In this document: positions 1 through 64,000 of the stretch, one piece after another | How positions within the stretch are numbered: position 1 is the stretch's first letter | Layout of the letters: the number at the start of each line of letters is the position of its first letter | Assembly: GCF_030814695.1 (NCBI RefSeq) | Contig: NZ_JAUSVL010000001.1 | Location: forward strand, 5,182,227-5,246,226 | DNA: 64,000 nucleotides | Direction of reading: 5' to 3' | DNA from: Oligosphaera ethanolica | GTDB taxonomy: Bacteria > Verrucomicrobiota > Lentisphaeria > Oligosphaerales > Oligosphaeraceae | Notes under the pieces: generated by a model | Seen by the model: the letters and a program-made list of their open reading frames with translations, nothing else | Database searches by the model: none | What the model was told of the DNA's origin: nothing | Translations under genes and position numbers: made by a program

Positions 1-189
1 CACACTCCTTGCTCAAGCGCAACGCCAAACATCGCCACGGCATTGCCAGTGAATGGGATGGAAAAACATAAATGGACGGCCGGCCATCAAGCCGTATGCG
101 TCCGGGCGGTCGGCACGCTTAATATAATTAGCCATCGCCAAGCTGCCATGACCCACACCCCGAAAAGCCCAAAAAGCGTAATGCCTCAC

Positions 190-467
190 TCATTGATACC
201 GGCCGGTCCAAGGGACGCCAGGGACCGTGGGGACCAGTTGGCGGCGGCGCGCACTGTGGCGAGGACTCACGGACTCATGAGGCATGATCCCATGGATTGG
301 ACCGTGGGGACTTTCGGGACCACGGGGAATGACTCCCGACTTGTGGGACTGATTGGCCGACTTGTGGGACTCCTGGGAGCGCCGCCGTCCCGGCGGCATT
401 TGAGCGCTTTCGGTGCTCAAAACCTCAGCGAATGATCTTGTGCATGGTTACCAATCAACTCATCGCC
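190..467. repeat. Degenerate intergenic repeat copy (left end)
   Basis: There is no convincing gene in bases 1-499. Bases about 203-345 match the interior of the element at 26589-26911 and the inverted copy at 61731-62042; the shared core includes GGACTCATGAGGCATG and CCCATGGATTGGAC. Bases about 403-467 recur almost unchanged in inverted orientation at 11599-11661, with 38 of 40 bases identical across 428-467. Short open frames here are coincidental and resemble no protein family. Confidence 0.65.
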
Positions 468-499
468 GGCGATTGCCGCATGCTATGTGAAGAGCATTG

Positions 500-733
500 C
501 TCCTATGAAACCCGCTGCCGCAAAGGTCGGCGGAAATCAAGTTCGAATGGCTGGGCGGCAGCGGGCCGTGGGTTTCCTGCAAATTGTCCCCGGTGTTTAC
601 CCCACCGGAGTGGTTACTCCTATGAAACATGCTGCCGCAAAGGTCGGCGGAAATCAAGTTCGAATGGCTGGGCGGCGGCGGGCCGTGGGTTTCCTGCAAA
701 TTGTCCCCGGTGTTTACCCCACCGGAGTGGTTA
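500..733. repeat. Two tandem 117-bp repeat units
   Basis: Two head-to-tail units start with CTCCTATGAAAC at 500 and 617, exactly 117 bp apart. Each ends in a hairpin of the type CCCCGGTG-loop-CACCGG. The second unit runs into TTACCGATTACG, close to the terminal motif of the inverted-repeat elements elsewhere. The same unit recurs at 861 and twice at 62032-62265. Open frames crossing the units follow the repeat period and are not credible genes. Confidence 0.85.
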
Positions 734-758
734 CTTACCGATTACGTCTCGCGGCCGT

Positions 759-781
759 GGAGTGGGCGTCTCGCCCACTCC
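759..781. repeat. Perfect 10-bp hairpin between 117-bp repeat units
   Basis: GGAGTGGGCG at 759-768 pairs perfectly with CGCCCACTCC at 772-781 across a three-base loop. It lies in the 127-bp spacer between the second and third 117-bp units. No T-run follows, so it is not a clear terminator. Confidence 0.5.
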
Positions 782-860
782 GACAAGACGGCTCAATAAA
801 CCGTCCTCGTCATCCACGCCGACCGTACCCGGCCCGTCTCCCCCGCCGCATGAATAGTTA

Positions 861-977
861 CTCCTATGAAACCCGCTGCCGCAAAGGTCGGCGGAAATCA
901 AGTTCGAATGGCTGGGCGGCAGCGGGCCGTGGGTTTCCTGCAAATTGTCCCCGGTGTTTTTCCCACCGGGGTGTACA
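861..977. repeat. Third 117-bp repeat unit
   Basis: This is a single further copy of the 117-bp unit. It ends GTGTACACTGACCGATTAC, the same boundary as the array at 62032-62265. The TGACCGATTAC end is identical to the outer bases of the right-hand terminal inverted repeat at 38441-38462. Confidence 0.85.
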
Positions 978-1024
978 CTGACCGATTACTGGAAGGTGCG
1001 ATGGCCATCGCCGTTCGCCCCACC

Positions 1025-1636
1025 TCAACGGAAGCACTCTTCTCGGGCTATGGCGATAAAAGGCAGTTCGCGAAAACGCTCACCTACATCCAGGCCGTAG
1101 CCCACCAGCCAGCGATCAGGCGCCCGAACGCCAACGTAATCCACCCGAAACGACGCCCGCAAGGACCGCACCGCCGCCGAAGGATGCACAAGCTCCTTCT
1201 CCAGAAAAACCGCCGTGCGCACGGACGCCGCGCCGGCTTCGGCGAGAAAATAGCGTTTAAGCGCCGAGAGGGTGAAGCCCTGGTCGAGCACATCATCCAC
1301 CAGCAACACCTGTTCGCCAGCAACCTTGCCGGTAAAGCTCTCAATACGCACGGCGCGTTCAGCATCATCTGGGCCTTTCATGCCGCTGCCGTAGGTGCTA
1401 GCGCGAATGAAGTCGACCCGGACGTCATTCATGCCAGCCGCCTGCAACGCCCGCGCCAGGTCACTGGCGAAGAAGCAGGCGCCTTTCAGAATGGCCACCA
1501 GGCACAAACGCGTCGCAGCATCGTAGTCGCGGCGAATCGCCACAGCCAGCGCCGCGACCCGTCCGGCAATCGCTTCGCGGTCGAGAAACACGCTTTCCAG
1601 GCAGGGATAGCGCTCAAGCAAGCCAATGTCACTCAT
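1025..1636 (-). CDS. hpt: Hypoxanthine-type phosphoribosyltransferase
   Basis: A cytoplasmic purine salvage enzyme of about 203 residues that would transfer a phosphoribosyl group from PRPP to hypoxanthine or guanine. The PRPP-binding motif is visible as VLLVDDVLDQGFTL in the middle of the protein, preceded by the flexible-loop region ASTYGSGM and followed by VDYVGVRAPDRWLVGYGLD, which is typical of the family's C-terminus. The open frame extends upstream into the preceding gene, but ATG at 1636 is preceded by AGAGG at suitable spacing and gives the normal family length. It lies 62 bp downstream of the penicillin-binding protein gene on the same strand and may be co-transcribed. Exact base preference cannot be read from the sequence. 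Confidence 0.9.
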   Translation of the reverse strand: MSDIGLLERYPCLESVFLDREAIAGRVAALAVAIRRDYDAATRLCLVAILKGACFFASDLARALQAAGMNDVRVDFIRASTYGSGMKGPDDAERAVRIESFTGKVAGEQVLLVDDVLDQGFTLSALKRYFLAEAGAASVRTAVFLEKELVHPSAAVRSLRASFRVDYVGVRAPDRWLVGYGLDVGERFRELPFIAIAREECFR

Positions 1637-1698
1637 GATATCAATCCTCTTTGCAGTGTCGAATATCGCCACGCACGTCCGAGCCGGCGCCAGCCGGG

Positions 1699-3528
1699 TC
1701 AGTCCAGGTCCTCGCCAGCGCTCAGCCATTCGCGGAAGAAGCGCGCCGCGATGGGCGCGGCGGTACGGCCGCCTGAATCGCCTTTTTCGATCAGACAAGC
1801 CAGCGCATAACGTGGCTCCGGCAGAGGCCCATAGCAGATGATCCAGGTGTTGTGATGGCGATTGGCTTTCGGCCCGACTTCGGCTGTGCCAGTCTTACCC
1901 GCCAGGGGTATGCCCGCGTCGCGCAATTCCTTGGCTGAACCATAGTCGGCGGCAACCGCATTTTCCATGCCCTGCTGCACCAGCCGCAGGTGTTCCGGAG
2001 AAGCCGGCAGGCGATGGCGGATCACCACTGGCGTGTTGTTCACGACCTTGCCGTCCGCACTGACGACGTTCTGCACCAAGTATGGCCGCAGGAGCTTACC
2101 GCCGTTGGCCAGCGCCGCGGTGAACATCGCCGCCTGCAAGGGCGTTATTTCAATGCCGCCCTGCCCGATGGACACAAAAGCCGTGTCAATCACCACCCAT
2201 GGCCGCCGCCAGTGCCGCAAAGCCATGTCCCGCGATGGAATGATGCCAGCGTAGCGCTCCGCCAGGTCAAACCCGCTCTTTTCGCCCACGCCTGCGGCTG
2301 CATACATGGGATTGAGTACGTCAATGCCGGTTTCAACGCCTGCGTGGATGAAGTACGGGTTGCAGGAGACGGTGATGGCCTCCAGCAAATCCAGCGGGCC
2401 ATGACCATAACGCCGGGCGCAACGAATGGGGTGATCACCTACCATGTAGCGGCCTGTGCAATCATATATCTCATCCGGCGTGATTGCCCCCTTCGCCAGC
2501 GCTGCCAGCGCCACCAGCGGCTTGACGATGGACCCCGGCGTATACAACCCATTCACCGCGCGATTGAGCAGGGGCAGATTCTCCTCGTCAACGGACAACA
2601 GCGCATAGTGGTTGCGGTCAGTTACGGACAGGTCATAGGTCGGCGCCGACGCCATGGCCAGCACGCCCCCAGTATGAATGTCGACCACCACCAGCGCGCC
2701 GCTGTAGCCTCGCAGCGCCCGATCAGCAACGCGCTGCGCCCGGGAATCAATGCTCAGATGCAGATCGTGGCCATTTAGCGCCGGCTGTGCCTCACCGATA
2801 TCGTCGTGAATGTAGCCCATGGTGTCCACCCGCACCAGACGCATGCCGGGTTTACCGGCAAGCGCCTGGTCGTAGGCGGCCTCCAGACCGGACAGGCCCC
2901 GCAATTCGTCCTTCGCATAACTGCGCGAATACATGTCGTTGAGGTCGATAGTGCGCGGCTTCTCCCACACCGCGACCCCGAGAATCTGCGAGGCCACCGC
3001 CGGGAAAGGATAGCTCCGTTCAATGCGGGGCACCAGCTCCACGCCGGAAATGAGCGGCATGAGCTCGGCCAGCCGGGCGCGTTCAAGAGCGTTCAGGTCC
3101 GTAAATACCCGCAACGGCAAGGCCGGCGTCATGCGAACGTGCTGGGCCAGCATGTCCGCAGTCAGGGGATTCTCGCATTCCATCAGCGCGGCCAGCCGCA
3201 TAGCGGTCGCCAGGACGTGGGCCTTCGTCCGCCGGCTGCGACCCGGCTGACGCATTTCGGCCAGGTGGAAAACGACGTCGTAGTGGCTGGTGTTGTCGGT
3301 CAGAACCTTGCCGTCGGCAGCAAAAATCCGACCACGCACGGGATTGTCCCATATCGGCCGCACGCATTGCCGCTGAGTTTGCCGGAGATGCTCAGGGCCC
3401 TGCCGCACCTGCACCTGCCACAAGCGCAGCACCAGGAGCAGCAGAGGAAAGACCATCAGACCCGCGCCCTGGAGAACCCGGCGGCGCAGCAGGCTCTGCC
3501 GATCCTCATTGTTCATCGCTGAGCGCAT
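1699..3528 (-). CDS. mrdA: Penicillin-binding protein 2 (class B, transpeptidase)
   Basis: A class B penicillin-binding protein of 609 residues that cross-links peptidoglycan during cell elongation. An N-terminal membrane anchor lies at about residues 18-40, followed by the dimerisation region with RGRIFAADGKVL. The transpeptidase motifs are all present: SIVK at 333-336, SCN at 388-390 and KTG at 545-547. The ATG at 3528 has GAGGA eight bases upstream; a second ATG at 3516 is also possible. The start overlaps the end of the MreD-like gene by about 23 bp, so translation is probably coupled. The order mreD-mrdA is typical of the elongasome cluster and supports the PBP2 assignment over the division enzyme PBP3. 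Confidence 0.93.
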   Translation of the reverse strand: MRSAMNNEDRQSLLRRRVLQGAGLMVFPLLLLVLRLWQVQVRQGPEHLRQTQRQCVRPIWDNPVRGRIFAADGKVLTDNTSHYDVVFHLAEMRQPGRSRRTKAHVLATAMRLAALMECENPLTADMLAQHVRMTPALPLRVFTDLNALERARLAELMPLISGVELVPRIERSYPFPAVASQILGVAVWEKPRTIDLNDMYSRSYAKDELRGLSGLEAAYDQALAGKPGMRLVRVDTMGYIHDDIGEAQPALNGHDLHLSIDSRAQRVADRALRGYSGALVVVDIHTGGVLAMASAPTYDLSVTDRNHYALLSVDEENLPLLNRAVNGLYTPGSIVKPLVALAALAKGAITPDEIYDCTGRYMVGDHPIRCARRYGHGPLDLLEAITVSCNPYFIHAGVETGIDVLNPMYAAAGVGEKSGFDLAERYAGIIPSRDMALRHWRRPWVVIDTAFVSIGQGGIEITPLQAAMFTAALANGGKLLRPYLVQNVVSADGKVVNNTPVVIRHRLPASPEHLRLVQQGMENAVAADYGSAKELRDAGIPLAGKTGTAEVGPKANRHHNTWIICYGPLPEPRYALACLIEKGDSGGRTAAPIAARFFREWLSAGEDLD

Positions 3529-4078
3529 CCTTGCCGTCCTCTTCTAAAACATGGTCATGCGGTGTTACCCGCGAATAACGGCGTAATGCCAAGAACCGCG
3601 CCACGCCATCCAAAACCAGACAGGACAGCGGCAGCAATATCATCCCCCACAGCACATTCTCCAGAACATAAAACAACACTTGGCCAGGCTGTGACAAAAC
3701 CGCGTGCCCCTGCAGTAATTGCCCGCCAACCACCGCCAGGCTGGCCAGCAGACCAACGCCCGCGCCAGGCAAGGCCTGAACCAGCGGCGTCTTCAACTCG
3801 CCCGAAAAACACCACATCCGCCCACCAAACAACACCAGCGGCATGATCAGCACATGCGGCGGCACAACCCGCGCAAAACAAAGGTCAAGAGCCAGACCCG
3901 CCGCCATATAGGGCAACAACAGCGGACGCCAATGCCGCAATACCGCAAAATAAAACCCTGCCACCGCCAATACCGGCATGGCAAAGCCGCTGCCGCCCGC
4001 AAGCAACTCCAACAACGCCGCCAGCAACAACACGATGATCAGCCACAACCAAAACACCTTCACCGCTCCTATTTCCAT
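3506..4078 (-). CDS. mreD: MreD-like membrane protein (rod-shape determination)
   Basis: A very hydrophobic protein of about 190 residues with several predicted membrane segments, for example WLWLIIVLLLAALLELLAGG near the start and VLWGMILLPLSCLVLDGVA near the end. MreD proteins are small polytopic elongasome components that diverge strongly in sequence, so the name rests on topology, length and the position directly upstream of and overlapping mrdA. The chosen start is ATG at 4078; no good ribosome-binding site is visible. The frame stays open into the upstream 9-bp minisatellite, where a TTG at 4117 would add LIGLIGLIG in frame. The mreB and mreC genes that usually precede it are not seen upstream. 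Confidence 0.65.
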   Translation of the reverse strand: MEIGAVKVFWLWLIIVLLLAALLELLAGGSGFAMPVLAVAGFYFAVLRHWRPLLLPYMAAGLALDLCFARVVPPHVLIMPLVLFGGRMWCFSGELKTPLVQALPGAGVGLLASLAVVGGQLLQGHAVLSQPGQVLFYVLENVLWGMILLPLSCLVLDGVARFLALRRYSRVTPHDHVLEEDGKDALSDEQ

Positions 4079-4079
4079 T

Positions 4080-4251
4080 ATGATCAGACCGATCAGACCG
4101 ATCAGACCGATCAGCAATCCGATCCGTCCGATCCGTCCGATCCGTCCGATCCGTCCGATCCGTCAGCGATAAAGGACAGAAGATCAGACCGATCAGCAAT
4201 CCGATCCGTCCGATCCGTCCGATCCGTCCGATCCGTCCGATCCGTCCGATT
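4080..4251. repeat. 9-bp minisatellite (GATCAGACC / GATCCGTCC units)
   Basis: Two blocks of 9-bp units are separated by a short unique stretch (about 4168-4186). Each block starts with GATCAGACC units, passes through GATCAGCAATCC and continues with five or six GATCCGTCC units. The block structure is therefore itself duplicated. It abuts the start of the MreD-like gene. Related units occur at 12045-12116 and, in frame, at 13284-13331. Confidence 0.9.
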
Positions 4252-4410
4252 TCTACGCGAAGTAACATAAACCCTCGCGAGCCAATCCCACAGCGCTGTT
4301 TTGCGTGTTATATTTGCAGCTTGCATTTTTCGTCCCGTCGTCTGGCTCTGAGACACGCCGATGACCACATGGCTTCCGAGCTTATTCGCACAAATATCCT
4401 GCATCTACAC

Positions 4411-5004
4411 ATGACAGCACCTTCATCATATCGACCTTACACCAGCCGTTTCTGTGCCGCATCACGTCTCTTCTTGCTCTTGGCGCTCCTGTTCACCGCC
4501 GTGCCATTCCTGCGCGCCGGCAGCGCGCCAAACGAAGACCCCGCTGTGACCGCGGCACCAACAGCGCCTTCACCTACCCCCGCGCCTGTGGCGCCTGCCA
4601 ACAGCCGTGAGTCGGCCAAGCCCCCCGCCGCGCTGGAAAAGCTCTCGGCCATGGATTTGGAGGCGCTGGAGTTTGGCGACGAGGGTTTTGACTGGCGCCA
4701 CGACTGGTGGAAATATCTGATCATGGTGTTTGCGTCCTTGCTGGCCCTGTTTCTTTTTTTGTTGCTGGCGCGCATGCTTTTTTCGCTGGTGTTAAGCCTG
4801 GCCTGCCTGCTGATCAGCCTGCTCGGCTCGCTGATCTTGTCGCCGCTGTTCACCTCGCGTCTTGACCAGTACATCAGCACGCCGCTCTTCGGAGTAGTCA
4901 CGACGCGGCACCTCGCCCTGGGCCTAAGTTTTGTCCTCTGCTATATGGTCACGTCGCTGATCATGCGCCTGGCCTATCACCCCAAGCCCGGCGGCAAGAA
5001 ATAA
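4411..5004 (+). CDS. Hypothetical membrane protein with signal peptide
   Basis: A protein of about 197 residues from the ATG at 4411. It has an N-terminal hydrophobic stretch (LFLLLALLFTAVPFLRAGS) that looks like a signal peptide, and a proline/alanine/threonine-rich linker (TAAPTAPSPTPAPVAPA). A strongly hydrophobic C-terminal half follows, with two to four membrane segments (LIMVFASLLALFLFLLLARM, LVLSLACLLISLLGSLIL, and a last one near the C-terminus). It ends with a basic tail HPKPGGKK. I do not recognise a family. The frame extends upstream to 4321, but the shorter start places the signal sequence normally. The next gene follows after 31 bp, so the two may be co-transcribed. Confidence 0.6.
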   Translation: MTAPSSYRPYTSRFCAASRLFLLLALLFTAVPFLRAGSAPNEDPAVTAAPTAPSPTPAPVAPANSRESAKPPAALEKLSAMDLEALEFGDEGFDWRHDWWKYLIMVFASLLALFLFLLLARMLFSLVLSLACLLISLLGSLILSPLFTSRLDQYISTPLFGVVTTRHLALGLSFVLCYMVTSLIMRLAYHPKPGGKK

Positions 5005-5035
5005 GCGGCGCAGCGGCCTCTTTACGCCCATCATC

Positions 5036-6283
5036 ATGCCCAATACGACCACCAGCACAGTCAGCATCATTCCCCTCGACAGCTACGACGACCCGGCAGC
5101 CGTCCAGGCCGCCTTGCGCGATGGCCTGCAGCCCTTCGGTGGCATGGCCGGCATCGTGCAACCCGGACAACGCGTGCTGCTCAAGCCCAATTTGGTCGCC
5201 CCCGCAAAGCCCCACCTGGCCGTCACCACCCACCCCGAAATTCTCCGCGCCGTCATCCGCCTGGTCAAAGAAGCCGGCGGCACGGTCGGCGTGGGCGACG
5301 GCCCAGGCGTCGGCGATACCCGCAGCGCCGCCAAGGGCTCCGGGCTGCTGGACGTCATCAACGCCGAAGGCGCCGAACTACGCGAATTCTCGGCCACCCA
5401 CGCATTTTACAACGAACACAATCGCCTGGCCAAGCGCATCGACCTCACCAGTCAGCTCCTGGATACCGATGTACTTATCACCCTGCCAAAACTCAAAACC
5501 CACGCTCAAATGGCCTACACCGGCGCCCTGAAAAACCAATTCGGCCTCATCCCCGGCTCGGCCAAAGGCCAGTTCCACTTCCGTTTTCAGAACCGCGATC
5601 ACCTCGCGGATTTGATGATTGACATCAATCGCACGGCACGGCCTGCACTGGCCGTGATGGACGCCGTCATCGGCATGGAAGGCCCCGGCCCAAGCGGCGG
5701 CACGCCCCGCAAAATCGGCGCGCTGATCGTCGGCACGGACCTTACGGCGGTGGACGTCGTCTGCTGCGCACTCATTGGCCTGCATTCCCAAAGCGTGCCG
5801 GTCACCAACGCCGCCCGCCGCGCGGGCTACGGCGTCTGTGAGCTCGAAAGTATCACCATCCACGGCGCCAGCATTGAGTCCATGCGGGTGCCAGATTTCG
5901 ACCTCGTGCGCGCCCCCAGCAACATCATGCGCATTCTGCCTCTGCCCCGTTTTGTCCTGCACTGGCTGCGCCGGCAAGTCGCCCCCAAGCCCGTGATTAA
6001 TGCCGACCGCTGCATCCGTTGCGGCCGTTGCCGCGATGGTTGTCCCGTCACCCCGCCGGCCATCAACCCCATGCTTCCCCCAGAACAATCGCTGAACGAC
6101 CGCAGCTGCATCCGCTGCTACTGCTGCCATGAATTCTGCCCCGTCAAGGCCATCGACCTCAAACGCAGTCTCCTGGACCGCATTTTCCACCTCAACGCGC
6201 TGTGCAATTTTGGCTCCAGAATGCTGGGCCGGCTAGTCGTTCTCGCCGACTGGCGCAACCTGCGCCGCCACCCCAAATCGTGA
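5036..6283 (+). CDS. DUF362 protein with C-terminal 2x[4Fe-4S] ferredoxin domain
   Basis: A 415-residue protein. The N-terminal 290 residues match the DUF362 family, with VLLKPNLV near residue 48, a glycine-rich GDGPGVGDT segment near 90 and LPKLKTHAQMAYTGALKN near 150. The C-terminus has two ferredoxin-type cluster motifs, CIRCGRCRDGCPV at about 325 and CIRCYCCHEFCPV at about 357, each able to hold a [4Fe-4S] cluster. Proteins with this architecture are annotated as iron-sulfur cluster-binding proteins of unknown substrate. A cytoplasmic electron-transfer role is an inference. There is no evident Shine-Dalgarno before the ATG. Confidence 0.85.
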   Translation: MPNTTTSTVSIIPLDSYDDPAAVQAALRDGLQPFGGMAGIVQPGQRVLLKPNLVAPAKPHLAVTTHPEILRAVIRLVKEAGGTVGVGDGPGVGDTRSAAKGSGLLDVINAEGAELREFSATHAFYNEHNRLAKRIDLTSQLLDTDVLITLPKLKTHAQMAYTGALKNQFGLIPGSAKGQFHFRFQNRDHLADLMIDINRTARPALAVMDAVIGMEGPGPSGGTPRKIGALIVGTDLTAVDVVCCALIGLHSQSVPVTNAARRAGYGVCELESITIHGASIESMRVPDFDLVRAPSNIMRILPLPRFVLHWLRRQVAPKPVINADRCIRCGRCRDGCPVTPPAINPMLPPEQSLNDRSCIRCYCCHEFCPVKAIDLKRSLLDRIFHLNALCNFGSRMLGRLVVLADWRNLRRHPKS

Positions 6284-6343
6284 CCGCGCACAACCAAGCG
6301 CAGTTATCCAGTCGTTTCTCGCCCCCATGAGTGATCTGCCAAA

Positions 6344-9300
6344 ATGAATTTTTCACGACTCAGTTATCCGCCATCTCCGCCGCCGTGGTTGGCGCGGTGG
6401 CCTTCCGAAACGGCTATCAACGCCCTCTTCAGCACGGGCATCCAACGCGCCAGTCTAAGCTCCCTCAACCGCGAAGACGATGCGGATTTTCAGTGGGACG
6501 ACCATCAGCTGCGTATGCGCCTCGGCAATCAGTCCACCTCCTGGACTCTCGCCAACGGCCAGTGGCAACAAAAATGCAGCTGCGGATACATCAATCCGAC
6601 CTGCATCCACGCCTTCGCCACCCACGTCCTGCTCAAAATCATCTGCCGCCGCGAACAATGGCCACTGCCCGGGCCTGATGGCGCCAAAGCCACCGCCGCC
6701 GCCAACACCGGCGGCAACGCTCCCCTAACACGCATCGGCGCCACCACGCAGCGGCTGCGACAGGAATCCTTCGGCAACTTCTTCCAAGATCAGGATCAGC
6801 GGCCCCGCAGCGGTCGCCCCTGCGAGCTCGAAATCGAAGCGGACTTCCTCCACGAGCCCGGCAAAGTCGGCATGCGCTTCTATGCCAAAGACGAGGGCAT
6901 GCGCCAGCTGTTGTCCCTCAGCGCCCTGCGCAACGCCGGCTTCCAACTCACCCAACATCAACCGCCATCGCGACTCTGGCCCGACAAAGACCAGCTGTTC
7001 CTGCGCTGGCTCTTCCCCATCCTCAAAAAACTCCGCTTCAACGACCTCAATCTCAAGATGCACAAGCTCGACGAAGAAGAATTCCGCGCCTGGCTCAGCC
7101 GCTGGCGCGACGTCCCCGGACGCTTCCTCGACCGCGCCACCCAGGAATTCGTCAAGCCCGGTGGTTTCAGCACGCCGGTGGATTTCAGCATTGAGCTGCA
7201 GGATCAGGGCGAGTGGGTGCTCATCGAAGCTCTGTTCCATCTCAGCGACGGCCGTCACCTGCGCTGCCACGAACTTCTCCAGGAATTCCCCGCCGACAGC
7301 CCGGCCGCCAGTATCACCAGACGTCAGATATTCAGCTTTCAACCACCCGTGCCCTGGGCCATCCTCAACGAGTACTTCGCCAAAAAGTCCCCGCGCATGC
7401 GCCGCGAGGCCATCAGCAGCCACCTCAAAGAGCTCATCAACGAACGTCTGGACATTGTCAGCGGCGACTGCGTCAGCAAGGAAGAAAGCGACGCCAGGGA
7501 CATCCGCGTCAACGCCCGCCAGGAAGGCGATGCCTTCGTGATCTCGGCGACCCTGGCCGGCGCCGCCCTGTCGCCGGACGCCACCCAGGCCCTCCCCGCT
7601 GACATCATTGAGCGCCAGGGCCGCTTCGTCATCCGTAGCAGCGGCGGTGCCCTGGTGCAGGCCCTGCAGCAGAGTCTGCGCGAACTGGCCGCGCACGGCA
7701 GCGTCAGCAATGACGCGGTACGCCTGCCGGCCACGGGCGAAAACGCCATGGCTCTGCGGGCCTTCTGGCGACAGCTGCCGGCAGCAATCGGCAAGCTCAA
7801 CGCCGCGCCGCTGCGCCAGCTCCTTGGCGACAACGCTGCCGAGCTACTACCCATGGTGGAAATGCGCGACCAGCGCGCCTTCGTCAGCGTCGATATTTCC
7901 TTTGCCGTCGGTGGCGCCCGCATCAGCGCGACCGAGCTCGCCCGCATCAGCCGCAGTCAACAGCCCGCCTTCCGCATCAGTTCGGGCGAATGGCTCAGCA
8001 TCGACCCGCAGAAAGCCGCCGCACTGCTCGTCGCCTGCCGCCAGGACGACTTCGCCGACTTCCAAGGCACCATGCTCCGCCGCGACGCCCAGGCAAAACT
8101 CCAGCAGCTGGTCAAGGACCCGCGCTTCAACGTCGCGCCAGCCAGCCGGTCGTTCTATGAGCAACTGCGCACCGAAGTCATCCCCGAACAGCCGTCACTG
8201 CCCCCCGAACTCGAACCGATTCTGCGCGCCTATCAGCGCGATGGCGTGCGCTTCCTCGCTGACCGCTGTCTCTGCGGCGCCGGCGCGATTCTCGCTGACG
8301 ACATGGGCCTGGGCAAGACTCTTCAGATCATCTCCCTCCTTGGTGCCTGGCAACGCCAAGCTCAGACCAGCGGCAAATCTTTCACCGCGCTGGTGGTCTG
8401 CCCGGCATCGGTCATCGGCGTCTGGCTGCAGCAGTCACAGCAATTCTGCCCTGACCTGCCCGTGCAGGCACTGCGCGGCACTCGCCGCGGCCGCGAAGCC
8501 ATCCTCGCCGAGAAAGGCAGCCGCGTCCTCGTCACCAACTATGGGCTGGTCCGCCAAGACATCGACATCCTCGCCGCCACGCCCTTCGATTTTGTCATTC
8601 TTGACGAAGCGCAGAACATCAAGAACCCCGCGGCGCAGGTCACCCAGGCCGTCAAGGCCCTCCAGACCAGCCAGCGCCTGGCGCTCACCGGCACGCCGCT
8701 GGAAAACCAGCTCAGCGACCTCTGGTCCATCATGGACTTCCTCAACCCCGGCCTCTTCGGCGATCTCGATCATTTCAACGACGCCTACAACGGCGGCAGC
8801 GACGGCCACGCCCGTCTCAGCCGACGCCTGGCACCCGTCATGCTCCGCCGTACCAAAGAACAGGTCGCCACCGAACTGCCGCCACGCATCGAAGAAGTCC
8901 TCCGCGTTGAAATGCCCCCCGAACAGCTCGAACTCTACAACCGCGCGCTGCTCTTCGCCCGGGAAAAACTCCAGGAACACGGCGCTGCCGATGTGCTGGC
9001 GTCCCTCACCCGCCTGCGCCAGATCTGCTGCCACGCTGAGCTTCTGCACAAAACGCCCAGCGATACGCCGTCGGCAAAGCTCGACTTGCTCCTTGAACAC
9101 CTGCAGGAACTCCATGGTAGCGGCCATTCTGCGCTGGTCTTCAGTCAATTCACCTCCATGCTCGACATCATCGCCCGCGAGCTGGACAAGCTGTCCATTC
9201 CCTACTACGTCATCACCGGCGAAACGCCGGTGGAGCAGCGCGCAAAACGCGTCGAAGCCTTCAGCTCTTCGCCGGAACCAGCGGTGTTCCTCCTCAGCCT

Positions 9301-9589
9301 CAAGGCCGCCGGCACGGGCCTGACGCTCACCAAGGCCGACTACGTCTTCCTCTACGATCCGTGGTGGAACCCCGCCGTCGAACGCCAGGCCATCGACCGC
9401 ACCCACCGTATCGGCCAGGACAAAACCGTCATCGCCTACAAACTCATCGTCCAAGACTCCGTCGAAGAAAAAGTCCTCGCCCTGGTGGAGAAAAAGCGCG
9501 AGCTGTTCAACGCCGTCATGGACGGCGCCCAGGAACACGCGGCGTCCAGCCGCCTCAGTCTCGTCGAACTCAAGGAGCTGCTGCGCTGA
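6344..9589 (+). CDS. SNF2-family DEAD/DEAH helicase with SWIM zinc finger
   Basis: A 1,081-residue Swi2/Snf2-type DNA-dependent ATPase. Near the N-terminus C78-x-C80 and C87-x-H89 form a SWIM zinc finger (CSCGYINPTCIH), a domain that often accompanies bacterial SNF2 proteins. The helicase core begins near residue 620 with LRAYQRDGVRFLADR. Walker A is DDMGLGKT at about 651-658, and motif II is DEAQ at about 753-756. Motif III follows as LTGTPLEN, and the second RecA lobe has LVFSQFTSMLDI, SLKAAGTGLTLT and the arginine-finger motif QAIDRTHRIGQ. All motifs are intact, so it should be an active ATPase. The biological role (transcription recycling, repair or defence) cannot be fixed; no partner genes of a known defence system lie nearby. 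Confidence 0.93.
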   Translation: MNFSRLSYPPSPPPWLARWPSETAINALFSTGIQRASLSSLNREDDADFQWDDHQLRMRLGNQSTSWTLANGQWQQKCSCGYINPTCIHAFATHVLLKIICRREQWPLPGPDGAKATAAANTGGNAPLTRIGATTQRLRQESFGNFFQDQDQRPRSGRPCELEIEADFLHEPGKVGMRFYAKDEGMRQLLSLSALRNAGFQLTQHQPPSRLWPDKDQLFLRWLFPILKKLRFNDLNLKMHKLDEEEFRAWLSRWRDVPGRFLDRATQEFVKPGGFSTPVDFSIELQDQGEWVLIEALFHLSDGRHLRCHELLQEFPADSPAASITRRQIFSFQPPVPWAILNEYFAKKSPRMRREAISSHLKELINERLDIVSGDCVSKEESDARDIRVNARQEGDAFVISATLAGAALSPDATQALPADIIERQGRFVIRSSGGALVQALQQSLRELAAHGSVSNDAVRLPATGENAMALRAFWRQLPAAIGKLNAAPLRQLLGDNAAELLPMVEMRDQRAFVSVDISFAVGGARISATELARISRSQQPAFRISSGEWLSIDPQKAAALLVACRQDDFADFQGTMLRRDAQAKLQQLVKDPRFNVAPASRSFYEQLRTEVIPEQPSLPPELEPILRAYQRDGVRFLADRCLCGAGAILADDMGLGKTLQIISLLGAWQRQAQTSGKSFTALVVCPASVIGVWLQQSQQFCPDLPVQALRGTRRGREAILAEKGSRVLVTNYGLVRQDIDILAATPFDFVILDEAQNIKNPAAQVTQAVKALQTSQRLALTGTPLENQLSDLWSIMDFLNPGLFGDLDHFNDAYNGGSDGHARLSRRLAPVMLRRTKEQVATELPPRIEEVLRVEMPPEQLELYNRALLFAREKLQEHGAADVLASLTRLRQICCHAELLHKTPSDTPSAKLDLLLEHLQELHGSGHSALVFSQFTSMLDIIARELDKLSIPYYVITGETPVEQRAKRVEAFSSSPEPAVFLLSLKAAGTGLTLTKADYVFLYDPWWNPAVERQAIDRTHRIGQDKTVIAYKLIVQDSVEEKVLALVEKKRELFNAVMDGAQEHAASSRLSLVELKELLR

Positions 9590-9700
9590 CCTCATAGCGC
9601 CCGGACGGCGCTGCCGCCGGCATAATCGCATGTATCTTATGACGCGGCCAATGCCCGCAGCCACACCGTGGCCGCCGCGCCTGAACCAGGAGTTGTCGTC

Positions 9701-11113
9701 ATGACGTCCAATCCCATACCCTTCGTGTGCAAATGCTGCGGCGCCTGCTGCCGCTGGCCGGGCATCGTCCGCGTCAACACTGACGAAATTCGCGCCATCG
9801 CCGCTCACCTCAGCCTGAGTGAGGACGACTTTCGCGATCAGTATACGCGCCTCGCGCCTGACCGCACGTCGCTCATTCTCACCGAGGCCCCCGGCGGCGC
9901 CTGCATCTTTCTTGACGCGGCAAACCGCTGCCGCATCAACCCCGTCAAGCCCGAGCAATGCCGGGGCTTTCCGGAAAAATGGAACGTTCCACCGGAATAC
10001 CAGCAGCTCTGCGCTGGCTTTCGCGCCCTCGCCTCAGCCAAGAAACAGCAACGGCGCGCCGCGTCCTCCTGCGGCATCGGTCATATACACGTCCTCGGGC
10101 ACCCCCTTCTGCCCCTGTCCGTCGAAGATGCTCCCGCAGACGCGCAGGTCTTCACCTGCCATAACTTCTGTCTGCTCCTCGACTATTTGGGCATCCCCTT
10201 CACCTACTACGGCATCAGCGGCTCGCAGGTGCCAGGCGAAGGCAATTTTGCGGACTGCGGCCGCCCCACCGGCCCCTGGCGCTACGGCAACCGCTGGCAC
10301 AAGACCTACACCCAACGCCTCAACCGGCAACTCGCCAAGCGCCTCAGCAACGACCGCACCCCAGAAATCATCTGCTCGCTCTATGGCGCTGCCCAAGCCG
10401 ACATTGATCCCGCTGGCCGCCCCGTCAGCGAACCCCTCCTCGGCTATGACCACTGCTGGACGCCATACCGCGTCTTCCCATCCTACGCCCACCAGCATGT
10501 CATCTACGCCAAACAAGAGGACTTCACCAAAAACAACCGCTTCTTCGATACGGTCATCCCACACTTCGTCAATGCTGACGACTACTGGATCGCCGCCCAC
10601 AGCGACGACTACCTGCTCTACCTCGGCCGCGATGCCGCCGACAAGGGCATCGACATCGCTCGCCAATGCGCCGACGCCTGCAAGCTGCCCCTCCAATGCG
10701 TCCATGACAACTGCTTCGGCGCCGACAAATCCGAGCTCATCGCCCGCGCCCGCGCCGTGCTCATGCCCACCCTCTACGTGGAGCCCTTCGGCTATGTCGC
10801 CATCGAAGCCCAATTTTGCGGCACACCCGTCATCACCACCGACTGGGGCGCCTTCACCGAAACCATCGTCCACGGCGTCACCGGCTTCCGTTGCCGCACC
10901 GCCGCCGAATTCAACCGCGCCGTCGCCCTCGCGCCGTCTCTCAACCGGCAGGCCATCCGCAAATACGCCTGCGACCACTACAGCATCGAAGCCGTCGCCC
11001 CCGCATACGCCGCATATTTCGATTTCGTCTGGAATGTTCACAAAAATGGTGGATATTATGCCCCTGACGCCATCCGAGACCAGCGACAATGGGGCAACAG
11101 CCCATTCGCATAG
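9701..11113 (+). CDS. Fusion of a YkgJ-type cysteine-cluster domain and a GT4-like glycosyltransferase
   Basis: A protein of about 470 residues with two unrelated parts. Residues 1-115 carry the cysteine-cluster pattern of the YkgJ/COG0727 family (CKCCGACCRWPG, then CIFLDAANRCRINPVKPEQCRGFP), predicted to bind zinc or an iron-sulfur cluster. From about residue 120 a group 1 glycosyltransferase begins (HVLGHPLLPL, FTCHNFCLLLDYLGI, TYYGISGS). It ends with the donor-binding C-terminal half PTLYVEPFGYVAIEAQFCGTPVITTDWGAF. The ATG at 9701 has AGGAG eight bases before it. No internal start at the junction would restore a free glycosyltransferase, so it reads as a true fusion or a frame-joined gene pair. 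Confidence 0.75.
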   Translation: MTSNPIPFVCKCCGACCRWPGIVRVNTDEIRAIAAHLSLSEDDFRDQYTRLAPDRTSLILTEAPGGACIFLDAANRCRINPVKPEQCRGFPEKWNVPPEYQQLCAGFRALASAKKQQRRAASSCGIGHIHVLGHPLLPLSVEDAPADAQVFTCHNFCLLLDYLGIPFTYYGISGSQVPGEGNFADCGRPTGPWRYGNRWHKTYTQRLNRQLAKRLSNDRTPEIICSLYGAAQADIDPAGRPVSEPLLGYDHCWTPYRVFPSYAHQHVIYAKQEDFTKNNRFFDTVIPHFVNADDYWIAAHSDDYLLYLGRDAADKGIDIARQCADACKLPLQCVHDNCFGADKSELIARARAVLMPTLYVEPFGYVAIEAQFCGTPVITTDWGAFTETIVHGVTGFRCRTAAEFNRAVALAPSLNRQAIRKYACDHYSIEAVAPAYAAYFDFVWNVHKNGGYYAPDAIRDQRQWGNSPFA

Positions 11114-11139
11114 TAAATCGTGATATAGGAGTGTACCAA

Positions 11140-11427
11140 ATGGCTACTTCCCGCAAAAAACAGAATGACGATTTTCTGTTTGCCTCTGATGAAAAAGCCA
11201 GCCGCCGCAAACGCGTCGCGGCTCCGACCACCCCCGTAGCCGGCCCCTCCGGCCCGGCCATGTCAGGCGGCCCCTCCGGCCCGGCCATGTCCGGCGGCCC
11301 CTCCGGCCCAGCCATGTCAGGCGGCCCCTCTGGCCCAGCCATGTCCGGCACCCCCGGCAAAGTCGACGCCCCCAAACGCCGCCGCCGCGCCGTAGACGAA
11401 AATACCCTCAAACAACTCTACGGCTGA
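11140..11427 (+). CDS. Small basic protein with GPSGPAMSG tandem repeats
   Basis: A 95-residue hypothetical protein. The ATG at 11140 has AGGAG upstream and follows the fusion glycosyltransferase gene after 26 bp, so they may form an operon. The ends are polar and basic (MATSRKKQNDDFLFASDEKA at the start; KRRRRAVDENTLKQLYG at the end). The centre consists of four perfect nine-residue repeats (GPSGPAMSG) encoded by 27-bp DNA units at 11242-11349. The collagen-like spacing of Gly and Pro suggests a flexible, extended linker. I recognise no family. The clear ribosome-binding site and the preserved frame through the repeats argue that it is translated. Confidence 0.6.
   Translation: MATSRKKQNDDFLFASDEKASRRKRVAAPTTPVAGPSGPAMSGGPSGPAMSGGPSGPAMSGGPSGPAMSGTPGKVDAPKRRRRAVDENTLKQLYG
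11242..11349 (+). repeat. Four 27-bp coding repeats
   Basis: Four consecutive 27-bp units begin GGCCCCTCCGGCCC (GGCCCCTC(C/T)GGCCC(A/G)) at 11242, 11269, 11296 and 11323. They differ only at synonymous positions (for example TCAGGC versus TCCGGC). They encode GPSGPAMSG in the small basic protein. Confidence 0.85.
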
Positions 11428-11509
11428 GCTTGAGATTGCGCTTGCGCTTGCGCTAGAGCTTGAGCTGAGCTCAACTCAGATCGGCAGCGACCACACACCA
11501 TTGCTTCCA

Positions 11510-11545
11510 GCGGGCAGGCACCTACACGGGCCTGCCCGCATTCGT
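11510..11545 (+). terminator. Hairpin downstream of the small basic protein gene
   Basis: GCGGGCAGGC at 11510-11519 pairs perfectly with GCCTGCCCGC at 11530-11539 around a ten-base loop. Only ATTCGTT follows instead of a long T-run, so this is a weak or factor-assisted terminator, or an mRNA 3-prime end hairpin. Confidence 0.5.
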
Positions 11546-11598
11546 TCCCCCGATCAGACCGATCCCAATGCTCTTCACTTAGTGTACTGGCAATGGTT

Positions 11599-11935
11599 GG
11601 CGAGGAGTTGATTGGTAACCATGCGCAAGATCATTCGCAGAAGTTTTGAGCGCCGAAGGCGCGACCTAAGATAGCCCAGGGCAAGCGACGCCGAAGGCGG
11701 CGCGACGCCCTGGGTAAGAGGCCTCAACCATTATGAGCCCTGTAGGGGCGACCTAAAAGACCATCGACGATGGGGCGCAGCGCGCAATACTGCAGCAGTC
11801 AATGAGTTCCATTGCCTCTTTGGCCCCAGTCAGCTGCGCCGACTGGGGCCAAAGAGGCCGAGGAACACGGCCTTAGTTGGCGCTTTACCCAGGGCGGCGC
11901 ACGCTTTCAGCGTGCTTGCCCTGGGCTGTCATATT
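11599..11935. repeat. Composite hairpin repeat element
   Basis: No gene is visible between 11428 and 12177. Bases 11599-11661 are an inverted copy of 403-467. CCCAGGG at 11674-11680 pairs with CCCTGGG at 11707-11713. CCTCTTTGGCCCCAGTC at 11815-11831 pairs perfectly over 17 bp with 11841-11857. Further small GC hairpins, such as GCACGCTTTCAGCGTGC near 11900, follow. The same architecture occurs at 18130-18480, 26921-27266 and 38165-38462. Confidence 0.75.
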
Positions 11936-12044
11936 TCGCGCTTTCAGCGCTTCTGCCGCTTCGCGGCGATGAAATGCCGCGATGACAAAAGGCTTTTTGG
12001 TTGAAACAACTCGCGCCAGGGAAATCGTTAAGTTAAGAGCATTG

Positions 12045-12116
12045 GACCGATCAGACCGATCAGGTCGACGATCCGTCGGATCCGTCCGATCCGTCCGATC
12101 CGTCCGCGAATAAAGA
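12045..12116. repeat. 9-bp minisatellite
   Basis: GACCGATCA units are followed by GATCCGTCC/GATCCGTCG units. This is the same two-part arrangement as at 4080-4251. It lies downstream of the PdxR-like gene's stop codon. Confidence 0.85.
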
Positions 12117-12177
12117 CCGACGCTTTGCCCGCTCCGTCCGCGATACCCGGCGGCAGAGCCGCCTGCTCGTTTCACCG

Positions 12178-13593
12178 TCATCCCAACCATGCGCGTTCGA
12201 GTCGGCGCAGCAGATCAGGGATCCCCGCCATTTCCATTGATGCAAAGCCCATGACCACGGTGCTTGTAGGTATATTGCATGGCGCATTGCAAAACGCCGA
12301 CAGCCCCCGCAGGGCAACGCCTTGCTGCGCCGCACGCCGCACCATGTCGCTTTCGCTAAGGCCGCGTTTCAGCTTGAGCAGTATGTGCAGGCCGACGGAT
12401 TTGCCGCTGATGTCGACATCGGGCGCCAGACGGCTTGCTGCAAGTGCCTCAAGCAATGCGTCGTGTTTGGCTTTATACGTTGCTTTCATGCGCGTAAAGT
12501 GCCGGGCAAAGTGCCCCTCACTCAGAAAGCGCGCCATGACGTGCTGTTCGAAGCCCGGCACCGTGCACGCATAAAAAGACAACACGCGTTCATAGCGCCT
12601 CAGCAAGGCCGGCGGCAGCACCATGTAACTGATCCGCAAGGACGGCGCCAGGCTTTTCGCAAAGGTATTCACGTAAATGACTCGGCCATGGTTGTCCAGC
12701 CCCGTCAACGCCGGGATCGGTCGCCCCGCAAAGCGAAACTCGCTGTCGTAATCGTCTTCAATAATCACCATGTCTTTCTCGGCGGCCAGCGCCAACAGCT
12801 CCAGCCGTTTCTGTATGGGCATGATGATTCCCAGGGGAAAATGATGCGAAGGAGTGATATGCACCACGTCCGCCAACGATCCACGCAACGCCCGCAGGTC
12901 GATACCATCCTCCCCCATGCCAACGCGCGACACGGCAACGCCGTAGGCTCCGAGTATGCTTGAAACCTTGCCATAGCCGGGATTCTCAATGGCATAGCGC
13001 CGTTGCGTACCCAACAGCTGGATGAACAGACTCCATATCCACTCGCTGCCGGCACCGATAACGACCTGCTCCGGCTCCGCGCGGATCCCCCGATACTTCA
13101 GCAAATACGACACTATCGCCTCCCGCAAGGCCAAAATGCCCTTCGGCGGCGTATTGCCAACAATCGCCGGCCCCTCCTCTGACATCACTCGCCGCATCAG
13201 CCGGCTCCACACCGCAAAGGGAAAGGAATCCGCAGACACTGCGTAGGTGTTCAGGTCGTAAACAACTGAACTGCTATCATCAATTCGATCCGGCCGCTCC
13301 GGCTGATCACTCCGATCCGGCCGATCCGGCTTACGTTCCGCGCGCCAGGCCAAAGCGCTATCGAGCTCCACAAAATATCCGGAGCGCTCTTTGGCGTAGA
13401 TATAGCCTTCGGCCTTCAACTGCTCATAGGCTTTCTCAATGGTCACTTTGCTCACGCCAAAGGCTTCCGCAGCTTGGTTTTTCGATGGTAGGCGACCGCG
13501 CAAGGCACCACGGCAGATTTCATTGCGGATATGCTCGTAAACGGCCTCGTTGAGTGGCAAGCCGTTTGGATTGTCAAGTCGTTGCCAAGTCAT
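12178..13593 (-). CDS. pdxR: PdxR/MocR-family transcriptional regulator (GntR HTH + aminotransferase-like)
   Basis: A protein of about 471 residues with an N-terminal GntR winged helix (LNEAVYEHIRNEICRGAL, GVSKVTIEKAYEQLKAEGYIYAKERSGYFV) and a C-terminal fold type I aminotransferase-like domain that binds PLP. The PLP-domain motifs are PGYGKV, the aspartate pair in IIEDDYDSEFR and the Schiff-base lysine in NTFAKSLAPSLRISYMV. It diverges from pdxS-pdxT, the arrangement seen for PdxR regulators that sense PLP and control its synthesis. The inter-domain linker is made of a 9-bp repeat in frame (DRPDRSDQPERPDRIDD). ATG codons at 13596 and 13593 are both possible; the second lies at better distance from the GGGGG sequence upstream. 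Confidence 0.9.
   Translation of the reverse strand: MTWQRLDNPNGLPLNEAVYEHIRNEICRGALRGRLPSKNQAAEAFGVSKVTIEKAYEQLKAEGYIYAKERSGYFVELDSALAWRAERKPDRPDRSDQPERPDRIDDSSSVVYDLNTYAVSADSFPFAVWSRLMRRVMSEEGPAIVGNTPPKGILALREAIVSYLLKYRGIRAEPEQVVIGAGSEWIWSLFIQLLGTQRRYAIENPGYGKVSSILGAYGVAVSRVGMGEDGIDLRALRGSLADVVHITPSHHFPLGIIMPIQKRLELLALAAEKDMVIIEDDYDSEFRFAGRPIPALTGLDNHGRVIYVNTFAKSLAPSLRISYMVLPPALLRRYERVLSFYACTVPGFEQHVMARFLSEGHFARHFTRMKATYKAKHDALLEALAASRLAPDVDISGKSVGLHILLKLKRGLSESDMVRRAAQQGVALRGLSAFCNAPCNIPTSTVVMGFASMEMAGIPDLLRRLERAWLG
13284..13331 (-). repeat. In-frame 9-bp repeats inside the PdxR-like gene linker
   Basis: GATCCGGCC-type 9-bp units lie exactly at the linker between the DNA-binding and PLP-binding domains and encode PDR/SDQ/PER triplets. 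They resemble the intergenic GATCCGTCC minisatellites, and because the unit is three codons long it can expand without breaking the frame. Confidence 0.7.
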
Positions 13594-13610
13594 CATTGTC
13601 CCCCTGCAAC

Positions 13611-13668
13611 TGGCATTATCAAAATTCAGTTATGATGGCATTGTAATAATGCCAAAACAGTCTATACT
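13611..13668 (+). promoter_or_regulatory. pdxS promoter with a palindromic operator-like site
   Basis: A promoter-like pair TTGTAA (13641-13646) and TATACT (13663-13668) is spaced by 16 bp upstream of pdxS. The -35 lies inside the palindrome TGGCATT-N5-AATGCCA at 13636-13654, and a further half-site TGGCATT lies at 13611-13617. Two direct half-sites plus one inverted one match the layout of known PdxR/MocR operators. A regulator bound here would cover the -35 element. Confidence 0.6.
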
Positions 13669-13773
13669 ATAGCCCTACCCAAACGTGAAAGAAAAGCCGG
13701 CAACAACGCCGGCCACACTCACCCCGCCTGCCTGCAGGCAAGGACCATCCACAACCGCAACAAGGACAAGGCC

Positions 13774-14646
13774 ATGGACAATCGTTACGACCTCAACAAA
13801 AATCTCGCCCAGATGCTCAAGGGCGGCGTCATCATGGACGTCAGCAACCCCGAACAGGCCCGCATTGCCGAGGCCGCCGGCGCCTGTGCCGTCATGGCGC
13901 TGGAACGCATTCCGGCAGACATCCGTGCGGCTGGCGGTGTTTCGCGCATGAGCGACCCGAAAATGATCCGCAGCATCCAGGAGGCGGTGTCCATTCCCGT
14001 CATGGCCAAAGTCCGTATCGGCCACATCTGCGAAGCGCAGATCCTCCAGGCCATTGAGATTGATTTCATTGACGAAAGTGAAGTGCTGTCGCCCGCCGAC
14101 GACGTCTACCATATTGACAAGACGCAGTTCACCGTGCCCTTCGTTTGCGGTGCCAAGGACCTCGGCGAGGCCCTCCGCCGCATCAGCGAAGGCGCGGCCA
14201 TGATCCGCACCAAGGGCGAACCCGGTACTGGCGACGTCATCCAGGCCGTACGTCACCTGCGTATGATCATGAGCGATATCCGCCGTATCCAGTCCATGCG
14301 CCAAGACGAGCTATTCCAGGCCGCCAAGGCACTGCAAGTCGATGTCGCCCTGGTCAACTACGTCCACGAAAACGGGAAATTACCCGTGGTCAACTTTGCC
14401 GCCGGCGGCGTCGCCACGCCCGCTGACGCAGCACTGATGATGCAGCTTGGCGCTGAAGGCGTCTTCGTCGGCTCCGGCATCTTCAAATCCGGCAACCCCG
14501 CCAAACGGGCGGCGGCCATCGTCAAGGCCGTGACCAACTACCAGGATGCCAAGATGCTCGCGGAACTCTCCGAAGACCTCGGCGAAGCCATGGTCGGCAT
14601 CAACGAACAGGAAATCAAACTGCTGATGGCCGAGAGGGGCAAGTAA
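13774..14646 (+). CDS. pdxS: PLP synthase subunit PdxS (lyase)
   Basis: A 290-residue protein that condenses ribose 5-phosphate, glyceraldehyde 3-phosphate and ammonia into pyridoxal 5-phosphate. The two catalytic lysines are visible: K79 in VMAKVRIGH, which forms the chromophore imine, and K147 in [13 protein letters not shown]22 and the phosphate-binding segments [14 protein letters not shown] and GVFVGSGIF are also conserved. The family forms dodecamers that bind PdxT glutaminase, which is encoded three bases downstream. AAGGACAAGG precedes the ATG. PdxR control from the divergent gene is likely. Confidence 0.98.
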
Positions 14647-14649
14647 GCC

Positions 14650-15249
14650 ATGAACATCGGCGTCCTAGCACTGCAAGGGGCCTTTGCTGAACACCTCGCG
14701 GCACTCAGGAAACTCGGCGCCAACGGCGTGGAAATACGCCAACGTGCCGATTTCCACGCCGGCCTCGACGGCATCATCCTTCCCGGCGGCGAAAGCACGG
14801 TCATGGGTAAGCTCCTGCGCGAGCTCGAGCTCTACGCGCCCATCCGTGACGCCATCGCCGCCGGCATGCCCGTCCTCAGCACCTGCGCTGGCCTCATCCT
14901 CCTCGCCGAACGCGCCGAAAACAACGAGAAGACCTACTTCGCCCTCATGGACATCACCGTCCGCCGCAACGCCTACGGTCGCCAGCTCGGCAGCTTCCGC
15001 ACCACCACCGACATCGCCGGCATCGGGCCGTACCCCATGGTCTTTATCCGCGCACCTTTCATCAGCAGCGTCGGCCCTAAAGCCCACGTGCTCGCCACCG
15101 TCGACGGCCATGTCGTCGCCGCCCGCCAACAGAATATGCTGGCGACTGCCTTCCACCCGGAATTGACCGATGACCTCAGAGTGCACAGCTATTTCATCAA
15201 CATGATCGCACAAGTCAACGCAAATTGCTGCCAACAGCAAACCGCCTAG
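14650..15249 (+). CDS. pdxT: PLP synthase glutaminase subunit PdxT
   Basis: A 199-residue class I glutamine amidotransferase that releases ammonia from glutamine and channels it to PdxS. The catalytic triad is visible as C79 in STCAGLILLA and H169/E171 in AFHPELTDD. The N-terminus MNIGVLALQGAFAEH and the PGGEST motif are characteristic. It is separated from pdxS by only three bases, so translation is probably coupled. A strong hairpin terminator follows. Confidence 0.98.
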   Translation: MNIGVLALQGAFAEHLAALRKLGANGVEIRQRADFHAGLDGIILPGGESTVMGKLLRELELYAPIRDAIAAGMPVLSTCAGLILLAERAENNEKTYFALMDITVRRNAYGRQLGSFRTTTDIAGIGPYPMVFIRAPFISSVGPKAHVLATVDGHVVAARQQNMLATAFHPELTDDLRVHSYFINMIAQVNANCCQQQTA

Positions 15250-15255
15250 TCTAGA

Positions 15256-15315
15256 CCAGGCGCGTCGCGAGCTGCGCAGCAACATGGCCCGCGACGCGCT
15301 TGGTTCTTATTTTCC
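15256..15315 (+). terminator. Terminator of pdxS-pdxT
   Basis: CCAGGCGCGTCGCG at 15256-15269 pairs with CGCGACGCGCTTGG at 15290-15303 with a single mismatch. TTCTTATTTT follows directly. Confidence 0.75.
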
Positions 15316-15387
15316 TGTTGGAACAATCCCGTTTAAGAACAAAAACTGTCTAGCCTTTTCAGCTTAACAATTCTGCGAACTGTTTTA

Positions 15388-15415
15388 TTGACAGGCATAT
15401 TTAGCGTTCTATAGT
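15388..15415 (+). promoter_or_regulatory. Promoter upstream of pseudopilin gene 1
   Basis: TTGACA at 15388-15393 and TATAGT at 15410-15415 are spaced by 16 bp, close to the sigma-70 consensus. Transcription would start near 15422. This argues against the ATG at 15426 as the start codon and for the ATG at 15495. Confidence 0.7.
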
Positions 15416-15494
15416 AGCCCCACAAATGACAAGAGTCAGCGTGCTGAGTTCCTGCCTAAACGTGTCCCCATCCAACAACAAGCGAGTGAGGACG

Positions 15495-16178
15495 ATGATA
15501 CCGATCAAAGCACATCGCATTCAGCACCGGCCGCCGACAGCATGCCGCAATTTCACCCTCATTGAGCTGCTGGTCGTCATTGCCATTATTGCCGTTCTCT
15601 CTTCCATGCTCCTGCCCGCCTTACAGGGCAGTCGTGACCGCGCCTTGCAGAGCTACTGCAGCAATAACCTCCGGCAACTGGCACATGCGACCATCCTCTA
15701 CTCAAACGACAACCGCCGGCAGCTGCCCATGCCCTACCGCTTCCTGGACGATTTCACCCCCATCTACGAATACCTCAATGAACTAGAGGTCTTTGTCTGC
15801 CCAGGCAACCCATTATCCGTAGGAAAAGTCCCCAACGAAGCCGCCCTCAACGGCAAGACTGACTACATGATCTGGAATGGCACGGCCTTCGAAGATATTG
15901 AGAAAAATGGCAAAGACAACAACGGGCATGGCAACAACGTCAGCCCCTACAAGATCGATCCAAGCAACCCAAAATTCGCTAAAATTCTCGCTACCAAGAT
16001 CAAGGTGCCAGTGATTTACGATTATTGCGGCCCTGCCCACAATGACGACCGTATTAACATCGCCTTTATCGCCGATGGCCACGTCGGCATCCAGAAAGAC
16101 ATGAACAATCTCTGGACCCTCAACCACAAGGGCGAAATCAATCTAAAAAATGACGGCACAGCTTTCCCTACCCGCTGA
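15495..16178 (+). CDS. Pseudopilin-like protein (type II secretion G family, N-terminal methylation)
   Basis: A protein of about 227 residues. The prepilin cleavage and methylation signal reads [32 protein letters not shown], with the conserved Glu at position +5 after the leader peptide. The C-terminal domain contains short cysteine-bearing segments (EVFVCPGNP) and FIADGHVG, which resembles the H-X9-DG end of pseudopilin-like proteins abundant in Lentisphaerota and Planctomycetota. It probably assembles into or interacts with a type II secretion or pilus-like fibre after cleavage by prepilin peptidase. The leader here is longer than in the other two pseudopilins of the window. GTGAGG precedes the chosen ATG. 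Confidence 0.8.
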
Positions 16179-16267
16179 TCACGCCCACGTCTTGCTGTCA
16201 CATTTTCCTGGTCATGCTTAACGTGAGGTTTCTTTGTGCCGTTTTCGCTTAAGGTCGAACTGAATCC

Positions 16268-18085
16268 ATGATCATCCTGGTGATTAAAAAGAGCGACGCT
16301 GACTGCCCGCACTCGCAGCAGATTGCCCTGGATTACCCGGATGCCGTGATCTCCAACTACAAGCAGTATCCGGACAAAGAGCTGCTTGAGGTTGGCCCCG
16401 CCCTTATCGTTTTGACCCACCCGCAGGCCGTCCTCCACACCAAGACCCTGCGTGCAGCAGCGGCGGACAAACATCCCAACCTGCGCATCCTCGTCGTCCT
16501 CCCCGAAGACCTCGCCGTACAGGCAACCAGCGCCCGCATTGCCGGCGCCAATGTCTGCATGATCACGCCCTTCCCTGCTGAGCTGCTACAACGGGCCATC
16601 TACGACGAATGCACGGTCTTCCGCCGACTGGTCGACACCGCCGAGTTGCTTAAAGCCAACCCCGCCATCGCCAACCGCTATCTCTACCTCAGCATCCTTG
16701 GCGCCGGACAGCATTCCGTCATGGTCCTGGCTAAAGACCAGCAGAATGCCAACAAGGTCGTGACCGTCAAGTTGCTGCGCAAGTCCATTAGCTCCGCCGC
16801 CGACTTCATGACCGAATTCATGACCAACGCCGAAAAACTCAAAAAGGCGTCCTGCGAAAATTTTGCCCGCGTCATTGACGCCGGCTCCTGGAAAGGCTAT
16901 GGATACCTGGCCAGCGACATCGGCCCATGCGAAAACCTATACGCTTTGCTGGACAAACATCCCCTCCCGGAAGGCGAAATTATCAAGATCGGCCTGTCGC
17001 TCACCCGCGCGCTCATGGCCGTCAAGAAGTGCGGCGTTATTCATTTTGACATCAAGCCCGAAAATGTCCTCTACGACCCCAAAAGCAAGACCTACATCCT
17101 CAGCGAATTCGGTTTACTAACGCCCTTTGAAGCCCCTGACAGCAGCGGCTTCTGTTTCTGGTCGGAAGCGGCCTATACCAGCCCGGAGGTCTTTGCCCAG
17201 GCCAGCTGGCTCACCGCCCGCAGCGATATCTACGCCCTTGGCCTACTCCTCTACACCTGCATCACCAGGAATAACCCATTCCTTGGCCACCCGAGTGATA
17301 CTGACATCAAACGCCGCATCAATGAAAACGTCATCAAATTCTCCGACAACGACCTGGGCAAATGCTCACCGGCACTGGCGGTCACCATAGATGGCATGAC
17401 CGACGTCGATCCCGACGTGAGGCCCCGCCTCCGGGAACTGGAAACAATCTTCTTCCAAGGCAACAAAATCCTCGGTGAGGGCAATGCCGCGCCACCAACG
17501 CCAGGCAACAACACCGAGGCCATCGGCGCCAAACCACCCAACGCCGGCTTTGCCGATGGCCTGGACGCGGCACCGTTGCGCCATGGCAAGAACGCTCCAT
17601 CCGCCGCTAGCACCGGCCGCATCCCTACCATGCGCACACCGGCAGGATCACCCGCACCAGCCGCCAGCAAAAAAATCGACTGGCGTCACGACCGCAAAGC
17701 CCAGCTGCGGGCAGCCATCGCCGGTATCGCCGCGTTGATCATCCTCAGTATTGCCTTCAACGCCGGCTATCGCCGCGCCGTGAAACGCCTCCGCCCCACC
17801 CAATTCCAAGGCGGGCCATTGCAAGTCTTTACCTGCCTTGACGGCCACACCGAGGAAATCCGCACCCTGGACCTACGCAATGTCAAGTGCCCTACCTGCG
17901 GCGAACACACCACGCCATCATACACCTGCCGCAAATGCAAAGCCGTTTTCGGACTGCCAGCGTGGATCCGCCGGCACATGACCGACGAGGAATGCGCCAA
18001 ATTTGAACAACAACAGAAAATCTGCCCCTTCTGCGAAAGCACGGACATCGTCCCCACGCCCCTGAAACAAGCCACGCAAAAATAA
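16268..18085 (+). CDS. Membrane-anchored kinase-like protein with pseudo-receiver domain and zinc ribbons
   Basis: A 605-residue protein with four parts. Residues 1-115 have a receiver-like beta/alpha pattern (ALIVLTHP, LRILVVLPE, ANVCMITPF) but lack the phospho-acceptor Asp. Residues 140-400 are a Hanks-type kinase fold, with a glycine loop GAGQHS at 145-150, K168 in TVKLL, the catalytic loop HFDIKPEN (D261, N266) and the SPE motif at 305-307. The metal-binding DFG is replaced by EFG (E280). A Pro/Ala-rich linker and one membrane helix (AAIAGIAALIILSIAF) follow. The C-terminus has CPTCGEHTTPSYTCRKCK and a final CPFC, probably zinc ribbons. Glu in place of the DFG Asp means activity is uncertain. 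Confidence 0.8.
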   Translation: MIILVIKKSDADCPHSQQIALDYPDAVISNYKQYPDKELLEVGPALIVLTHPQAVLHTKTLRAAAADKHPNLRILVVLPEDLAVQATSARIAGANVCMITPFPAELLQRAIYDECTVFRRLVDTAELLKANPAIANRYLYLSILGAGQHSVMVLAKDQQNANKVVTVKLLRKSISSAADFMTEFMTNAEKLKKASCENFARVIDAGSWKGYGYLASDIGPCENLYALLDKHPLPEGEIIKIGLSLTRALMAVKKCGVIHFDIKPENVLYDPKSKTYILSEFGLLTPFEAPDSSGFCFWSEAAYTSPEVFAQASWLTARSDIYALGLLLYTCITRNNPFLGHPSDTDIKRRINENVIKFSDNDLGKCSPALAVTIDGMTDVDPDVRPRLRELETIFFQGNKILGEGNAAPPTPGNNTEAIGAKPPNAGFADGLDAAPLRHGKNAPSAASTGRIPTMRTPAGSPAPAASKKIDWRHDRKAQLRAAIAGIAALIILSIAFNAGYRRAVKRLRPTQFQGGPLQVFTCLDGHTEEIRTLDLRNVKCPTCGEHTTPSYTCRKCKAVFGLPAWIRRHMTDEECAKFEQQQKICPFCESTDIVPTPLKQATQK

Positions 18086-18129
18086 CGCCACCCGCAGAGC
18101 CTAGCGCGCCACCGGTATCCTTGGCCGCG

Positions 18130-18480
18130 AAGCGGCGAGCGCCATGAAGTGGCGCTGTCATCGTAGCCCAGGGCAAGCGACGCCGAAGGCGGAGCGCCGC
18201 CCTGGGTACAACGGCGACTATGTTCGTGTTCCTCGGCCTCTTTGGCCCCAGTCGGCTTCGCTGACTGGGGCCAAAGAGGCAATGGAATCAGGTAACGGCT
18301 TTCCCTTCTTGGACCATGGCGCCCGGCACTATTTATTTAGGTCGCCCTTTCATGGCTCATTTCGGGTGGGGCTCCTACCCAGGGCGGCGCGCCCTGCGGG
18401 CGCTTGCCCTGGGCTATCTTAGGCCGCGCCTTTGGCGCTGAAAACAAAAGGCCGCAAGACCGGCTGCTAGCAATGACTGA
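18130..18480. repeat. Composite hairpin repeat element
   Basis: Bases 18086-18598 hold no gene. CCTCTTTGGCCCCAGTC at 18237-18253 pairs perfectly with 18263-18279, and a CCCAGGG/CCCTGGG hairpin precedes and another follows. The right end (about 18462-18480) resembles the terminal inverted repeat of the other elements (CAATGACTGAACTATTAC). The left end is degraded and I cannot place it. Confidence 0.65.
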
Positions 18481-18598
18481 ACTATTACCTTTTCAGGTGG
18501 ATCAGCTCGTTCTACGCTCGTCCAAGCCAGCATTGTGGCGCTATATTCAGCGCGTTGTCCGCCCCTTGGTCTGCCACCTTTGCTTAAGGAGACGTGCC

Positions 18599-21583
18599 AT
18601 GCCGTTTTGCCGCACCTGTAGCGCCGCTGTCGTCTTACTGACAAGCCTGTCGTTGTTTGCCCAACCAGCCACTCCTTTCTACCACCTGTCGGGCCGTTCT
18701 GCACCGAGCCTGCGCCATGCGCTGTTCGCACCGGATCACGACGTCCTGCTCTGCACGGCAGCCAATCCCCACGGCTCCTCAGTGGACCTGCCCCCGGCGC
18801 TCTTCAATCCCCACGAGCTCAGCATCTGTGCCTGGGTCGTGCTCAAAGCGCAAAAACAACACGACTACCGCCAGGTCGTCTTCAAATCCCGACGCAACGA
18901 CAGCCCCCAGCGCGTCGACTTCAAATTCGGCTTCTGGGGTGCAGTGCCGGAATTCGCCTACATCCATGAGGACGGCAAGTGGCACGGCATCATGCGCAAT
19001 GGCAACGACTTGGCCATTGCACCAAACCGCCGCGTGCCTCTCGCGGACTGCCCGCGTCTGCGAGAAGACCACTGGGAGCACGTCGCCGCCGTATTCAATC
19101 ACGGTCACATTGCACTTTACATCAACGGCGAATGCCGCCTGGAAGGCCGCACCCCACACGACGCGCTGCTGATCCAGGACACCCTTATGCGCATCGGCTG
19201 CGGCGAGGCATCCGGCGGCGCCAATGCCTTTGTCCTCAATGGTTTGCTGGACGATCTCAGGCTCTACCCGCAGGCGCTCGACAGTGCCCAGATCAAGCAG
19301 CTCGTTGCTGACAGCAAGGGCAAATACAGTGCCGGCAAGATCCGTTTCCAAGACCCCAGCGAGCAGTTCAAGGCCGAATTCGACCCGACCTTCGCGCGCA
19401 AGCTGGCCATCGTCAAGGCCTACGAAGCCAATCCGCCGCCGCCGTCCGTCAGCGCCCAGTCGCCGAGCATGAGCATCGTCCGGCAGCACGGCGTGCCCAT
19501 GGCGGCGCGAGATGGCGTCGTTGAGTCCATGATGTGCCTGATGCCCCAGTGCAGCACCGACAACCACGGCGTGACTATGGCCTGCCGGGACTTCGCCGCT
19601 GCCGGCGTCGATACCGTCAGCGATATCTTCTTCCCCTGGATGAAATGGGGGGATAACTGCAGCGGCTGGTGGCTCGCGCCAGGCGAGTACGACTTTGCCA
19701 GAATCGAAGACCGCCTGCGCGCCATGACGGCCGGCAACCCCAACGCCCGCATCATCGTCCGCATCAAGATGAACGTCCCCAACTGGTGGCTTGAACGCTA
19801 CCCCGAGGAGCTGTCCGTCAACGAGCGCGGCGCGCGCTCCCAGCAGCCCGCCATGAGCTCCGAACGCTGGCTCAATGACGCCTGCGGCATGCTCACCGAC
19901 GTCGTCAGGCACCTTGAGCAATCGCCCCTGGCCAAGCACATCATCGGCTACCTCCCCGCCGGCGGCGGCACCTCCGAGTGGTTCTGGTGGAACTACGAAA
20001 AAGGCCTGCAGGATTATTCGCCCGCCAACACCGCCGTCTTCCGCCGCTGGCTCATGGGCAAATACGGTACGGACGATGCCCTGCAACGCGCCTGGCGTAA
20101 TCCCGCCGTGACCCTGGCAAACGCCACCGTGCCCTCACCAGACCTGCGCAATGCCAGCGAAGACGGCGTCTTCCGCGATGTCCGCGCCACGCAGGCCGTC
20201 ACCGACTACCGGCTCTTCATGAGCGACGTCACCAGCGCGGCCATCGGCCGCGCGGTCCGTGCCGTCCGCGCCGGTCTGACTACCCGCAAGCTCGTTGGCA
20301 CTTTCTACGGCTATGCGCATTATCTGGCTGGAAACACCTGGCAGCGCCTCGACAATCTCGGCTTCCAGAACCTGCACAAAGTGCTTGCAGACCCCGAACT
20401 GGACTTCCTCTGCGCGCCCACCGCCTACGACCGCCGCCGCGGCGGCCAGGAAGGCGATTTCATCGTCGCCCCAACCGCCAGCCTGCAGTTGCACAACAAG
20501 CTCTACTGGGACGAAGCCGACATCCGCACCCACCTGGCCGACGGCAATGAATCACACAAAGCCACCAGCCCCGACGAAACCGCCGCCATTCTCTGGCGCA
20601 GTTTCGGCCATTCACTGACCAAAGGCACCTACCTCTGGTGGTTCCTGCTTTCAGGCAACGCGTCCTTCCACACCGAACGCATCATGAACGACGTCAGCGC
20701 CATGGCCCGTCTCGACCGCGAACTGATTGACCAGCCGCGCCGTTCCGTCGCCGACATCGCCGTCTTCTCCGATGAACTCAGCCTGCACTACCTCAACTCC
20801 ACGCAGCCTCGGTTGCGCAACTACAGCCGCGACGCCTTCACGGAACTGGCACGCCTGGGCGCGCCCAGCGACTGCTACCTGCTTGACGACATCGCCCACC
20901 CGGCCCTGCCCCGCTACAAGCTCTATATCTTCCTCAACGCCTTTTACATCACCCCCGAACGCCGCCAGGCCATCCACGACCGCCTCGCCCGCGACGGCGC
21001 CACCGCCCTGTGGTTCTACGCCCCAGGCTACCTCAGCCCCACCGGCAATGACTGCCAAACCATGGCCGAACTCACCGGCATCAGCTTCACCCGCCAGGAA
21101 CTCGGCCAGGACGCCAGCGTCGACTGGCTTGATGCCGCCGGCGGCTGGCCCGGCGATCCGCTCCGCCAGCTCAAGCGCTGCCCCGCGCTGACGCCTGCTT
21201 TCGCCGTGAATGACGCCGCCGCCACCCCGCTGGCGCGCCTCGCAGGGACCGGTGCCGTCGTCGCCGCCAGCAAGGAGCTCCCCTGGGGCCGCAGCGTGTA
21301 CTGCCTGGTGCCACCCAGTGCCGAATTTCTACGCGCACTCTGCGACCTGCTCGCCATCCATGTCTACAGCCGCAGTAACGACGTCTTCCAGGCCAATGCG
21401 CGCTTCGTCATGCTCCACAGCCGCGACGACGCCCCGAAGTCCATCACGCTGCCCAAGCCCCGCGGGTGGCGAAACCTCATCGACGGCACCGTCCACCCCC
21501 CAACAGCCAGCATCAGTTTTCCTCTACCCCACGGCCAAACCGCACTTTTCGAACTCCTGCCCCCCGAGGACGCACAGCCATGA
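18599..21583 (+). CDS. Secreted LamG-domain / beta-galactosidase-like (GH42-like) protein
   Basis: A 994-residue protein with a signal peptide (CSAAVVLLTSLSLFAQ). Residues about 60-240 match a LamG/concanavalin-like lectin fold (LSICAWVVLKAQ, WEHVAAVFNHGHIALYINGE, GLLDDLRLYPQALDSAQI). The middle looks like a TIM-barrel glycosidase of the beta-galactosidase (GH42) type: DFAAAGVDTVSDIFFPWMKWG, then a catalytic-type segment HIIGYLPAGGGTSEWFWW and a later region KLYWDEADIRTHLAD. It probably acts on galactose-containing polysaccharides outside the cytoplasm; family assignment is by pattern only. AAGGAG precedes the ATG. Its stop codon overlaps the start of the next gene (ATGA). Confidence 0.75.
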   Translation: MPFCRTCSAAVVLLTSLSLFAQPATPFYHLSGRSAPSLRHALFAPDHDVLLCTAANPHGSSVDLPPALFNPHELSICAWVVLKAQKQHDYRQVVFKSRRNDSPQRVDFKFGFWGAVPEFAYIHEDGKWHGIMRNGNDLAIAPNRRVPLADCPRLREDHWEHVAAVFNHGHIALYINGECRLEGRTPHDALLIQDTLMRIGCGEASGGANAFVLNGLLDDLRLYPQALDSAQIKQLVADSKGKYSAGKIRFQDPSEQFKAEFDPTFARKLAIVKAYEANPPPPSVSAQSPSMSIVRQHGVPMAARDGVVESMMCLMPQCSTDNHGVTMACRDFAAAGVDTVSDIFFPWMKWGDNCSGWWLAPGEYDFARIEDRLRAMTAGNPNARIIVRIKMNVPNWWLERYPEELSVNERGARSQQPAMSSERWLNDACGMLTDVVRHLEQSPLAKHIIGYLPAGGGTSEWFWWNYEKGLQDYSPANTAVFRRWLMGKYGTDDALQRAWRNPAVTLANATVPSPDLRNASEDGVFRDVRATQAVTDYRLFMSDVTSAAIGRAVRAVRAGLTTRKLVGTFYGYAHYLAGNTWQRLDNLGFQNLHKVLADPELDFLCAPTAYDRRRGGQEGDFIVAPTASLQLHNKLYWDEADIRTHLADGNESHKATSPDETAAILWRSFGHSLTKGTYLWWFLLSGNASFHTERIMNDVSAMARLDRELIDQPRRSVADIAVFSDELSLHYLNSTQPRLRNYSRDAFTELARLGAPSDCYLLDDIAHPALPRYKLYIFLNAFYITPERRQAIHDRLARDGATALWFYAPGYLSPTGNDCQTMAELTGISFTRQELGQDASVDWLDAAGGWPGDPLRQLKRCPALTPAFAVNDAAATPLARLAGTGAVVAASKELPWGRSVYCLVPPSAEFLRALCDLLAIHVYSRSNDVFQANARFVMLHSRDDAPKSITLPKPRGWRNLIDGTVHPPTASISFPLPHGQTALFELLPPEDAQP

Positions 21584-22092
21584 GCAACCATCCCATGCGC
21601 CGGCACAAACGGCAAATCCACGACCGCCAGCATCTCGCCGCTATCCTCAATGCCTGCGAATACGGCCACCTCGCGCTCTGCGACGGCAACGAACCCTACG
21701 TCGTCGCCCTCAATTACACCTGGGTCGAAGAAAATGGCCGAGATGTCTTCTTCTTCCACAGCGCCCCCGCCGGCCGCAAAATCGACTGTCTCCGCGCCAA
21801 TCCGCGTGGCTGTTTCATGGTCGAAACCGGCGTCAAGCTCATCGTCCCGACGCCGCCGGATAACTGCTTGTGGACGACCCACTTCCAGTCCGTCGTCGCC
21901 AGCGGCACCATCAGCATCATCAGCGACCAGGCCGAGCAGAAAGCCGCCCTGAATGTCTTCATGCGCCGTTTTGCGCCTGACATCACCGATTTTGCCTACC
22001 CGCCGCATCTCATTGGCAAGATGGTCATGCTCAAAATGATCGTCGACGACCTCAAGGGCAAACAGCTGCCAACGCCACCAAGTGCTTGCTAA
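21580..22092 (+). CDS. Pyridoxamine 5-phosphate oxidase-family FMN-binding protein
   Basis: A 170-residue split-barrel flavoprotein of the NimA/PNPOx-like type. The N-terminus (RHKRQIHDRQHLAAILNACE) leads into a typical first strand pair (YGHLALCDGNEPYVVALNYTW). FFFHSAPAGRKIDCLRANPRGCFMVE is the usual FMN and heme contact region. Members reduce small molecules or store flavin, and the substrate is not deducible. It begins inside the last codon of the upstream glycosidase gene (ATGA overlap) and sits 48 bp before the GH2-like gene, so all three are probably one operon. Confidence 0.85.
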   Translation: MSNHPMRRHKRQIHDRQHLAAILNACEYGHLALCDGNEPYVVALNYTWVEENGRDVFFFHSAPAGRKIDCLRANPRGCFMVETGVKLIVPTPPDNCLWTTHFQSVVASGTISIISDQAEQKAALNVFMRRFAPDITDFAYPPHLIGKMVMLKMIVDDLKGKQLPTPPSAC

Positions 22093-22140
22093 ACACGTCG
22101 TTGTGAAAGTCATACAAGCACCACCACCCAGGAGGAAATC

Positions 22141-25100
22141 ATGTACAAATGTCTGTGTCTGGCCATCTTGACCATTGTCGCTACCCACGGCCTCGTCGCC
22201 ACCACGCCGCCGCTGCCGCCCGGCGCCTACGCCGAGTGGGACAGCGCCAAAGCCTGGCAGCAACACTCCGACACCCGCAGCAAAATCTGCATCAACGGCC
22301 TCTGGCAATTCCGCTCCGAACCGCGACTCCAGCCCGTCGAAAAAATCACCCCCTTCTACAGCGAGGACGGCGCCCCCGACACCAGCTGGGACATCACCAG
22401 CATGACTAACGCGACCGTCACCGGCAGTCGCGACAGCAGCCGCAAAACCCACGGCGAAGCCAGTACCCGTATCGACCTCGAGGTGCCGCCAGCAACCAAC
22501 TTCTACCACGTCACCCGCATCATTCCGGGCATACCCACCGGTGTCAAACTCGTCGCTCGCGTTGACGTCTGGTCTGAAATGGAACGCGGCGATGTCCACA
22601 TCGAGGTACAGGACTCCCGCGATTACACCTTCCACACCACCGCCGGATCCACCATCGCCCCCAAGGCCGCCTGGCAAACCATCGAATGCGAATTCATGCT
22701 GCCAAAAGATTCTCCCGGCGTCAAAATCCTCATTCCCCGCAACCACGGCTCCACCTCCGGCCTCAAAGGCCAATTTTGGCTGGACAATCTCCGCATCGTC
22801 CAGGTCGAACACCTCCCCTCGCCCGGCATCGCCTTGCCTGCCGACGACGCCTGGGGCTTCAGCAAGGTCCCCGGCTCCTGGTACGGTCGCGTCTATTGGC
22901 ATGACGACGATCCCGCTCGCAGCAAGGCCAATGACCTGCGCTTCGCCTGGTACCGCCGCGACGTCAGCATCCCCGCCGACTGGTCCGGCCGCCACGTCAG
23001 CGTCCGCCTCGACCGCGTCGCCACCGATGCCCGCGTCTATTGCAACGGCCACGACGCCGGCGCCGTGCCCTTCATGGGCGGCAGCGTCGATATCACCCCG
23101 TGGGCCGAATTCGGCAAGACTGCCAGCATCGCCGTGCTCGTCGAAGCGCGCAACAGCTGGCGCGTCATGCCGGACCTTTTTACCAAGCCAAACAAAGTCT
23201 GGGCGCAGCGGCTAAGCGCCGCCGGCATCCTCGGCGATGTCTTCCTGGAGGCTGAACCAACCGGTACCCGCCTAGGCCCCTGCCGCATCGTCACCACCGT
23301 CGCCGACCACCGCCTCCGCGTCCAGGCACCCATCATCACCGCCACCGACCTCAGCGCCGCCGACCTCAGTTGGCGCTGCGACATCCGTGACGGCGATCGT
23401 GTCGTCAAGTCTTTCACCGGCAACGCGCCCGCAGCTGCCAGCGAAATCGTTGCTGAAACGCAGTGGTCCGACGTAGAATTGTGGGACATCGATAATCCCA
23501 AGCTCTACACGCTCACCATCACACTCCTTCGCGGCGACGCCGTACTCGACCAGAGTCTGCCGCAGCGTTTCGGCTTCCGCGACTTCGTCATCCGCGGCAA
23601 ATACTTCTACCTCAACGGTGTCAAGATCAACCTCGCGTCCTGCTCCTACTGGACGCGCAAAGGCAACTGGCACACCCCCGAGGCCATCCGCCACTGGCTC
23701 GAGGGCGCCAAGGCCGCCGGCTACACTTTCGTCTATGTCGCCGGCATCGACACTCCCGGCCTGTTCCCCGCCAACCGGCCCTTCCTCGAAGCCTGCGACG
23801 AACTCGGCATGCTCGCCGCCATCACGCCAGCGGCGGTCAATTCGATCTATCGCCGCCTGGACGAGCCAGCCATTTGGAAGCAGTGGACGAAACTGGCCAG
23901 CGCCTGCGTCAACGAGCACCTCAATCACCCGTCGCTGGTGCTGTGGCGTATGAACATGAACATGCAGTGCTACGCACAAGACCAAAACCCGCTCCTGCTC
24001 GACGGCAAAATGGACTTCGAGCCCGGCACCCTCGCCGCCCTCCGAGAAGAGGCCATGCTCACCTCCAACGCCTTCGTGCGGTCCATCGACCCAACCCGCC
24101 ACACCTACAACCACGCATGCGGCAAAACTGGCGACATCTACAATCTCAACAACTACCTCGGCTGGCCGGAAATTCAGGACCACCGCGAATGGCTGCGCGT
24201 CTGGGCTACCCAAGGCGACAAGCCCCTCTACATGGCCGAACAGGCCACGCCCTACCCCGGCGATTTCCAGATGCGCGATCCGTCCGTCTGGTGGGCCAAC
24301 GAGCCCGTCATGACTGAATATGGCGCCATCGCCCTCGGCGAAAAGAGCTACGAGCTCGAAGAAGCAGACTACGTCGATTACCTCAGCTGGTGCTGGCGCC
24401 CCAAGGAACGCAAGTGGAATTCGTCCTACGGCTACTTCTGCAACAACTACCCGCCCATCCTGGATGAAGCGGCGACGCGTTACTACGAAGAGACCCTGCC
24501 CGCCTGGCGCACCTGGGGCATCTCCGGCGGCGTCAATGCCTGGGAAAATGCCTGGCGACGGCTGATCAAGCCCAATCCCGGCAGCGTCTTCCGCCAGACG
24601 CCCCCCAATCTGCCCCTCGACACCGACTGGGCCGCCCTGCAGCGCCCCGGCATATCCGCTGACGAGTGGGTGTACGACGGTGGTGGCGGCGGCGAAATTC
24701 GTTCGCTCTTCGACCTCGGCCGACCCGAAGAAATGGAGTACTACGCGCCGACCCGGCGCGGCAAAGTTTATCCCACGCTCATCGCCCCGCTCTTTGCCTA
24801 CCTCGGCGGACCGGACGATCTCTGGTACACCCAGGACCACGCCTTCCGCAGTGGCGAGACCATCGGGAAATCCCTTATCGTCATCAACGACCGCCGCCAA
24901 GCCCAGTCCTTCCAAGTCAGCTGGCAGGCATCCCGGGACGGCAAGGTCTTCGCCAGCGACAGCGCTACGCTGGACATTCCCCCGGCAGAGACCTCACACC
25001 TGCAGATCCGTTTCGCGGCGCCGACCGTGACGGCCCGCAGCGTCATCAGCATCACCGCCAAAGTCCTTGCCGGCGACGACGACGTGCCAGTCAAGCCCAT

Positions 25101-26505
25101 GACCTTGCAGGTCTATCCACCCGCCGCCCGCGCCGCGCAACGCAACCTGGCGCAGTGGGCCATCTACGATCCCACCGGCAAGAGCACGGCGGCCTTCGCC
25201 CGCCTGGGTTACGTACTGCCCGCCATCAACGACGTGGCCGCTCTACCAGCCTCAGCACGCGTGCTGGTCGTCGGCTGCGGCGCGCTTGACGACGCCCAGA
25301 CCGCCGACGCGGCGCTCGCCGGCCTCGCCGAACGCGTCCGCAAGGGCCTGCAGGTACTGGTCCTCGAACAAACAGCCGAGACCATGAACGCCCGTTTCGG
25401 TCTGCGCGCTTTCACGCCCGGCGTCCGCCAAGTCTGGGTGCGCCAGGGCGACCACCCATTCCTCCGTGACATCAGCAATGACGACCTCGCCGACTGGCGC
25501 GGCCAGACCACCCTCGGACCGCTTGACGGCCCACCCAAGAGTCTCACCGACGATCAGCGCCCCAAACGCACCTGGCGCTGCTCGCAGTCCGGCGTCGTCG
25601 CCTCAACCATCGTCGAAATGCCCCACGTCGCCGGCTTCAGCCCCATCGTCGACACCGGCTTCGATCTGCGCTACAGCGCCCTGTGGGAAAACCACGAGGG
25701 CATGGGCCGCATGGTCTTCTGCCTCCTGGACGTCAGCGACCGCGCCGGCAAAGATCCCGTCGTCTATACGCTGCTGCATAACATCGTCGGCGATCTCGAC
25801 CAGCCCACACGCGCCTTCACCGCAGCCACCACGCAACTCGTCGCACCTTGTGCCGATGCCCCACTGTCGGCCCTGTCTGTGAACAGCGCCGCGCCCGCCC
25901 TGGCCGATGCCGGCCCCGGACACGTGCTGGTCATCCCGCGCGGCGCCGCCGCCTGGCTGGAGCAGCACGGCAATGCCCTGGCCGACTACCTGACGCGCGG
26001 CGGCAGAGTCCTCGCCGTCGGCCTCACTCTCGCCGAAGGCCAGGCGCTTAGCGCCGCCGTCGGCGACGCGTTCAGCGTCAGCCGCGAAACCCACTGGCTC
26101 AATCGCCTGCATGGCGCGACACCCACGACCTTCCACGGCGTCTCTCCCGCAGCCATCCGCTGGCGCCTGAAACTGGAATGCACCGTCGTCAACACCGTCC
26201 CTACCAAGGGCTGGCGCAATGACAGCGGCGTGCTGGCCACCATACCCGTCGGCAAAGGCCACATCGTCTGGCTGGCAGCCACCCCGGCGGATTTCGACGC
26301 CGAACAGCGCCCCGACCTGGTCTTCAGCCGCGTCAAAACCGAGCGCCTGATCACCACTGTCCTCGGCAATCTCGACGTCCAATGCGGCCGCAGTTGGGCC
26401 GACGCTCTGGAAAAATCCGCCAACGCTGACAGCCGCCGCGAAACCGACTGCTACAGCGACACACGCCGTCTCCGCGACGACCCCTACGCAACCATGCGCT
26501 GGTAA
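22141..26505 (+). CDS. Large secreted GH2-like protein
   Basis: A 1,454-residue protein with a signal peptide (CLCLAILTIVATHGLVATT). Sugar-binding and immunoglobulin-like domains follow (WYRRDVSIPADWSGRHVSVRLDRV, ITPWAEFGKTASIAVLVEA), then the GH2-type barrel start FGFRDFVIRGKYFYLNGVKINL. The segment HLNHPSLVLWRMNMNMQ near residue 593 is where GH2 enzymes carry the acid/base Glu within an NHPSxxxWSxGNE motif; here the Glu is absent. PLYMAEQATPYPGDF contains a Glu suitable as nucleophile. The long C-terminal part has Ig-like and glutamine-amidotransferase-like segments. It may be inactive or use a shifted acid. AGGAGGA precedes the ATG. Confidence 0.75.
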   Translation: MYKCLCLAILTIVATHGLVATTPPLPPGAYAEWDSAKAWQQHSDTRSKICINGLWQFRSEPRLQPVEKITPFYSEDGAPDTSWDITSMTNATVTGSRDSSRKTHGEASTRIDLEVPPATNFYHVTRIIPGIPTGVKLVARVDVWSEMERGDVHIEVQDSRDYTFHTTAGSTIAPKAAWQTIECEFMLPKDSPGVKILIPRNHGSTSGLKGQFWLDNLRIVQVEHLPSPGIALPADDAWGFSKVPGSWYGRVYWHDDDPARSKANDLRFAWYRRDVSIPADWSGRHVSVRLDRVATDARVYCNGHDAGAVPFMGGSVDITPWAEFGKTASIAVLVEARNSWRVMPDLFTKPNKVWAQRLSAAGILGDVFLEAEPTGTRLGPCRIVTTVADHRLRVQAPIITATDLSAADLSWRCDIRDGDRVVKSFTGNAPAAASEIVAETQWSDVELWDIDNPKLYTLTITLLRGDAVLDQSLPQRFGFRDFVIRGKYFYLNGVKINLASCSYWTRKGNWHTPEAIRHWLEGAKAAGYTFVYVAGIDTPGLFPANRPFLEACDELGMLAAITPAAVNSIYRRLDEPAIWKQWTKLASACVNEHLNHPSLVLWRMNMNMQCYAQDQNPLLLDGKMDFEPGTLAALREEAMLTSNAFVRSIDPTRHTYNHACGKTGDIYNLNNYLGWPEIQDHREWLRVWATQGDKPLYMAEQATPYPGDFQMRDPSVWWANEPVMTEYGAIALGEKSYELEEADYVDYLSWCWRPKERKWNSSYGYFCNNYPPILDEAATRYYEETLPAWRTWGISGGVNAWENAWRRLIKPNPGSVFRQTPPNLPLDTDWAALQRPGISADEWVYDGGGGGEIRSLFDLGRPEEMEYYAPTRRGKVYPTLIAPLFAYLGGPDDLWYTQDHAFRSGETIGKSLIVINDRRQAQSFQVSWQASRDGKVFASDSATLDIPPAETSHLQIRFAAPTVTARSVISITAKVLAGDDDVPVKPMTLQVYPPAARAAQRNLAQWAIYDPTGKSTAAFARLGYVLPAINDVAALPASARVLVVGCGALDDAQTADAALAGLAERVRKGLQVLVLEQTAETMNARFGLRAFTPGVRQVWVRQGDHPFLRDISNDDLADWRGQTTLGPLDGPPKSLTDDQRPKRTWRCSQSGVVASTIVEMPHVAGFSPIVDTGFDLRYSALWENHEGMGRMVFCLLDVSDRAGKDPVVYTLLHNIVGDLDQPTRAFTAATTQLVAPCADAPLSALSVNSAAPALADAGPGHVLVIPRGAAAWLEQHGNALADYLTRGGRVLAVGLTLAEGQALSAAVGDAFSVSRETHWLNRLHGATPTTFHGVSPAAIRWRLKLECTVVNTVPTKGWRNDSGVLATIPVGKGHIVWLAATPADFDAEQRPDLVFSRVKTERLITTVLGNLDVQCGRSWADALEKSANADSRRETDCYSDTRRLRDDPYATMRW

Positions 26506-26534
26506 TACCACCCGCCAATAAGCACTGCTTAAGC

Positions 26535-26578
26535 AACGGGGAGCGGCTGGACTATCTTCAGCCACTCCCCGTTTGCGT
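26535..26578 (+). terminator. Hairpin downstream of the GH2-like gene
   Basis: A 15-bp stem, AACGGGGAGCGGCTG at 26535-26549 with CAGCCACTCCCCGTT at 26559-26573, has one mismatch. Few T residues follow (TTTGCG), so it is a plausible but not ideal intrinsic terminator. Confidence 0.55.
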
Positions 26579-26588
26579 CCCCACCCAA

Positions 26589-26911
26589 GTAATCGGTCAG
26601 CCATTGATAATGACCGGTACCAGAGGACCACTGGGACCGTGGGGACGCCTTGGCGACTGCGCGTACTGGAGCGAGGACTCACGGACTCATGAGGCATGAT
26701 CCCATGGATTGGACTATGGGGACTTTCTGGACCATGGGGAATGACGCCTTGGACGCCGAGGACCGGTTGTGGACTACGGGGACTCCGGGGACTGACTGGC
26801 GGCGGCCAGGATAGTGTCCATAGTGTCCATGGTGTCCATAAAAACGCCCAGTGTTCCGCCAGTAAAGAGGCGGCGCCGGCAGCTGGCTATTCTCAATCGC
26901 TGACCGACTAC
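26589..26911. mobile_element. MITE-like element with 22-bp terminal inverted repeats (copy 1)
   Basis: The left end GTAATCGGTCAG..CATTGATAA (26589-26610) is matched by an inverted right end TTCTCAATCG..GACCGACTAC (26890-26911). Flanks CCACCCAA and TCACCCAC agree at six of eight bases. The interior (GGACTCATGAGGCATG, CCCATGGATTGGAC) recurs at about 203-345 and in inverted form over nearly its full length at 61731-62042. It encodes no credible protein and is too small for a transposase, so it would be moved by a relative elsewhere. Confidence 0.75.
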
Positions 26912-26920
26912 TCACCCACC

Positions 26921-27266
26921 GCAATCGGTCAGTCATTGATATTTGTTGTCCCTGCGGCCTTTTTGATCGTCCGCCGCATACCGTCATCCCGGTGGTATTT
27001 GAGCGCTGAAAGCGCGATCTATGATAACCCAGGGCAAGCGACGCCGAAGGCGGAGCGTCGCCCTGGGTAACGCGCCATTATAGCTCGGGTTCCTCGGCCT
27101 CTTTGGCCCCAGTCGGCGAGGCCGACTGGGGCCAAAGAGGCAATGGAACCCGATATAACGTCTTACCGTCTTGTTCCTTGCACATTCCTTGCTGTTTTAT
27201 AGGTCGCCCTTTGGCGCTGAAAACAAAAGGCGCAGGCGAGCCGGTTATCAATGACTGACCGACTAC
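26921..27266. mobile_element. MITE-like element with 22-bp terminal inverted repeats (copy 2)
   Basis: The left end GCAATCGGTCAG..CATTGATAT (26921-26942) and the inverted right end TTATCAATGA..GACCGACTAC (27245-27266) bound an interior with two hairpins. One is CCCAGGGC...GCCCTGGG around 27033-27066. The other is a perfect 20-bp stem at 27098-27117/27121-27140 with a three-base loop. It lies only 9 bp right of the preceding element, and both are followed by TCACCC. Confidence 0.75.
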
Positions 27267-27400
27267 TCACCCGCCGACAAGTCGTCATTTCTCTTGATGA
27301 CATTAGCAACTTCTTGCGCTACGTTAGCAAGGTCATCAAGCGGAAGAACGGGAACACCATCAAGTACGTGCGAGTCCGTTATTCAGTGACATCTCGCTGA
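27251..27400 (+). CDS. Possible small ORF or gene remnant (49 codons)
   Basis: The ATG lies inside the right terminal repeat of the element, and the frame encodes a basic peptide ending FLRYVSKVIKRKNG.. and YVRVRYSVTSR. The composition, with amphipathic helix-like and beta-like stretches, looks protein-like, and the local GC content (close to half) is clearly lower than the surrounding genes. No ribosome-binding site is evident and the start belongs to the mobile element. It may be the 3-prime remnant of a gene interrupted by insertion. I recognise no family. Confidence 0.25.
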   Translation: MTDRLLTRRQVVISLDDISNFLRYVSKVIKRKNGNTIKYVRVRYSVTSR

Positions 27401-27447
27401 TAGCAACGTGCATAAAGACGGATTAAGGGACAAAGGAATGGAGGAGC

Positions 27448-30400
27448 ATGATGCGTACAAATGCCGGTACTTGGATGCGTGTGTTTTTCTGGTGTTTCTG
27501 CATGATTTTTGGAGTTCTGCCGTCATTCCCCTTGGCGGCACAAGACCAGGATGTGCCAGCAAAGGCCACTCCCCCCGCCCAGCTCGTGCAGCCCAGCGCC
27601 ACCCCTGCCCGCCGCGCCGACGATCCCGGAGCTATCTTCCAGTACGAAGTCAATCCCACTACAGGCACGGCCACGGTCAGCAACGAGAGCCTCTTGTACT
27701 CGGTGGATATCATCATTCCCGACCAAGACCCCGAAGGGCACCCAATTACCGCCATCGCCCCGGATTTGTTCGGGGCCGCCCCCTTTGTCCTAAGCGTCAG
27801 CTTCCCGCCGCTTATCAGTTTTGCCGCCGACCAACTCGACCAGTATTTCCGCGACTGCGACTTTGTCACCGCGCTCTTCTTCCGTGGCCAGGCACCGGCA
27901 CAGCTACCCCACGTCAATGCCCGTTGCATCGTTTATTACCCTAGCGATGCCGATGCCTCTGCGCCGAACCCGCAAGCGACCTGGGCCTATCGCATTGAAC
28001 ACAGCTATTCGGCCGCGCGACGCTACCTGCCAATTGCCTACCCCATCGTCCCACCACCGGATATCGTTCGCAGCGAAGGCGAGCCGACTGAGAACCCGGA
28101 CTGCTTCACGGACAGTCTTGCCATCGCGCTCAGCGTTGAGGAGGATTGCGTCTTCAGGTACACCACCGATGGCACTGCCCCAGCGGCCGGAAGCGCGTCA
28201 ACAGCCCCCGTGACCATTACCACCTCCACCCTTCTCGAGGCCAGAGCTTTCCGGGATATCGCCGGCGTTCTGCGGCCCTGCAGCGTCATCGCCAGCCGAC
28301 GCTTGGTCAAGATCGACGAACTGCGCAACGCCTTCACCGCCGCTCCCGCCGGCGTCGACGTCCTGACCAGCGGCGATGCGCCTTGGTATCCCCTGCAGAC
28401 GACCCTCGCCGATGGTACAACCGGCATGGCCGTCAGCTCGGGCCTCCTGTTCCCCGGGCAATTTTCCGAATTCACAGCGTCCTTCACCCTTGCCGGCAGG
28501 ACTAAGCTGTCCTTCAACATGCGTGAAAGCGGCGGCGACGGGCAACAATCCACCGCCATCATCGTCACCTGCGACGGAGAAAACCAATTCCTCGCTTTTA
28601 CCTCAACCCCGCTCGCCAATGGCTGGATGCTCCTTGAAGACAGCCTCCCGCCAGGACAGTGCAAAATAGGGTTCTACATTCCGGGCAGTTCCAGCGAAGG
28701 CCACGCAGTCGCCATCGCCGGCTGCAAACTTGGTCACGACAACGAAACGCTGACTCTCCGCTGCGAGCCGGCCAACGCCGGCAGCCTCAGCGCCAACGGC
28801 AGCGACGGCTCGCAGTTCTCATTCCTCATCGGCGACAATGTCACCATTGCCGCCCAGGCCAACAAGCATTTCCTGTTTGATCACTGGCTGGACGACGTCA
28901 GCGCCCAAACCCGCATCATCACCATCGCCGACCCGGAAACAGCCGGTGCCACTGCCAATACCTACACCGCCACCTTCAGCGAAGGTGCCACTATCAGCAC
29001 CCAAACCGTACCGGCACATGACGACATCCTTGTCCAAGGCGGCAATGAGACCTACAGGCTTGGCACCGAAGTCGTGCTGCTCCCGCAAAACAGGACTGGG
29101 GGCTGGCGCTTCGTCCGCTGGGATGACGACGATGTCACTAATCCCGTGCTGCCCCAAAACCGCCCCATCGTGTGCGCCGTGGCAGATCGTGACAAAGTCT
29201 ACACCGCTCACTTCACCCGGGTTATCCACGTCTTCGCCGAGGCACTGTATCGCGATGCCGATAATTCCTGGCTGCCCGGCGGGGGCAGCGTCAACGGCGC
29301 CGGCAGCATTGATATCAGCGACGACAATCCCACCGTGCAAGTCACTCTCACGGCCACCCCCGAATCACCGCTGGCCGAATTTCTCGGCTGGGACGACAAT
29401 GGCAACGACAAGATTGATCCCGATGAATCGCGCGCACTGTCACGCAACATCACCCTCGATTGGCAGGCCCTGGCAGTGGACGACTACGCTTTTGCTTGCA
29501 CCGCACTCTTCCAAAAAAGCGCCCTCGTCAGGGTTGCTTTCGCCCAAGCCAGCGACGCCCAACTGGGCCAAATCCAAGTCAGTGACCAGGACGGGCAGGC
29601 CATGTCCCTGTCAGAATTGCAGGCCGGCCAACGACTCCCCCTCGGCAGCCAGCTCACCATCACAGCCACGCCAAACGCGCCAAATACCGTCGTCCACTGG
29701 CTCATCAATGACGCCCCAGCACACGCTGGCGAACTCAGCTTCACTATCACCATCGACGATCATGCCGAGATCCAGATCGACTTCCTTGCCAGCTACCTGG
29801 TGCAAATTGGTATCGCCGAGGGCCAGGAAGGCTGGGGCGCCCAGGCCGGCATCCTCAATGAAGACGATGGCTCGTTGTTCAGCGAGGGGACCTTCCCCGC
29901 CGGCAGCGTTCTGACCATTGAGGCACGCACTCCAGGCGCGCTGCGCTTCAAAAGCTGGTCCGACGGCGCCACCGCCCCCACCCGCAAAATCCGCGTCGTG
30001 GACAGCCCGCTGGCGCTCACGGCCGAATTCGTCCGCACCGGCAGCATCACCCTTGATTTCAGTACCGACCCGGCGGTCTTGCCCGACGGCGTCGAACTGC
30101 CACCCATGCGCTGCCGCATCGGCAATGACAGCTATGCCTTTGTTCCGGGCGAGCCCGGCGCCAATGCTCACGTACTGGATGCAGGCAGCTACCAAGTGAG
30201 TTACGACACCGAGGGCGATTGGACTGCACCCGCCAGCCACGAACTGACCATTGCACCCGGCGATGCCGTCACCTTGAGCAAAACCTTCACCCGCATCGCT
30301 CAAGGCACCCTTAACTGCTTCCTGGCCCCCTCGGGCATCAGCGGCCAATGGCGCCTCAAGGGCACCGACGACTGGTACGACAGCAGACACACACTCAGCC

Positions 30401-33400
30401 CCAACGAAGGCCAGTACAACGTCGAATTCGCCGCAGTTGAAGGTTGGACCGCTCCCGCCGAACAAACAGTGACTATCACGGCCAACCGCAATAGCAGCAT
30501 CACCGCCAGCTACACGCCCATCGCCATCGGCGTCGACATTGTTCTGGCACCCACCGAAATAACCGAGAACGCCGGCAACAACGCCATCATCGGCATCCTC
30601 CGCCGTCTGCTGCCGGAAAATAATGCCGCAGGCGCCAACAGCACCTTGGCAATTACCCTCAGCTGCAGTGATGACAAAACCATCATCCTACCCGCCGAAC
30701 CCGTACTCATCCCCGCTGGCCAAGACCACACGACCTTCCCCATCACTGTCCTGGACAACGATGTCATAGATGAGGCCATCCACGATGATCAGGAAAACGA
30801 GCTCGGCCGCGGCCGCCAGGTGATTATCTCCGGAACACTGGCCATCGCCGAAGGCTGCGACTGCAATGACAATCCCTTCAGCGGTTACAGCGAAGACGCA
30901 CTCGCCGCCGAACTTGTTGTCTGGGATGACGACAGCCCCACGCTGCAGGTGACGATGTCCCCCACGACTCTGCCCGAAAGCGCCCAGCCCTACCCGCAGG
31001 CTATGACCATCAGCCGCCGCGGCGCCGCCGCCGCCGACCAGGCGCTCACGGTCGAGCTCTCAGCAGTTATCGCCGGCGATCACCAGCTCGACGCCGGCAC
31101 CGAGATTCAGTTCTGGCAGGACGGCCAGGCACTGCCGTGGAAGAACCCTGCCGAACCCGGCATCGCCCTCTTCGTCATTCCCGCCGGCCAAAGCAGCAGC
31201 AACGTCGATGTTCTCGCCTGCGCCGACGGCCGCGATGACGGCAGCCGCATCGTCGCCGTCTACGCCGACGCCACAGGGTATGCGCCGGGCTCTGCCTGGG
31301 TCATGACCAGCGACCTGCCTTTCCCCGATTACACAGTCGCCGCAATCACCACGCCCACGACCGAACTCACCAGCAGTGATCTTTTCCCGCTGGCCGTCAC
31401 CATCCGCAACGTCGGTAGCCTGGCCACCCCAACCGGCCTGCGTGTTCCCCTGGCCATCCACGCGTCACGGAACAGCGTCACTTCTACAAACACGCTGCTC
31501 CTGGAGAGCAGCATTGCCGTGACCGCCGACCAGCCACTGGCTCCAGGACAGGACATCACAGTCACTCTCGAGGTGCCCTTGGGCGGCCTTGGCGTCGCCG
31601 ACGACTGGCGCTTCGTCGCCGTCGTCAACCACACAAATGCCCTCCGTGAACTCAACAGCCACAACAACCAGCTTTTCTCAGGCGCTTTCACGCTCAGGCC
31701 TTCCTACCTGCCGCTGCTGGACGCCCCGCCGCAGGCGAGCATCCTCCCGAACCAGAGCCTCACCCTCAGCGGCAAGGTCCAGCGGTCACTAACCGACGAC
31801 ACCCCCGTGCCCTACGCCGCCGTGGACATCCGCTGCCAAAACGGAGCCTTCCTCCGCAGCTTGCCCGTTACCAGCGATGCCGACGGCCGCTTCAACGCCG
31901 TTTTCACCCCCATGCTTGGCGAACGCGGCCTGGTCACCGTCATGGCCTGCTACCCGGGAACCGAAATCAGCCCCGCGCAGCATAGCCTTGATATCCTCGG
32001 GCTGACCTATGAAGCAGGCGACGTGGATTACTTGCGCTGGGACTTGGTCACTGGCACGCCCCGCAGCTTCAGCTTCGTGCTCAAAAACCAGAGCACTACA
32101 GCCCTCAAGGGCCTCAATGCCGTTCTCATCAATGCCCGCGCCGGAATCGCCATGACCGCCATGGATCTGCCCGACAGTATTCCCGGACAAGGCTCGGTCA
32201 CCGTCAACTACGACATCACCGCGGCATCGCCATCACCACAGATCAACTACGAACGCCTGGACCTGCGCATCAGTTCCAGTGAAGGCGTTGTCCTCAATAT
32301 CCCTGCCTACCTCCACGTCATCAACCAAAACGCCCGCCTTGACATCGCCCCCGTCAGCATCGACACCACCATGCAGATCGGCGTGGCACGCCACTATGAG
32401 GTTGTGCTAAGCAATAAAGGCGCTGCTGACACCGGCCGCGTCAGCATCAGCACTCCTGCAGTCAGTTGGCTAAAACTGCCCGCCGGCCCAAGCATCGCCG
32501 CTATCCCCGCTGGCGGCAGCGCCACCATCGTCCTCGAACTCTGTGGTGATGACAGCGCCCCCCTCGGCATGCCCCTCAGCGGTACCATCGCCATCAGCGC
32601 CGAAAATGTCTCCGAGCCCATTATCCTGCCTTTCCGAATCACCGCCGTTTCCGCCGACAAAGGCGCCCTGCAGGTGACCGCCTGCGACGAATACAGCTTC
32701 TTCACCGACGACAAGCCCCTCCTCAAAAACGCCACCGTCACCGTCAAAAATCCCTACACCGGCGAAATTCTGGCTACGAGGACTACTGGCGATAGCGGCA
32801 TCTGCACCATCAACGACCTTCCCGTCGGCAAATGCCTGGTGCTCACTAGCTGCGAAAAGCACAGCAGCAACGAACAACTAGTCGACATCGCCCCTGGCGC
32901 CACCGCCGCCATCACCGCTTACCTCCAATTCCAGGCCATCAGTTACAGCTGGAATGTCGTGCCCACCGACATCGCCGACGAATATGAAATCACCCTCACT
33001 ATTCATTACGAGACCAACGTCCCCGTGCCAGTGGTCAAGACCATCATGCCCAGCGATTTCATCAGCATGGTCCCCGGCGAAACCCGCCATATCAGCGCCA
33101 TCCTCGTCAATGAAGGCCTGATCACCGCCCTTGACGTCGGCTTCAGTATCGACGACACCAGCGAATTCACCTTCGCGTACGCATTCCCCCGTGAAGGCAT
33201 CAACCTGCTCGCCAAACAATCCGTGGTCGTGCCCGTCGTCGTCTCCCGACATCACCCCACGACCCGCGGCGGCGAATGCACCACGACCCAAAAAACTATC
33301 TACAGCTACGAATGCCAAGACGAAAAAATGGTCGTCGCCGCCGCAACCAATGTCGCACTCAACAAGTGCGAAGGTATAGCCCCCGAAGTTGATTTCCAGA

Positions 33401-36400
33401 TTGACGGTGACCCCGGCCTGGGCGCCCACCCCGGCATGCCCATCGGCTCCTTCGGCCCCAGCTCAGCGGCTTCGGTACCGACGAACTGCAATGAATGCCT
33501 GGATGATCTCGCCATCGCCGCCGCCAAATGCGCGCTGTCCTTTGTTCCCGTCATCGGCAATGCCGCTAGCGTCGTTGACGCCATCAACAGCGTGCTCGAT
33601 GCCATCGCCGGCAAAAAAAGTGCCGCCAGCGCCGCAGCGGACGTAGGTCTGACTGGCCTGGGATTCGTGCCCGGATTGGGCAACCTAGCCAATGCCCTCA
33701 GCTGCGGCAAGGGCTTCGCGGAAGCATGCGATGGCGGCGGCAGCGCCGGAAGCGGTGGCGGCAGCGACGGCGGCGGTGCCGGCAGCGACACTCGCCACGC
33801 GTCCCTACGCGAGGATACTGCGCCGAGCTGGGTCCTGGTCATGCAAGAAAAGGTCGGCTGGGGCTACCGTCAACAACAGGACCACGCCGCCATCCTGGTT
33901 GAGCTCTACGGCGATACTGAATGGCTGAACTGCGAAATGACGCAGTACCTCGCCTTTGCCAAAGCCTTCAAATCCCTGGCGCCAGAACAACCCGACGGCA
34001 GCGCACCCCTGGTCGCCGCCAACACCCCGGAGCTCCTGGCCGTGCTGCCCGAAAATATCACCATGGCCCAGTTGTCAGCCTTTGTCGCCCGCTGGAATCG
34101 CAGCATGGCGTACTGGCTAAGTCTCGCTGAAGGCGACGACCCCGCCGCCGTGGACCAGAATGGCGAGGCCGTCATCAACGCGCAGCGCCTGGCGGAACTC
34201 AACGACGACATCAAGCTCTGCGAGGCCAAGGCCCGCGAATACGGCTATCCTAACACCGAAACCATGCTCATGGCCCAATATCAGCTTGCACTGGACACAA
34301 TCCAGGATTCCGGCAGCGTCTGCGCCAGTGTCACCCTCGAGATCAAACAGCAACTTGCGATGACTCGTGAGGCCTTTGAGGGCACCCTCACCCTTCACAA
34401 CGGCCACCTCACAAAACCCATTACGGCGATCGGCCTGCACCCCAAAATCACCAATGCCGCCGGCGAAGACTGCACGCACCTCTTTGCCATCGACTATCTG
34501 ACCGACCGTTTCACCGCCATCAACGCCGTTGACGGCACCGGCACCCTCGCCGCCGACAACAGCGGCACCGCAGTCATCCGCTTCATTCCCGAACGCGCAG
34601 CGGCGCCGCTTACACCCACTAGCTATAACTTTGGCGGCATGCTCACTTACCTCAATCCCTTCTCGGACAGTGTCGCTACGGTGCCACTCATCCCCTGCAC
34701 TCTCACGGTCAATCCCAGCCCCAGCCTGCAACTGCACTATTTCCTGGAACGAGACATCCTTGGGGACGATCCCCTGACCGAAAACATCGTCGAACCATCC
34801 TGGCCCGCCGAACTCTCCGCGCTGATCTACAACGACGGCTACGGCACCGCCCGCAATGTCCGCATGGATTCCGGTCAGCCGCAGATCATTGAGAACAGCA
34901 AGGGCCTGTTGATTGACTTCGCCCTCTGGGACTACCAGACCACGGCATGTCTGCTCAATGGCATTCCCAACCACGCGCCCGTCGGTCAAATCAATCTCGG
35001 TGACATCGCTCCCAAGAGCACGGGCCTGGCACAGTGGTGGCTGACGTCGTCACTCCTCGGCCATTTCGTCGGCATGGAAGCGCGTTACAGCCATCTCAAT
35101 AGCCTGGGCAACCCCGAACTCAGCCTCATCGACAATATCGCCATCCACGAGCTCATTCATAACTGTAGCAGTCTTGATGGCCAAACAACCGCCTTCTTGG
35201 TTAATGACATCATGGACTTTGACGACGCGCCGGATACGCTCTGGTTTGCCGACGACGCCCACAGCGAGCCCGTGCTGACCATCAATCACCGCATCACCAG
35301 TGCGGCAACGCTCCAGGAAGACGACACCAGTAGCCGCTATGTCTTCGAGGTAGAAGCGCTCGTGCCCGGCTGGCATTATCTCGCCATGCCCGACCCGGGC
35401 AATCTCGGCCGCCTACCCGGCAGACGCGCTTACGAACTGGCCAGCGTCACACGCCAAGGCAATGGCGTCGCCAGCGGCATCGAACTGCCCGTCCGCAACT
35501 GCTGGCTCAGCGATCTGACGCTCAGAGATGGCCTCGACCCGGTCAATGATAATCGGCTTCACCTGCTCGACTATCTCGAAGCAGGCACCTACAGCTACTC
35601 TATCGCCCTCGTCAAAATGCCCGACGAACGCCTGGAAATCGATACCATCGACGCCATTAGCAGCAACGCCGAAACAGTCACCGACTACCTTATCACCGGC
35701 GATATCGACCGCATCACCGTCACCTTTACCACCCCCGTTGATATCACCACCTTCAACAGCGACGACATCACCCTGCGCCGGGAAGGCGCGCTCATTCCCA
35801 GCGAACAACTCGCCGCCACCCTCAACTTCGCCGTCGACCCAGCCGATCCGACCAAGCTCAGCACCATTATCAGCGGCTTGGCGACCTTCACCAACAGCGA
35901 CGGTTTCTACATTCTCACCATTCAGTGTGCCGGCATCAGCGACCGCCAGGGCTTCGCCGGCTGGGACGGCCGACAGCTACTCTGGCTCAGGCACGGCGAT
36001 GGCTCAGCGAACCCCGAACCGCCCGCGCCACGTCTCCTCAGCATGGAACGAACTGCGCCAATCGCCGGCATGAGCGATGATTTCACGGCGAGACTCCGCT
36101 TCAGCGGTCATATCAATCCGACGACAGTAAGCACCGCGGCCTGCACCCTACTGGCCAATGGCGCGCCGGAGCCGCTCCCGGAATTCATCACCATTGTCGC
36201 CGACGCCAGCGACGCCACGCTGTTCCATATCCAAAACGTCGGCCAGATTCCTGCCGAAAACCGTCTTCTCACTCTCCGTTTTGATGCCACCAGCGTCAAG
36301 GACATCCGCGGCACGCCCTGCGTCGGCGAAGCCAGCATCAGCTGGAGTCTGGACAGCATTCCCCCTGCCCCCTGCGACGACCTCGTGCTCGCCCCTGACA

Positions 36401-38034
36401 GCGGCGCCTCCGCCACCGACGGCATCACCCAACTGCCAGCCGACGCCACGCTGACCATCAGCGGCACCGCCCCGGAACTGCCCTGTTCCTATCAACTCTT
36501 CTACACCAAGCTCAGCTCGCAAGTGCCCATCGCCATCACGACCGCAACCGCGCTGGCAGCCGATGCCGACCCGCAGGTCGCCATCCCCTTCACTCTGCCC
36601 GAAGGCAGCTACCAGCTCAATCTCCAATTCCGCGATGCCGCTGGCAACAGTTGCGACAATCTCATCGATCTGGTTATCGACAACACGCCGCCATTGCCAC
36701 CACAGAATCTCGCCATCGCCCCGGACAGCGGCGTGCCCAACGACTTCATCACCATGCTCCCCGCCGACACGCCATTGGCCATCCAGGCTGAGTTGCCGGA
36801 AAAACACCTGCAGATTGCCATCAGCAGCACCAGCGCCGGCGATGTCGTCCACGTCAACAATGGCGACGACTTCACCTTGGCCGAGCAGCTGCCGCTTGCC
36901 GAGGGCAGCCATGATGTGACTATCACCTGCACCGATCGGGCCGGTAACAGCAATGCCATAACCCACCGCATGGTCATTGACAACACGCCGCCGCCAGCCC
37001 CAACCCCGTTGCGCATCACGCCGGACTACGGCGTCTCCGCCGAAGACGGCCTGACCTACCTGCCCCCGCAGGAAAACCTCAGCCTGCACGTAACACCTAG
37101 CGAAATACCGTCAACCCTCTCCCTGAGCGGCCACATCGGCACTGCCGGCGACTTCACGCCGCTGCTGACCAAGGCGCTGCCACTTGGCACCGCCCCCGCA
37201 ATCGTCATCACCTTGCCCTATCGCGAGGCAGGGCAATACGCCATTCAGGCGATTCATACCGACCTCGCCGGCAACGTCTCGCCTCCCGCCATCTTCGCCA
37301 TCGACATTGACGCCGAGCCGTTCACAGCCGCTATCAGCAACCTTATTACCTCGCCGGCTTCAGCAGACGCTTTGACCATCTCCTTCTCCGCGCCCATCGT
37401 CAGCGCCGAGCTCACCACCAGCGTCCTAACCGTCCTTGCCAATGACCTGCCACTGCCGGACCTGATTATCAGCCGCATCTCCGACAGCGAGTTCACCATC
37501 GGCAACATCAAACCACAAATCCTTGACGACAGCGCCTTAAAGCTGACTCTCAATCTCGCCGCCCTCCATAAACTGCAGTCAGGTCTCCCCGGCACCGGCA
37601 ACGCTAGCAGTGAATGGCAGTTCACCTTCGACGCCCTGAACGCCGGTTTCGTCTGGGAACAAGGCTGGAATGCCATCCAGCTGCCCCTTTCCTATCTCGT
37701 GCCGGCAACAACGCAGGCCATCGCAGGCATGCCGCGACACAAAATCATGCCCAAACAGGTCGTTATCGACAACGGCCAGCTGCCTTTGAACGCGCCGTTG
37801 TGGGTTTTCTGCGCCGATCCTAGCACCGCCAACGCCGTGGCTATCCGCGGCGCCTTCATCGCTGCCGATGCCCCCGCCGACATCCCCGCCCATCGCTGGG
37901 TCGTCTACACTAACACCACCGCCACCGAGCTGCCGCCCGACTGGGTCGTCTGGCGCTGGCAACAGGGCCGATTTACCCGCTGCAACAATGTCATCCCCGG
38001 CTACGCACACTGGATTTTCCACACCGCCGAATAG
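27448..38034 (+). CDS. Giant secreted multi-domain protein (about 3,529 residues)
   Basis: A signal peptide (FFWCFCMIFGVLPSFPLAAQ) follows ATG 27448, which has GGAGGAG before it. Repeats resembling leucine-rich BspA type occur early (ITAIAPDLFGAAPFVLSVSFP). A chitobiase C-terminal-like unit (YTTDGTAPAAGSASTAPV) lies near 220-268, and bacterial-repeat units of the type FDHWLDD/FLGWDDNGN/FKSWSDG at about 435-870. Calx-beta-like segments are near 1030-1280 and a CARDB-like domain (PLAVTIRNVGSLATPTGLRV) near 1290-1415. Residues about 2027-2115 are hydrophobic Ala/Gly-rich segments (FVPVIGNAASVVDAINS, GFVPGLGNLANAL) followed by a glycine-serine linker. Ig-like units fill the C-terminal third. No catalytic domain is recognisable; it is probably a surface adhesin or scaffold. 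Confidence 0.85.
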   Translation: MMRTNAGTWMRVFFWCFCMIFGVLPSFPLAAQDQDVPAKATPPAQLVQPSATPARRADDPGAIFQYEVNPTTGTATVSNESLLYSVDIIIPDQDPEGHPITAIAPDLFGAAPFVLSVSFPPLISFAADQLDQYFRDCDFVTALFFRGQAPAQLPHVNARCIVYYPSDADASAPNPQATWAYRIEHSYSAARRYLPIAYPIVPPPDIVRSEGEPTENPDCFTDSLAIALSVEEDCVFRYTTDGTAPAAGSASTAPVTITTSTLLEARAFRDIAGVLRPCSVIASRRLVKIDELRNAFTAAPAGVDVLTSGDAPWYPLQTTLADGTTGMAVSSGLLFPGQFSEFTASFTLAGRTKLSFNMRESGGDGQQSTAIIVTCDGENQFLAFTSTPLANGWMLLEDSLPPGQCKIGFYIPGSSSEGHAVAIAGCKLGHDNETLTLRCEPANAGSLSANGSDGSQFSFLIGDNVTIAAQANKHFLFDHWLDDVSAQTRIITIADPETAGATANTYTATFSEGATISTQTVPAHDDILVQGGNETYRLGTEVVLLPQNRTGGWRFVRWDDDDVTNPVLPQNRPIVCAVADRDKVYTAHFTRVIHVFAEALYRDADNSWLPGGGSVNGAGSIDISDDNPTVQVTLTATPESPLAEFLGWDDNGNDKIDPDESRALSRNITLDWQALAVDDYAFACTALFQKSALVRVAFAQASDAQLGQIQVSDQDGQAMSLSELQAGQRLPLGSQLTITATPNAPNTVVHWLINDAPAHAGELSFTITIDDHAEIQIDFLASYLVQIGIAEGQEGWGAQAGILNEDDGSLFSEGTFPAGSVLTIEARTPGALRFKSWSDGATAPTRKIRVVDSPLALTAEFVRTGSITLDFSTDPAVLPDGVELPPMRCRIGNDSYAFVPGEPGANAHVLDAGSYQVSYDTEGDWTAPASHELTIAPGDAVTLSKTFTRIAQGTLNCFLAPSGISGQWRLKGTDDWYDSRHTLSPNEGQYNVEFAAVEGWTAPAEQTVTITANRNSSITASYTPIAIGVDIVLAPTEITENAGNNAIIGILRRLLPENNAAGANSTLAITLSCSDDKTIILPAEPVLIPAGQDHTTFPITVLDNDVIDEAIHDDQENELGRGRQVIISGTLAIAEGCDCNDNPFSGYSEDALAAELVVWDDDSPTLQVTMSPTTLPESAQPYPQAMTISRRGAAAADQALTVELSAVIAGDHQLDAGTEIQFWQDGQALPWKNPAEPGIALFVIPAGQSSSNVDVLACADGRDDGSRIVAVYADATGYAPGSAWVMTSDLPFPDYTVAAITTPTTELTSSDLFPLAVTIRNVGSLATPTGLRVPLAIHASRNSVTSTNTLLLESSIAVTADQPLAPGQDITVTLEVPLGGLGVADDWRFVAVVNHTNALRELNSHNNQLFSGAFTLRPSYLPLLDAPPQASILPNQSLTLSGKVQRSLTDDTPVPYAAVDIRCQNGAFLRSLPVTSDADGRFNAVFTPMLGERGLVTVMACYPGTEISPAQHSLDILGLTYEAGDVDYLRWDLVTGTPRSFSFVLKNQSTTALKGLNAVLINARAGIAMTAMDLPDSIPGQGSVTVNYDITAASPSPQINYERLDLRISSSEGVVLNIPAYLHVINQNARLDIAPVSIDTTMQIGVARHYEVVLSNKGAADTGRVSISTPAVSWLKLPAGPSIAAIPAGGSATIVLELCGDDSAPLGMPLSGTIAISAENVSEPIILPFRITAVSADKGALQVTACDEYSFFTDDKPLLKNATVTVKNPYTGEILATRTTGDSGICTINDLPVGKCLVLTSCEKHSSNEQLVDIAPGATAAITAYLQFQAISYSWNVVPTDIADEYEITLTIHYETNVPVPVVKTIMPSDFISMVPGETRHISAILVNEGLITALDVGFSIDDTSEFTFAYAFPREGINLLAKQSVVVPVVVSRHHPTTRGGECTTTQKTIYSYECQDEKMVVAAATNVALNKCEGIAPEVDFQIDGDPGLGAHPGMPIGSFGPSSAASVPTNCNECLDDLAIAAAKCALSFVPVIGNAASVVDAINSVLDAIAGKKSAASAAADVGLTGLGFVPGLGNLANALSCGKGFAEACDGGGSAGSGGGSDGGGAGSDTRHASLREDTAPSWVLVMQEKVGWGYRQQQDHAAILVELYGDTEWLNCEMTQYLAFAKAFKSLAPEQPDGSAPLVAANTPELLAVLPENITMAQLSAFVARWNRSMAYWLSLAEGDDPAAVDQNGEAVINAQRLAELNDDIKLCEAKAREYGYPNTETMLMAQYQLALDTIQDSGSVCASVTLEIKQQLAMTREAFEGTLTLHNGHLTKPITAIGLHPKITNAAGEDCTHLFAIDYLTDRFTAINAVDGTGTLAADNSGTAVIRFIPERAAAPLTPTSYNFGGMLTYLNPFSDSVATVPLIPCTLTVNPSPSLQLHYFLERDILGDDPLTENIVEPSWPAELSALIYNDGYGTARNVRMDSGQPQIIENSKGLLIDFALWDYQTTACLLNGIPNHAPVGQINLGDIAPKSTGLAQWWLTSSLLGHFVGMEARYSHLNSLGNPELSLIDNIAIHELIHNCSSLDGQTTAFLVNDIMDFDDAPDTLWFADDAHSEPVLTINHRITSAATLQEDDTSSRYVFEVEALVPGWHYLAMPDPGNLGRLPGRRAYELASVTRQGNGVASGIELPVRNCWLSDLTLRDGLDPVNDNRLHLLDYLEAGTYSYSIALVKMPDERLEIDTIDAISSNAETVTDYLITGDIDRITVTFTTPVDITTFNSDDITLRREGALIPSEQLAATLNFAVDPADPTKLSTIISGLATFTNSDGFYILTIQCAGISDRQGFAGWDGRQLLWLRHGDGSANPEPPAPRLLSMERTAPIAGMSDDFTARLRFSGHINPTTVSTAACTLLANGAPEPLPEFITIVADASDATLFHIQNVGQIPAENRLLTLRFDATSVKDIRGTPCVGEASISWSLDSIPPAPCDDLVLAPDSGASATDGITQLPADATLTISGTAPELPCSYQLFYTKLSSQVPIAITTATALAADADPQVAIPFTLPEGSYQLNLQFRDAAGNSCDNLIDLVIDNTPPLPPQNLAIAPDSGVPNDFITMLPADTPLAIQAELPEKHLQIAISSTSAGDVVHVNNGDDFTLAEQLPLAEGSHDVTITCTDRAGNSNAITHRMVIDNTPPPAPTPLRITPDYGVSAEDGLTYLPPQENLSLHVTPSEIPSTLSLSGHIGTAGDFTPLLTKALPLGTAPAIVITLPYREAGQYAIQAIHTDLAGNVSPPAIFAIDIDAEPFTAAISNLITSPASADALTISFSAPIVSAELTTSVLTVLANDLPLPDLIISRISDSEFTIGNIKPQILDDSALKLTLNLAALHKLQSGLPGTGNASSEWQFTFDALNAGFVWEQGWNAIQLPLSYLVPATTQAIAGMPRHKIMPKQVVIDNGQLPLNAPLWVFCADPSTANAVAIRGAFIAADAPADIPAHRWVVYTNTTATELPPDWVVWRWQQGRFTRCNNVIPGYAHWIFHTAE

Positions 38035-38101
38035 CGACAGGAGATAAAACGCCCAGCGCCCCAAATAAACGACGACGGGTTTTCCGACGCAAACAGCAAA
38101 A

Positions 38102-38160
38102 CACCGCCAGTACCCCGACCGCCCACGGCGCCTCACGGTTGCTGGCGGTGCTTGGTGTTG
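38102..38160 (+). terminator. Hairpin downstream of the giant gene
   Basis: CACCGCCAG at 38102-38110 pairs with CTGGCGGTG at 38142-38150 around a GC-rich interior. No T-run follows. A small transposon-like element is inserted 14 bp after the stem. Confidence 0.4.
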
Positions 38161-38164
38161 CGGG

Positions 38165-38462
38165 GTAATCGGTCACCCATTGAGAATTGAGCCATAGAGC
38201 TTCTGGCTGAGTCAAACGTGCCCGTTTCCCTGGCCGCGAAGCGGCAGAAGCGCTGAAAGCGCGAAACATACCAGCCCAGGGCAAGCACGCTGAAAGCGTG
38301 CGCCGCCCTGGGTACAACGGCGACCATGTTCGTGTTCCTCGGCCCCTTTTGCCCCAGTCGGCGAAGCTGACTGGAGCAAAAGGGGCAATGAAACTCACTT
38401 GCTTACCTGGGATTGACATCGGCGGCATGTTTGGCCGCCATTATCAATGGGTGACCGATTAC
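38165..38462. mobile_element. MITE-like element with perfect 8-bp target duplication
   Basis: Terminal inverted repeats GTAATCGGTCAC..CATTGAGAA (38165-38186) and TTATCAATGG..GACCGATTAC (38441-38462) differ at one position. The element is flanked on both sides by GTTGCGGG (38157-38164 and 38463-38470), a perfect 8-bp direct repeat. Interior hairpins are CCCAGGG/CCCTGGG (38275-38281/38306-38312) and CCCCTTTTGCCCCAGTC (38343-38359)/38369-38385. GTAA ends plus an 8-bp duplication are features of IS66-family transposition. Confidence 0.85.
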
Positions 38463-38498
38463 GTTGCGGGCCTGACAATTTCAGCCCGGGCGCTGCGG

Positions 38499-41400
38499 TT
38501 ATTTCCTACCCTCGATGGCCTTGAGCAGGCGCAACGCGGCCTGCTGCCGCGGCGCGGCGGGCTGGGCATCGCCAAATTTGGCGAAAAAGTCCTGCTTCCC
38601 GTCGTCGCCGAGAATGCCCCGGTAGTATTTGCGGGTAGCGTCGAGGAGCGTCTGCGCTTCGGCGTCCCGGCCGAGTTCCTGGAAGGCCAGAACCTGGCAG
38701 TAGGGCACGTCGAGATAATTCAGGCGCTGATTGAGGATGCTTTCCGGATAGGTCTTCGCCACAGCCTGCGCGAAAGCCGCGGTCGCGCCACTCGTATCGC
38801 CCAGCGCCTTGCAGGCCATGCCGATGTAGTAGTGTAACTGGTGACTGCGCACGTCATGATAGGGACGCCCGACACCGAGGTTCAACGGGTATTCCAAGGC
38901 CGTGACAAAGTCCTCCTTGGCCAAAGCCGCGTCGCCAGCCGCCAGGCGCAGCTTGCCGCGACTGAGATGGGCATCGACAAAAGCATCGTGGACAATCACT
39001 TCGTTGCCCTCCCAGACATAGAAACGCCGATTGCCGATCAACGCCAGCGCGTCGTCGTAACGGCCGCATTGATTGAGGAGGACTATTTCGCGCAGCAGCA
39101 GATCGTCTCGTTCCTTGGCCACGTCCTGCCGGGCCTGCAGAAATTCCAGGCGCTTCTCTGCTGGCACCTTCTGCCGTTCGGCAATGCGGTCGAGCTCGCG
39201 CAGAAAGATCGGATTGGCGGGCTCGCAGGCCATGGCGTCCTGCATGGCCCGGTCGGCTTCATCATGCCGATTGGCCTTGGCGTAGGCCTGACTCAAACAG
39301 AAGCAGAGATTGCCCATACGCAGACCGAGTTCGCGAGCCTTCTCCCACGCCGCCAGTGCCTCAGCAGGCCGTTCCAAGTAGCGCAGCAGACAGCCGAGGT
39401 AATACCAGGCATGGCTGTCGTCAGCGTTCAGTGCCAGCGCATTGCGCAGCACCTTCTCGCTTTCCCAACGGAAGGGAAAGCAGTAATCGGCCGGTGCGGC
39501 CGCGCCCAGTTTGCACGCGGCCTGCGCTTCGTTCGTCCGCCCCAGCCGACTGAGGCAATACGCGCGGTAATAATGCAGCAACGGATAGCTGCCGTCATCA
39601 CCCAGCTGCAGCAGCGCCCTCTGCCAACTCCCAGCGCCTATGGCCACGCAGGCATTTTCCAGCCGCATCTGCACCGGGTCAGCCAGGCGATAGTCGTCGT
39701 TGAACACATCGCTGGTGAGGATCTTTTCCAGCCGCCGCGCCCGATCGCCAGGGCGTTCCTGCAACAATGCCCCGGCTTCCACCGGCCGTCTCGTCGCTAT
39801 GGCGATTTCCGCCAGGGCGTAGCTGGCGGCTTGCTGCCAGGCGGGGTACCAGCACGCCTGATACAGGCAATCTTCCGCCTCGGCGTTCTTCTCCTGCGCC
39901 TGCAAGACTACGCCGAGGTAGTAGAACACATCGCCATTCTGCGGCGTGGTGTTATTAGCTGTTGCGCGGCCGACTGCCCGGCGCAGCAGCTCTTCGGCGT
40001 CCTGCCAAAGGCCCTGTTTGGCGCGGCGAATGGCCACCGCAATGGTCGTCCGATAGTCGTTCGGGTCTCGCTTCAGCGCCTCGGCGTAATACGGCTCCGA
40101 GCTGATCACGGAGTTGTGGAACTGCTCCAGGCGCTGCGCGGCATAGTAGAGCTCCTCGACGGTCGCAAAATCCTCGGGCTTCGCTGGCGGCCTGGTGAGC
40201 GTCGGCGTGACGGCGGCGGGCTTGGTGAGCGGCTCGCTGTAGCTGATAATGTGCTTGCCATCTCCCGTCCTCAAGATCAAGGTCATGCCCGGCGTCAGTG
40301 CCAGCGGCAATTCGGCAGTGAATACCTTGGTCGGCGACAGATCGACCGTCCAGTCCTTGATGGCTTTCCCCGCGCTGTCCCACAGCGCCACCCACGCGCC
40401 GGCAAAAATCTGCGTGGCCTGCACGCCGATGAAGAGGCCTTGAGCCGTCGCCGACAAGTTGATCGCGACCAGCGGATTGGCACGCTTGACCACCCCGATC
40501 TCGCGAATGGGATAAAAGAACTGCTCGGCGCACTTCTCCTCGCCGGGCTGCAGCCACGTGTAGTCCGGCTGGTTGTCCGAATAGGCGCCGGCCATGAGCT
40601 CCAGGTACGGGCCATTGTCGTCAGTAAGATTCTTGTCCCAGGTGCGGGCATGCTCATTGTTGCCCCAGAGAAAGAACTTCTTGCCCTCGGCAAAATGCCG
40701 GTCCGCGCAGATGATCACGCCGCTGCGCCGCCCGTGGTCGTAACCGCCAAAGAAATTTTCGCGGCTCTTGCCGCAGAAGAACGAGCTCGGTGCCGGATGG
40801 TTTTTCCAGAAGCTCAGATCGGTCTGTTCGAAGTGAATGCCCTTGAAATCGCCGTTGAATACTGGCCAGGCGCATGCCTGGTCCTTCGCGTGGTAGATCG
40901 CGTAGGTCGTGTCGGGCGGAAATATGACCTGGTAGTCCTCGTTGGCATGCACAGCCGCATTCGCCCAGTAGAGGAAGGAATGCGGCAGGGCCGTGTAATT
41001 GCAGAAACGCAAACGCACCCGCAGGCAGGAGCTGCCCGGCGACAGGGTCAGACCCACTTCCGAACGCAAACGGTGGCGCCGCTCTGTCTCGGCCAGCCAG
41101 ATGGTCGCCGAGCCGTCAGCGCTCTCTTCCAGCCGATAGTCAATCGGCGTAAAGGTGGTCGTGCGGTGGTGATGGGGAAAATTCCACTCGACGCCGCCGG
41201 AAAACCACGCCCCCAGCACGCCAATCAGCGCCGGTTTGATGACGTCCTGCCGGTAGAAAAAGTCGTAGCCGTTCACCTTGTCCACCGCGCGAAACAGGCG
41301 CCCGCCCAAATCGGGCAGGACACAGTAGCTCACATAGTCATTTTCCAGGGTGAGACAACGCCATTGTCGGTCGCGGCGCTCTGCCGTAAGCTTGTCTTGC

Positions 41401-41537
41401 AACGCGTAGGGATAGACATGCCCCTGCGCGCCTTGATTGCCGCGCCCTTCATAAAAAATCGGCACCGTCGGCGACACGCCAATGCCATAGGTCGGAATGG
41501 TCAGGACTTCTTCAATAAGTCGGGTTTTGTTCAACAT
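38499..41537 (-). CDS. DUF5107 domain protein with TPR repeats
   Basis: A protein of about 1,012 residues. The N-terminal half matches the DUF5107 galactose-mutarotase-like sandwich (VLPDLGGRLFRAVDKVNGYDFFYRQDVIKPALIG, GGVEWNFPHHHRTTTFTPID, FLYWANAAVHANEDYQVIFPP). The C-terminal half is a series of tetratricopeptide repeats (DSHAWYYLGCLLRYLERPAEALAAWEKARELG, AGDAALAKEDFVTALEYP). Proteins of this architecture are frequent in Bacteroidota and PVC bacteria, near carbohydrate genes, and their function is unproven. No signal peptide is visible, so it is probably cytoplasmic. An ATG at 41537 is preferred over the GTG at 41540. The opposite strand holds a 964-residue open frame that I treat as a shadow. 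It lies 88 bp downstream of the uncharacterised gene on the same strand. Confidence 0.85.
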   Translation of the reverse strand: MLNKTRLIEEVLTIPTYGIGVSPTVPIFYEGRGNQGAQGHVYPYALQDKLTAERRDRQWRCLTLENDYVSYCVLPDLGGRLFRAVDKVNGYDFFYRQDVIKPALIGVLGAWFSGGVEWNFPHHHRTTTFTPIDYRLEESADGSATIWLAETERRHRLRSEVGLTLSPGSSCLRVRLRFCNYTALPHSFLYWANAAVHANEDYQVIFPPDTTYAIYHAKDQACAWPVFNGDFKGIHFEQTDLSFWKNHPAPSSFFCGKSRENFFGGYDHGRRSGVIICADRHFAEGKKFFLWGNNEHARTWDKNLTDDNGPYLELMAGAYSDNQPDYTWLQPGEEKCAEQFFYPIREIGVVKRANPLVAINLSATAQGLFIGVQATQIFAGAWVALWDSAGKAIKDWTVDLSPTKVFTAELPLALTPGMTLILRTGDGKHIISYSEPLTKPAAVTPTLTRPPAKPEDFATVEELYYAAQRLEQFHNSVISSEPYYAEALKRDPNDYRTTIAVAIRRAKQGLWQDAEELLRRAVGRATANNTTPQNGDVFYYLGVVLQAQEKNAEAEDCLYQACWYPAWQQAASYALAEIAIATRRPVEAGALLQERPGDRARRLEKILTSDVFNDDYRLADPVQMRLENACVAIGAGSWQRALLQLGDDGSYPLLHYYRAYCLSRLGRTNEAQAACKLGAAAPADYCFPFRWESEKVLRNALALNADDSHAWYYLGCLLRYLERPAEALAAWEKARELGLRMGNLCFCLSQAYAKANRHDEADRAMQDAMACEPANPIFLRELDRIAERQKVPAEKRLEFLQARQDVAKERDDLLLREIVLLNQCGRYDDALALIGNRRFYVWEGNEVIVHDAFVDAHLSRGKLRLAAGDAALAKEDFVTALEYPLNLGVGRPYHDVRSHQLHYYIGMACKALGDTSGATAAFAQAVAKTYPESILNQRLNYLDVPYCQVLAFQELGRDAEAQTLLDATRKYYRGILGDDGKQDFFAKFGDAQPAAPRQQAALRLLKAIEGRK

Positions 41538-41625
41538 CACGTCGTGTTCCGAATAGTGTTTGTGACTTTTTTCAATGCTGTCGCAACGACAGCGATCAAC
41601 AACAATGCTTGTTACTGGCGGCTGC

Positions 41626-42477
41626 TCAGGCCTTGCCCATGGCGGTCAGCGCCCGCGTCAGCGCGGCGGCGTTCTCCGCCAGCTGATTCTTGTCCCGCTG
41701 GAAACAGCCGACGGCGGCAATATCGCCAGCCTTGAGCTGGCTGAAGGCCTCGCGAAAAGCCTCTTCCACAATCGCCGGCGTCTCCTCCGCGCGGTGATGG
41801 TAAAACAACTGGCCACCAGCCAAGACCTTGAAGGCGATGCAGGGCTTGCTGACCTGCCGCATCGCCGACAGCATCAGCGGCCGATCTTCAGCATAAAATT
41901 TCATGTGTTTGGGCTTGCCGGTGATGAACGAGCTGAGCTGGCCGTCACCGCGCTTGCGGGTGTTATGCAGGCAACCCACGTAGAAATCGCAGCCCCACTC
42001 TTCCTCTTCGGCCTGCAGAATCGTTTCCGGCACGTGGGTGCCCAGGCCAATATGCACCCCGCTGTCCTTGACCATCTTGATGCGGTCCTTGATGACCTGC
42101 GCCTTGCCTTGCTCCATCAGACCGTCGGTCGTGGTGCCCTGGTGGTAAATCCCCAACGGCTTGAGTTCCAACATCTGCCGCAGGTTGACCGCGAAATCCA
42201 GAGCCGGATAGGGCTGGAAGATAATCTCCAGCTCCTTGCCGCAGTTACGGTAGTGCCGCAGCGCCCGCAGCATGAAGTCGCAGGCCAGCGGCAACCACGT
42301 GTTGTAGCCCAGCCGCAGACCCTCGTCCATCGCCGCATGCACCGTCGCCTCCGTGTAGTAGTCCAGCATGTCGTCCTTGGAAATCAACTCCGGGATGTAG
42401 CTGTGGCCATTGACCGGATTGTCACCAATGATCAGACGCGACACGCGCTTGCCCAAAAATTCCACCTGCGGCAACAT
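41626..42477 (-). CDS. Uncharacterised protein, possible TIM-barrel, upstream of DUF5107 gene
   Basis: A protein of about 284 residues. The ATG at 42477 has GGAGGG nine bases upstream. The sequence alternates beta-like and helical segments (RLIIGDNPVNGHSYIPELISKDDMLDYYT, GIYHQGTTTDGLMEQGKAQVIKDRIKMVKDSGVHIGLGTHVPETI, CIAFKVLAGGQLFYHH). It has a periodicity compatible with a TIM barrel. I recognise no named family with confidence; an aldo/keto reductase or sugar-isomerase relative is possible. It is probably co-transcribed with the DUF5107/TPR gene and would then share its unknown role in carbohydrate metabolism. Confidence 0.6.
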   Translation of the reverse strand: MLPQVEFLGKRVSRLIIGDNPVNGHSYIPELISKDDMLDYYTEATVHAAMDEGLRLGYNTWLPLACDFMLRALRHYRNCGKELEIIFQPYPALDFAVNLRQMLELKPLGIYHQGTTTDGLMEQGKAQVIKDRIKMVKDSGVHIGLGTHVPETILQAEEEEWGCDFYVGCLHNTRKRGDGQLSSFITGKPKHMKFYAEDRPLMLSAMRQVSKPCIAFKVLAGGQLFYHHRAEETPAIVEEAFREAFSQLKAGDIAAVGCFQRDKNQLAENAAALTRALTAMGKA

Positions 42478-42607
42478 GGCAATACCCTCCTGAATGTCGG
42501 ACTCCATGGCGAGTTGATAAGCCGAACAAAACACCCATGCCATCAAGTGTATACGCCATTCATGGGTCTGCAAACAGCCATACCACTTTTTCGCAGCAAG
42601 CAGTCAG

Positions 42608-42654
42608 TAACCACCCCGGTGAATTCCCTGCCGGGGCAGTTACTGACCGATTAC
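42608..42654. repeat. Short remnant related to the 117-bp repeat
   Basis: GTAACCACCCCGG and CCGGGGCAGTTAC are inverted around a short spacer, and the segment ends ACTGACCGATTAC. This combines the hairpin at the end of the 117-bp unit with the element terminus. Confidence 0.5.
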
Positions 42655-42685
42655 CATTATCCTGCGGCAAATTGCACTTCGTCCC

Positions 42686-42714
42686 TTGTCTTGACGAAAC
42701 AAAAATGATATACT
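42686..42714 (+). promoter_or_regulatory. Promoter upstream of pseudopilin gene 2
   Basis: TTGTCT at 42686-42691 and TATACT at 42709-42714 are spaced by 17 bp, about 65 bp before the pseudopilin ATG at 42779. Confidence 0.55.
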
Positions 42715-42778
42715 AGCCAAGATTCCGGCAATGAGAATTGCAGCCTGCAAACACATCCCCAATACACAAAGGAAACTC

Positions 42779-43468
42779 ATGCGCAAAGTTTTCACCCTCA
42801 TCGAATTACTTGTCGTGATTGCCATTATTGCGATCTTGGCGGCCATGCTGCTGCCGGCCTTGAGCAAAGCGCGCGAAAAAGCCCGCAGTATCTCCTGCAC
42901 CAGCAACCTGAAACAGCTGGCGCTGGCCAATGCGATGTACACGGACGACCACGAAGGCAACATCACCCCCGGCTGGTGGGGCGGCGTCATCGCCAAGGCC
43001 TGGTGGCAATTCCTCCCCTCTTATTATGGCGACAGCAAAGTGCTCATCTGCCCCAGCAAGAGCGACTATTCACGCGGCTACGGCGCCAGCCGCAACACCG
43101 GTGGCAACTACACCTCCATACACCAAACGCAAATCCCCAACCCAGCCTTCACCTCGTTCTTTGCCGACGCTCAGCGCTGCACCAACGCCGTTGCCGGCAA
43201 TACCAACGCCGCCACCTGGCCACCTCTGGCCGATGCCGTCACCCACTGGCAGTGGATGTGCCCCGGCGGCTTCACTAGCCAAGGCACCTCGCCTTTCGGG
43301 TCTGCCTCCGATGACAACAACCGCCGCGCTGTCCCCCGCCATAACGAAGGCATGAACGTATCTTTCCTTGATGGCCACGTGGCCTGGATGAACTGGCGCA
43401 ACTTCTACGGCCCGCTGCTCAACGGCCACGCCTACGGCTCCGCTGACAACCACTGGGACAACAAATAA
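42779..43468 (+). CDS. Pseudopilin-like protein (N-terminal methylation, H-X9-DG type)
   Basis: A 229-residue protein. It has a very short basic leader (MRKV) and the prepilin methylation signal [20 protein letters not shown], followed by [30 protein letters not shown], the standard start of the PVC pseudopilin family. The C-terminus has the H-X9-DG motif ([17 protein letters not shown]). After leader cleavage by prepilin peptidase it probably remains in the inner membrane or joins a type II secretion-like pseudopilus. AAAGGA precedes the ATG. It is flanked by a clear promoter and a clear terminator, so it is probably monocistronic. Confidence 0.92.
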
Positions 43469-43496
43469 GCCACGCATCCGGCGACGAATACACCTG

Positions 43497-43532
43497 GCGG
43501 CTGAGTGATAACACACCCAGCCGCTTTTTTTT
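43497..43532 (+). terminator. Intrinsic terminator of pseudopilin gene 2
   Basis: GCGGCTG at 43497-43503 pairs with CAGCCGC at 43518-43524 and is followed by eight T residues at 43525-43532. A transposon-like element begins at the very next base. Confidence 0.85.
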
Positions 43533-43901
43533 GTAACCGGTTAGGGATTGATAACCAAAACTGTGGTGCCTCTACGAGGCACTGTCTGTTGGCAGGCTGC
43601 GTCCCCAGGCTAAAGCCTGGGGTTAAGCATGGTTAAGCGCCTACGGCGCAAAAACATGGATATTTAATGGTGGTGGTTTTCGACCCGAACCGGACAAAGC
43701 AAGTCGTCAGATCGGCCAAGTTCGGCCCGGAGGGCCGCACCATGCATAACCCCGGGTGAGGTGCCCGGAGGGCGCCGCAACCCGGGGTATGATAGCAGGT
43801 TAGAATTGCGCCCGGAGGGCGCCACATTGGCGAGGCACGTCGCGTCCCATGCGCCAGACAGATGCATATCGTGCATCCAATATCAATGGCTGACTGATTA
43901 C
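43533..43901. mobile_element. MITE-like element inserted in a terminator T-run
   Basis: Terminal repeats GTAACCGGTTAG..GATTGATAA (43533-43554) and ATATCAATGG..GACTGATTAC (43880-43901) are inverted. The left flank is TTTTTTTT and the right flank is CTTTTTTT, seven of eight bases alike. The insertion site lies within the T-run of the preceding terminator. Interior hairpins (GTGCCTCTACGAGGCAC; CCCCAGGCTAAAGCCTGGGG; GCGCCCGGAGGGCGC) follow the same architecture as the other elements with a different stem sequence. Confidence 0.8.
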
Positions 43902-44025
43902 CTTTTTTTGTCCCGTCATAGGTGTTCTCGCGTGCACTTATTCACCCCGGGGTTATTATGTCACTGTGCGTTTTTCCCCGGATCTACTACGGCAAAGCCG
44001 TCAACCACCAGAAAAGGAGTGACTT

Positions 44026-47000
44026 ATGCTGAAATCATGCTTTTTCGCGGCTTTCATTGCGGCCTGTGTCGGCTACGGCGAGGTCATCGAAAACGCCTTC
44101 CTACGCGTCACGGCCGATCCCCAAAACGGTCGTATCGACGTTGTCGACAAACGCAACGGGCAACGCTGGCAACAGCCGGCAACTGCGGCCCTGCAAAGCA
44201 CCCCGCCATTGACACTTGCGGACCTTAGCAGCCAGACTAAAGACGTCGCCAGCGCGGGCAACCGCATTGACATCACGCCGGCCATGACCGCCGATGCCAA
44301 AAAGATCGACGGCCCGGCGGACTGCTCCGCCACACTCCACCTCGGTCGCACTGGCGATACCCTCCTCCTCACACTATCCGTGACGGACGACGTGCTCATG
44401 CCCCCCGAAGCCGACCGCCGCGACTGGTGGGAACGCGACTCCGTCGAATTCTGGCTAGGCAGCACCCAGTATGCCATCCGCATCGAGCCCGGTCAGGTCG
44501 AAATCGTGAACGCCAATGGGACGGCGATGGGCATTTTCGCCGAGGTCAAACGACTCAAAGACGGCTACCACGTCGCCGCCGCCCTGCCCCTCACACTCGC
44601 CGTCAAACTGCCGATCAAGGCCGGTCTGACCATACCCTTCGCCCTGGGCATCAACGACTGCGACAGCCCCTCCGGCCGGGAGGGCCAGCTCTACTATCCG
44701 CGCACCTGGGTCCATTCGCAACCCGCCACTTTCCTGCCGCTGCTCCTGGCACCGGCGCCCGAAAGCGCCACGACCGCAAAAACCGCACTGACGCCAGCAT
44801 TCCAGAATTTCGCCACGCTGCCCGATGAGGACGGCTGGTCATGGCAGGCCACCAGCAGCGACGGCCCTACCCGCGCCGTGCGTTGCCGCCTGGTCGGCGC
44901 CGAACTGCAGTTCAGCGAAAGCGCCATCGGCGAAGACGCTATGAAACGCAGCATCCCCAGCACGCGGGGCTTCCTCCTCGACAGCCCTGACGGCGCACTG
45001 CTTGTAGCCGATTACAGCAACGGTCACTTCTATCCCCTCAACGAAACGCCCTTCCGCCGCTCAGCCATGAGCGGCGGCAGCACCCTCGACATGCCATGGA
45101 TCGGCATCTTGGACATGACCAGCGGCGGCGGCTATGCGGTCATTTTCGATTCGCCAGACGACGTCAATATCAACATGGCCAAAATCGACCTGGCCACCGG
45201 CTGTACCCACGTACCGCAACTCTCCTGGGCTGCCCGCAAAGGCCAGTTCGGACCGGACGCACGCAGCTACCGCTTCTACTTCACCGACCGTGGCGGCTAT
45301 GTCGATCTGGCCAAACACTGGCGCGGCATCGCCAAAAACACGGGCTACCTGGTCACCCTCAAGGAAAAAGCCACCCGCAACCCCAATGTCCATAAACTCA
45401 TGGGCGCGGCCGATATCTGGGGCGGCGGATCACTCTCCTTCGCGCAGGAAGCCAAAGCCCACGGCATTGACAAGCTGCTGATCAATGGCCCGTCTTCGCC
45501 CGAAGTCACCGCGGCCATGAACGATCTGGGCTATCTCACCGGCCGCTATGACAACTACACGGATATCCTCCCCCTGCGGGAAAACGAAGGCGTCGACAGC
45601 GCCCGCGGCCGCATCCCCGAAGACTGCGTCATGGAGCAAGACCAAAGCCGCAAGAAGGCCTGGCTGACTTTCGACAAAAAGACGCAGTACATGAAGCGCT
45701 GCCCAGCCCTATGGCTGCCCGCCGCCCAGATCGTCATGCCCAAAGACCTGGCTAAAATGCCCTACAACACCCGTTTCATCGACGTAACTACCGCCGAAAG
45801 CCTCTATGAATGCTACGACCCGGAACATCCCTTGGACCGCACGGCCAAACGACGTTGCGGCGAAGACCTGCTGGCCTACGTCGGCGAAACCCTCAATCTG
45901 GTCGCCGGCGGCGAACACGGCCGCTGGTGGGGCGTCAAGTCGCTGCATTACGTCGAGGGAATGATGTCCGGCGGCTCCTACTCCTGGCCGGCCGGGCACC
46001 TCCTCCGCCCCAAAACCAAAGACCACAATCTCTGGGAACCTGAAAAGCCCACTGACCGCTTCCCGCTCTACGAAAAATACGGTATTGGCCACGAAACACG
46101 CCTGCCCTTGTGGGAACTGGTCTTCCACGACTGTATTTCCACTACCTGGTACTGGGGCGACGCGACCGACTTCCTCATCGACGCCGCACCCGAAGTCACC
46201 GCCAAAAAAGATGCCTTCAACATCCTCTATGGCAGCATGCCACTCTACTGGGTCAATCAACACGGCCTCTGGCAGCGCGACCGCCGGGCTTTCCTCAGAA
46301 GCTATTTCCACGTGAGCAAGATGCACGAAACCGTCGGCATGGCCGAAATGCTCACCCATGAATTCCTCAGCCCCGATCGCGCCCTGCAACGCACAACCTT
46401 CAGCGACGGCACTATCGCCGTGGTCAATTTCGCCCCGGAAGTCCGCACCATCGACATCGCCGGTGAAAGTTACGCCCTGCCGCAAAACGGCTTCGCCGTC
46501 GTCGGCCCCGCGCTACGCCAGTCATTGGTCGCGCGCAACGGCATGCAATTCTCGGAAGTCAGCTGTGGCGATTTCCTCTTCCGCAGCGCCATGACCGCCG
46601 ACGGCAGCGGCGAGCTCAGTGTCATGCAGGCCACAAAACTCGCTCCCGGCCGGCTGCAGTTGACCATCATGGGCAAAGGCATGACACTGCCCACAAGCCA
46701 TTTCGGCAAGCGCTCATTCTTCGCCAAACTCTTCGGCCGTCCCGAACTGTCCGGCCTGACCGCCTACCGCCTCGATGCCGCCGGCAGCCCCGAGGCACTC
46801 GTTGCTGTCACCGTCACCGACGCCGGCGTCGTCCTCCCAGATGATGGCACTTTCCTCCTGCTTTGGGACGACGCCGCCCGTCAGCCCGATCTCGTCTTTG
46901 GCACCAGCACAGCCAAAGGCCACTATCTCGCCACGGAAACGCCGACCGTCGCCTTCGCCATCAGCAACGTCGGCCAGCAAGCCAGCACAGCAACCCTGCG

Positions 47001-48255
47001 CGTCTATGCGGACGCCGTAGCGCCCGAACGTATGATCGCCCAAGCCGCCCTCGCCAAAATCCCCGTCGGCGGCAGCGTGACACAGTCGCTCGCCCTCGAT
47101 CTCAGCCACTTGGCCGGCCGACACCACCTGATCGCCGAACTGACCACGCCCGATAAATATCAGGACCTCATGCCACGCAACAACCGCAGCCACTGGCCCT
47201 GCAAAATCAATCTCGATCTCAAGGACTTCCCCCTGCAAAAGACCATCACCATTCAGAATGGCGATGTCGATCGCGTCCTCGAACCGGTTTCTCTCAAGGT
47301 CGATTTTGCTCCGCTGCTGGACAACCAGGCCGCGCCCATCCTGGCTGACAACGTCCGCGTCTTCCAACAACTCGCCGACGGCAGCCACTGCTTGGTCGAT
47401 TACGCGCAATTCACGCCCGCAGAGGGCTTCGACGGCCTCAAGAACGCCGCCGGCGACATCGACTTCTGCTACTCGACGCCGGCAGGTGGCAGCAGCATCT
47501 TCGTCATCGCCGCCAACCAGACAACCTCGCAGCCCCTTACGAGCCAGGGCACCGGCTTCCAGCTGTCCACCATCAGGCACGGCGAGGGCAGCTACCAGGG
47601 CGACAACTATGCGCTGGCCTTCCGCGACGGCGTTATCATGGACCTGATGCCCGTCACCCCCCAAGGACCCGGCCCCGACTTCCTGTCCTCCCTCGTGGTC
47701 TCATCTGAAAGCACCGGCTGGTCTCGCGAAGAGCAAGCCGATCTGAAGCGTTTCGAACTGCTCAAAAACGGCCCGGCGCTGACCGAACTCGTGGTGGCCA
47801 AAACGCTGCGCAATGGCGTCAACTACACGAAGACCTACAAACTCTGGCCAGGGCGCTTCACGGTTATCGTGTCGCTAGACAAATCCGCCGGCGGTCTCTA
47901 CTCGCGCGGCTTCTATTGCGCCGATGCCGATTTCCTTGACGATAAAGGCAACCGCACCCGCATGGGCCTCGGCGAAGGCGCCCAGGGCATCTACAACGCC
48001 AACAAAGACCCGCAGTGGTTTGCCCTCCGCGGCGACGGCTGGGCACATTCCTGCGTGGCAACCACCACGGCTTTCGACAACATCGCCTTCTGGGACTCCA
48101 AAGGCGATACCAATAAAGGCCAGATCGGCTTCACTACCGCCAAAACCGACCAGCTCCACTACACCTACTTCATCCACAGCCAACAAGCCGACTTCGCTTT
48201 CGCCAGCAAAGACTACCAGCGCGCCAAACACCCCGCCACCGTCATCGCCGAGTAA
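44026..48255 (+). CDS. Large secreted protein with CBM9-like domain and glycoside-hydrolase-like barrel
   Basis: A 1,409-residue protein with a short signal peptide (CFFAAFIAACVGYG). Residues about 95-230 resemble a CBM9/DOMON-type carbohydrate-binding fold (LLLTLSVTDDVLMPPEADRRDWWERDSVEFWLG, FALGINDCDSPSGREGQLYYPRTW). The middle (about 440-800) looks like a TIM barrel of GH101 or DUF5696 type, with IDVTTAESLYECYDPEHPL and AGGEHGRWWGVKSLHYVEGM as candidate active-site regions. The C-terminal part is beta-rich (CARDB-like TVAFAISNVGQQASTATLRVY). The family is uncertain; it is the first gene of the carbohydrate cluster that continues to 55391. AAGGAG precedes the ATG, and a long 10-bp tandem repeat follows the stop codon. 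Confidence 0.75.
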   Translation: MLKSCFFAAFIAACVGYGEVIENAFLRVTADPQNGRIDVVDKRNGQRWQQPATAALQSTPPLTLADLSSQTKDVASAGNRIDITPAMTADAKKIDGPADCSATLHLGRTGDTLLLTLSVTDDVLMPPEADRRDWWERDSVEFWLGSTQYAIRIEPGQVEIVNANGTAMGIFAEVKRLKDGYHVAAALPLTLAVKLPIKAGLTIPFALGINDCDSPSGREGQLYYPRTWVHSQPATFLPLLLAPAPESATTAKTALTPAFQNFATLPDEDGWSWQATSSDGPTRAVRCRLVGAELQFSESAIGEDAMKRSIPSTRGFLLDSPDGALLVADYSNGHFYPLNETPFRRSAMSGGSTLDMPWIGILDMTSGGGYAVIFDSPDDVNINMAKIDLATGCTHVPQLSWAARKGQFGPDARSYRFYFTDRGGYVDLAKHWRGIAKNTGYLVTLKEKATRNPNVHKLMGAADIWGGGSLSFAQEAKAHGIDKLLINGPSSPEVTAAMNDLGYLTGRYDNYTDILPLRENEGVDSARGRIPEDCVMEQDQSRKKAWLTFDKKTQYMKRCPALWLPAAQIVMPKDLAKMPYNTRFIDVTTAESLYECYDPEHPLDRTAKRRCGEDLLAYVGETLNLVAGGEHGRWWGVKSLHYVEGMMSGGSYSWPAGHLLRPKTKDHNLWEPEKPTDRFPLYEKYGIGHETRLPLWELVFHDCISTTWYWGDATDFLIDAAPEVTAKKDAFNILYGSMPLYWVNQHGLWQRDRRAFLRSYFHVSKMHETVGMAEMLTHEFLSPDRALQRTTFSDGTIAVVNFAPEVRTIDIAGESYALPQNGFAVVGPALRQSLVARNGMQFSEVSCGDFLFRSAMTADGSGELSVMQATKLAPGRLQLTIMGKGMTLPTSHFGKRSFFAKLFGRPELSGLTAYRLDAAGSPEALVAVTVTDAGVVLPDDGTFLLLWDDAARQPDLVFGTSTAKGHYLATETPTVAFAISNVGQQASTATLRVYADAVAPERMIAQAALAKIPVGGSVTQSLALDLSHLAGRHHLIAELTTPDKYQDLMPRNNRSHWPCKINLDLKDFPLQKTITIQNGDVDRVLEPVSLKVDFAPLLDNQAAPILADNVRVFQQLADGSHCLVDYAQFTPAEGFDGLKNAAGDIDFCYSTPAGGSSIFVIAANQTTSQPLTSQGTGFQLSTIRHGEGSYQGDNYALAFRDGVIMDLMPVTPQGPGPDFLSSLVVSSESTGWSREEQADLKRFELLKNGPALTELVVAKTLRNGVNYTKTYKLWPGRFTVIVSLDKSAGGLYSRGFYCADADFLDDKGNRTRMGLGEGAQGIYNANKDPQWFALRGDGWAHSCVATTTAFDNIAFWDSKGDTNKGQIGFTTAKTDQLHYTYFIHSQQADFAFASKDYQRAKHPATVIAE

Positions 48256-48330
48256 AGCACCGACGCATGGCGACTGCTTTCGATGGCTCTCGACTGGGGG
48301 GACCGCCGGTCGCCCCAGTAAAAATCGACT

Positions 48331-48650
48331 GCTCTCGACTGCCATCGACTGCTCTCGACTGCTCTCGACTGCCATCGACTGCCATCGACTGCTCTCGACT
48401 GCTCTCGACTGGCCTCGACTGCTCTCGACTGCCATCGACTGCTCTCGACTGCCCTCGACTGCTCTCGACTGCCCTCGACTGCTCTCGACTGCTCTCGACT
48501 GCCCTCGACTGCCATCGACTGCCCTCGACTGCCCTCGACTGCCCTCGACTGCTCTCGACTGCTCTCGACTGCTCTCGACTGCTCTCGACTGCCATCGACT
48601 GCTCTCGACTGCCATCGACTGCCCTCGACTGGCCTCGACTGCCATCGACT
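48331..48650. repeat. 32-unit 10-bp tandem repeat
   Basis: Thirty-two consecutive units of 10 bp, all in perfect register, end TCGACT. Only four unit types occur: GCTC-, GCCA-, GCCC- and GGCC-TCGACT, so variation is confined to positions 2-4. A partial unit precedes at 48324-48330. The array begins about 75 bp after the stop codon of the upstream gene and ends about 130 bp before the GH43 gene. The open frames running through it on both strands are a consequence of the repeat. Confidence 0.95.
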
Positions 48651-48779
48651 GCATTTTGCGTCATTCTGGTTGAAAACCCCGTGACTACACGATAGTTTTT
48701 TGCCTGTCCTCGGAATTTGCCTTCTGGCATGCAATGATACCCCACCCACACCCTCCACCACCCAGGATTTCCACCGACC

Positions 48780-49838
48780 ATGCGCACCTCCTTTATCCCC
48801 GGCGAGCTCTGGCCCGATGACCACGGCGTGCACATCAACGCCCACGGCGGCGGCATTCTTCAGCACAATGGCTCCTACTACTGGTATGGCGAGCACAAGA
48901 TCGAGGGCACGGCCGGCAATTCCGCGCAAGTCGGCGTACACGTCTATGTTTCCGACGACCTCTACAACTGGCGCGATGGCGGCATCGCCTTGGATATTCG
49001 CGACAACCGCGTGCCCGAGCTGCCTACCGGCTGCGTCCTCGAACGCCCGAAAGTCCTCCGGTCGCGCACAACGGGCCAATTCGTCATGCATTTTCATTTT
49101 GAGTCCGACAAGCGCTACGACGACGCGGCTATCGGCTTTGCGGTCGCAGACCATCCCCTCGGCCCCTTCGTCTTTCACCACGTGCAACGGCCCGTTCCCG
49201 GCCACTGGCCAGTAAACACCCCACCGGAGCTCAAGGACTCCGAGTCCATCAAACAGGCCAAAGAGATTTACGCCCAGGGCGGCAAGGCCATCCGGGCGCA
49301 CGCTAACGACGCCAATCTCCTCGGCGCCTGCATTGAGCGCGGCCAGGAATCACGGGACATGGGCGTCTTTGTTGACGACGACGGCACGGCCTATCAGGTC
49401 TATTCGTCAGAAATGAACAGCACTACCCACATTGCCGAGCTCACCCCGGACCTCCTCGGCTACACCGGCCGCTTCTGCCGCATCTTCGTCAAGCGCTTCA
49501 TGGAGGCGCCCTGTATCTTCAAACGCCATGGCAAGTACTACTTCATCGGCTCGGGCTGCACCGGTTGGAAACCCAACGCCGCTCGCTCGGCCGTCGCTGA
49601 GTCGCTCTTCGGCCCCTGGGAGGAACTGGGCAATCCCGCCTGCGACGAAGACGGCGATACCACCTACCGTAGCCAAAGCACCTTCGTCCTGCCACTAGCC
49701 AACGATCAGTACATCTTCATGGCCGACCGCTGGACGCCCGAAAACGCCATCGACGGCCGCTATCTCTGGCTGCCGATTCAGTTCGCCGACGACCGTCCAC
49801 TCATCCACGCCCCCGCCGAATGGCGACTCAAACTGTAA
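48780..49838 (+). CDS. Glycoside hydrolase family 43 protein
   Basis: A 352-residue five-bladed beta-propeller hydrolase. The N-terminus (DDHGVHINAHGGGILQHNGSYYWYGEH) is typical of GH43 members near the exo-beta-1,3-galactanase subfamilies (AHGGG...YYWYGE). SRDMGVFVDDDGTAYQVYSS holds the central Asp and KRFMEAPCIFKRHGKYYFIGSG holds the catalytic Glu in an EAP motif. Some enzymes of those subfamilies lack the usual catalytic base Asp, and the N-terminal Asp here cannot be assigned without a structure. No signal peptide is apparent, so it may act on imported oligosaccharides. It is followed after 76 bp by the GH127-like gene, both on the plus strand. Confidence 0.85.
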   Translation: MRTSFIPGELWPDDHGVHINAHGGGILQHNGSYYWYGEHKIEGTAGNSAQVGVHVYVSDDLYNWRDGGIALDIRDNRVPELPTGCVLERPKVLRSRTTGQFVMHFHFESDKRYDDAAIGFAVADHPLGPFVFHHVQRPVPGHWPVNTPPELKDSESIKQAKEIYAQGGKAIRAHANDANLLGACIERGQESRDMGVFVDDDGTAYQVYSSEMNSTTHIAELTPDLLGYTGRFCRIFVKRFMEAPCIFKRHGKYYFIGSGCTGWKPNAARSAVAESLFGPWEELGNPACDEDGDTTYRSQSTFVLPLANDQYIFMADRWTPENAIDGRYLWLPIQFADDRPLIHAPAEWRLKL

Positions 49839-49914
49839 GTACACGCTGACCCCTTAGCCCGTTTCATCGTCGGATATCCCACCACCCGCCCCGTCGTGAA
49901 CAAGGAGAACGCAC

Positions 49915-51690
49915 ATGGCCCAGTACTTCGACTACAACGCTCGCATGGCCGTACCTGACCAGCTCTTCACGCCCCTCCACGGTGTCAAACTCACCGGCGG
50001 GCTCTTCCGCAAGGTCTTCGACAACAATGTCCAGTTCAATCTTAAACGCCTGGACATGGACCGCATGCGCTACTGGTTCGACATCAAACAAGGCCGCACG
50101 CCCAAAGCCGAACGCTACAGCGGACACTTCGAAGACAATCTCAAGGGCCAGACCGCCTCGCAGTATCTCATGGGCGCCGGCAACGCCCTGCGCTGGGAAG
50201 AACACAAAGGCCTGCGCAAGGGCGTCAGCGAAGTCATTGACTTCATCACCGAAGCCGCCGAAGATGACGGCTGGCTCATGCCCTTCGACAAAAACGACTT
50301 CGCCCGTAAGGAATACCCCCATTACGTCCGCATCTGGCTGACCTACGGCCTGATCGCCGCCGCCCGCGGTGGCGACAAGCGCGCCTTCCCGCTGCTGCGC
50401 CGCTGGCAGGACTGGTTCAACCGCTGCCCCGATCTGCCGGTGATCAAGTATCTGATGCTGGCTTTCCAGGGCGTTGTCGCCTCGCCCAGCGTCTTCGTCA
50501 CCGAAATCGGCTGTCCACAGGACATGCACATCTGCCGGGAAGTCTATGAAGAGACCTGGCGCCTGGCGCAATTCATCGGCCACGAGCGCGACGCCGTGCA
50601 CATCCGCCGGCAGCCCGGCCGCGAGCCCCATCCCCACGGCAGCGAACTAGAAGCCTTCGAGGGCTACCTTGATCTCTATCGCTTCTTCGGCGCGCCATAC
50701 TTGCTCAATGCCGTCAAGGGTTGCTGGGACCTCTACGTGCAAGACTGGCAGCATCCCGGCGGCGGCATCGTCATGTGCGAAGCGTCACCGGACGCCCACC
50801 CCGGCTGCAACTACTTCTACAAGAACTACAAATACAACGAACTGTGCTGCTCGTCCTTCTGGCTCCACCTCAATCAGCGCCTGCACCGGCTCTTCCCTGA
50901 CGACGAACGCTACGTCTTCGAAGTCGAGCAGAGCCTCTACAACATCGCCATCGCCAACCAGAATGGCGACGAGGACATCCGCTACTTCGCCTTCCTCGAC
51001 GACACCAAGGCGCCCCCAGTGCGCCCCAACCACTGCTGTTCAGGCGTCGGCACCCGCATCTTCGGCTCCCTGCCTGAATACCTCTACACCATGACCAAAG
51101 ACACGCTCAGCTGCGATATCTACGCCCCTTCGCAACTGCAATGGGAAAGTGCCCAGCAGCTCATCACCCTCGACCAGGAAAGCGGCTTCCCCGACGACGG
51201 CAAGGTCGCTCTGCGCTTCAGCATGGCGCAGCCACAGGAATTCACCCTCCGCCTGCGCATTCCGCGCTACGCCACCGCCGACGTGCCCATCAAGCTCAAC
51301 GGCAAAAAACACTGCGTCGGCAAACCCGGCAGCTACGTGGTCATTTACCGCCAATGGCGTGAAGGCGATGCCATCAGCTTCGACATCCCCATGGGCTTCG
51401 CCGCCATCCCCTACAAGGGCGACAACGCCGTCGAGGGCTTCGATCGCTGTTCCTACACCTACGGACCGCTGCTCATGGCCGTCGTCGGCAAACGCAATCA
51501 CGACAAAGGCATCGTCCTGCCTGGCAAAGCCGCCGATCTCATCGGCCGCCTCAAGGCCGGCAAAAAGACCCTGTCCTTCGCCATCAACGGCTGCCCCGGC
51601 TACAAGGTCCAACCTTATTACGAATTGCAAACCGAGACCTTCAGCTGCTTCCCCATGTTCAAAGCCGACAGCAGCGCCAAGAAAGAATAA
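49915..51690 (+). CDS. GH127-like (DUF1680) beta-L-arabinofuranosidase family protein
   Basis: A 591-residue (alpha/alpha)6-barrel protein. The zinc-binding pattern of the GH127 enzyme HypBA1 (Glu-x-Cys plus a Cys-Cys pair) is present as E309-L-C311 (YNELCCSSFW) and C374-C375 (PNHCCSGVGTRIFG). In that enzyme the first Cys of the pair is the nucleophile. The Glu in MCEASPD about 20 residues before E309 could be the acid/base. The C-terminal part is beta-rich (LRLRIPRYATADVPIKLNGK). No signal peptide is seen. GAAC/AAGGAGAAC precedes the ATG. Together with the GH43 upstream it suggests degradation of arabinose-decorated galactan or a similar side chain. Confidence 0.85.
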   Translation: MAQYFDYNARMAVPDQLFTPLHGVKLTGGLFRKVFDNNVQFNLKRLDMDRMRYWFDIKQGRTPKAERYSGHFEDNLKGQTASQYLMGAGNALRWEEHKGLRKGVSEVIDFITEAAEDDGWLMPFDKNDFARKEYPHYVRIWLTYGLIAAARGGDKRAFPLLRRWQDWFNRCPDLPVIKYLMLAFQGVVASPSVFVTEIGCPQDMHICREVYEETWRLAQFIGHERDAVHIRRQPGREPHPHGSELEAFEGYLDLYRFFGAPYLLNAVKGCWDLYVQDWQHPGGGIVMCEASPDAHPGCNYFYKNYKYNELCCSSFWLHLNQRLHRLFPDDERYVFEVEQSLYNIAIANQNGDEDIRYFAFLDDTKAPPVRPNHCCSGVGTRIFGSLPEYLYTMTKDTLSCDIYAPSQLQWESAQQLITLDQESGFPDDGKVALRFSMAQPQEFTLRLRIPRYATADVPIKLNGKKHCVGKPGSYVVIYRQWREGDAISFDIPMGFAAIPYKGDNAVEGFDRCSYTYGPLLMAVVGKRNHDKGIVLPGKAADLIGRLKAGKKTLSFAINGCPGYKVQPYYELQTETFSCFPMFKADSSAKKE

Positions 51691-51759
51691 GCGCCGCTCA
51701 CCAGACCAGCGACATCCGCCACCGTTTCGTCACCCACCACTGCTCCGGGAGAACAAGCA

Positions 51760-54327
51760 ATGAAACAGCTCCTCACCAGCATCATCGCCGTGGCCGCCGT
51801 CGTCCTGAGCGCCTCGGCCGCCCGCGGCCAAAGCATCGCCGCCGGCAGTCTCAGCGCCACTTTCGAACAAGGCCGCATTGTCAGCCTGCGCAACCAAAGT
51901 GGCCGCGAGCTCCTCCAGCCATCCGACGCAACGCTCTTCATGGTCGGCTTCGTGCCCAAGAGCAGCCCCGGCGACAAAGTCATCTGGCTCCCTGCCAGTG
52001 ACGCCAAAACCGTCACCAGCGCCATGGTGGACAATCGCCTCGAAATCACCTACAGCGACTTCACCGACTACCCCGGGCTGGTCGTCACCTGCGTCATCAG
52101 CGCCGCTGGCGACGACCTCCGCTGGGACCTCCGCGCCACCACGCCGAATAACCTCTTCGTCCTCAACTTCAATTACCCCGTGCTAAACCTGGCCTTTGAC
52201 GACGAGGCAAAATCCGTCGCCCTCCAGGGCTCAACCAAGGGCGGGCTGTTCACGCCTGCGCTGATGAAGGAAGGCGGGTCCTCGCGCGTCAGACAGCCCG
52301 GCAGCCTGGCCGCGCAATTCTCCGCCCAGCTCTACACCAAGGACATGTTCTACACCATGACGCCCGATACCGCCGCCTGGCCCAAAAGCAACCACTTGAT
52401 TCGCCAGGCGAATGCCTGGCGCTGGTTCTGGAACATCCACTGCACCCTCGAAGGCGGCGACTGGAGCAATCCCTACCCCATCCTGACCCGCTGCTGGCAA
52501 ACACCCGATGGCCGCGACATCACCTGGCATGACGCCGCCGAACTCTACAAAACCTGGGCGAAAAAACAATACTGGTGCCGCCAGACTTTCCTTGAGCGCG
52601 ACAATATCCCCGCCTGGCTCAAACAGGGCCCAACCCTCATCCGCTTCCACCGCGACTGGCTCGCCAAGCCCGAAATGATCAGCGAGTGGGTCCGCACAAC
52701 CTGGAAAAATGAATTCGCTGACACGCACCTCATCGTCGCCCTCTGGGGCTGGGAAAAAGTCCACACCTGGATCACCCCGGATTACTTCCCGGTCTTTCCA
52801 GACAACGAGCGCTTCGCCGCCATGACCAGCGCCATCCGTCCCCTCAATGCCCATCCCTTCCCTTGGCCCTCCGGCTATCACTGGACGCTGTCCTTCAACA
52901 AGCGTGCCGACGGCAGTTTCGAGTGGGTCGATCAGGAACGCTTCGATCAGCGCGCCCGCAAATACGCCATCCACAACATCGACGGCACGCTTTACGAACG
53001 CCGCGCCGGCTGGCTCCGCGGCGGCGTCAATGCCTGCATGTGCCCCGGCGAAGAATGGACCCGCCGCTGGTGGAATGAAGAAATCTGCCGACCGCTGGTC
53101 AAGCTCGGCTGCGATATCATCCAGGTCGACCAGGTCGTTGGCGGCAACTTCCCTGCCTGCTACCACCCCGATCACGCCCATCCCAAAGGCTACGGCCGCT
53201 GGATGACCGACGTCTTCACCGATCAGCTCAAGTCCATGTACAAGACAATGGGCGAGGACATCGCCGATCCCGTGGTCTGCATCGAAGAACCCAACGAGGT
53301 CTTCAACCACCTCGTCGGCCTCCAGGACTACCGCAACTGCCAAGTCGATTATCCATGGGCATCCGTCTTCAACTACATCTACCACGAGTACCTGCCCTGC
53401 TTCCAAAGCAACCCCAGGCACGGCGACATCGTCTGGCAGGCCTTCTGCGCCGCCGATGGCCAGATACCCCACATCAACGCCAGAAAGCCCTCCGCCGACG
53501 GCATGCTGCTGGACAACGGCGGCTTCGAACTGAGCACCGAGACGCTCATCCAGCCCGGCTGGGAAAAGGTCAACGGCTACAAAGGCGTCACCTGGGACGG
53601 CGCGGCTGACATCGTCAGCGAAGGCGTCCATAGCGGCCAACAGGCGTTGCGTCTGGACACCACGCCCGACCAAATTGTCCAAGTGTCCCGCAATATCAAC
53701 ATCAACCAGGATACCTTCGTCGCCAACGGCCAGTACCGCCTGAGCGCCTGGCTCAAAACCGAACGCCATCAAGAACCCAATCACATCGGCTTCGCACTCT
53801 TCGCACCGGGCCTGGGCAGCACCGGCGTCGGCGGCAGCCTGATCTTCCCAACACCCGAAGAGGGCTGGGTCCTGCGCCAACAGGAATTCACCGTACCCGA
53901 AGGCGCCGAGATGATCCGCATTATGATCAACACCCGAGACGACTCACGCACCTACGTCGACGATGTCCGCCTCGAAGCCCGTCAGCCCGACGGCAGCTGG
54001 CAGGACGTCGCCTCTAGCCGCCTCGCCACCAGTCAACAATTCCAGCAAAACTGGGTTCGCGCTTACCGCGACTACAGCGCCTGGCTGCAGCACGGCGAAA
54101 TGCTCCCGCCACCCAAGCTGGACTGCGAGACCACCAACTACCAACGCTGGCAGCCGCCGGTCATCTTCCATAATCGCTTCCGCGCCGCCAACGGCGAAGA
54201 AGCCGTGGTGCTGGTCAATGCCACGAAATCAGCCCAGGTCGGCACCCTGCACTGGCAGGGCAAAGCCACCCCCATCAATCTCCAGGCAGACGAAATCCGC
54301 GTCATAGCCGCCAAAGACATCCGCTGA
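51760..54327 (+). CDS. Secreted DUF6259-like glycoside-hydrolase protein with CBM
   Basis: An 855-residue protein with a signal peptide (LLTSIIAVAAVVLSASAARG). An N-terminal beta-sandwich (to about 250) precedes a barrel of DUF6259 type: IPAWLKQGPTLIRFHRDWL, WGWEKVHTWITPDYFPVFPD, LGCDIIQVDQVVGG and VVCIEEPNEVFNH. The Asp in IIQVDQ and the Glu in CIEEPNE are candidate catalytic residues. Residues about 610-770 form a CBM4/9-like carbohydrate-binding domain (NGGFELSTETLIQPGWEKVNG, YRLSAWLKTERHQEPNHIGF, TYVDDVRLEA). Substrate unknown. GGGAGAA precedes the ATG. It follows the GH127-like gene by 69 bp and is probably co-transcribed. Confidence 0.78.
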   Translation: MKQLLTSIIAVAAVVLSASAARGQSIAAGSLSATFEQGRIVSLRNQSGRELLQPSDATLFMVGFVPKSSPGDKVIWLPASDAKTVTSAMVDNRLEITYSDFTDYPGLVVTCVISAAGDDLRWDLRATTPNNLFVLNFNYPVLNLAFDDEAKSVALQGSTKGGLFTPALMKEGGSSRVRQPGSLAAQFSAQLYTKDMFYTMTPDTAAWPKSNHLIRQANAWRWFWNIHCTLEGGDWSNPYPILTRCWQTPDGRDITWHDAAELYKTWAKKQYWCRQTFLERDNIPAWLKQGPTLIRFHRDWLAKPEMISEWVRTTWKNEFADTHLIVALWGWEKVHTWITPDYFPVFPDNERFAAMTSAIRPLNAHPFPWPSGYHWTLSFNKRADGSFEWVDQERFDQRARKYAIHNIDGTLYERRAGWLRGGVNACMCPGEEWTRRWWNEEICRPLVKLGCDIIQVDQVVGGNFPACYHPDHAHPKGYGRWMTDVFTDQLKSMYKTMGEDIADPVVCIEEPNEVFNHLVGLQDYRNCQVDYPWASVFNYIYHEYLPCFQSNPRHGDIVWQAFCAADGQIPHINARKPSADGMLLDNGGFELSTETLIQPGWEKVNGYKGVTWDGAADIVSEGVHSGQQALRLDTTPDQIVQVSRNININQDTFVANGQYRLSAWLKTERHQEPNHIGFALFAPGLGSTGVGGSLIFPTPEEGWVLRQQEFTVPEGAEMIRIMINTRDDSRTYVDDVRLEARQPDGSWQDVASSRLATSQQFQQNWVRAYRDYSAWLQHGEMLPPPKLDCETTNYQRWQPPVIFHNRFRAANGEEAVVLVNATKSAQVGTLHWQGKATPINLQADEIRVIAAKDIR

Positions 54328-54447
54328 CTAACGTCATTCGCCGTCCGGTACGAAACCGCGCACTGCCATCGCCCGCAGTGGTCGCCGCAGGCAATCCCAT
54401 GGTCGCCACCGGTGCGGCAAAACAAGGCGCTTGGATACAAAATAAAC

Positions 54448-54500
54448 GGCGCTCCGAAACGGCTTTTCTGCCTCGGAGCGCCGGTGTTATTTTCGTTTGA
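54448..54500. terminator. Bidirectional terminator between convergent genes
   Basis: GGCGCTCCGA at 54448-54457 pairs perfectly with TCGGAGCGCC at 54473-54482, followed by GGTGTTATTTTCG. It lies between the plus-strand DUF6259-like gene and the minus-strand isomerase-like gene, so it can serve both. Confidence 0.7.
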
Positions 54501-54515
54501 ATGCCTGCGTTCTTG

Positions 54516-55391
54516 TCAGCCGGCCACGATTGCCTTCAGCCCAGCAACGGACGCCTTCACGCACTCCAGCGGGCTCTTGCCATCGGGATAACTCTCCTGC
54601 TCAATGGTCAGCCATTCAGTACCGCCGACCTGATTACAGGCAGCGACCACGTCCGACCATGGCACGGAGTCCAGACCGATGATCGCTTTCTTGCCCGCGT
54701 CGCCACGGCGCGCCATCGGTTTGATGTGCACAGTGCCAAAGCGCCCGGGATACTTCTTGATCAGCGCCACCGGGTCCTGTCCGGCATGGAAGGACCAGCC
54801 GCAGTCCTGTTGCAAGACGACGTCCGCAGGCGTGTTGTCGGCAAAAAGCTCGAAGAAGCTCTTGCCCTCGTGCTGTTTGAATTCCGCCGTGTGATTGTGG
54901 TAACCACAGGCCATCCCCAGGGGCTTCAGTTTTTCCGCCGTGGCGCTGTACAGCTCAGCCAGCGCACGCCATTTCTCCGGATTGGTGAAGTCCTTGTCAC
55001 CAGGCACAATCAAGTACTTGCAGCCAATCGCCTGGTGGAAATCAATCGTGCGCTGGAGATTATCGCCGCGAAAACTGCCCGTGCCGATGTGCGTGCCCGC
55101 AGCGACCAGCCCGAGGTCATCCAGGCGCTGCCGCAACTCCTTGGCCTTGCCGCCGTAACCATGGTAGCCGGCAAACTCCACGCCGGCGATGCCCAACTTG
55201 CCAACCTCAGCCAGCACGGCGTCAAAGTCCTTCTTGCTGTCCTCCCGCAAGGAATACAGCTGCAACGCAATCCGAGCCGGCTTTTTGCCGCCATCCTGAC
55301 CCATCACGGCCCGCGGCAACAGGCCCGCAGCCAACGCGCTCAACCCCGAAGCCTTCAGAAAATCCCGCCGGTTCATACTACGCAGTTCCAT
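54516..55391 (-). CDS. Sugar phosphate isomerase/epimerase-like protein with Tat signal
   Basis: A 291-residue protein. The N-terminus has a twin-arginine export signal (NRRDFLKASGLSALAAGLLPRAVMG), followed by a xylose-isomerase-like TIM barrel (ARIALQLYSLREDSKKDFDAVLAEVGKLGIAGVEFAGYHGYGG, CGYHNHTAEF, ADVVLQQDCGWSFHAG, GTVHIKPMARRG, EWLTIEQESYPDG). The metal-binding acid and histidine positions (YHNH, QQDCGW, HIK, IEQE) are conserved. Exported members of this group are common in PVC and Bacteroidota sugar-utilisation clusters. The substrate is unknown. GAGAGG lies five bases before the ATG at 55391. It converges on the carbohydrate cluster. Confidence 0.85.
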   Translation of the reverse strand: MELRSMNRRDFLKASGLSALAAGLLPRAVMGQDGGKKPARIALQLYSLREDSKKDFDAVLAEVGKLGIAGVEFAGYHGYGGKAKELRQRLDDLGLVAAGTHIGTGSFRGDNLQRTIDFHQAIGCKYLIVPGDKDFTNPEKWRALAELYSATAEKLKPLGMACGYHNHTAEFKQHEGKSFFELFADNTPADVVLQQDCGWSFHAGQDPVALIKKYPGRFGTVHIKPMARRGDAGKKAIIGLDSVPWSDVVAACNQVGGTEWLTIEQESYPDGKSPLECVKASVAGLKAIVAG

Positions 55392-55565
55392 ACTAACCTC
55401 TCTTTGTGCACCAAAAACACACAGCCGCTGCCGTCGAATATCAACTGCGGCAATAGTCGCGTCGCGACACCATCAGCCTAACAACGACGCCAAAAAACTA
55501 CGTTCGCCCCTACCATACTAGCCTGAATCCCACCTGGCGAGACACCGCAGGCTAATTTGCCCAGC

Positions 55566-55607
55566 AAAAAAAACGGCACCCGGGGAATATCGTCCCCCAG
55601 GGTGCCG
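55566..55607 (-). terminator. Strong terminator of pseudopilin gene 3
   Basis: On the minus strand the stem GGCACCC..GGGTGCC is followed by eight T residues. The hairpin loop region contains GGACGATATTCC. It lies about 50 bp after the stop codon of the pseudopilin gene. Confidence 0.85.
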
Positions 55608-55657
55608 AAAGATGCTTCGCGTCGCGCGCCGACCAATGCCTCAGTCTCGCTACGCCA

Positions 55658-56356
55658 TCAATGTTTGTTGGTACGAGACCACCAGCATTCACTCTGTTTG
55701 CAGGGTATGGTCTCGGGCTTGTACCAGGCGGCACGGCCATCAGCAAAGGCATAGTTGCAGCCGTTGTTATGACGAATGGCCGCTTCTGGCTGGAAAGCGC
55801 CCAGACTGCTTGCCATCCGTCGACTGAAACCAGCGTCATTACTCTGGATATTGAACTCGTGCGCTGTGCTGTCGCCCATGATGATCGCCACCGATGGCAT
55901 GGTCACACTCCCCAGCGAACAGCCCAGAGTCGCATCGGGCGCGCCGCCATCCCAGTGAATGTGGTTGACGCCGGTTCCGCTGCCAAGCGTCGCTTCACCA
56001 ACGACAAACTTGCCCGCATTGCTATAGGTGGAGTACTTGCCACCCGAGTAAGACGGACATTCGAACATCTTGAGATCCGAGCAATACTGGTAGGCAAACA
56101 CCCGCCATGACGCCTGCTTGTCCCACGACGTCTGCGCGGGATCAACCGTGTAACGCGATGTCAGCAAACGATCGTAGTCGTCGTGGTACATCAGATCGGC
56201 CAGGGCCAGCTGCTTGTGATTGGACGTACAGGATATTTGCCGCGCCTTCTCCCGCGCCTTGCTTAACGCCGGTAATAGCATCGCCGCCAATATCGCTATA
56301 ATCGCAATCACCACCAACAGCTCAATCAGCGTGAAGCATATCACTCTCTTCAACAT
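55658..56356 (-). CDS. Pseudopilin-like protein (N-terminal methylation, DG type)
   Basis: A 232-residue protein. Leader MLKRVIC precedes the methylation signal [20 protein letters not shown], with [30 protein letters not shown] identical in style to the gene at 42779-43468. It ends with [17 protein letters not shown], the H-X9-DG motif. AAGGAGGG precedes the ATG at 56356. Two cysteines ([11 protein letters not shown]) may form a disulfide. It probably inserts in the inner membrane and assembles with a type II secretion or pilus-like apparatus encoded elsewhere. It lies upstream of a 9-bp minisatellite. Confidence 0.92.
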
Positions 56357-56502
56357 GGCTAACCCTCCTTGTTTTCCTGCACGCAAAACCAACGCCGTCA
56401 TCCCGGCAGCGTCGACCTGACAATGCTACCAAGCTACCACCTAACAAAACGTTATGCAAGTTGTTAACCACAGAAACACGCAAACTTAACCAAGTCATCC
56501 TC

Positions 56503-56679
56503 GTCCACGCTGTCCACGCTGTCCACGCTGTCCACGCTGTCCACGCTGTCCACGCTGTCCACGCTGTCCACGCTGTCCACGCTGTCCACGCTGTCCACCC
56601 TGTCCAAGCTGTCCACGCTGTCCAAGCTGTCCACGCTGTCCACGCTGTCCACGCTGTCCACGCTGTCCACTTTGTCCAC
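56503..56679. repeat. 9-bp minisatellite GTCCACGCT (19 units)
   Basis: Nineteen units of GTCCACGCT at 56503-56673 and a partial unit to 56679; a few units vary at positions 6-8 (GTCCACCCT, GTCCAAGCT, GTCCACTTT). A candidate promoter starts 22 bp later. The VHAVHAVH and SVDSVDSV frames are repeat artefacts. Confidence 0.95.
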
Positions 56680-56700
56680 GTCCACCTGTGGTTTTTCTCA

Positions 56701-56728
56701 TTGCATCTTTGCCCTGCAGCTATATAGT
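56701..56728 (+). promoter_or_regulatory. Promoter-like sequence before the candidate ncRNA
   Basis: TTGCAT at 56701-56706 and TATAGT at 56723-56728 are spaced by 16 bp. Transcription would begin near 56735, and no gene start is found downstream within the next 340 bp. Confidence 0.5.
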
Positions 56729-56734
56729 AATGAC

Positions 56735-57033
56735 TCGTGATAAGTCAAAAGCCCCGCCTTGCGGGCGCTGACGGCGCGTCACACCACTGTATTTCCGCGG
56801 CGACACGAAGCCCTTTCGGCTCACCTGCTCCCGCGACCATATCCTGTACTGACCCCGAAGATCCGTTCTGAGGGTAAGGCAAGCAGTCTGACAACATTAC
56901 ACCGGCGCGCCCAAGCTTCACCCAAGCGAAGCCAACGCAAGCCATTTCGGAAAACTCGGCCGGCTTAACCGCCGCCACCGTCTTCTGCCGATCATGTCAA
57001 GGCACTTTCCCTTACCCGGAAAGTGCCTTTTTT
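56735..57033 (+). ncRNA. Candidate structured RNA of about 300 nt
   Basis: The stretch between a promoter-like sequence (56701-56728) and an intrinsic terminator (56999-57033) contains no convincing reading frame. It contains stems such as GCCCCGC/GCGGGC near 56750 and CGCGG...CGCG around a GCC/GGC hairpin near 56800-56845. I could not match it to tmRNA, RNase P, SRP or 6S consensus elements. A 69-codon open frame crosses it but is not protein-like. The hydrogenase maturation genes begin 45 bp after the terminator. Confidence 0.35.
56999..57033 (+). terminator. Intrinsic terminator ahead of the hyd genes
   Basis: AAGGCACTTTCC at 56999-57010 pairs with GGAAAGTGCCTT at 57018-57029 and is followed by TTTTTG. 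It is a near-perfect Rho-independent terminator, acting on transcripts coming from the left, and insulates the hyd operon. Confidence 0.85.
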
Positions 57034-57077
57034 GTTGTTTTCCAGATTACAGCCCGCCAAGGACAGGACAAACAAGC

Positions 57078-57332
57078 ATGAACAAACGCGTAGCACTCAT
57101 CGGCATCGTCGTTGACAACAAAGAGTCTGCAGAGCCCCTCAACGCCCTGCTGCACTGCTACGGCGAGTACATCATTGGCCGCATGGGCCTGCCCTATCCT
57201 CAGCGCGGCGTGTCCATCATCAGCGTCGCCGTCGACGCCCCGGCCGATGTCATCAGCGCTCTGGCCGGCAAGCTCGGTATGATCCCCGGCGTCAATTCCA
57301 AAACCATCTACGCCAAACTCCCCCAGGAATAG
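57078..57332 (+). CDS. TM1266-like putative iron-only hydrogenase system regulator
   Basis: An 84-residue ACT-fold-like protein (MNKRVALIGIVVDNKESAEPLNALLHCYGEYIIGRMGLPYPQRGVSIISVAVDAPADVISALAGKLGMIPGVNSKTIYAK). The TM1266 family is typically encoded next to hydE/hydG and is named a putative [FeFe]-hydrogenase system regulator; how it acts is not established. The predicted start is ATG 57078, with AGGACA upstream. It lies three bases before hydE on the same strand. Confidence 0.88.
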   Translation: MNKRVALIGIVVDNKESAEPLNALLHCYGEYIIGRMGLPYPQRGVSIISVAVDAPADVISALAGKLGMIPGVNSKTIYAKLPQE

Positions 57333-57335
57333 CAC

Positions 57336-58400
57336 ATGGCCAGCACGAACAGCACCTATATCGACGAATTACGCGCGCACGGCCGCCTCAGCCATCAGCA
57401 GTGGCTGGTACTGCTCATTGCCGCTCAAAACAACCCGGCCTTCGCGGAGGAAATCCGCGTCTGCGCCCACGCCATCCGCGAACGCTATTTCGGCCGCACG
57501 GTGTACATTCGCGGCCTGATTGAGCTCAGCAACTACTGTCGGAACGACTGCTTCTACTGCGGCATCCGCAAAAGCAACGGCGAGGTCAGCCGCTATCGCC
57601 TCAGCCTAGACGAAATCCTCGGCTGCTGCCAGGTCGGCTACGACCTCGGCTTCCGCACGTTCGTCCTCCAGGGCGGCGAAGACGCCTGGTTCAACGACGA
57701 TCGCCTTGCCGAACTCGTCGCGGCCATCCGCACGCATCATCCGGACTCGGCGATTACGCTGTCCCTGGGCGAGCGCAGCCGCGAGAGTTACGAGCGGCTT
57801 TTTGCCGCCGGCGCCAACCGTTATCTGCTGCGGCACGAAGCGGTCAATACCGAGCTTTATGCGTCCCTGCATCCCGCCCGGCAACGCCTGGCCACTCGCC
57901 TGGACTGCCTGCGCAATCTGCAGGCCATCGGCTTTCAAACCGGCGCGGGTTTCATGGTTGGCGCGCCCGGCCAAACACTGGCGCATATCGCCGAAGACAT
58001 GGTGTTTTTGGGCGACTTCCGGCCGGCCATGGTCGGCATCGGCCCCTTCATCCCCCAGCATGCCACGCGTTACGCCCACGAGCCGGCCGGCAGCGTCGAT
58101 CTCACGCTGATTCTGCTCAGCCTCATCCGCATCATGCTGCCCAATGTGCTCTTGCCAGCAACCACCGCCCTGGGCACCATGGACCCACAGGGACACGCCA
58201 AGGGCATGCGCGCCGGCGCCAACGTCGTCATGCCTAATCTCTCGCCCGCCGACGTCCGCGGCAAATACCTCCTCTACGACAACAAAATGTCCTTCGGCAG
58301 CGAGGCCGCCGAGGGGCTGGATACCCTGCGACAACGCATGGCTGCAGCCGGCTACGAGGTCGTCGTTGCCCGCGGTGACCAGCCGCCACTGCAAATCTGA
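57336..58400 (+). CDS. hydE: [FeFe]-hydrogenase maturase HydE (radical SAM)
   Basis: A 354-residue radical SAM enzyme that helps make the dithiomethylamine bridge of the H-cluster. The [4Fe-4S] motif C68-x3-C72-x2-C75 (CRNDCFYCG) is intact, preceded by IRGLIELSNYCRND, which is characteristic of HydE. FRTFVLQGGEDAWF, GFMVGAPGQTLAHIAEDM and HATRYAHEPAGS follow the family pattern. It acts with HydG and HydF in the cytoplasm. It lies directly after the TM1266-like gene. Confidence 0.97.
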   Translation: MASTNSTYIDELRAHGRLSHQQWLVLLIAAQNNPAFAEEIRVCAHAIRERYFGRTVYIRGLIELSNYCRNDCFYCGIRKSNGEVSRYRLSLDEILGCCQVGYDLGFRTFVLQGGEDAWFNDDRLAELVAAIRTHHPDSAITLSLGERSRESYERLFAAGANRYLLRHEAVNTELYASLHPARQRLATRLDCLRNLQAIGFQTGAGFMVGAPGQTLAHIAEDMVFLGDFRPAMVGIGPFIPQHATRYAHEPAGSVDLTLILLSLIRIMLPNVLLPATTALGTMDPQGHAKGMRAGANVVMPNLSPADVRGKYLLYDNKMSFGSEAAEGLDTLRQRMAAAGYEVVVARGDQPPLQI

Positions 58401-58488
58401 CAACAGACAGCCACGCGCCAATCACCACATCAAATAACAACTTTCATTTGCGCAATATTTGACCACCACCCACAGAAAGAAAAACACC

Positions 58489-59907
58489 ATGTACGATCCC
58501 AAATCACCGCATGCCGAAGACTTCATCAACCACGATGAAATTTTGGCCACCCTCGCGTATGCCGACGCCAACGCCACCAATGCCGAACTGATCGACACCA
58601 TCATCACCAAGGCCGAGTTGCGCAAAGGCCTCAGCCACCGCGAAGCGTCCGTCCTGCTGGCCTGCACCCTCGAAGACCGCAACCAGAAAATCTACGCACT
58701 GGCCGAGCAGATCAAAAAAGACTTCTACGGCAACCGCATTGTCATGTTCGCGCCGCTGTACCTATCCAACTACTGCATCAACGGCTGCGTCTACTGCCCA
58801 TATCACCTGAAGAACAAGCGCATACCGCGCATCAAACTCAGCCAGGACGAAATCCGCCGCGAGGTCATCGCCCTCCAAGACATGGGCCATAAACGCCTCG
58901 CCCTCGAAGCCGGCGAAGACCCCGTCAACAACCCGCTCGAATACATCCTCGAAAGCATCAAGACCATCTACAGCGTCAAGCACAAAAATGGCGTCATCCG
59001 CCGCGTCAATGTCAATATTGCAGCCACCACCGTCGATGACTACCGCAAGCTCAAAGACGCCGGCATCGGCACCTACATTCTCTTCCAGGAAACCTACCAT
59101 AAAGACAGCTACGAAAAACTCCACCCGACTGGCCCCAAGCACGATTACAAATGGCACACCGAAGCCATGGACCGCGCCATGCAGGGCGGCATTGACGACG
59201 TCGGCATCGGCGTGCTCTTCGGCCTGGAACGCTACCGCTATGAATACGCCGGCCTGCTCATGCACGCCGAGCACCTCGAAGCCGCCATGGGCGTCGGCCC
59301 ACACACCATCAGCGTCCCGCGCATCAAGGCCGCAGACGATGTCGACCCCAGCAGTTTCGACAACGGCATCAACGAAGACACCTTCGCCAAGATCGTCGCC
59401 TGCATCCGCATCGCCGTGCCCTACACCGGCATCATCATCTCGACCCGTGAAAGCCAGTCCTGCCGCGAACGCGTGCTGCACCTCGGCGTATCGCAGATCA
59501 GCGGCGCTTCGCGCACCAGCGTCGGCGGCTACGCCGATCCTGAACCCGACGACGCCAAATCCGAACAGTTCGAGCTCAGCGACCGCCGCACCCTCGATGA
59601 AATCGTCCACTGGCTGATGAACATGGGCTACATACCCAGCTTCTGCACCGCCTGTTACCGCGAAGGACGCACCGGCGACCGCTTCATGTCACTCTGCAAA
59701 AGCGGCCAGATCCTCAACTGCTGCCACCCCAATGCGCTCATGACCCTCAAGGAATACCTCATGGACTACGCATCGCCAGAAACCCGCCGCATCGGCGAAG
59801 AGCTCATCGCCCGGGAAATCGAGAAGGTCCCGCGGGAAAAAGTCCGCGACATCGCCAAGCGCAATCTGGCCGCCATCAACGATGGCCAGCGCGACTTCCG
59901 CTTCTGA
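58489..59907 (+). CDS. hydG: [FeFe]-hydrogenase maturase HydG (radical SAM tyrosine lyase)
   Basis: A 472-residue radical SAM enzyme that cleaves tyrosine to give the CO and cyanide ligands of the H-cluster. The N-terminal cluster motif is C96-x3-C100-x2-C103 (CINGCVYCP). The C-terminal auxiliary cluster motif CX2CX22C is present in CTACYREGRTGDRF..CC, the ligand set diagnostic of HydG. ATG at 58489 is chosen; an upstream TTG at 58459 would add ten residues. It follows hydE by about 90 bp. Confidence 0.97.
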   Translation: MYDPKSPHAEDFINHDEILATLAYADANATNAELIDTIITKAELRKGLSHREASVLLACTLEDRNQKIYALAEQIKKDFYGNRIVMFAPLYLSNYCINGCVYCPYHLKNKRIPRIKLSQDEIRREVIALQDMGHKRLALEAGEDPVNNPLEYILESIKTIYSVKHKNGVIRRVNVNIAATTVDDYRKLKDAGIGTYILFQETYHKDSYEKLHPTGPKHDYKWHTEAMDRAMQGGIDDVGIGVLFGLERYRYEYAGLLMHAEHLEAAMGVGPHTISVPRIKAADDVDPSSFDNGINEDTFAKIVACIRIAVPYTGIIISTRESQSCRERVLHLGVSQISGASRTSVGGYADPEPDDAKSEQFELSDRRTLDEIVHWLMNMGYIPSFCTACYREGRTGDRFMSLCKSGQILNCCHPNALMTLKEYLMDYASPETRRIGEELIAREIEKVPREKVRDIAKRNLAAINDGQRDFRF

Positions 59908-59981
59908 ACCCGCCGCAAAGCGCACTGCATGCCGCATCGACCAGCACCACTGACAGACAACGCCCTCGGAGGATCCACCCA

Positions 59982-61166
59982 ATGGGTATGAATGACACGC
60001 CCCTCGCCAATCGCGTCCACATCGGCATTTTCGGCCGCCGCAATGCCGGTAAGTCCAGTCTGATCAACGCAATCACTGGCCAGGACCTCGCTATCGTCTC
60101 GGCAGTCAAAGGCACCACCACCGACCCCGTTTTCAAGACCATGGAAATCCTGCCCATTGGCCCCGTCGTGCTTATCGATACCGCCGGCACCGACGACGAT
60201 AGCGAGCTCGGTGCCCTGCGCGTCAGCAAAACTCGCCAAGTCATCAACAAAAGCGACGTGGCCGTTCTAGTCGTCGACGCTGCCGAGGGCCTCAACAGCG
60301 ACGACCGGGACCTGCTCGCGCTCTTCCAAGCCAAGAATATCCCCGCCGTCGTTGTCTTTAACAAGAGCGACCTGGCGCCTGCACCGGCGCCAGCAGTTGC
60401 CGGCGTTCCCGCCATCGCCGTCAGCGCCCGCAGCGGCGAAAATATCCACGCGTTGAAAGAGCTCATCGCCACCCTGCATAAACAGGAGCACAGCGCGCCG
60501 CTGGTCGCCGACCTGCTGCAGCCTCAGGATCTGGTGCTGCTGGTGATTCCCGTGGATGCTGCCGCGCCCAAAGGCCGGCTGATTCTGCCACAACAGCAGG
60601 TCATGCGGGACATCCTCGATGCCGACGCCGTCGCCATGGCCTGCCAGCTGCCGGCATTGCCCGACATCATGCGCCGCTACGGCCAAGACATCCGTCTGGT
60701 CATCACCGACAGCCAGGCATTCGCCGAAGTCGGCACCGTCGTGCCCGACGACATTCCCCTGACGTCCTTCTCCATCCTCTTCGCACGCTACAAAGGCATT
60801 CTGCCCGCCGCCATCGCCGCCGCCAAGGCCATCGAAGCCCTCGCCGACGGCGACCGCGTCCTCATCTCCGAAGGCTGCACCCACCACCGTCAATGCGACG
60901 ATATCGGAACCGTCAAAATCCCCCGCTGGCTCAAGCAGTTCAGCGGCAAGAACATCGTCATCGAAACCAGCTCCGGAACGCAATTCCCCGAAGACCTCCG
61001 GCCCTACAAAGTCATCATCCACTGCGGCTCGTGCATGCTCAACGAACGCGAAGTGCGCTACCGCTACCAATGTGCCGCCGACCAAGGCGTGCCTATGACC
61101 AACTACGGGCTCGTTATCGCACACGTCAACGGCATCCTCCAACGCGCCATCAAACCGCTGGCCTGA
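59982..61166 (+). CDS. hydF: [FeFe]-hydrogenase maturation GTPase HydF
   Basis: A 394-residue protein: an N-terminal GTPase domain (GRRNAGKSS near residues 18-26, DTAGTDDD, NKSD) and a C-terminal cluster-binding domain with CTHHRQC near residue 305 and HCGSC near 347, the HydF ligand pattern. HydF is the scaffold that receives the diiron subcluster from HydE and HydG and transfers it to HydA. GGAGGAT precedes the ATG with good spacing. It ends the maturation operon. Confidence 0.97.
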   Translation: MGMNDTPLANRVHIGIFGRRNAGKSSLINAITGQDLAIVSAVKGTTTDPVFKTMEILPIGPVVLIDTAGTDDDSELGALRVSKTRQVINKSDVAVLVVDAAEGLNSDDRDLLALFQAKNIPAVVVFNKSDLAPAPAPAVAGVPAIAVSARSGENIHALKELIATLHKQEHSAPLVADLLQPQDLVLLVIPVDAAAPKGRLILPQQQVMRDILDADAVAMACQLPALPDIMRRYGQDIRLVITDSQAFAEVGTVVPDDIPLTSFSILFARYKGILPAAIAAAKAIEALADGDRVLISEGCTHHRQCDDIGTVKIPRWLKQFSGKNIVIETSSGTQFPEDLRPYKVIIHCGSCMLNEREVRYRYQCAADQGVPMTNYGLVIAHVNGILQRAIKPLA

Positions 61167-61262
61167 AGTGTAACCGCCATGGACTTGATGAACTAGCCAT
61201 AGACCGGCTGTCCGCCGCGTCCACTGAGTCCACTCTGCCTGCGCCCCCACCCTCACAAGCGC

Positions 61263-61298
61263 AAAAAGCCCCCCGGGTCATTGCTGATCCGAGGGGCT
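61263..61298 (-). terminator. Terminator of rpmA
   Basis: On the minus strand AGCCCCTCGGATCA pairs with TGACCCGGGGGGCT (small bulge) and is followed by a run of five T. Located 32 bp after the rpmA stop codon, convergent with hydF. Confidence 0.75.
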
Positions 61299-61329
61299 AC
61301 AATGTCTGTTGCTAGCGTTCTTGCTCGCT

Positions 61330-61596
61330 TCAGCCCGCAGTCACGGTTTCCACGATGGGCAGAATGTTGACGCTGCGGTTGGTCTTGCCAAACTGCACCA
61401 CGCCGTCGCACAGCGCGAACAGAGTGAAATCACGGCCCAAGCCGACGTTCTTGCCCGGCCGGAAGACGGTGCCGCACTGGCGGACGATGATGCTGCCGGC
61501 GCTGACGGTCTGGCCGCCGTAGGCCTTCACACCACGGTATTTCGGATTGCTGTCACGACCGTTGCGGCTTGAGGATTGACCCTTCTTATGTGCCAT
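61330..61596 (-). CDS. rpmA: 50S ribosomal protein L27
   Basis: An 88-residue bL27 protein with the full-length N-terminus [16 protein letters not shown], which reaches towards the peptidyl-transferase centre, and the family core [43 protein letters not shown] precedes the ATG. It is alone on the minus strand: rplU, usually directly upstream, is not seen to the right, and obg is not downstream. Confidence 0.97.
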
Positions 61597-61730
61597 AATA
61601 GTACCTCCATTCGACGTTCATATATGATGACTATGCCTTGATCAAAGCATGACTTAGCAACAAAGATTATCAAATATAGCCCCAAAAGCATGAACTGCAA
61701 CGAAAAACAAGCCCATTTCCAGGAAAAATC

Positions 61731-62042
61731 ATAACCGGGACGCCATTGATAACAGCCGGCCACCAGCGCCGCCTCTTTCCGGGCGGGACACTGAGCGTTT
61801 TTATGGACGCAATGGACACATCCTGGCCGTCGCGCCAGTGAGTCCCCGGTGTCCCGGCAGTCCACAACCGGTCCCCAGCGTCCAAGGCGTCATTCCCCAT
61901 GGTCCAGAAAGTCCCCACAGTCCAATCCATGGGACCATGCCTCATGAGTCCGTGAGTCCTCGCCCCAGCGCGCAGTCGCCAAGGTGTCTCCCCGGTCCCA
62001 GTGGTCCTCCGGCACCGGCAAATATCAATCACTCCTATGTAA
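61731..62042. mobile_element. Inverted, degraded copy of the 26589-26911 element
   Basis: Bases about 61731-62042 are a reverse-complement copy of the element at 26589-26911 over nearly its full length, with the core CATGCCTCATGAGTCC. The left terminal repeat retains GCCATTGATAA but the rest is degraded (17 of 22 bases); the right end retains TATCAATCAC and runs into the adjacent 117-bp repeat. No target duplication is visible. Confidence 0.65.
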
Positions 62043-62265
62043 CCTGCTGCCGCAAAGGTCGGCGGTAATCAAGGTTGAATGACTGGGCGGCGGCGGGCCG
62101 TGGGTTTCCTGCAAATTGTCCCCGGTGTTTTCCCCACCGGGGTGGTTACTCCTATGAAACACGCTGCCGCAAAGGTCGGCGGAAATCAAGGTCGGATGGC
62201 TGGACGGCGGCGGGCCGCAGGTTTCCTGCAAATTGTCCCAGCGAAGCGCCGGGGTGTACACTGAC
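62032..62265. repeat. Two tandem 117-bp repeat units (right end)
   Basis: Units begin at 62032 and 62149, exactly 117 bp apart as at 500/617. The second ends GTGTACACTGACCGATTAC like the unit at 861-977. Between 62266 and 62411 no gene is visible. Confidence 0.85.
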
Positions 62266-62411
62266 CGATTACCTTCGGCGACACTGGTCACCACACGCGT
62301 CGTTTGCACTTGGCGCCGCCGGGGTTATTGTTCGCCCGGTCTTGCCCCGCGCACACCGCCTTGGGCAACGGGGAGTAGTTCTGATAACAGAATTTCGGGA
62401 GGTCTGTACTC

Positions 62412-63413
62412 ATGCCAGCAAACAAAAATCAGCTGTTGCGCCTCCAGGTCATTGTTGAGTTGTTGCGCAAGAACAGCTTCCCCAATTACAACCTCTTCAT
62501 GGCCGAAATGAAGCGGCGTGACCCTGCCGGAGCATACAATCTGTCAGACAAGACGTTTCAGCGCGACATTGCCGTCTTGCGCACGGAATTTGGGGCACCA
62601 GTCGACTACGAGCCGACTGAACACGGCTTTTTTCTGACCGACCTCGACTGGTACTCAGAAAAACTCATGGTCGAGCCCTTTGAGATGAAGAGCGCCGTTC
62701 TTGGCCAAATGGCTGCGCAGTCCCTGATGCCCGAACCCCTGCGCTCAGAAATCAATAAGGCCGTGCAGGCACTGCTGACCCGCAATAAAACGGGCTTTGG
62801 CGATTCGGCTGAACTTGACATGATGCAGGTCATCAACCCAGTGCAACTGCCGCTCTCACCAGATATCTTTTGCACCGTCTTCAAAGCATGGGAAAAACGG
62901 CGGCGGCTGCGTCTGAGTTACAGCACCGCCAAGGGCAAGGAAAGCGACAAAATCTTTGAACCCCATGTGATCGCCTGGCAGGCCGGCGTCTGGTATCTCA
63001 AAGGACGTCTGGTCGGCACACCGAAATACCGCTACAGCAAACCCCTCAACACCATTCTCGCCCTGCATCGCATCAGCGCCGCCGAGATGACTGACGAGTC
63101 CTTCGCCAGTGACAAGCATCTCCTGGACGGTATCAACGATGGCAAGCTGTTCAATTTCCCGCGCCTGGCGGAAGTCCGCCTGCACGTCCAAGCCGATTCC
63201 GCCAAACCCTTCCGCGAACGCTATGCCAACAAGCCGAGTTGCCTGCAGGAAAAGAGCGATGGCTCCCTACTGCTGACCCTGCACGATGTCGCCGAACACG
63301 AAGCTATCGATCTGATCTTCTGGGCCCGCGGCCAGGTCAAAGTCCTCAGCCCCGACTCGCTCCGCCAGGCTGTTGTCGGCATCGCCAAAACTGTCCTGCG
63401 CCTGCAAAGCTGA
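62412..63413 (+). CDS. WYL-domain transcriptional regulator
   Basis: A 333-residue regulator. An N-terminal winged helix (LRLQVIVELLRKNSFPNYNLFMAEM, LSDKTFQRDIAVLRTEFGAPVDYEP) precedes a WYL sensor domain (KRRRLRLSYSTAKGKESDKIFEPHVIAWQAGVWYLKGRLVG). A C-terminal WCX-like domain follows (LAEVRLHVQADSAKPFRER). WYL domains sense nucleotides or other ligands, and such regulators control varied genes including defence loci. The target is unknown; no obvious partner genes adjoin it. It is followed convergently by the edge gene. Confidence 0.9.
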   Translation: MPANKNQLLRLQVIVELLRKNSFPNYNLFMAEMKRRDPAGAYNLSDKTFQRDIAVLRTEFGAPVDYEPTEHGFFLTDLDWYSEKLMVEPFEMKSAVLGQMAAQSLMPEPLRSEINKAVQALLTRNKTGFGDSAELDMMQVINPVQLPLSPDIFCTVFKAWEKRRRLRLSYSTAKGKESDKIFEPHVIAWQAGVWYLKGRLVGTPKYRYSKPLNTILALHRISAAEMTDESFASDKHLLDGINDGKLFNFPRLAEVRLHVQADSAKPFRERYANKPSCLQEKSDGSLLLTLHDVAEHEAIDLIFWARGQVKVLSPDSLRQAVVGIAKTVLRLQS

Positions 63414-63437
63414 GCCAACTCCTGTCGCCTCCCTCGC

Positions 63438-63998
63438 TCACACCGTCAGACACCGCGGGCGTTTCCACGCCTTACTGTCGGCAAAGCCCGGCAGTCGCGT
63501 GTTGATGCGCAGTATCTGCCACCGCTTCCCCACCATGCTGGCGTAGTCATCGAGATCCTGGAAGGAAAATCCCAGCGCATTGGGCGCCTGCGGCGATACG
63601 CCAAGCGCACAAAGCAACTTCAACAGATTGCGACTGCCCTCGCGCTCCTTTGCCAGATGGGTATAATTCTGGGCCACTTCCTCCCATGGGGCCTGCCTGG
63701 ATACCACCCACTTTGCCGGCGGCAGCGGCGACTTCCCGCTCTGCAGGTACAGCTGGTATGCTTGCGCGGTGGTTAATCCCTTCGGCCTTTTTTTCCGTGG
63801 CTGCCAGCACGTCGCCGTGTACCAAAGCAGATTGTTGCCGTGGCGATCGCGAAAACCCGTGCAAAGCCCCGGCCGCAACTCTTCAAGCTTTTTTACCAGG
63901 ATGGCTGCGTCAACACCGCGATAATGACCTACGGCATATATGAGAATATCACGATAGGTCATGCCCAACTCGGCCTCACTAAAGTTCTCCAGCCACAT
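63438..63998 (-). CDS. Uncharacterised protein, possibly truncated by the window edge
   Basis: A frame of 186 residues that begins at an ATG two bases from the window end, so it may extend further upstream. GLCTGFRDRHGNNLLWYTATCW resembles a single ankyrin-type repeat turn, and the rest (GLTTAQAYQLYLQSGKSPLPPAKWVVS, LALGVSPQAPNALGFSFQDLDDYASM style) is not recognised. Its composition and codon use look coding. No function can be assigned. Confidence 0.5.
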   Translation of the reverse strand: MWLENFSEAELGMTYRDILIYAVGHYRGVDAAILVKKLEELRPGLCTGFRDRHGNNLLWYTATCWQPRKKRPKGLTTAQAYQLYLQSGKSPLPPAKWVVSRQAPWEEVAQNYTHLAKEREGSRNLLKLLCALGVSPQAPNALGFSFQDLDDYASMVGKRWQILRINTRLPGFADSKAWKRPRCLTV

Positions 63999-64000
63999 GC

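Follow-up and report, generated by a model that had tools for sequence, protein, structure and literature searches.

Short non-coding elements with IS66-type ends in Oligosphaera ethanolica and an IS66 element with matching ends in a related genome

Is a short, non-coding segment of the Oligosphaera ethanolica genome a transposon, and if so, which enzyme could have moved it? The question is raised by the element at positions 38165–38462 of the 64,000-nucleotide stretch analysed here (the window). This 298-bp element (plus strand) has GTAATCGGTCACCCATTGAGAA...TTATCAATGGGTGACCGATTAC at its two ends. The left terminal inverted repeat (TIR; 38165–38186, plus strand) and the right TIR (38441–38462, minus strand) are each 22 bp long and identical to one another at 21 of 22 positions. 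GTTGCGGG directly adjoins either side, as the left (38157–38164) and right (38463–38470) copies of a target duplication. An initial annotation had described near-perfect 22-bp inverted ends with an 8-bp flanking duplication, and both are confirmed. Between the ends lies GC-rich hairpin DNA with no transposase.

The orthologous site in a genome of the same genus (G002, contig C308) is uninterrupted. The joined flanks of the window element align to it over ~600 bp with 86% identity, gap-free at the junction and with one GTTGCGGG, so that 38165–38462 is a true insertion. Empty sites were also sought within repeats of the window's own genome (G000), where nothing usable was found; the cross-species comparison succeeded. 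Pair statistics were obtained from about 2.05 Mb (36%) of the own genome. Here, 24 of 75 convergent end pairs had a flanking match of at least 7/8 compared with 0.3 expected by permutation, and most of this signal was gone when the right flank was slid out of register. The duplication is usually 8 bp and occasionally 9 bp long: in the 298–300 bp class, 15 of 19 copies from G002 had 8/8 duplications, and among the 20 tabulated copies from the own genome there were ten with 8/8, one with 9/9, and three with 7/8. Copies lacking an 8-bp duplication, or ends mostly lacking a partner, had been named initially as observations that would speak against a transposon. Young copies showed neither, whereas in many older copies a duplication cannot be read, and at a strict threshold 132 of 282 ends have no partner. 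Family members are mostly intergenic. None of 15 perfect-duplication elements checked lies inside a spanning ORF, and restoring the site would join a long ORF in two of these 15 (425 and 502 codons).

How large is the family? The genome-wide search for the end motif that had been proposed in the initial annotation, carried out with a 19-mer end and at most three mismatches, gave 315 matches compared with one for a reversed control. An unbiased stretch of 1.195 Mb contains 143 ends; extrapolated to 5.73 Mb, this corresponds to ~690 ends and ~340 elements, or some 300–350 per genome, estimated and not counted. There are two end types, GTAATCGGTCASYSATTGATAA and GTAATCGGTCAGTGTACACCCCGG. One element may have either or both, and in many elements one end is of the first type and the other of the second. 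Element lengths range from ~120 to >1500 bp, and the most uniform class is that of 298–300 bp, with a mean column identity of 95% in an alignment of 26 copies. Among genera, only g1 and g4 have the end motif at high frequency; its numbers are modest in g9 and g6, and genomes elsewhere have no more than three each. Copies from G000 and G002 are 96–98% identical, both inside each genome and across the two, compared with 85–97% for host flanks in the same comparisons, values that would fit recent bursts of movement in the genus.

Within the window, a 12-mer end motif with at most two mismatches occurs 16 times, where 2.7 would be expected, and every shuffle gave fewer. Copies reported earlier at 26589, 26921, and 43533 are present with the flanks described, all on the plus strand. 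The first is a 323-bp member (26589–26911) with ends GTAATCGGTCAGCCATTGATAA and GTAGTCGGTCAGCGATTGAGAA and a 6/8 flanking match. It is in tandem with a 346-bp member (26921–27266) that is better fitted by a 9-bp duplication: the 9-bp target TCACCCACC lies between the two and TCACCCGCC on the far side, matching at 8/9. For the 369-bp member at 43533–43901, the 7/8 match is correct but weak evidence, as it falls in a low-complexity run of T (TTTTTTTT/CTTTTTTT). A probable longer, older member spans 178–989 (plus strand), with left end GTAATGCCTCACTCATTGATAC, the second-type right end GTAATCGGTCAGTGTACACCCC, and no target duplication seen; another probable older member at 61731–62272 (plus strand) has a degenerate left end and again GTAATCGGTCAGTGTACACCCC on the right. 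A 59-bp remnant (42596–42654) has two second-type ends, GCAAGCAGTCAGTAACCACCCC and GTAATCGGTCAGTAACTGCCCC, and no duplication, and a degenerate relative at 18101–18488 has interior modules common to the family and right end GTAATAGTTCAGTCATTGCTAG. Direct repeats of ~117–130 bp containing CCTATGAAACC are present at 500–989 and 62032–62272 and stop at the second end type inside the longer members. The window also contains tandem arrays of 10-bp and 9-bp units (e.g., CTGTCCACG, GATCCGTCC) at 48255–48700, 56458–56725, and 4082–4264.

The tandem pair in the window has counterparts elsewhere. When gaps from a right end to the following left end were below 200 bp, 12 of 14 measured 7–10 bp (about 0.3 expected if uniform). 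Such back-to-back members occur at window positions 26911–26921 and at 25051, 1020893, 1327705, 3526348, 4276277, 5209138, and 5269379 of G000:C1. Where outer flanks are readable, the spacer is often the target duplication. Neighbors are unequal in length wherever both could be measured (856/403, 1104/433, and, for the window pair, 323/346), a finding that speaks against simple tandem duplication. A tentative reading, plausible to us although we lean slightly against it, is that an IS66-type transposase preferentially re-used the exact 8–9 bp duplication beside an existing copy, leaving target-element-target-element-target arrays of different members that survive in a lineage without the transposase. 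If true, each copy would provide the next with a place to land, and the re-use would suggest a measurable target preference of IS66-type transposases.

Rearrangement may account for one case of missing duplications. Two copies in opposite orientation (4948233–4948532 and 4951839–4952138 of G000:C1; L014 and L021) have no duplication and their flanks are swapped: the left flanks CGGGCAAG and CTTGCCCG are reverse complements, as are the right flanks GGGCGCAG and CTGCGCCC. Inversion between two inverted copies gives exactly such a pattern and can explain the loss of the duplication in this one case. The flanks of a MITE in G002 (L255, G002:C502) map to G000:C1 at 224507 and 228201, about 3.7 kb from each other and oppositely oriented, an arrangement that suggests an inversion with an endpoint at the MITE copy.

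We then asked which transposase has these ends. TIRs of the IS66 family start with GTAA. The initial annotation had assigned the elements to IS66-related non-autonomous transposons and proposed looking for a full-length IS66 element with the same ends; such elements are present in relatives but were not found in the own genome. In a genome of the same family (G005), a 2566-bp element (L174:6825–9390) has GTAATCGGTCACCGATTGATAA at both ends, TTTTTCGC flanking both sides (8/8), and GTAA termini, which supports the assignment. It encodes a 591-aa protein predicted to be an IS66-family (DDE_Tnp_IS66) transposase, scoring 84.9 bits with PF03050 (cut-off 23.1) and 188.4 with NF033517 (cut-off 180). 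When ORFs of at least 100 aa were considered, DUF6788 was the only match of its second ORF. The end upstream of the transposase matches the left end of the window copy at 20/22 and 34/36 positions, the longer match including AATTGAGCCATAGAGC beyond the inverted repeat; among 159 window 36-mers starting with GTAA, the next best scored 26. No other complete autonomous element whose ends are exactly the same was found; the G005 element lies on a single MAG contig, whose end is 130 bp away. A contig position is common to G005 and the Lentisphaerae MAG ADurb.Bin082, and the PVC assignment made initially holds.

A related transposase, 49% identical to that of G005, lies between GTAATGCCTCACCGATTGATA ends in G012, with one end at a contig end. 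No transposase of this clade was found in the own genome or in two same-genus relatives (G001 and G002, fragmented and 85–88% complete). Relatives on plasmids are remote, at about 25% identity, and most carry an IS66-family annotation. A second IS66 element with ends GTAATGCGTCAGTGAAGCTGGG (L174:4330–6803, G005:C5) is found 21 bp away from the partner element. No duplication flanks this second element, and its 555-aa transposase is 37–39% identical.

The element at 38165–38462 is a MITE with IS66-type ends and not itself an IS66 element. Its TIRs recur across copies, it was inserted into an uninterrupted site with a duplication of fixed length, and it belongs to a family of multiple copies without a transposase; the autonomous element with common ends is that of G005, not one in the own genome. 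From the observed ends, duplications, empty site, copy number, and non-coding interior, together with the same-end IS66 element in a same-family genome, we infer that the family very probably consists of MITEs moved by an IS66-family DDE transposase of the G005/G012 clade and now stranded in the own genome. The transposase, which in G005 is adjoined by the DUF6788 ORF, would recognize the MITE ends (GTAATCGGTCASYSATTGA...) in trans and insert the MITE at another 8-bp target, in most cases intergenic, giving rise to the 8-bp duplication. Its later loss from the own genome would have stranded the copies. Outside the 22–39 bp ends, no similarity between the MITE and the G005 autonomous element was detectable; the interiors may be captured or rearranged hairpin DNA between two working ends and not the result of a simple internal IS deletion. 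A counterpoint is that copies 97–98% identical suggest recent movement, yet the own genome is without the clade transposase.

Could the IS66 elements resident in the own genome have moved the MITEs by cross-mobilization, in which case the family would not be stranded? The resident elements have intact reading frames, they likewise produce 8/8 duplications, and 12 of the first 15 bases of their ends (GTAAGCGYTCGCCCAGCCC) equal those of the window element. Over greater lengths, however, these ends match at only 12–13/22 and 15–17/36 positions, where the G005 element reaches 20/22 and 34/36, and G002, an incomplete MAG with young copies, has zero PF03050 matches. We rejected the resident elements as owners of the MITE ends since their ends differ, and we regard cross-mobilization despite this difference as unlikely. 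All PF03050 matches in the own genome are elements with other ends, fragments thereof, or one weak match of another kind. A weak IS66 match at 1941827 was also rejected: this 520-aa ORF belongs to a different type of transposase and does not have these ends. Separately, tandem copies of a 623-bp unit are present at about 5617.7–5619 kb of G000:C1 (L067/L068); the 3′ part of a resident IS66 element is contained in this unit.

The interiors examined, which had been described at the outset as coding for nothing, are non-coding mosaics of GC-rich hairpins. The window copy has one hairpin at 38275–38312 (plus strand; CCCAGGGC..GCACGCT GAA AGCGTGC..GCCCTGGG) and another with a 21-bp stem at 38342–38386 (plus strand; GCCCCTTTTGCCCCAGTCGGC/GCTGACTGGAGCAAAAGGGGC). 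Both show compensatory stem changes among copies, with pairing kept in the first. Folding of the window copy is much more favorable than that of shuffled sequences (z −9.2 and −10.5), and 99.5% of hairpin cells are paired across 26 copies. Five of 44 hairpin pairs are altered on both sides, amounting to 39 cells compared with 14.7 in shuffles, although kinship among the 26 copies weakens this test. The changes could reflect selection for the hairpins or arm-to-arm conversion. Strong hairpins with stems co-changing on both sides, and the intergenic location of most elements, would also suit REP/BIME-like palindromes or structural RNAs spread by an HUH (RAYT) enzyme or by recombination. We consider this very improbable: RAYT-type mobility leaves no target duplication, whereas DDE transposons are typically marked by exact 8-bp duplications and an empty site, and no Rfam family matched in the window.

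Practically negligible is the possibility that the partner is an IS1634-type transposase: although a 621-aa IS1634 transposase lies inside a 2826-bp stretch with MITE-type ends and an 8/8 duplication (G000:C1:269706–272531), the three other copies have in common with it just the inner ~2168 bp, without the outer MITE parts, and this inner unit has its own ends CCCATCTTTCTCACTT and is an IS nested in a MITE. The inserted IS1634-family IS, one of four near-identical genome copies, occupies L083:10230–12397 (G000:C1 about 270230–272397). A DUF6788 ORF at about 5265.5 kb of G000:C1, just beyond the right edge of the window, was considered as an IS66 relic and rejected, as it belongs to another IS with ends CCCACATTTCTCAC. 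In that DDE-type IS (L226:19283–19616 and L227:1–1410; G000:C1 about 5265.4–5267.6 kb), the DUF6788 ORF lies upstream of the transposase, and the IS appears to truncate a host gene. With DUF6788 present in two IS types, it accompanies different transposase families.

We found no IS66-derived MITE in the open-access literature searched. The initial annotation knew of no such family in PVC genomes, and we found no description of a Lentisphaerae MITE in the same literature. Several hundred IS66-type MITEs are present in one chromosome, while the matching transposase was detected in just 2 members of a 289-genome sample of the phylum. Because of this disparity, the family appears to be a case of stranded MITEs with a recognizable, absent partner, and one that is testable by supplying a single gene.

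Classical IS66 elements carry tnpA and tnpB, and accessory genes are not universal in the family. IS66-family elements of Paracoccus, ISPpa5a and ISPpa7, make 8-bp duplications (PMC3281130). TIRs and the 8-bp duplication are common to these and to the elements described here, and the G005 partner has the DDE_Tnp_IS66 domain. The window element differs in having no transposase, and the G005 partner in having DUF6788 beside its transposase compared with the classical tnpA/tnpB arrangement. With REP/BIME elements, the window family has in common many intergenic hairpin copies, to which it adds 22-bp terminal repeats and 8-bp duplications. Described IS-tied MITEs include MITECca01 of Cardinium, with 169 copies (PMC9769881), MITEPsy1 of Pseudomonas syringae (PMC3189936), and MITEAba12, a bacterial MITE with a known parental IS (PMC6382973). 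Like these, the window family is short, non-coding, and repeated, and has ends like those of a parental IS. It differs from the described MITEs in that the host genome lacks its parental transposase and its members vary in length from ~120 to >1500 bp. The Cardinium and P. syringae MITEs are tied to IS982 and, probably, an IS5-type element (ISPsy2), whereas the end donor of the window family is of the IS66 type.
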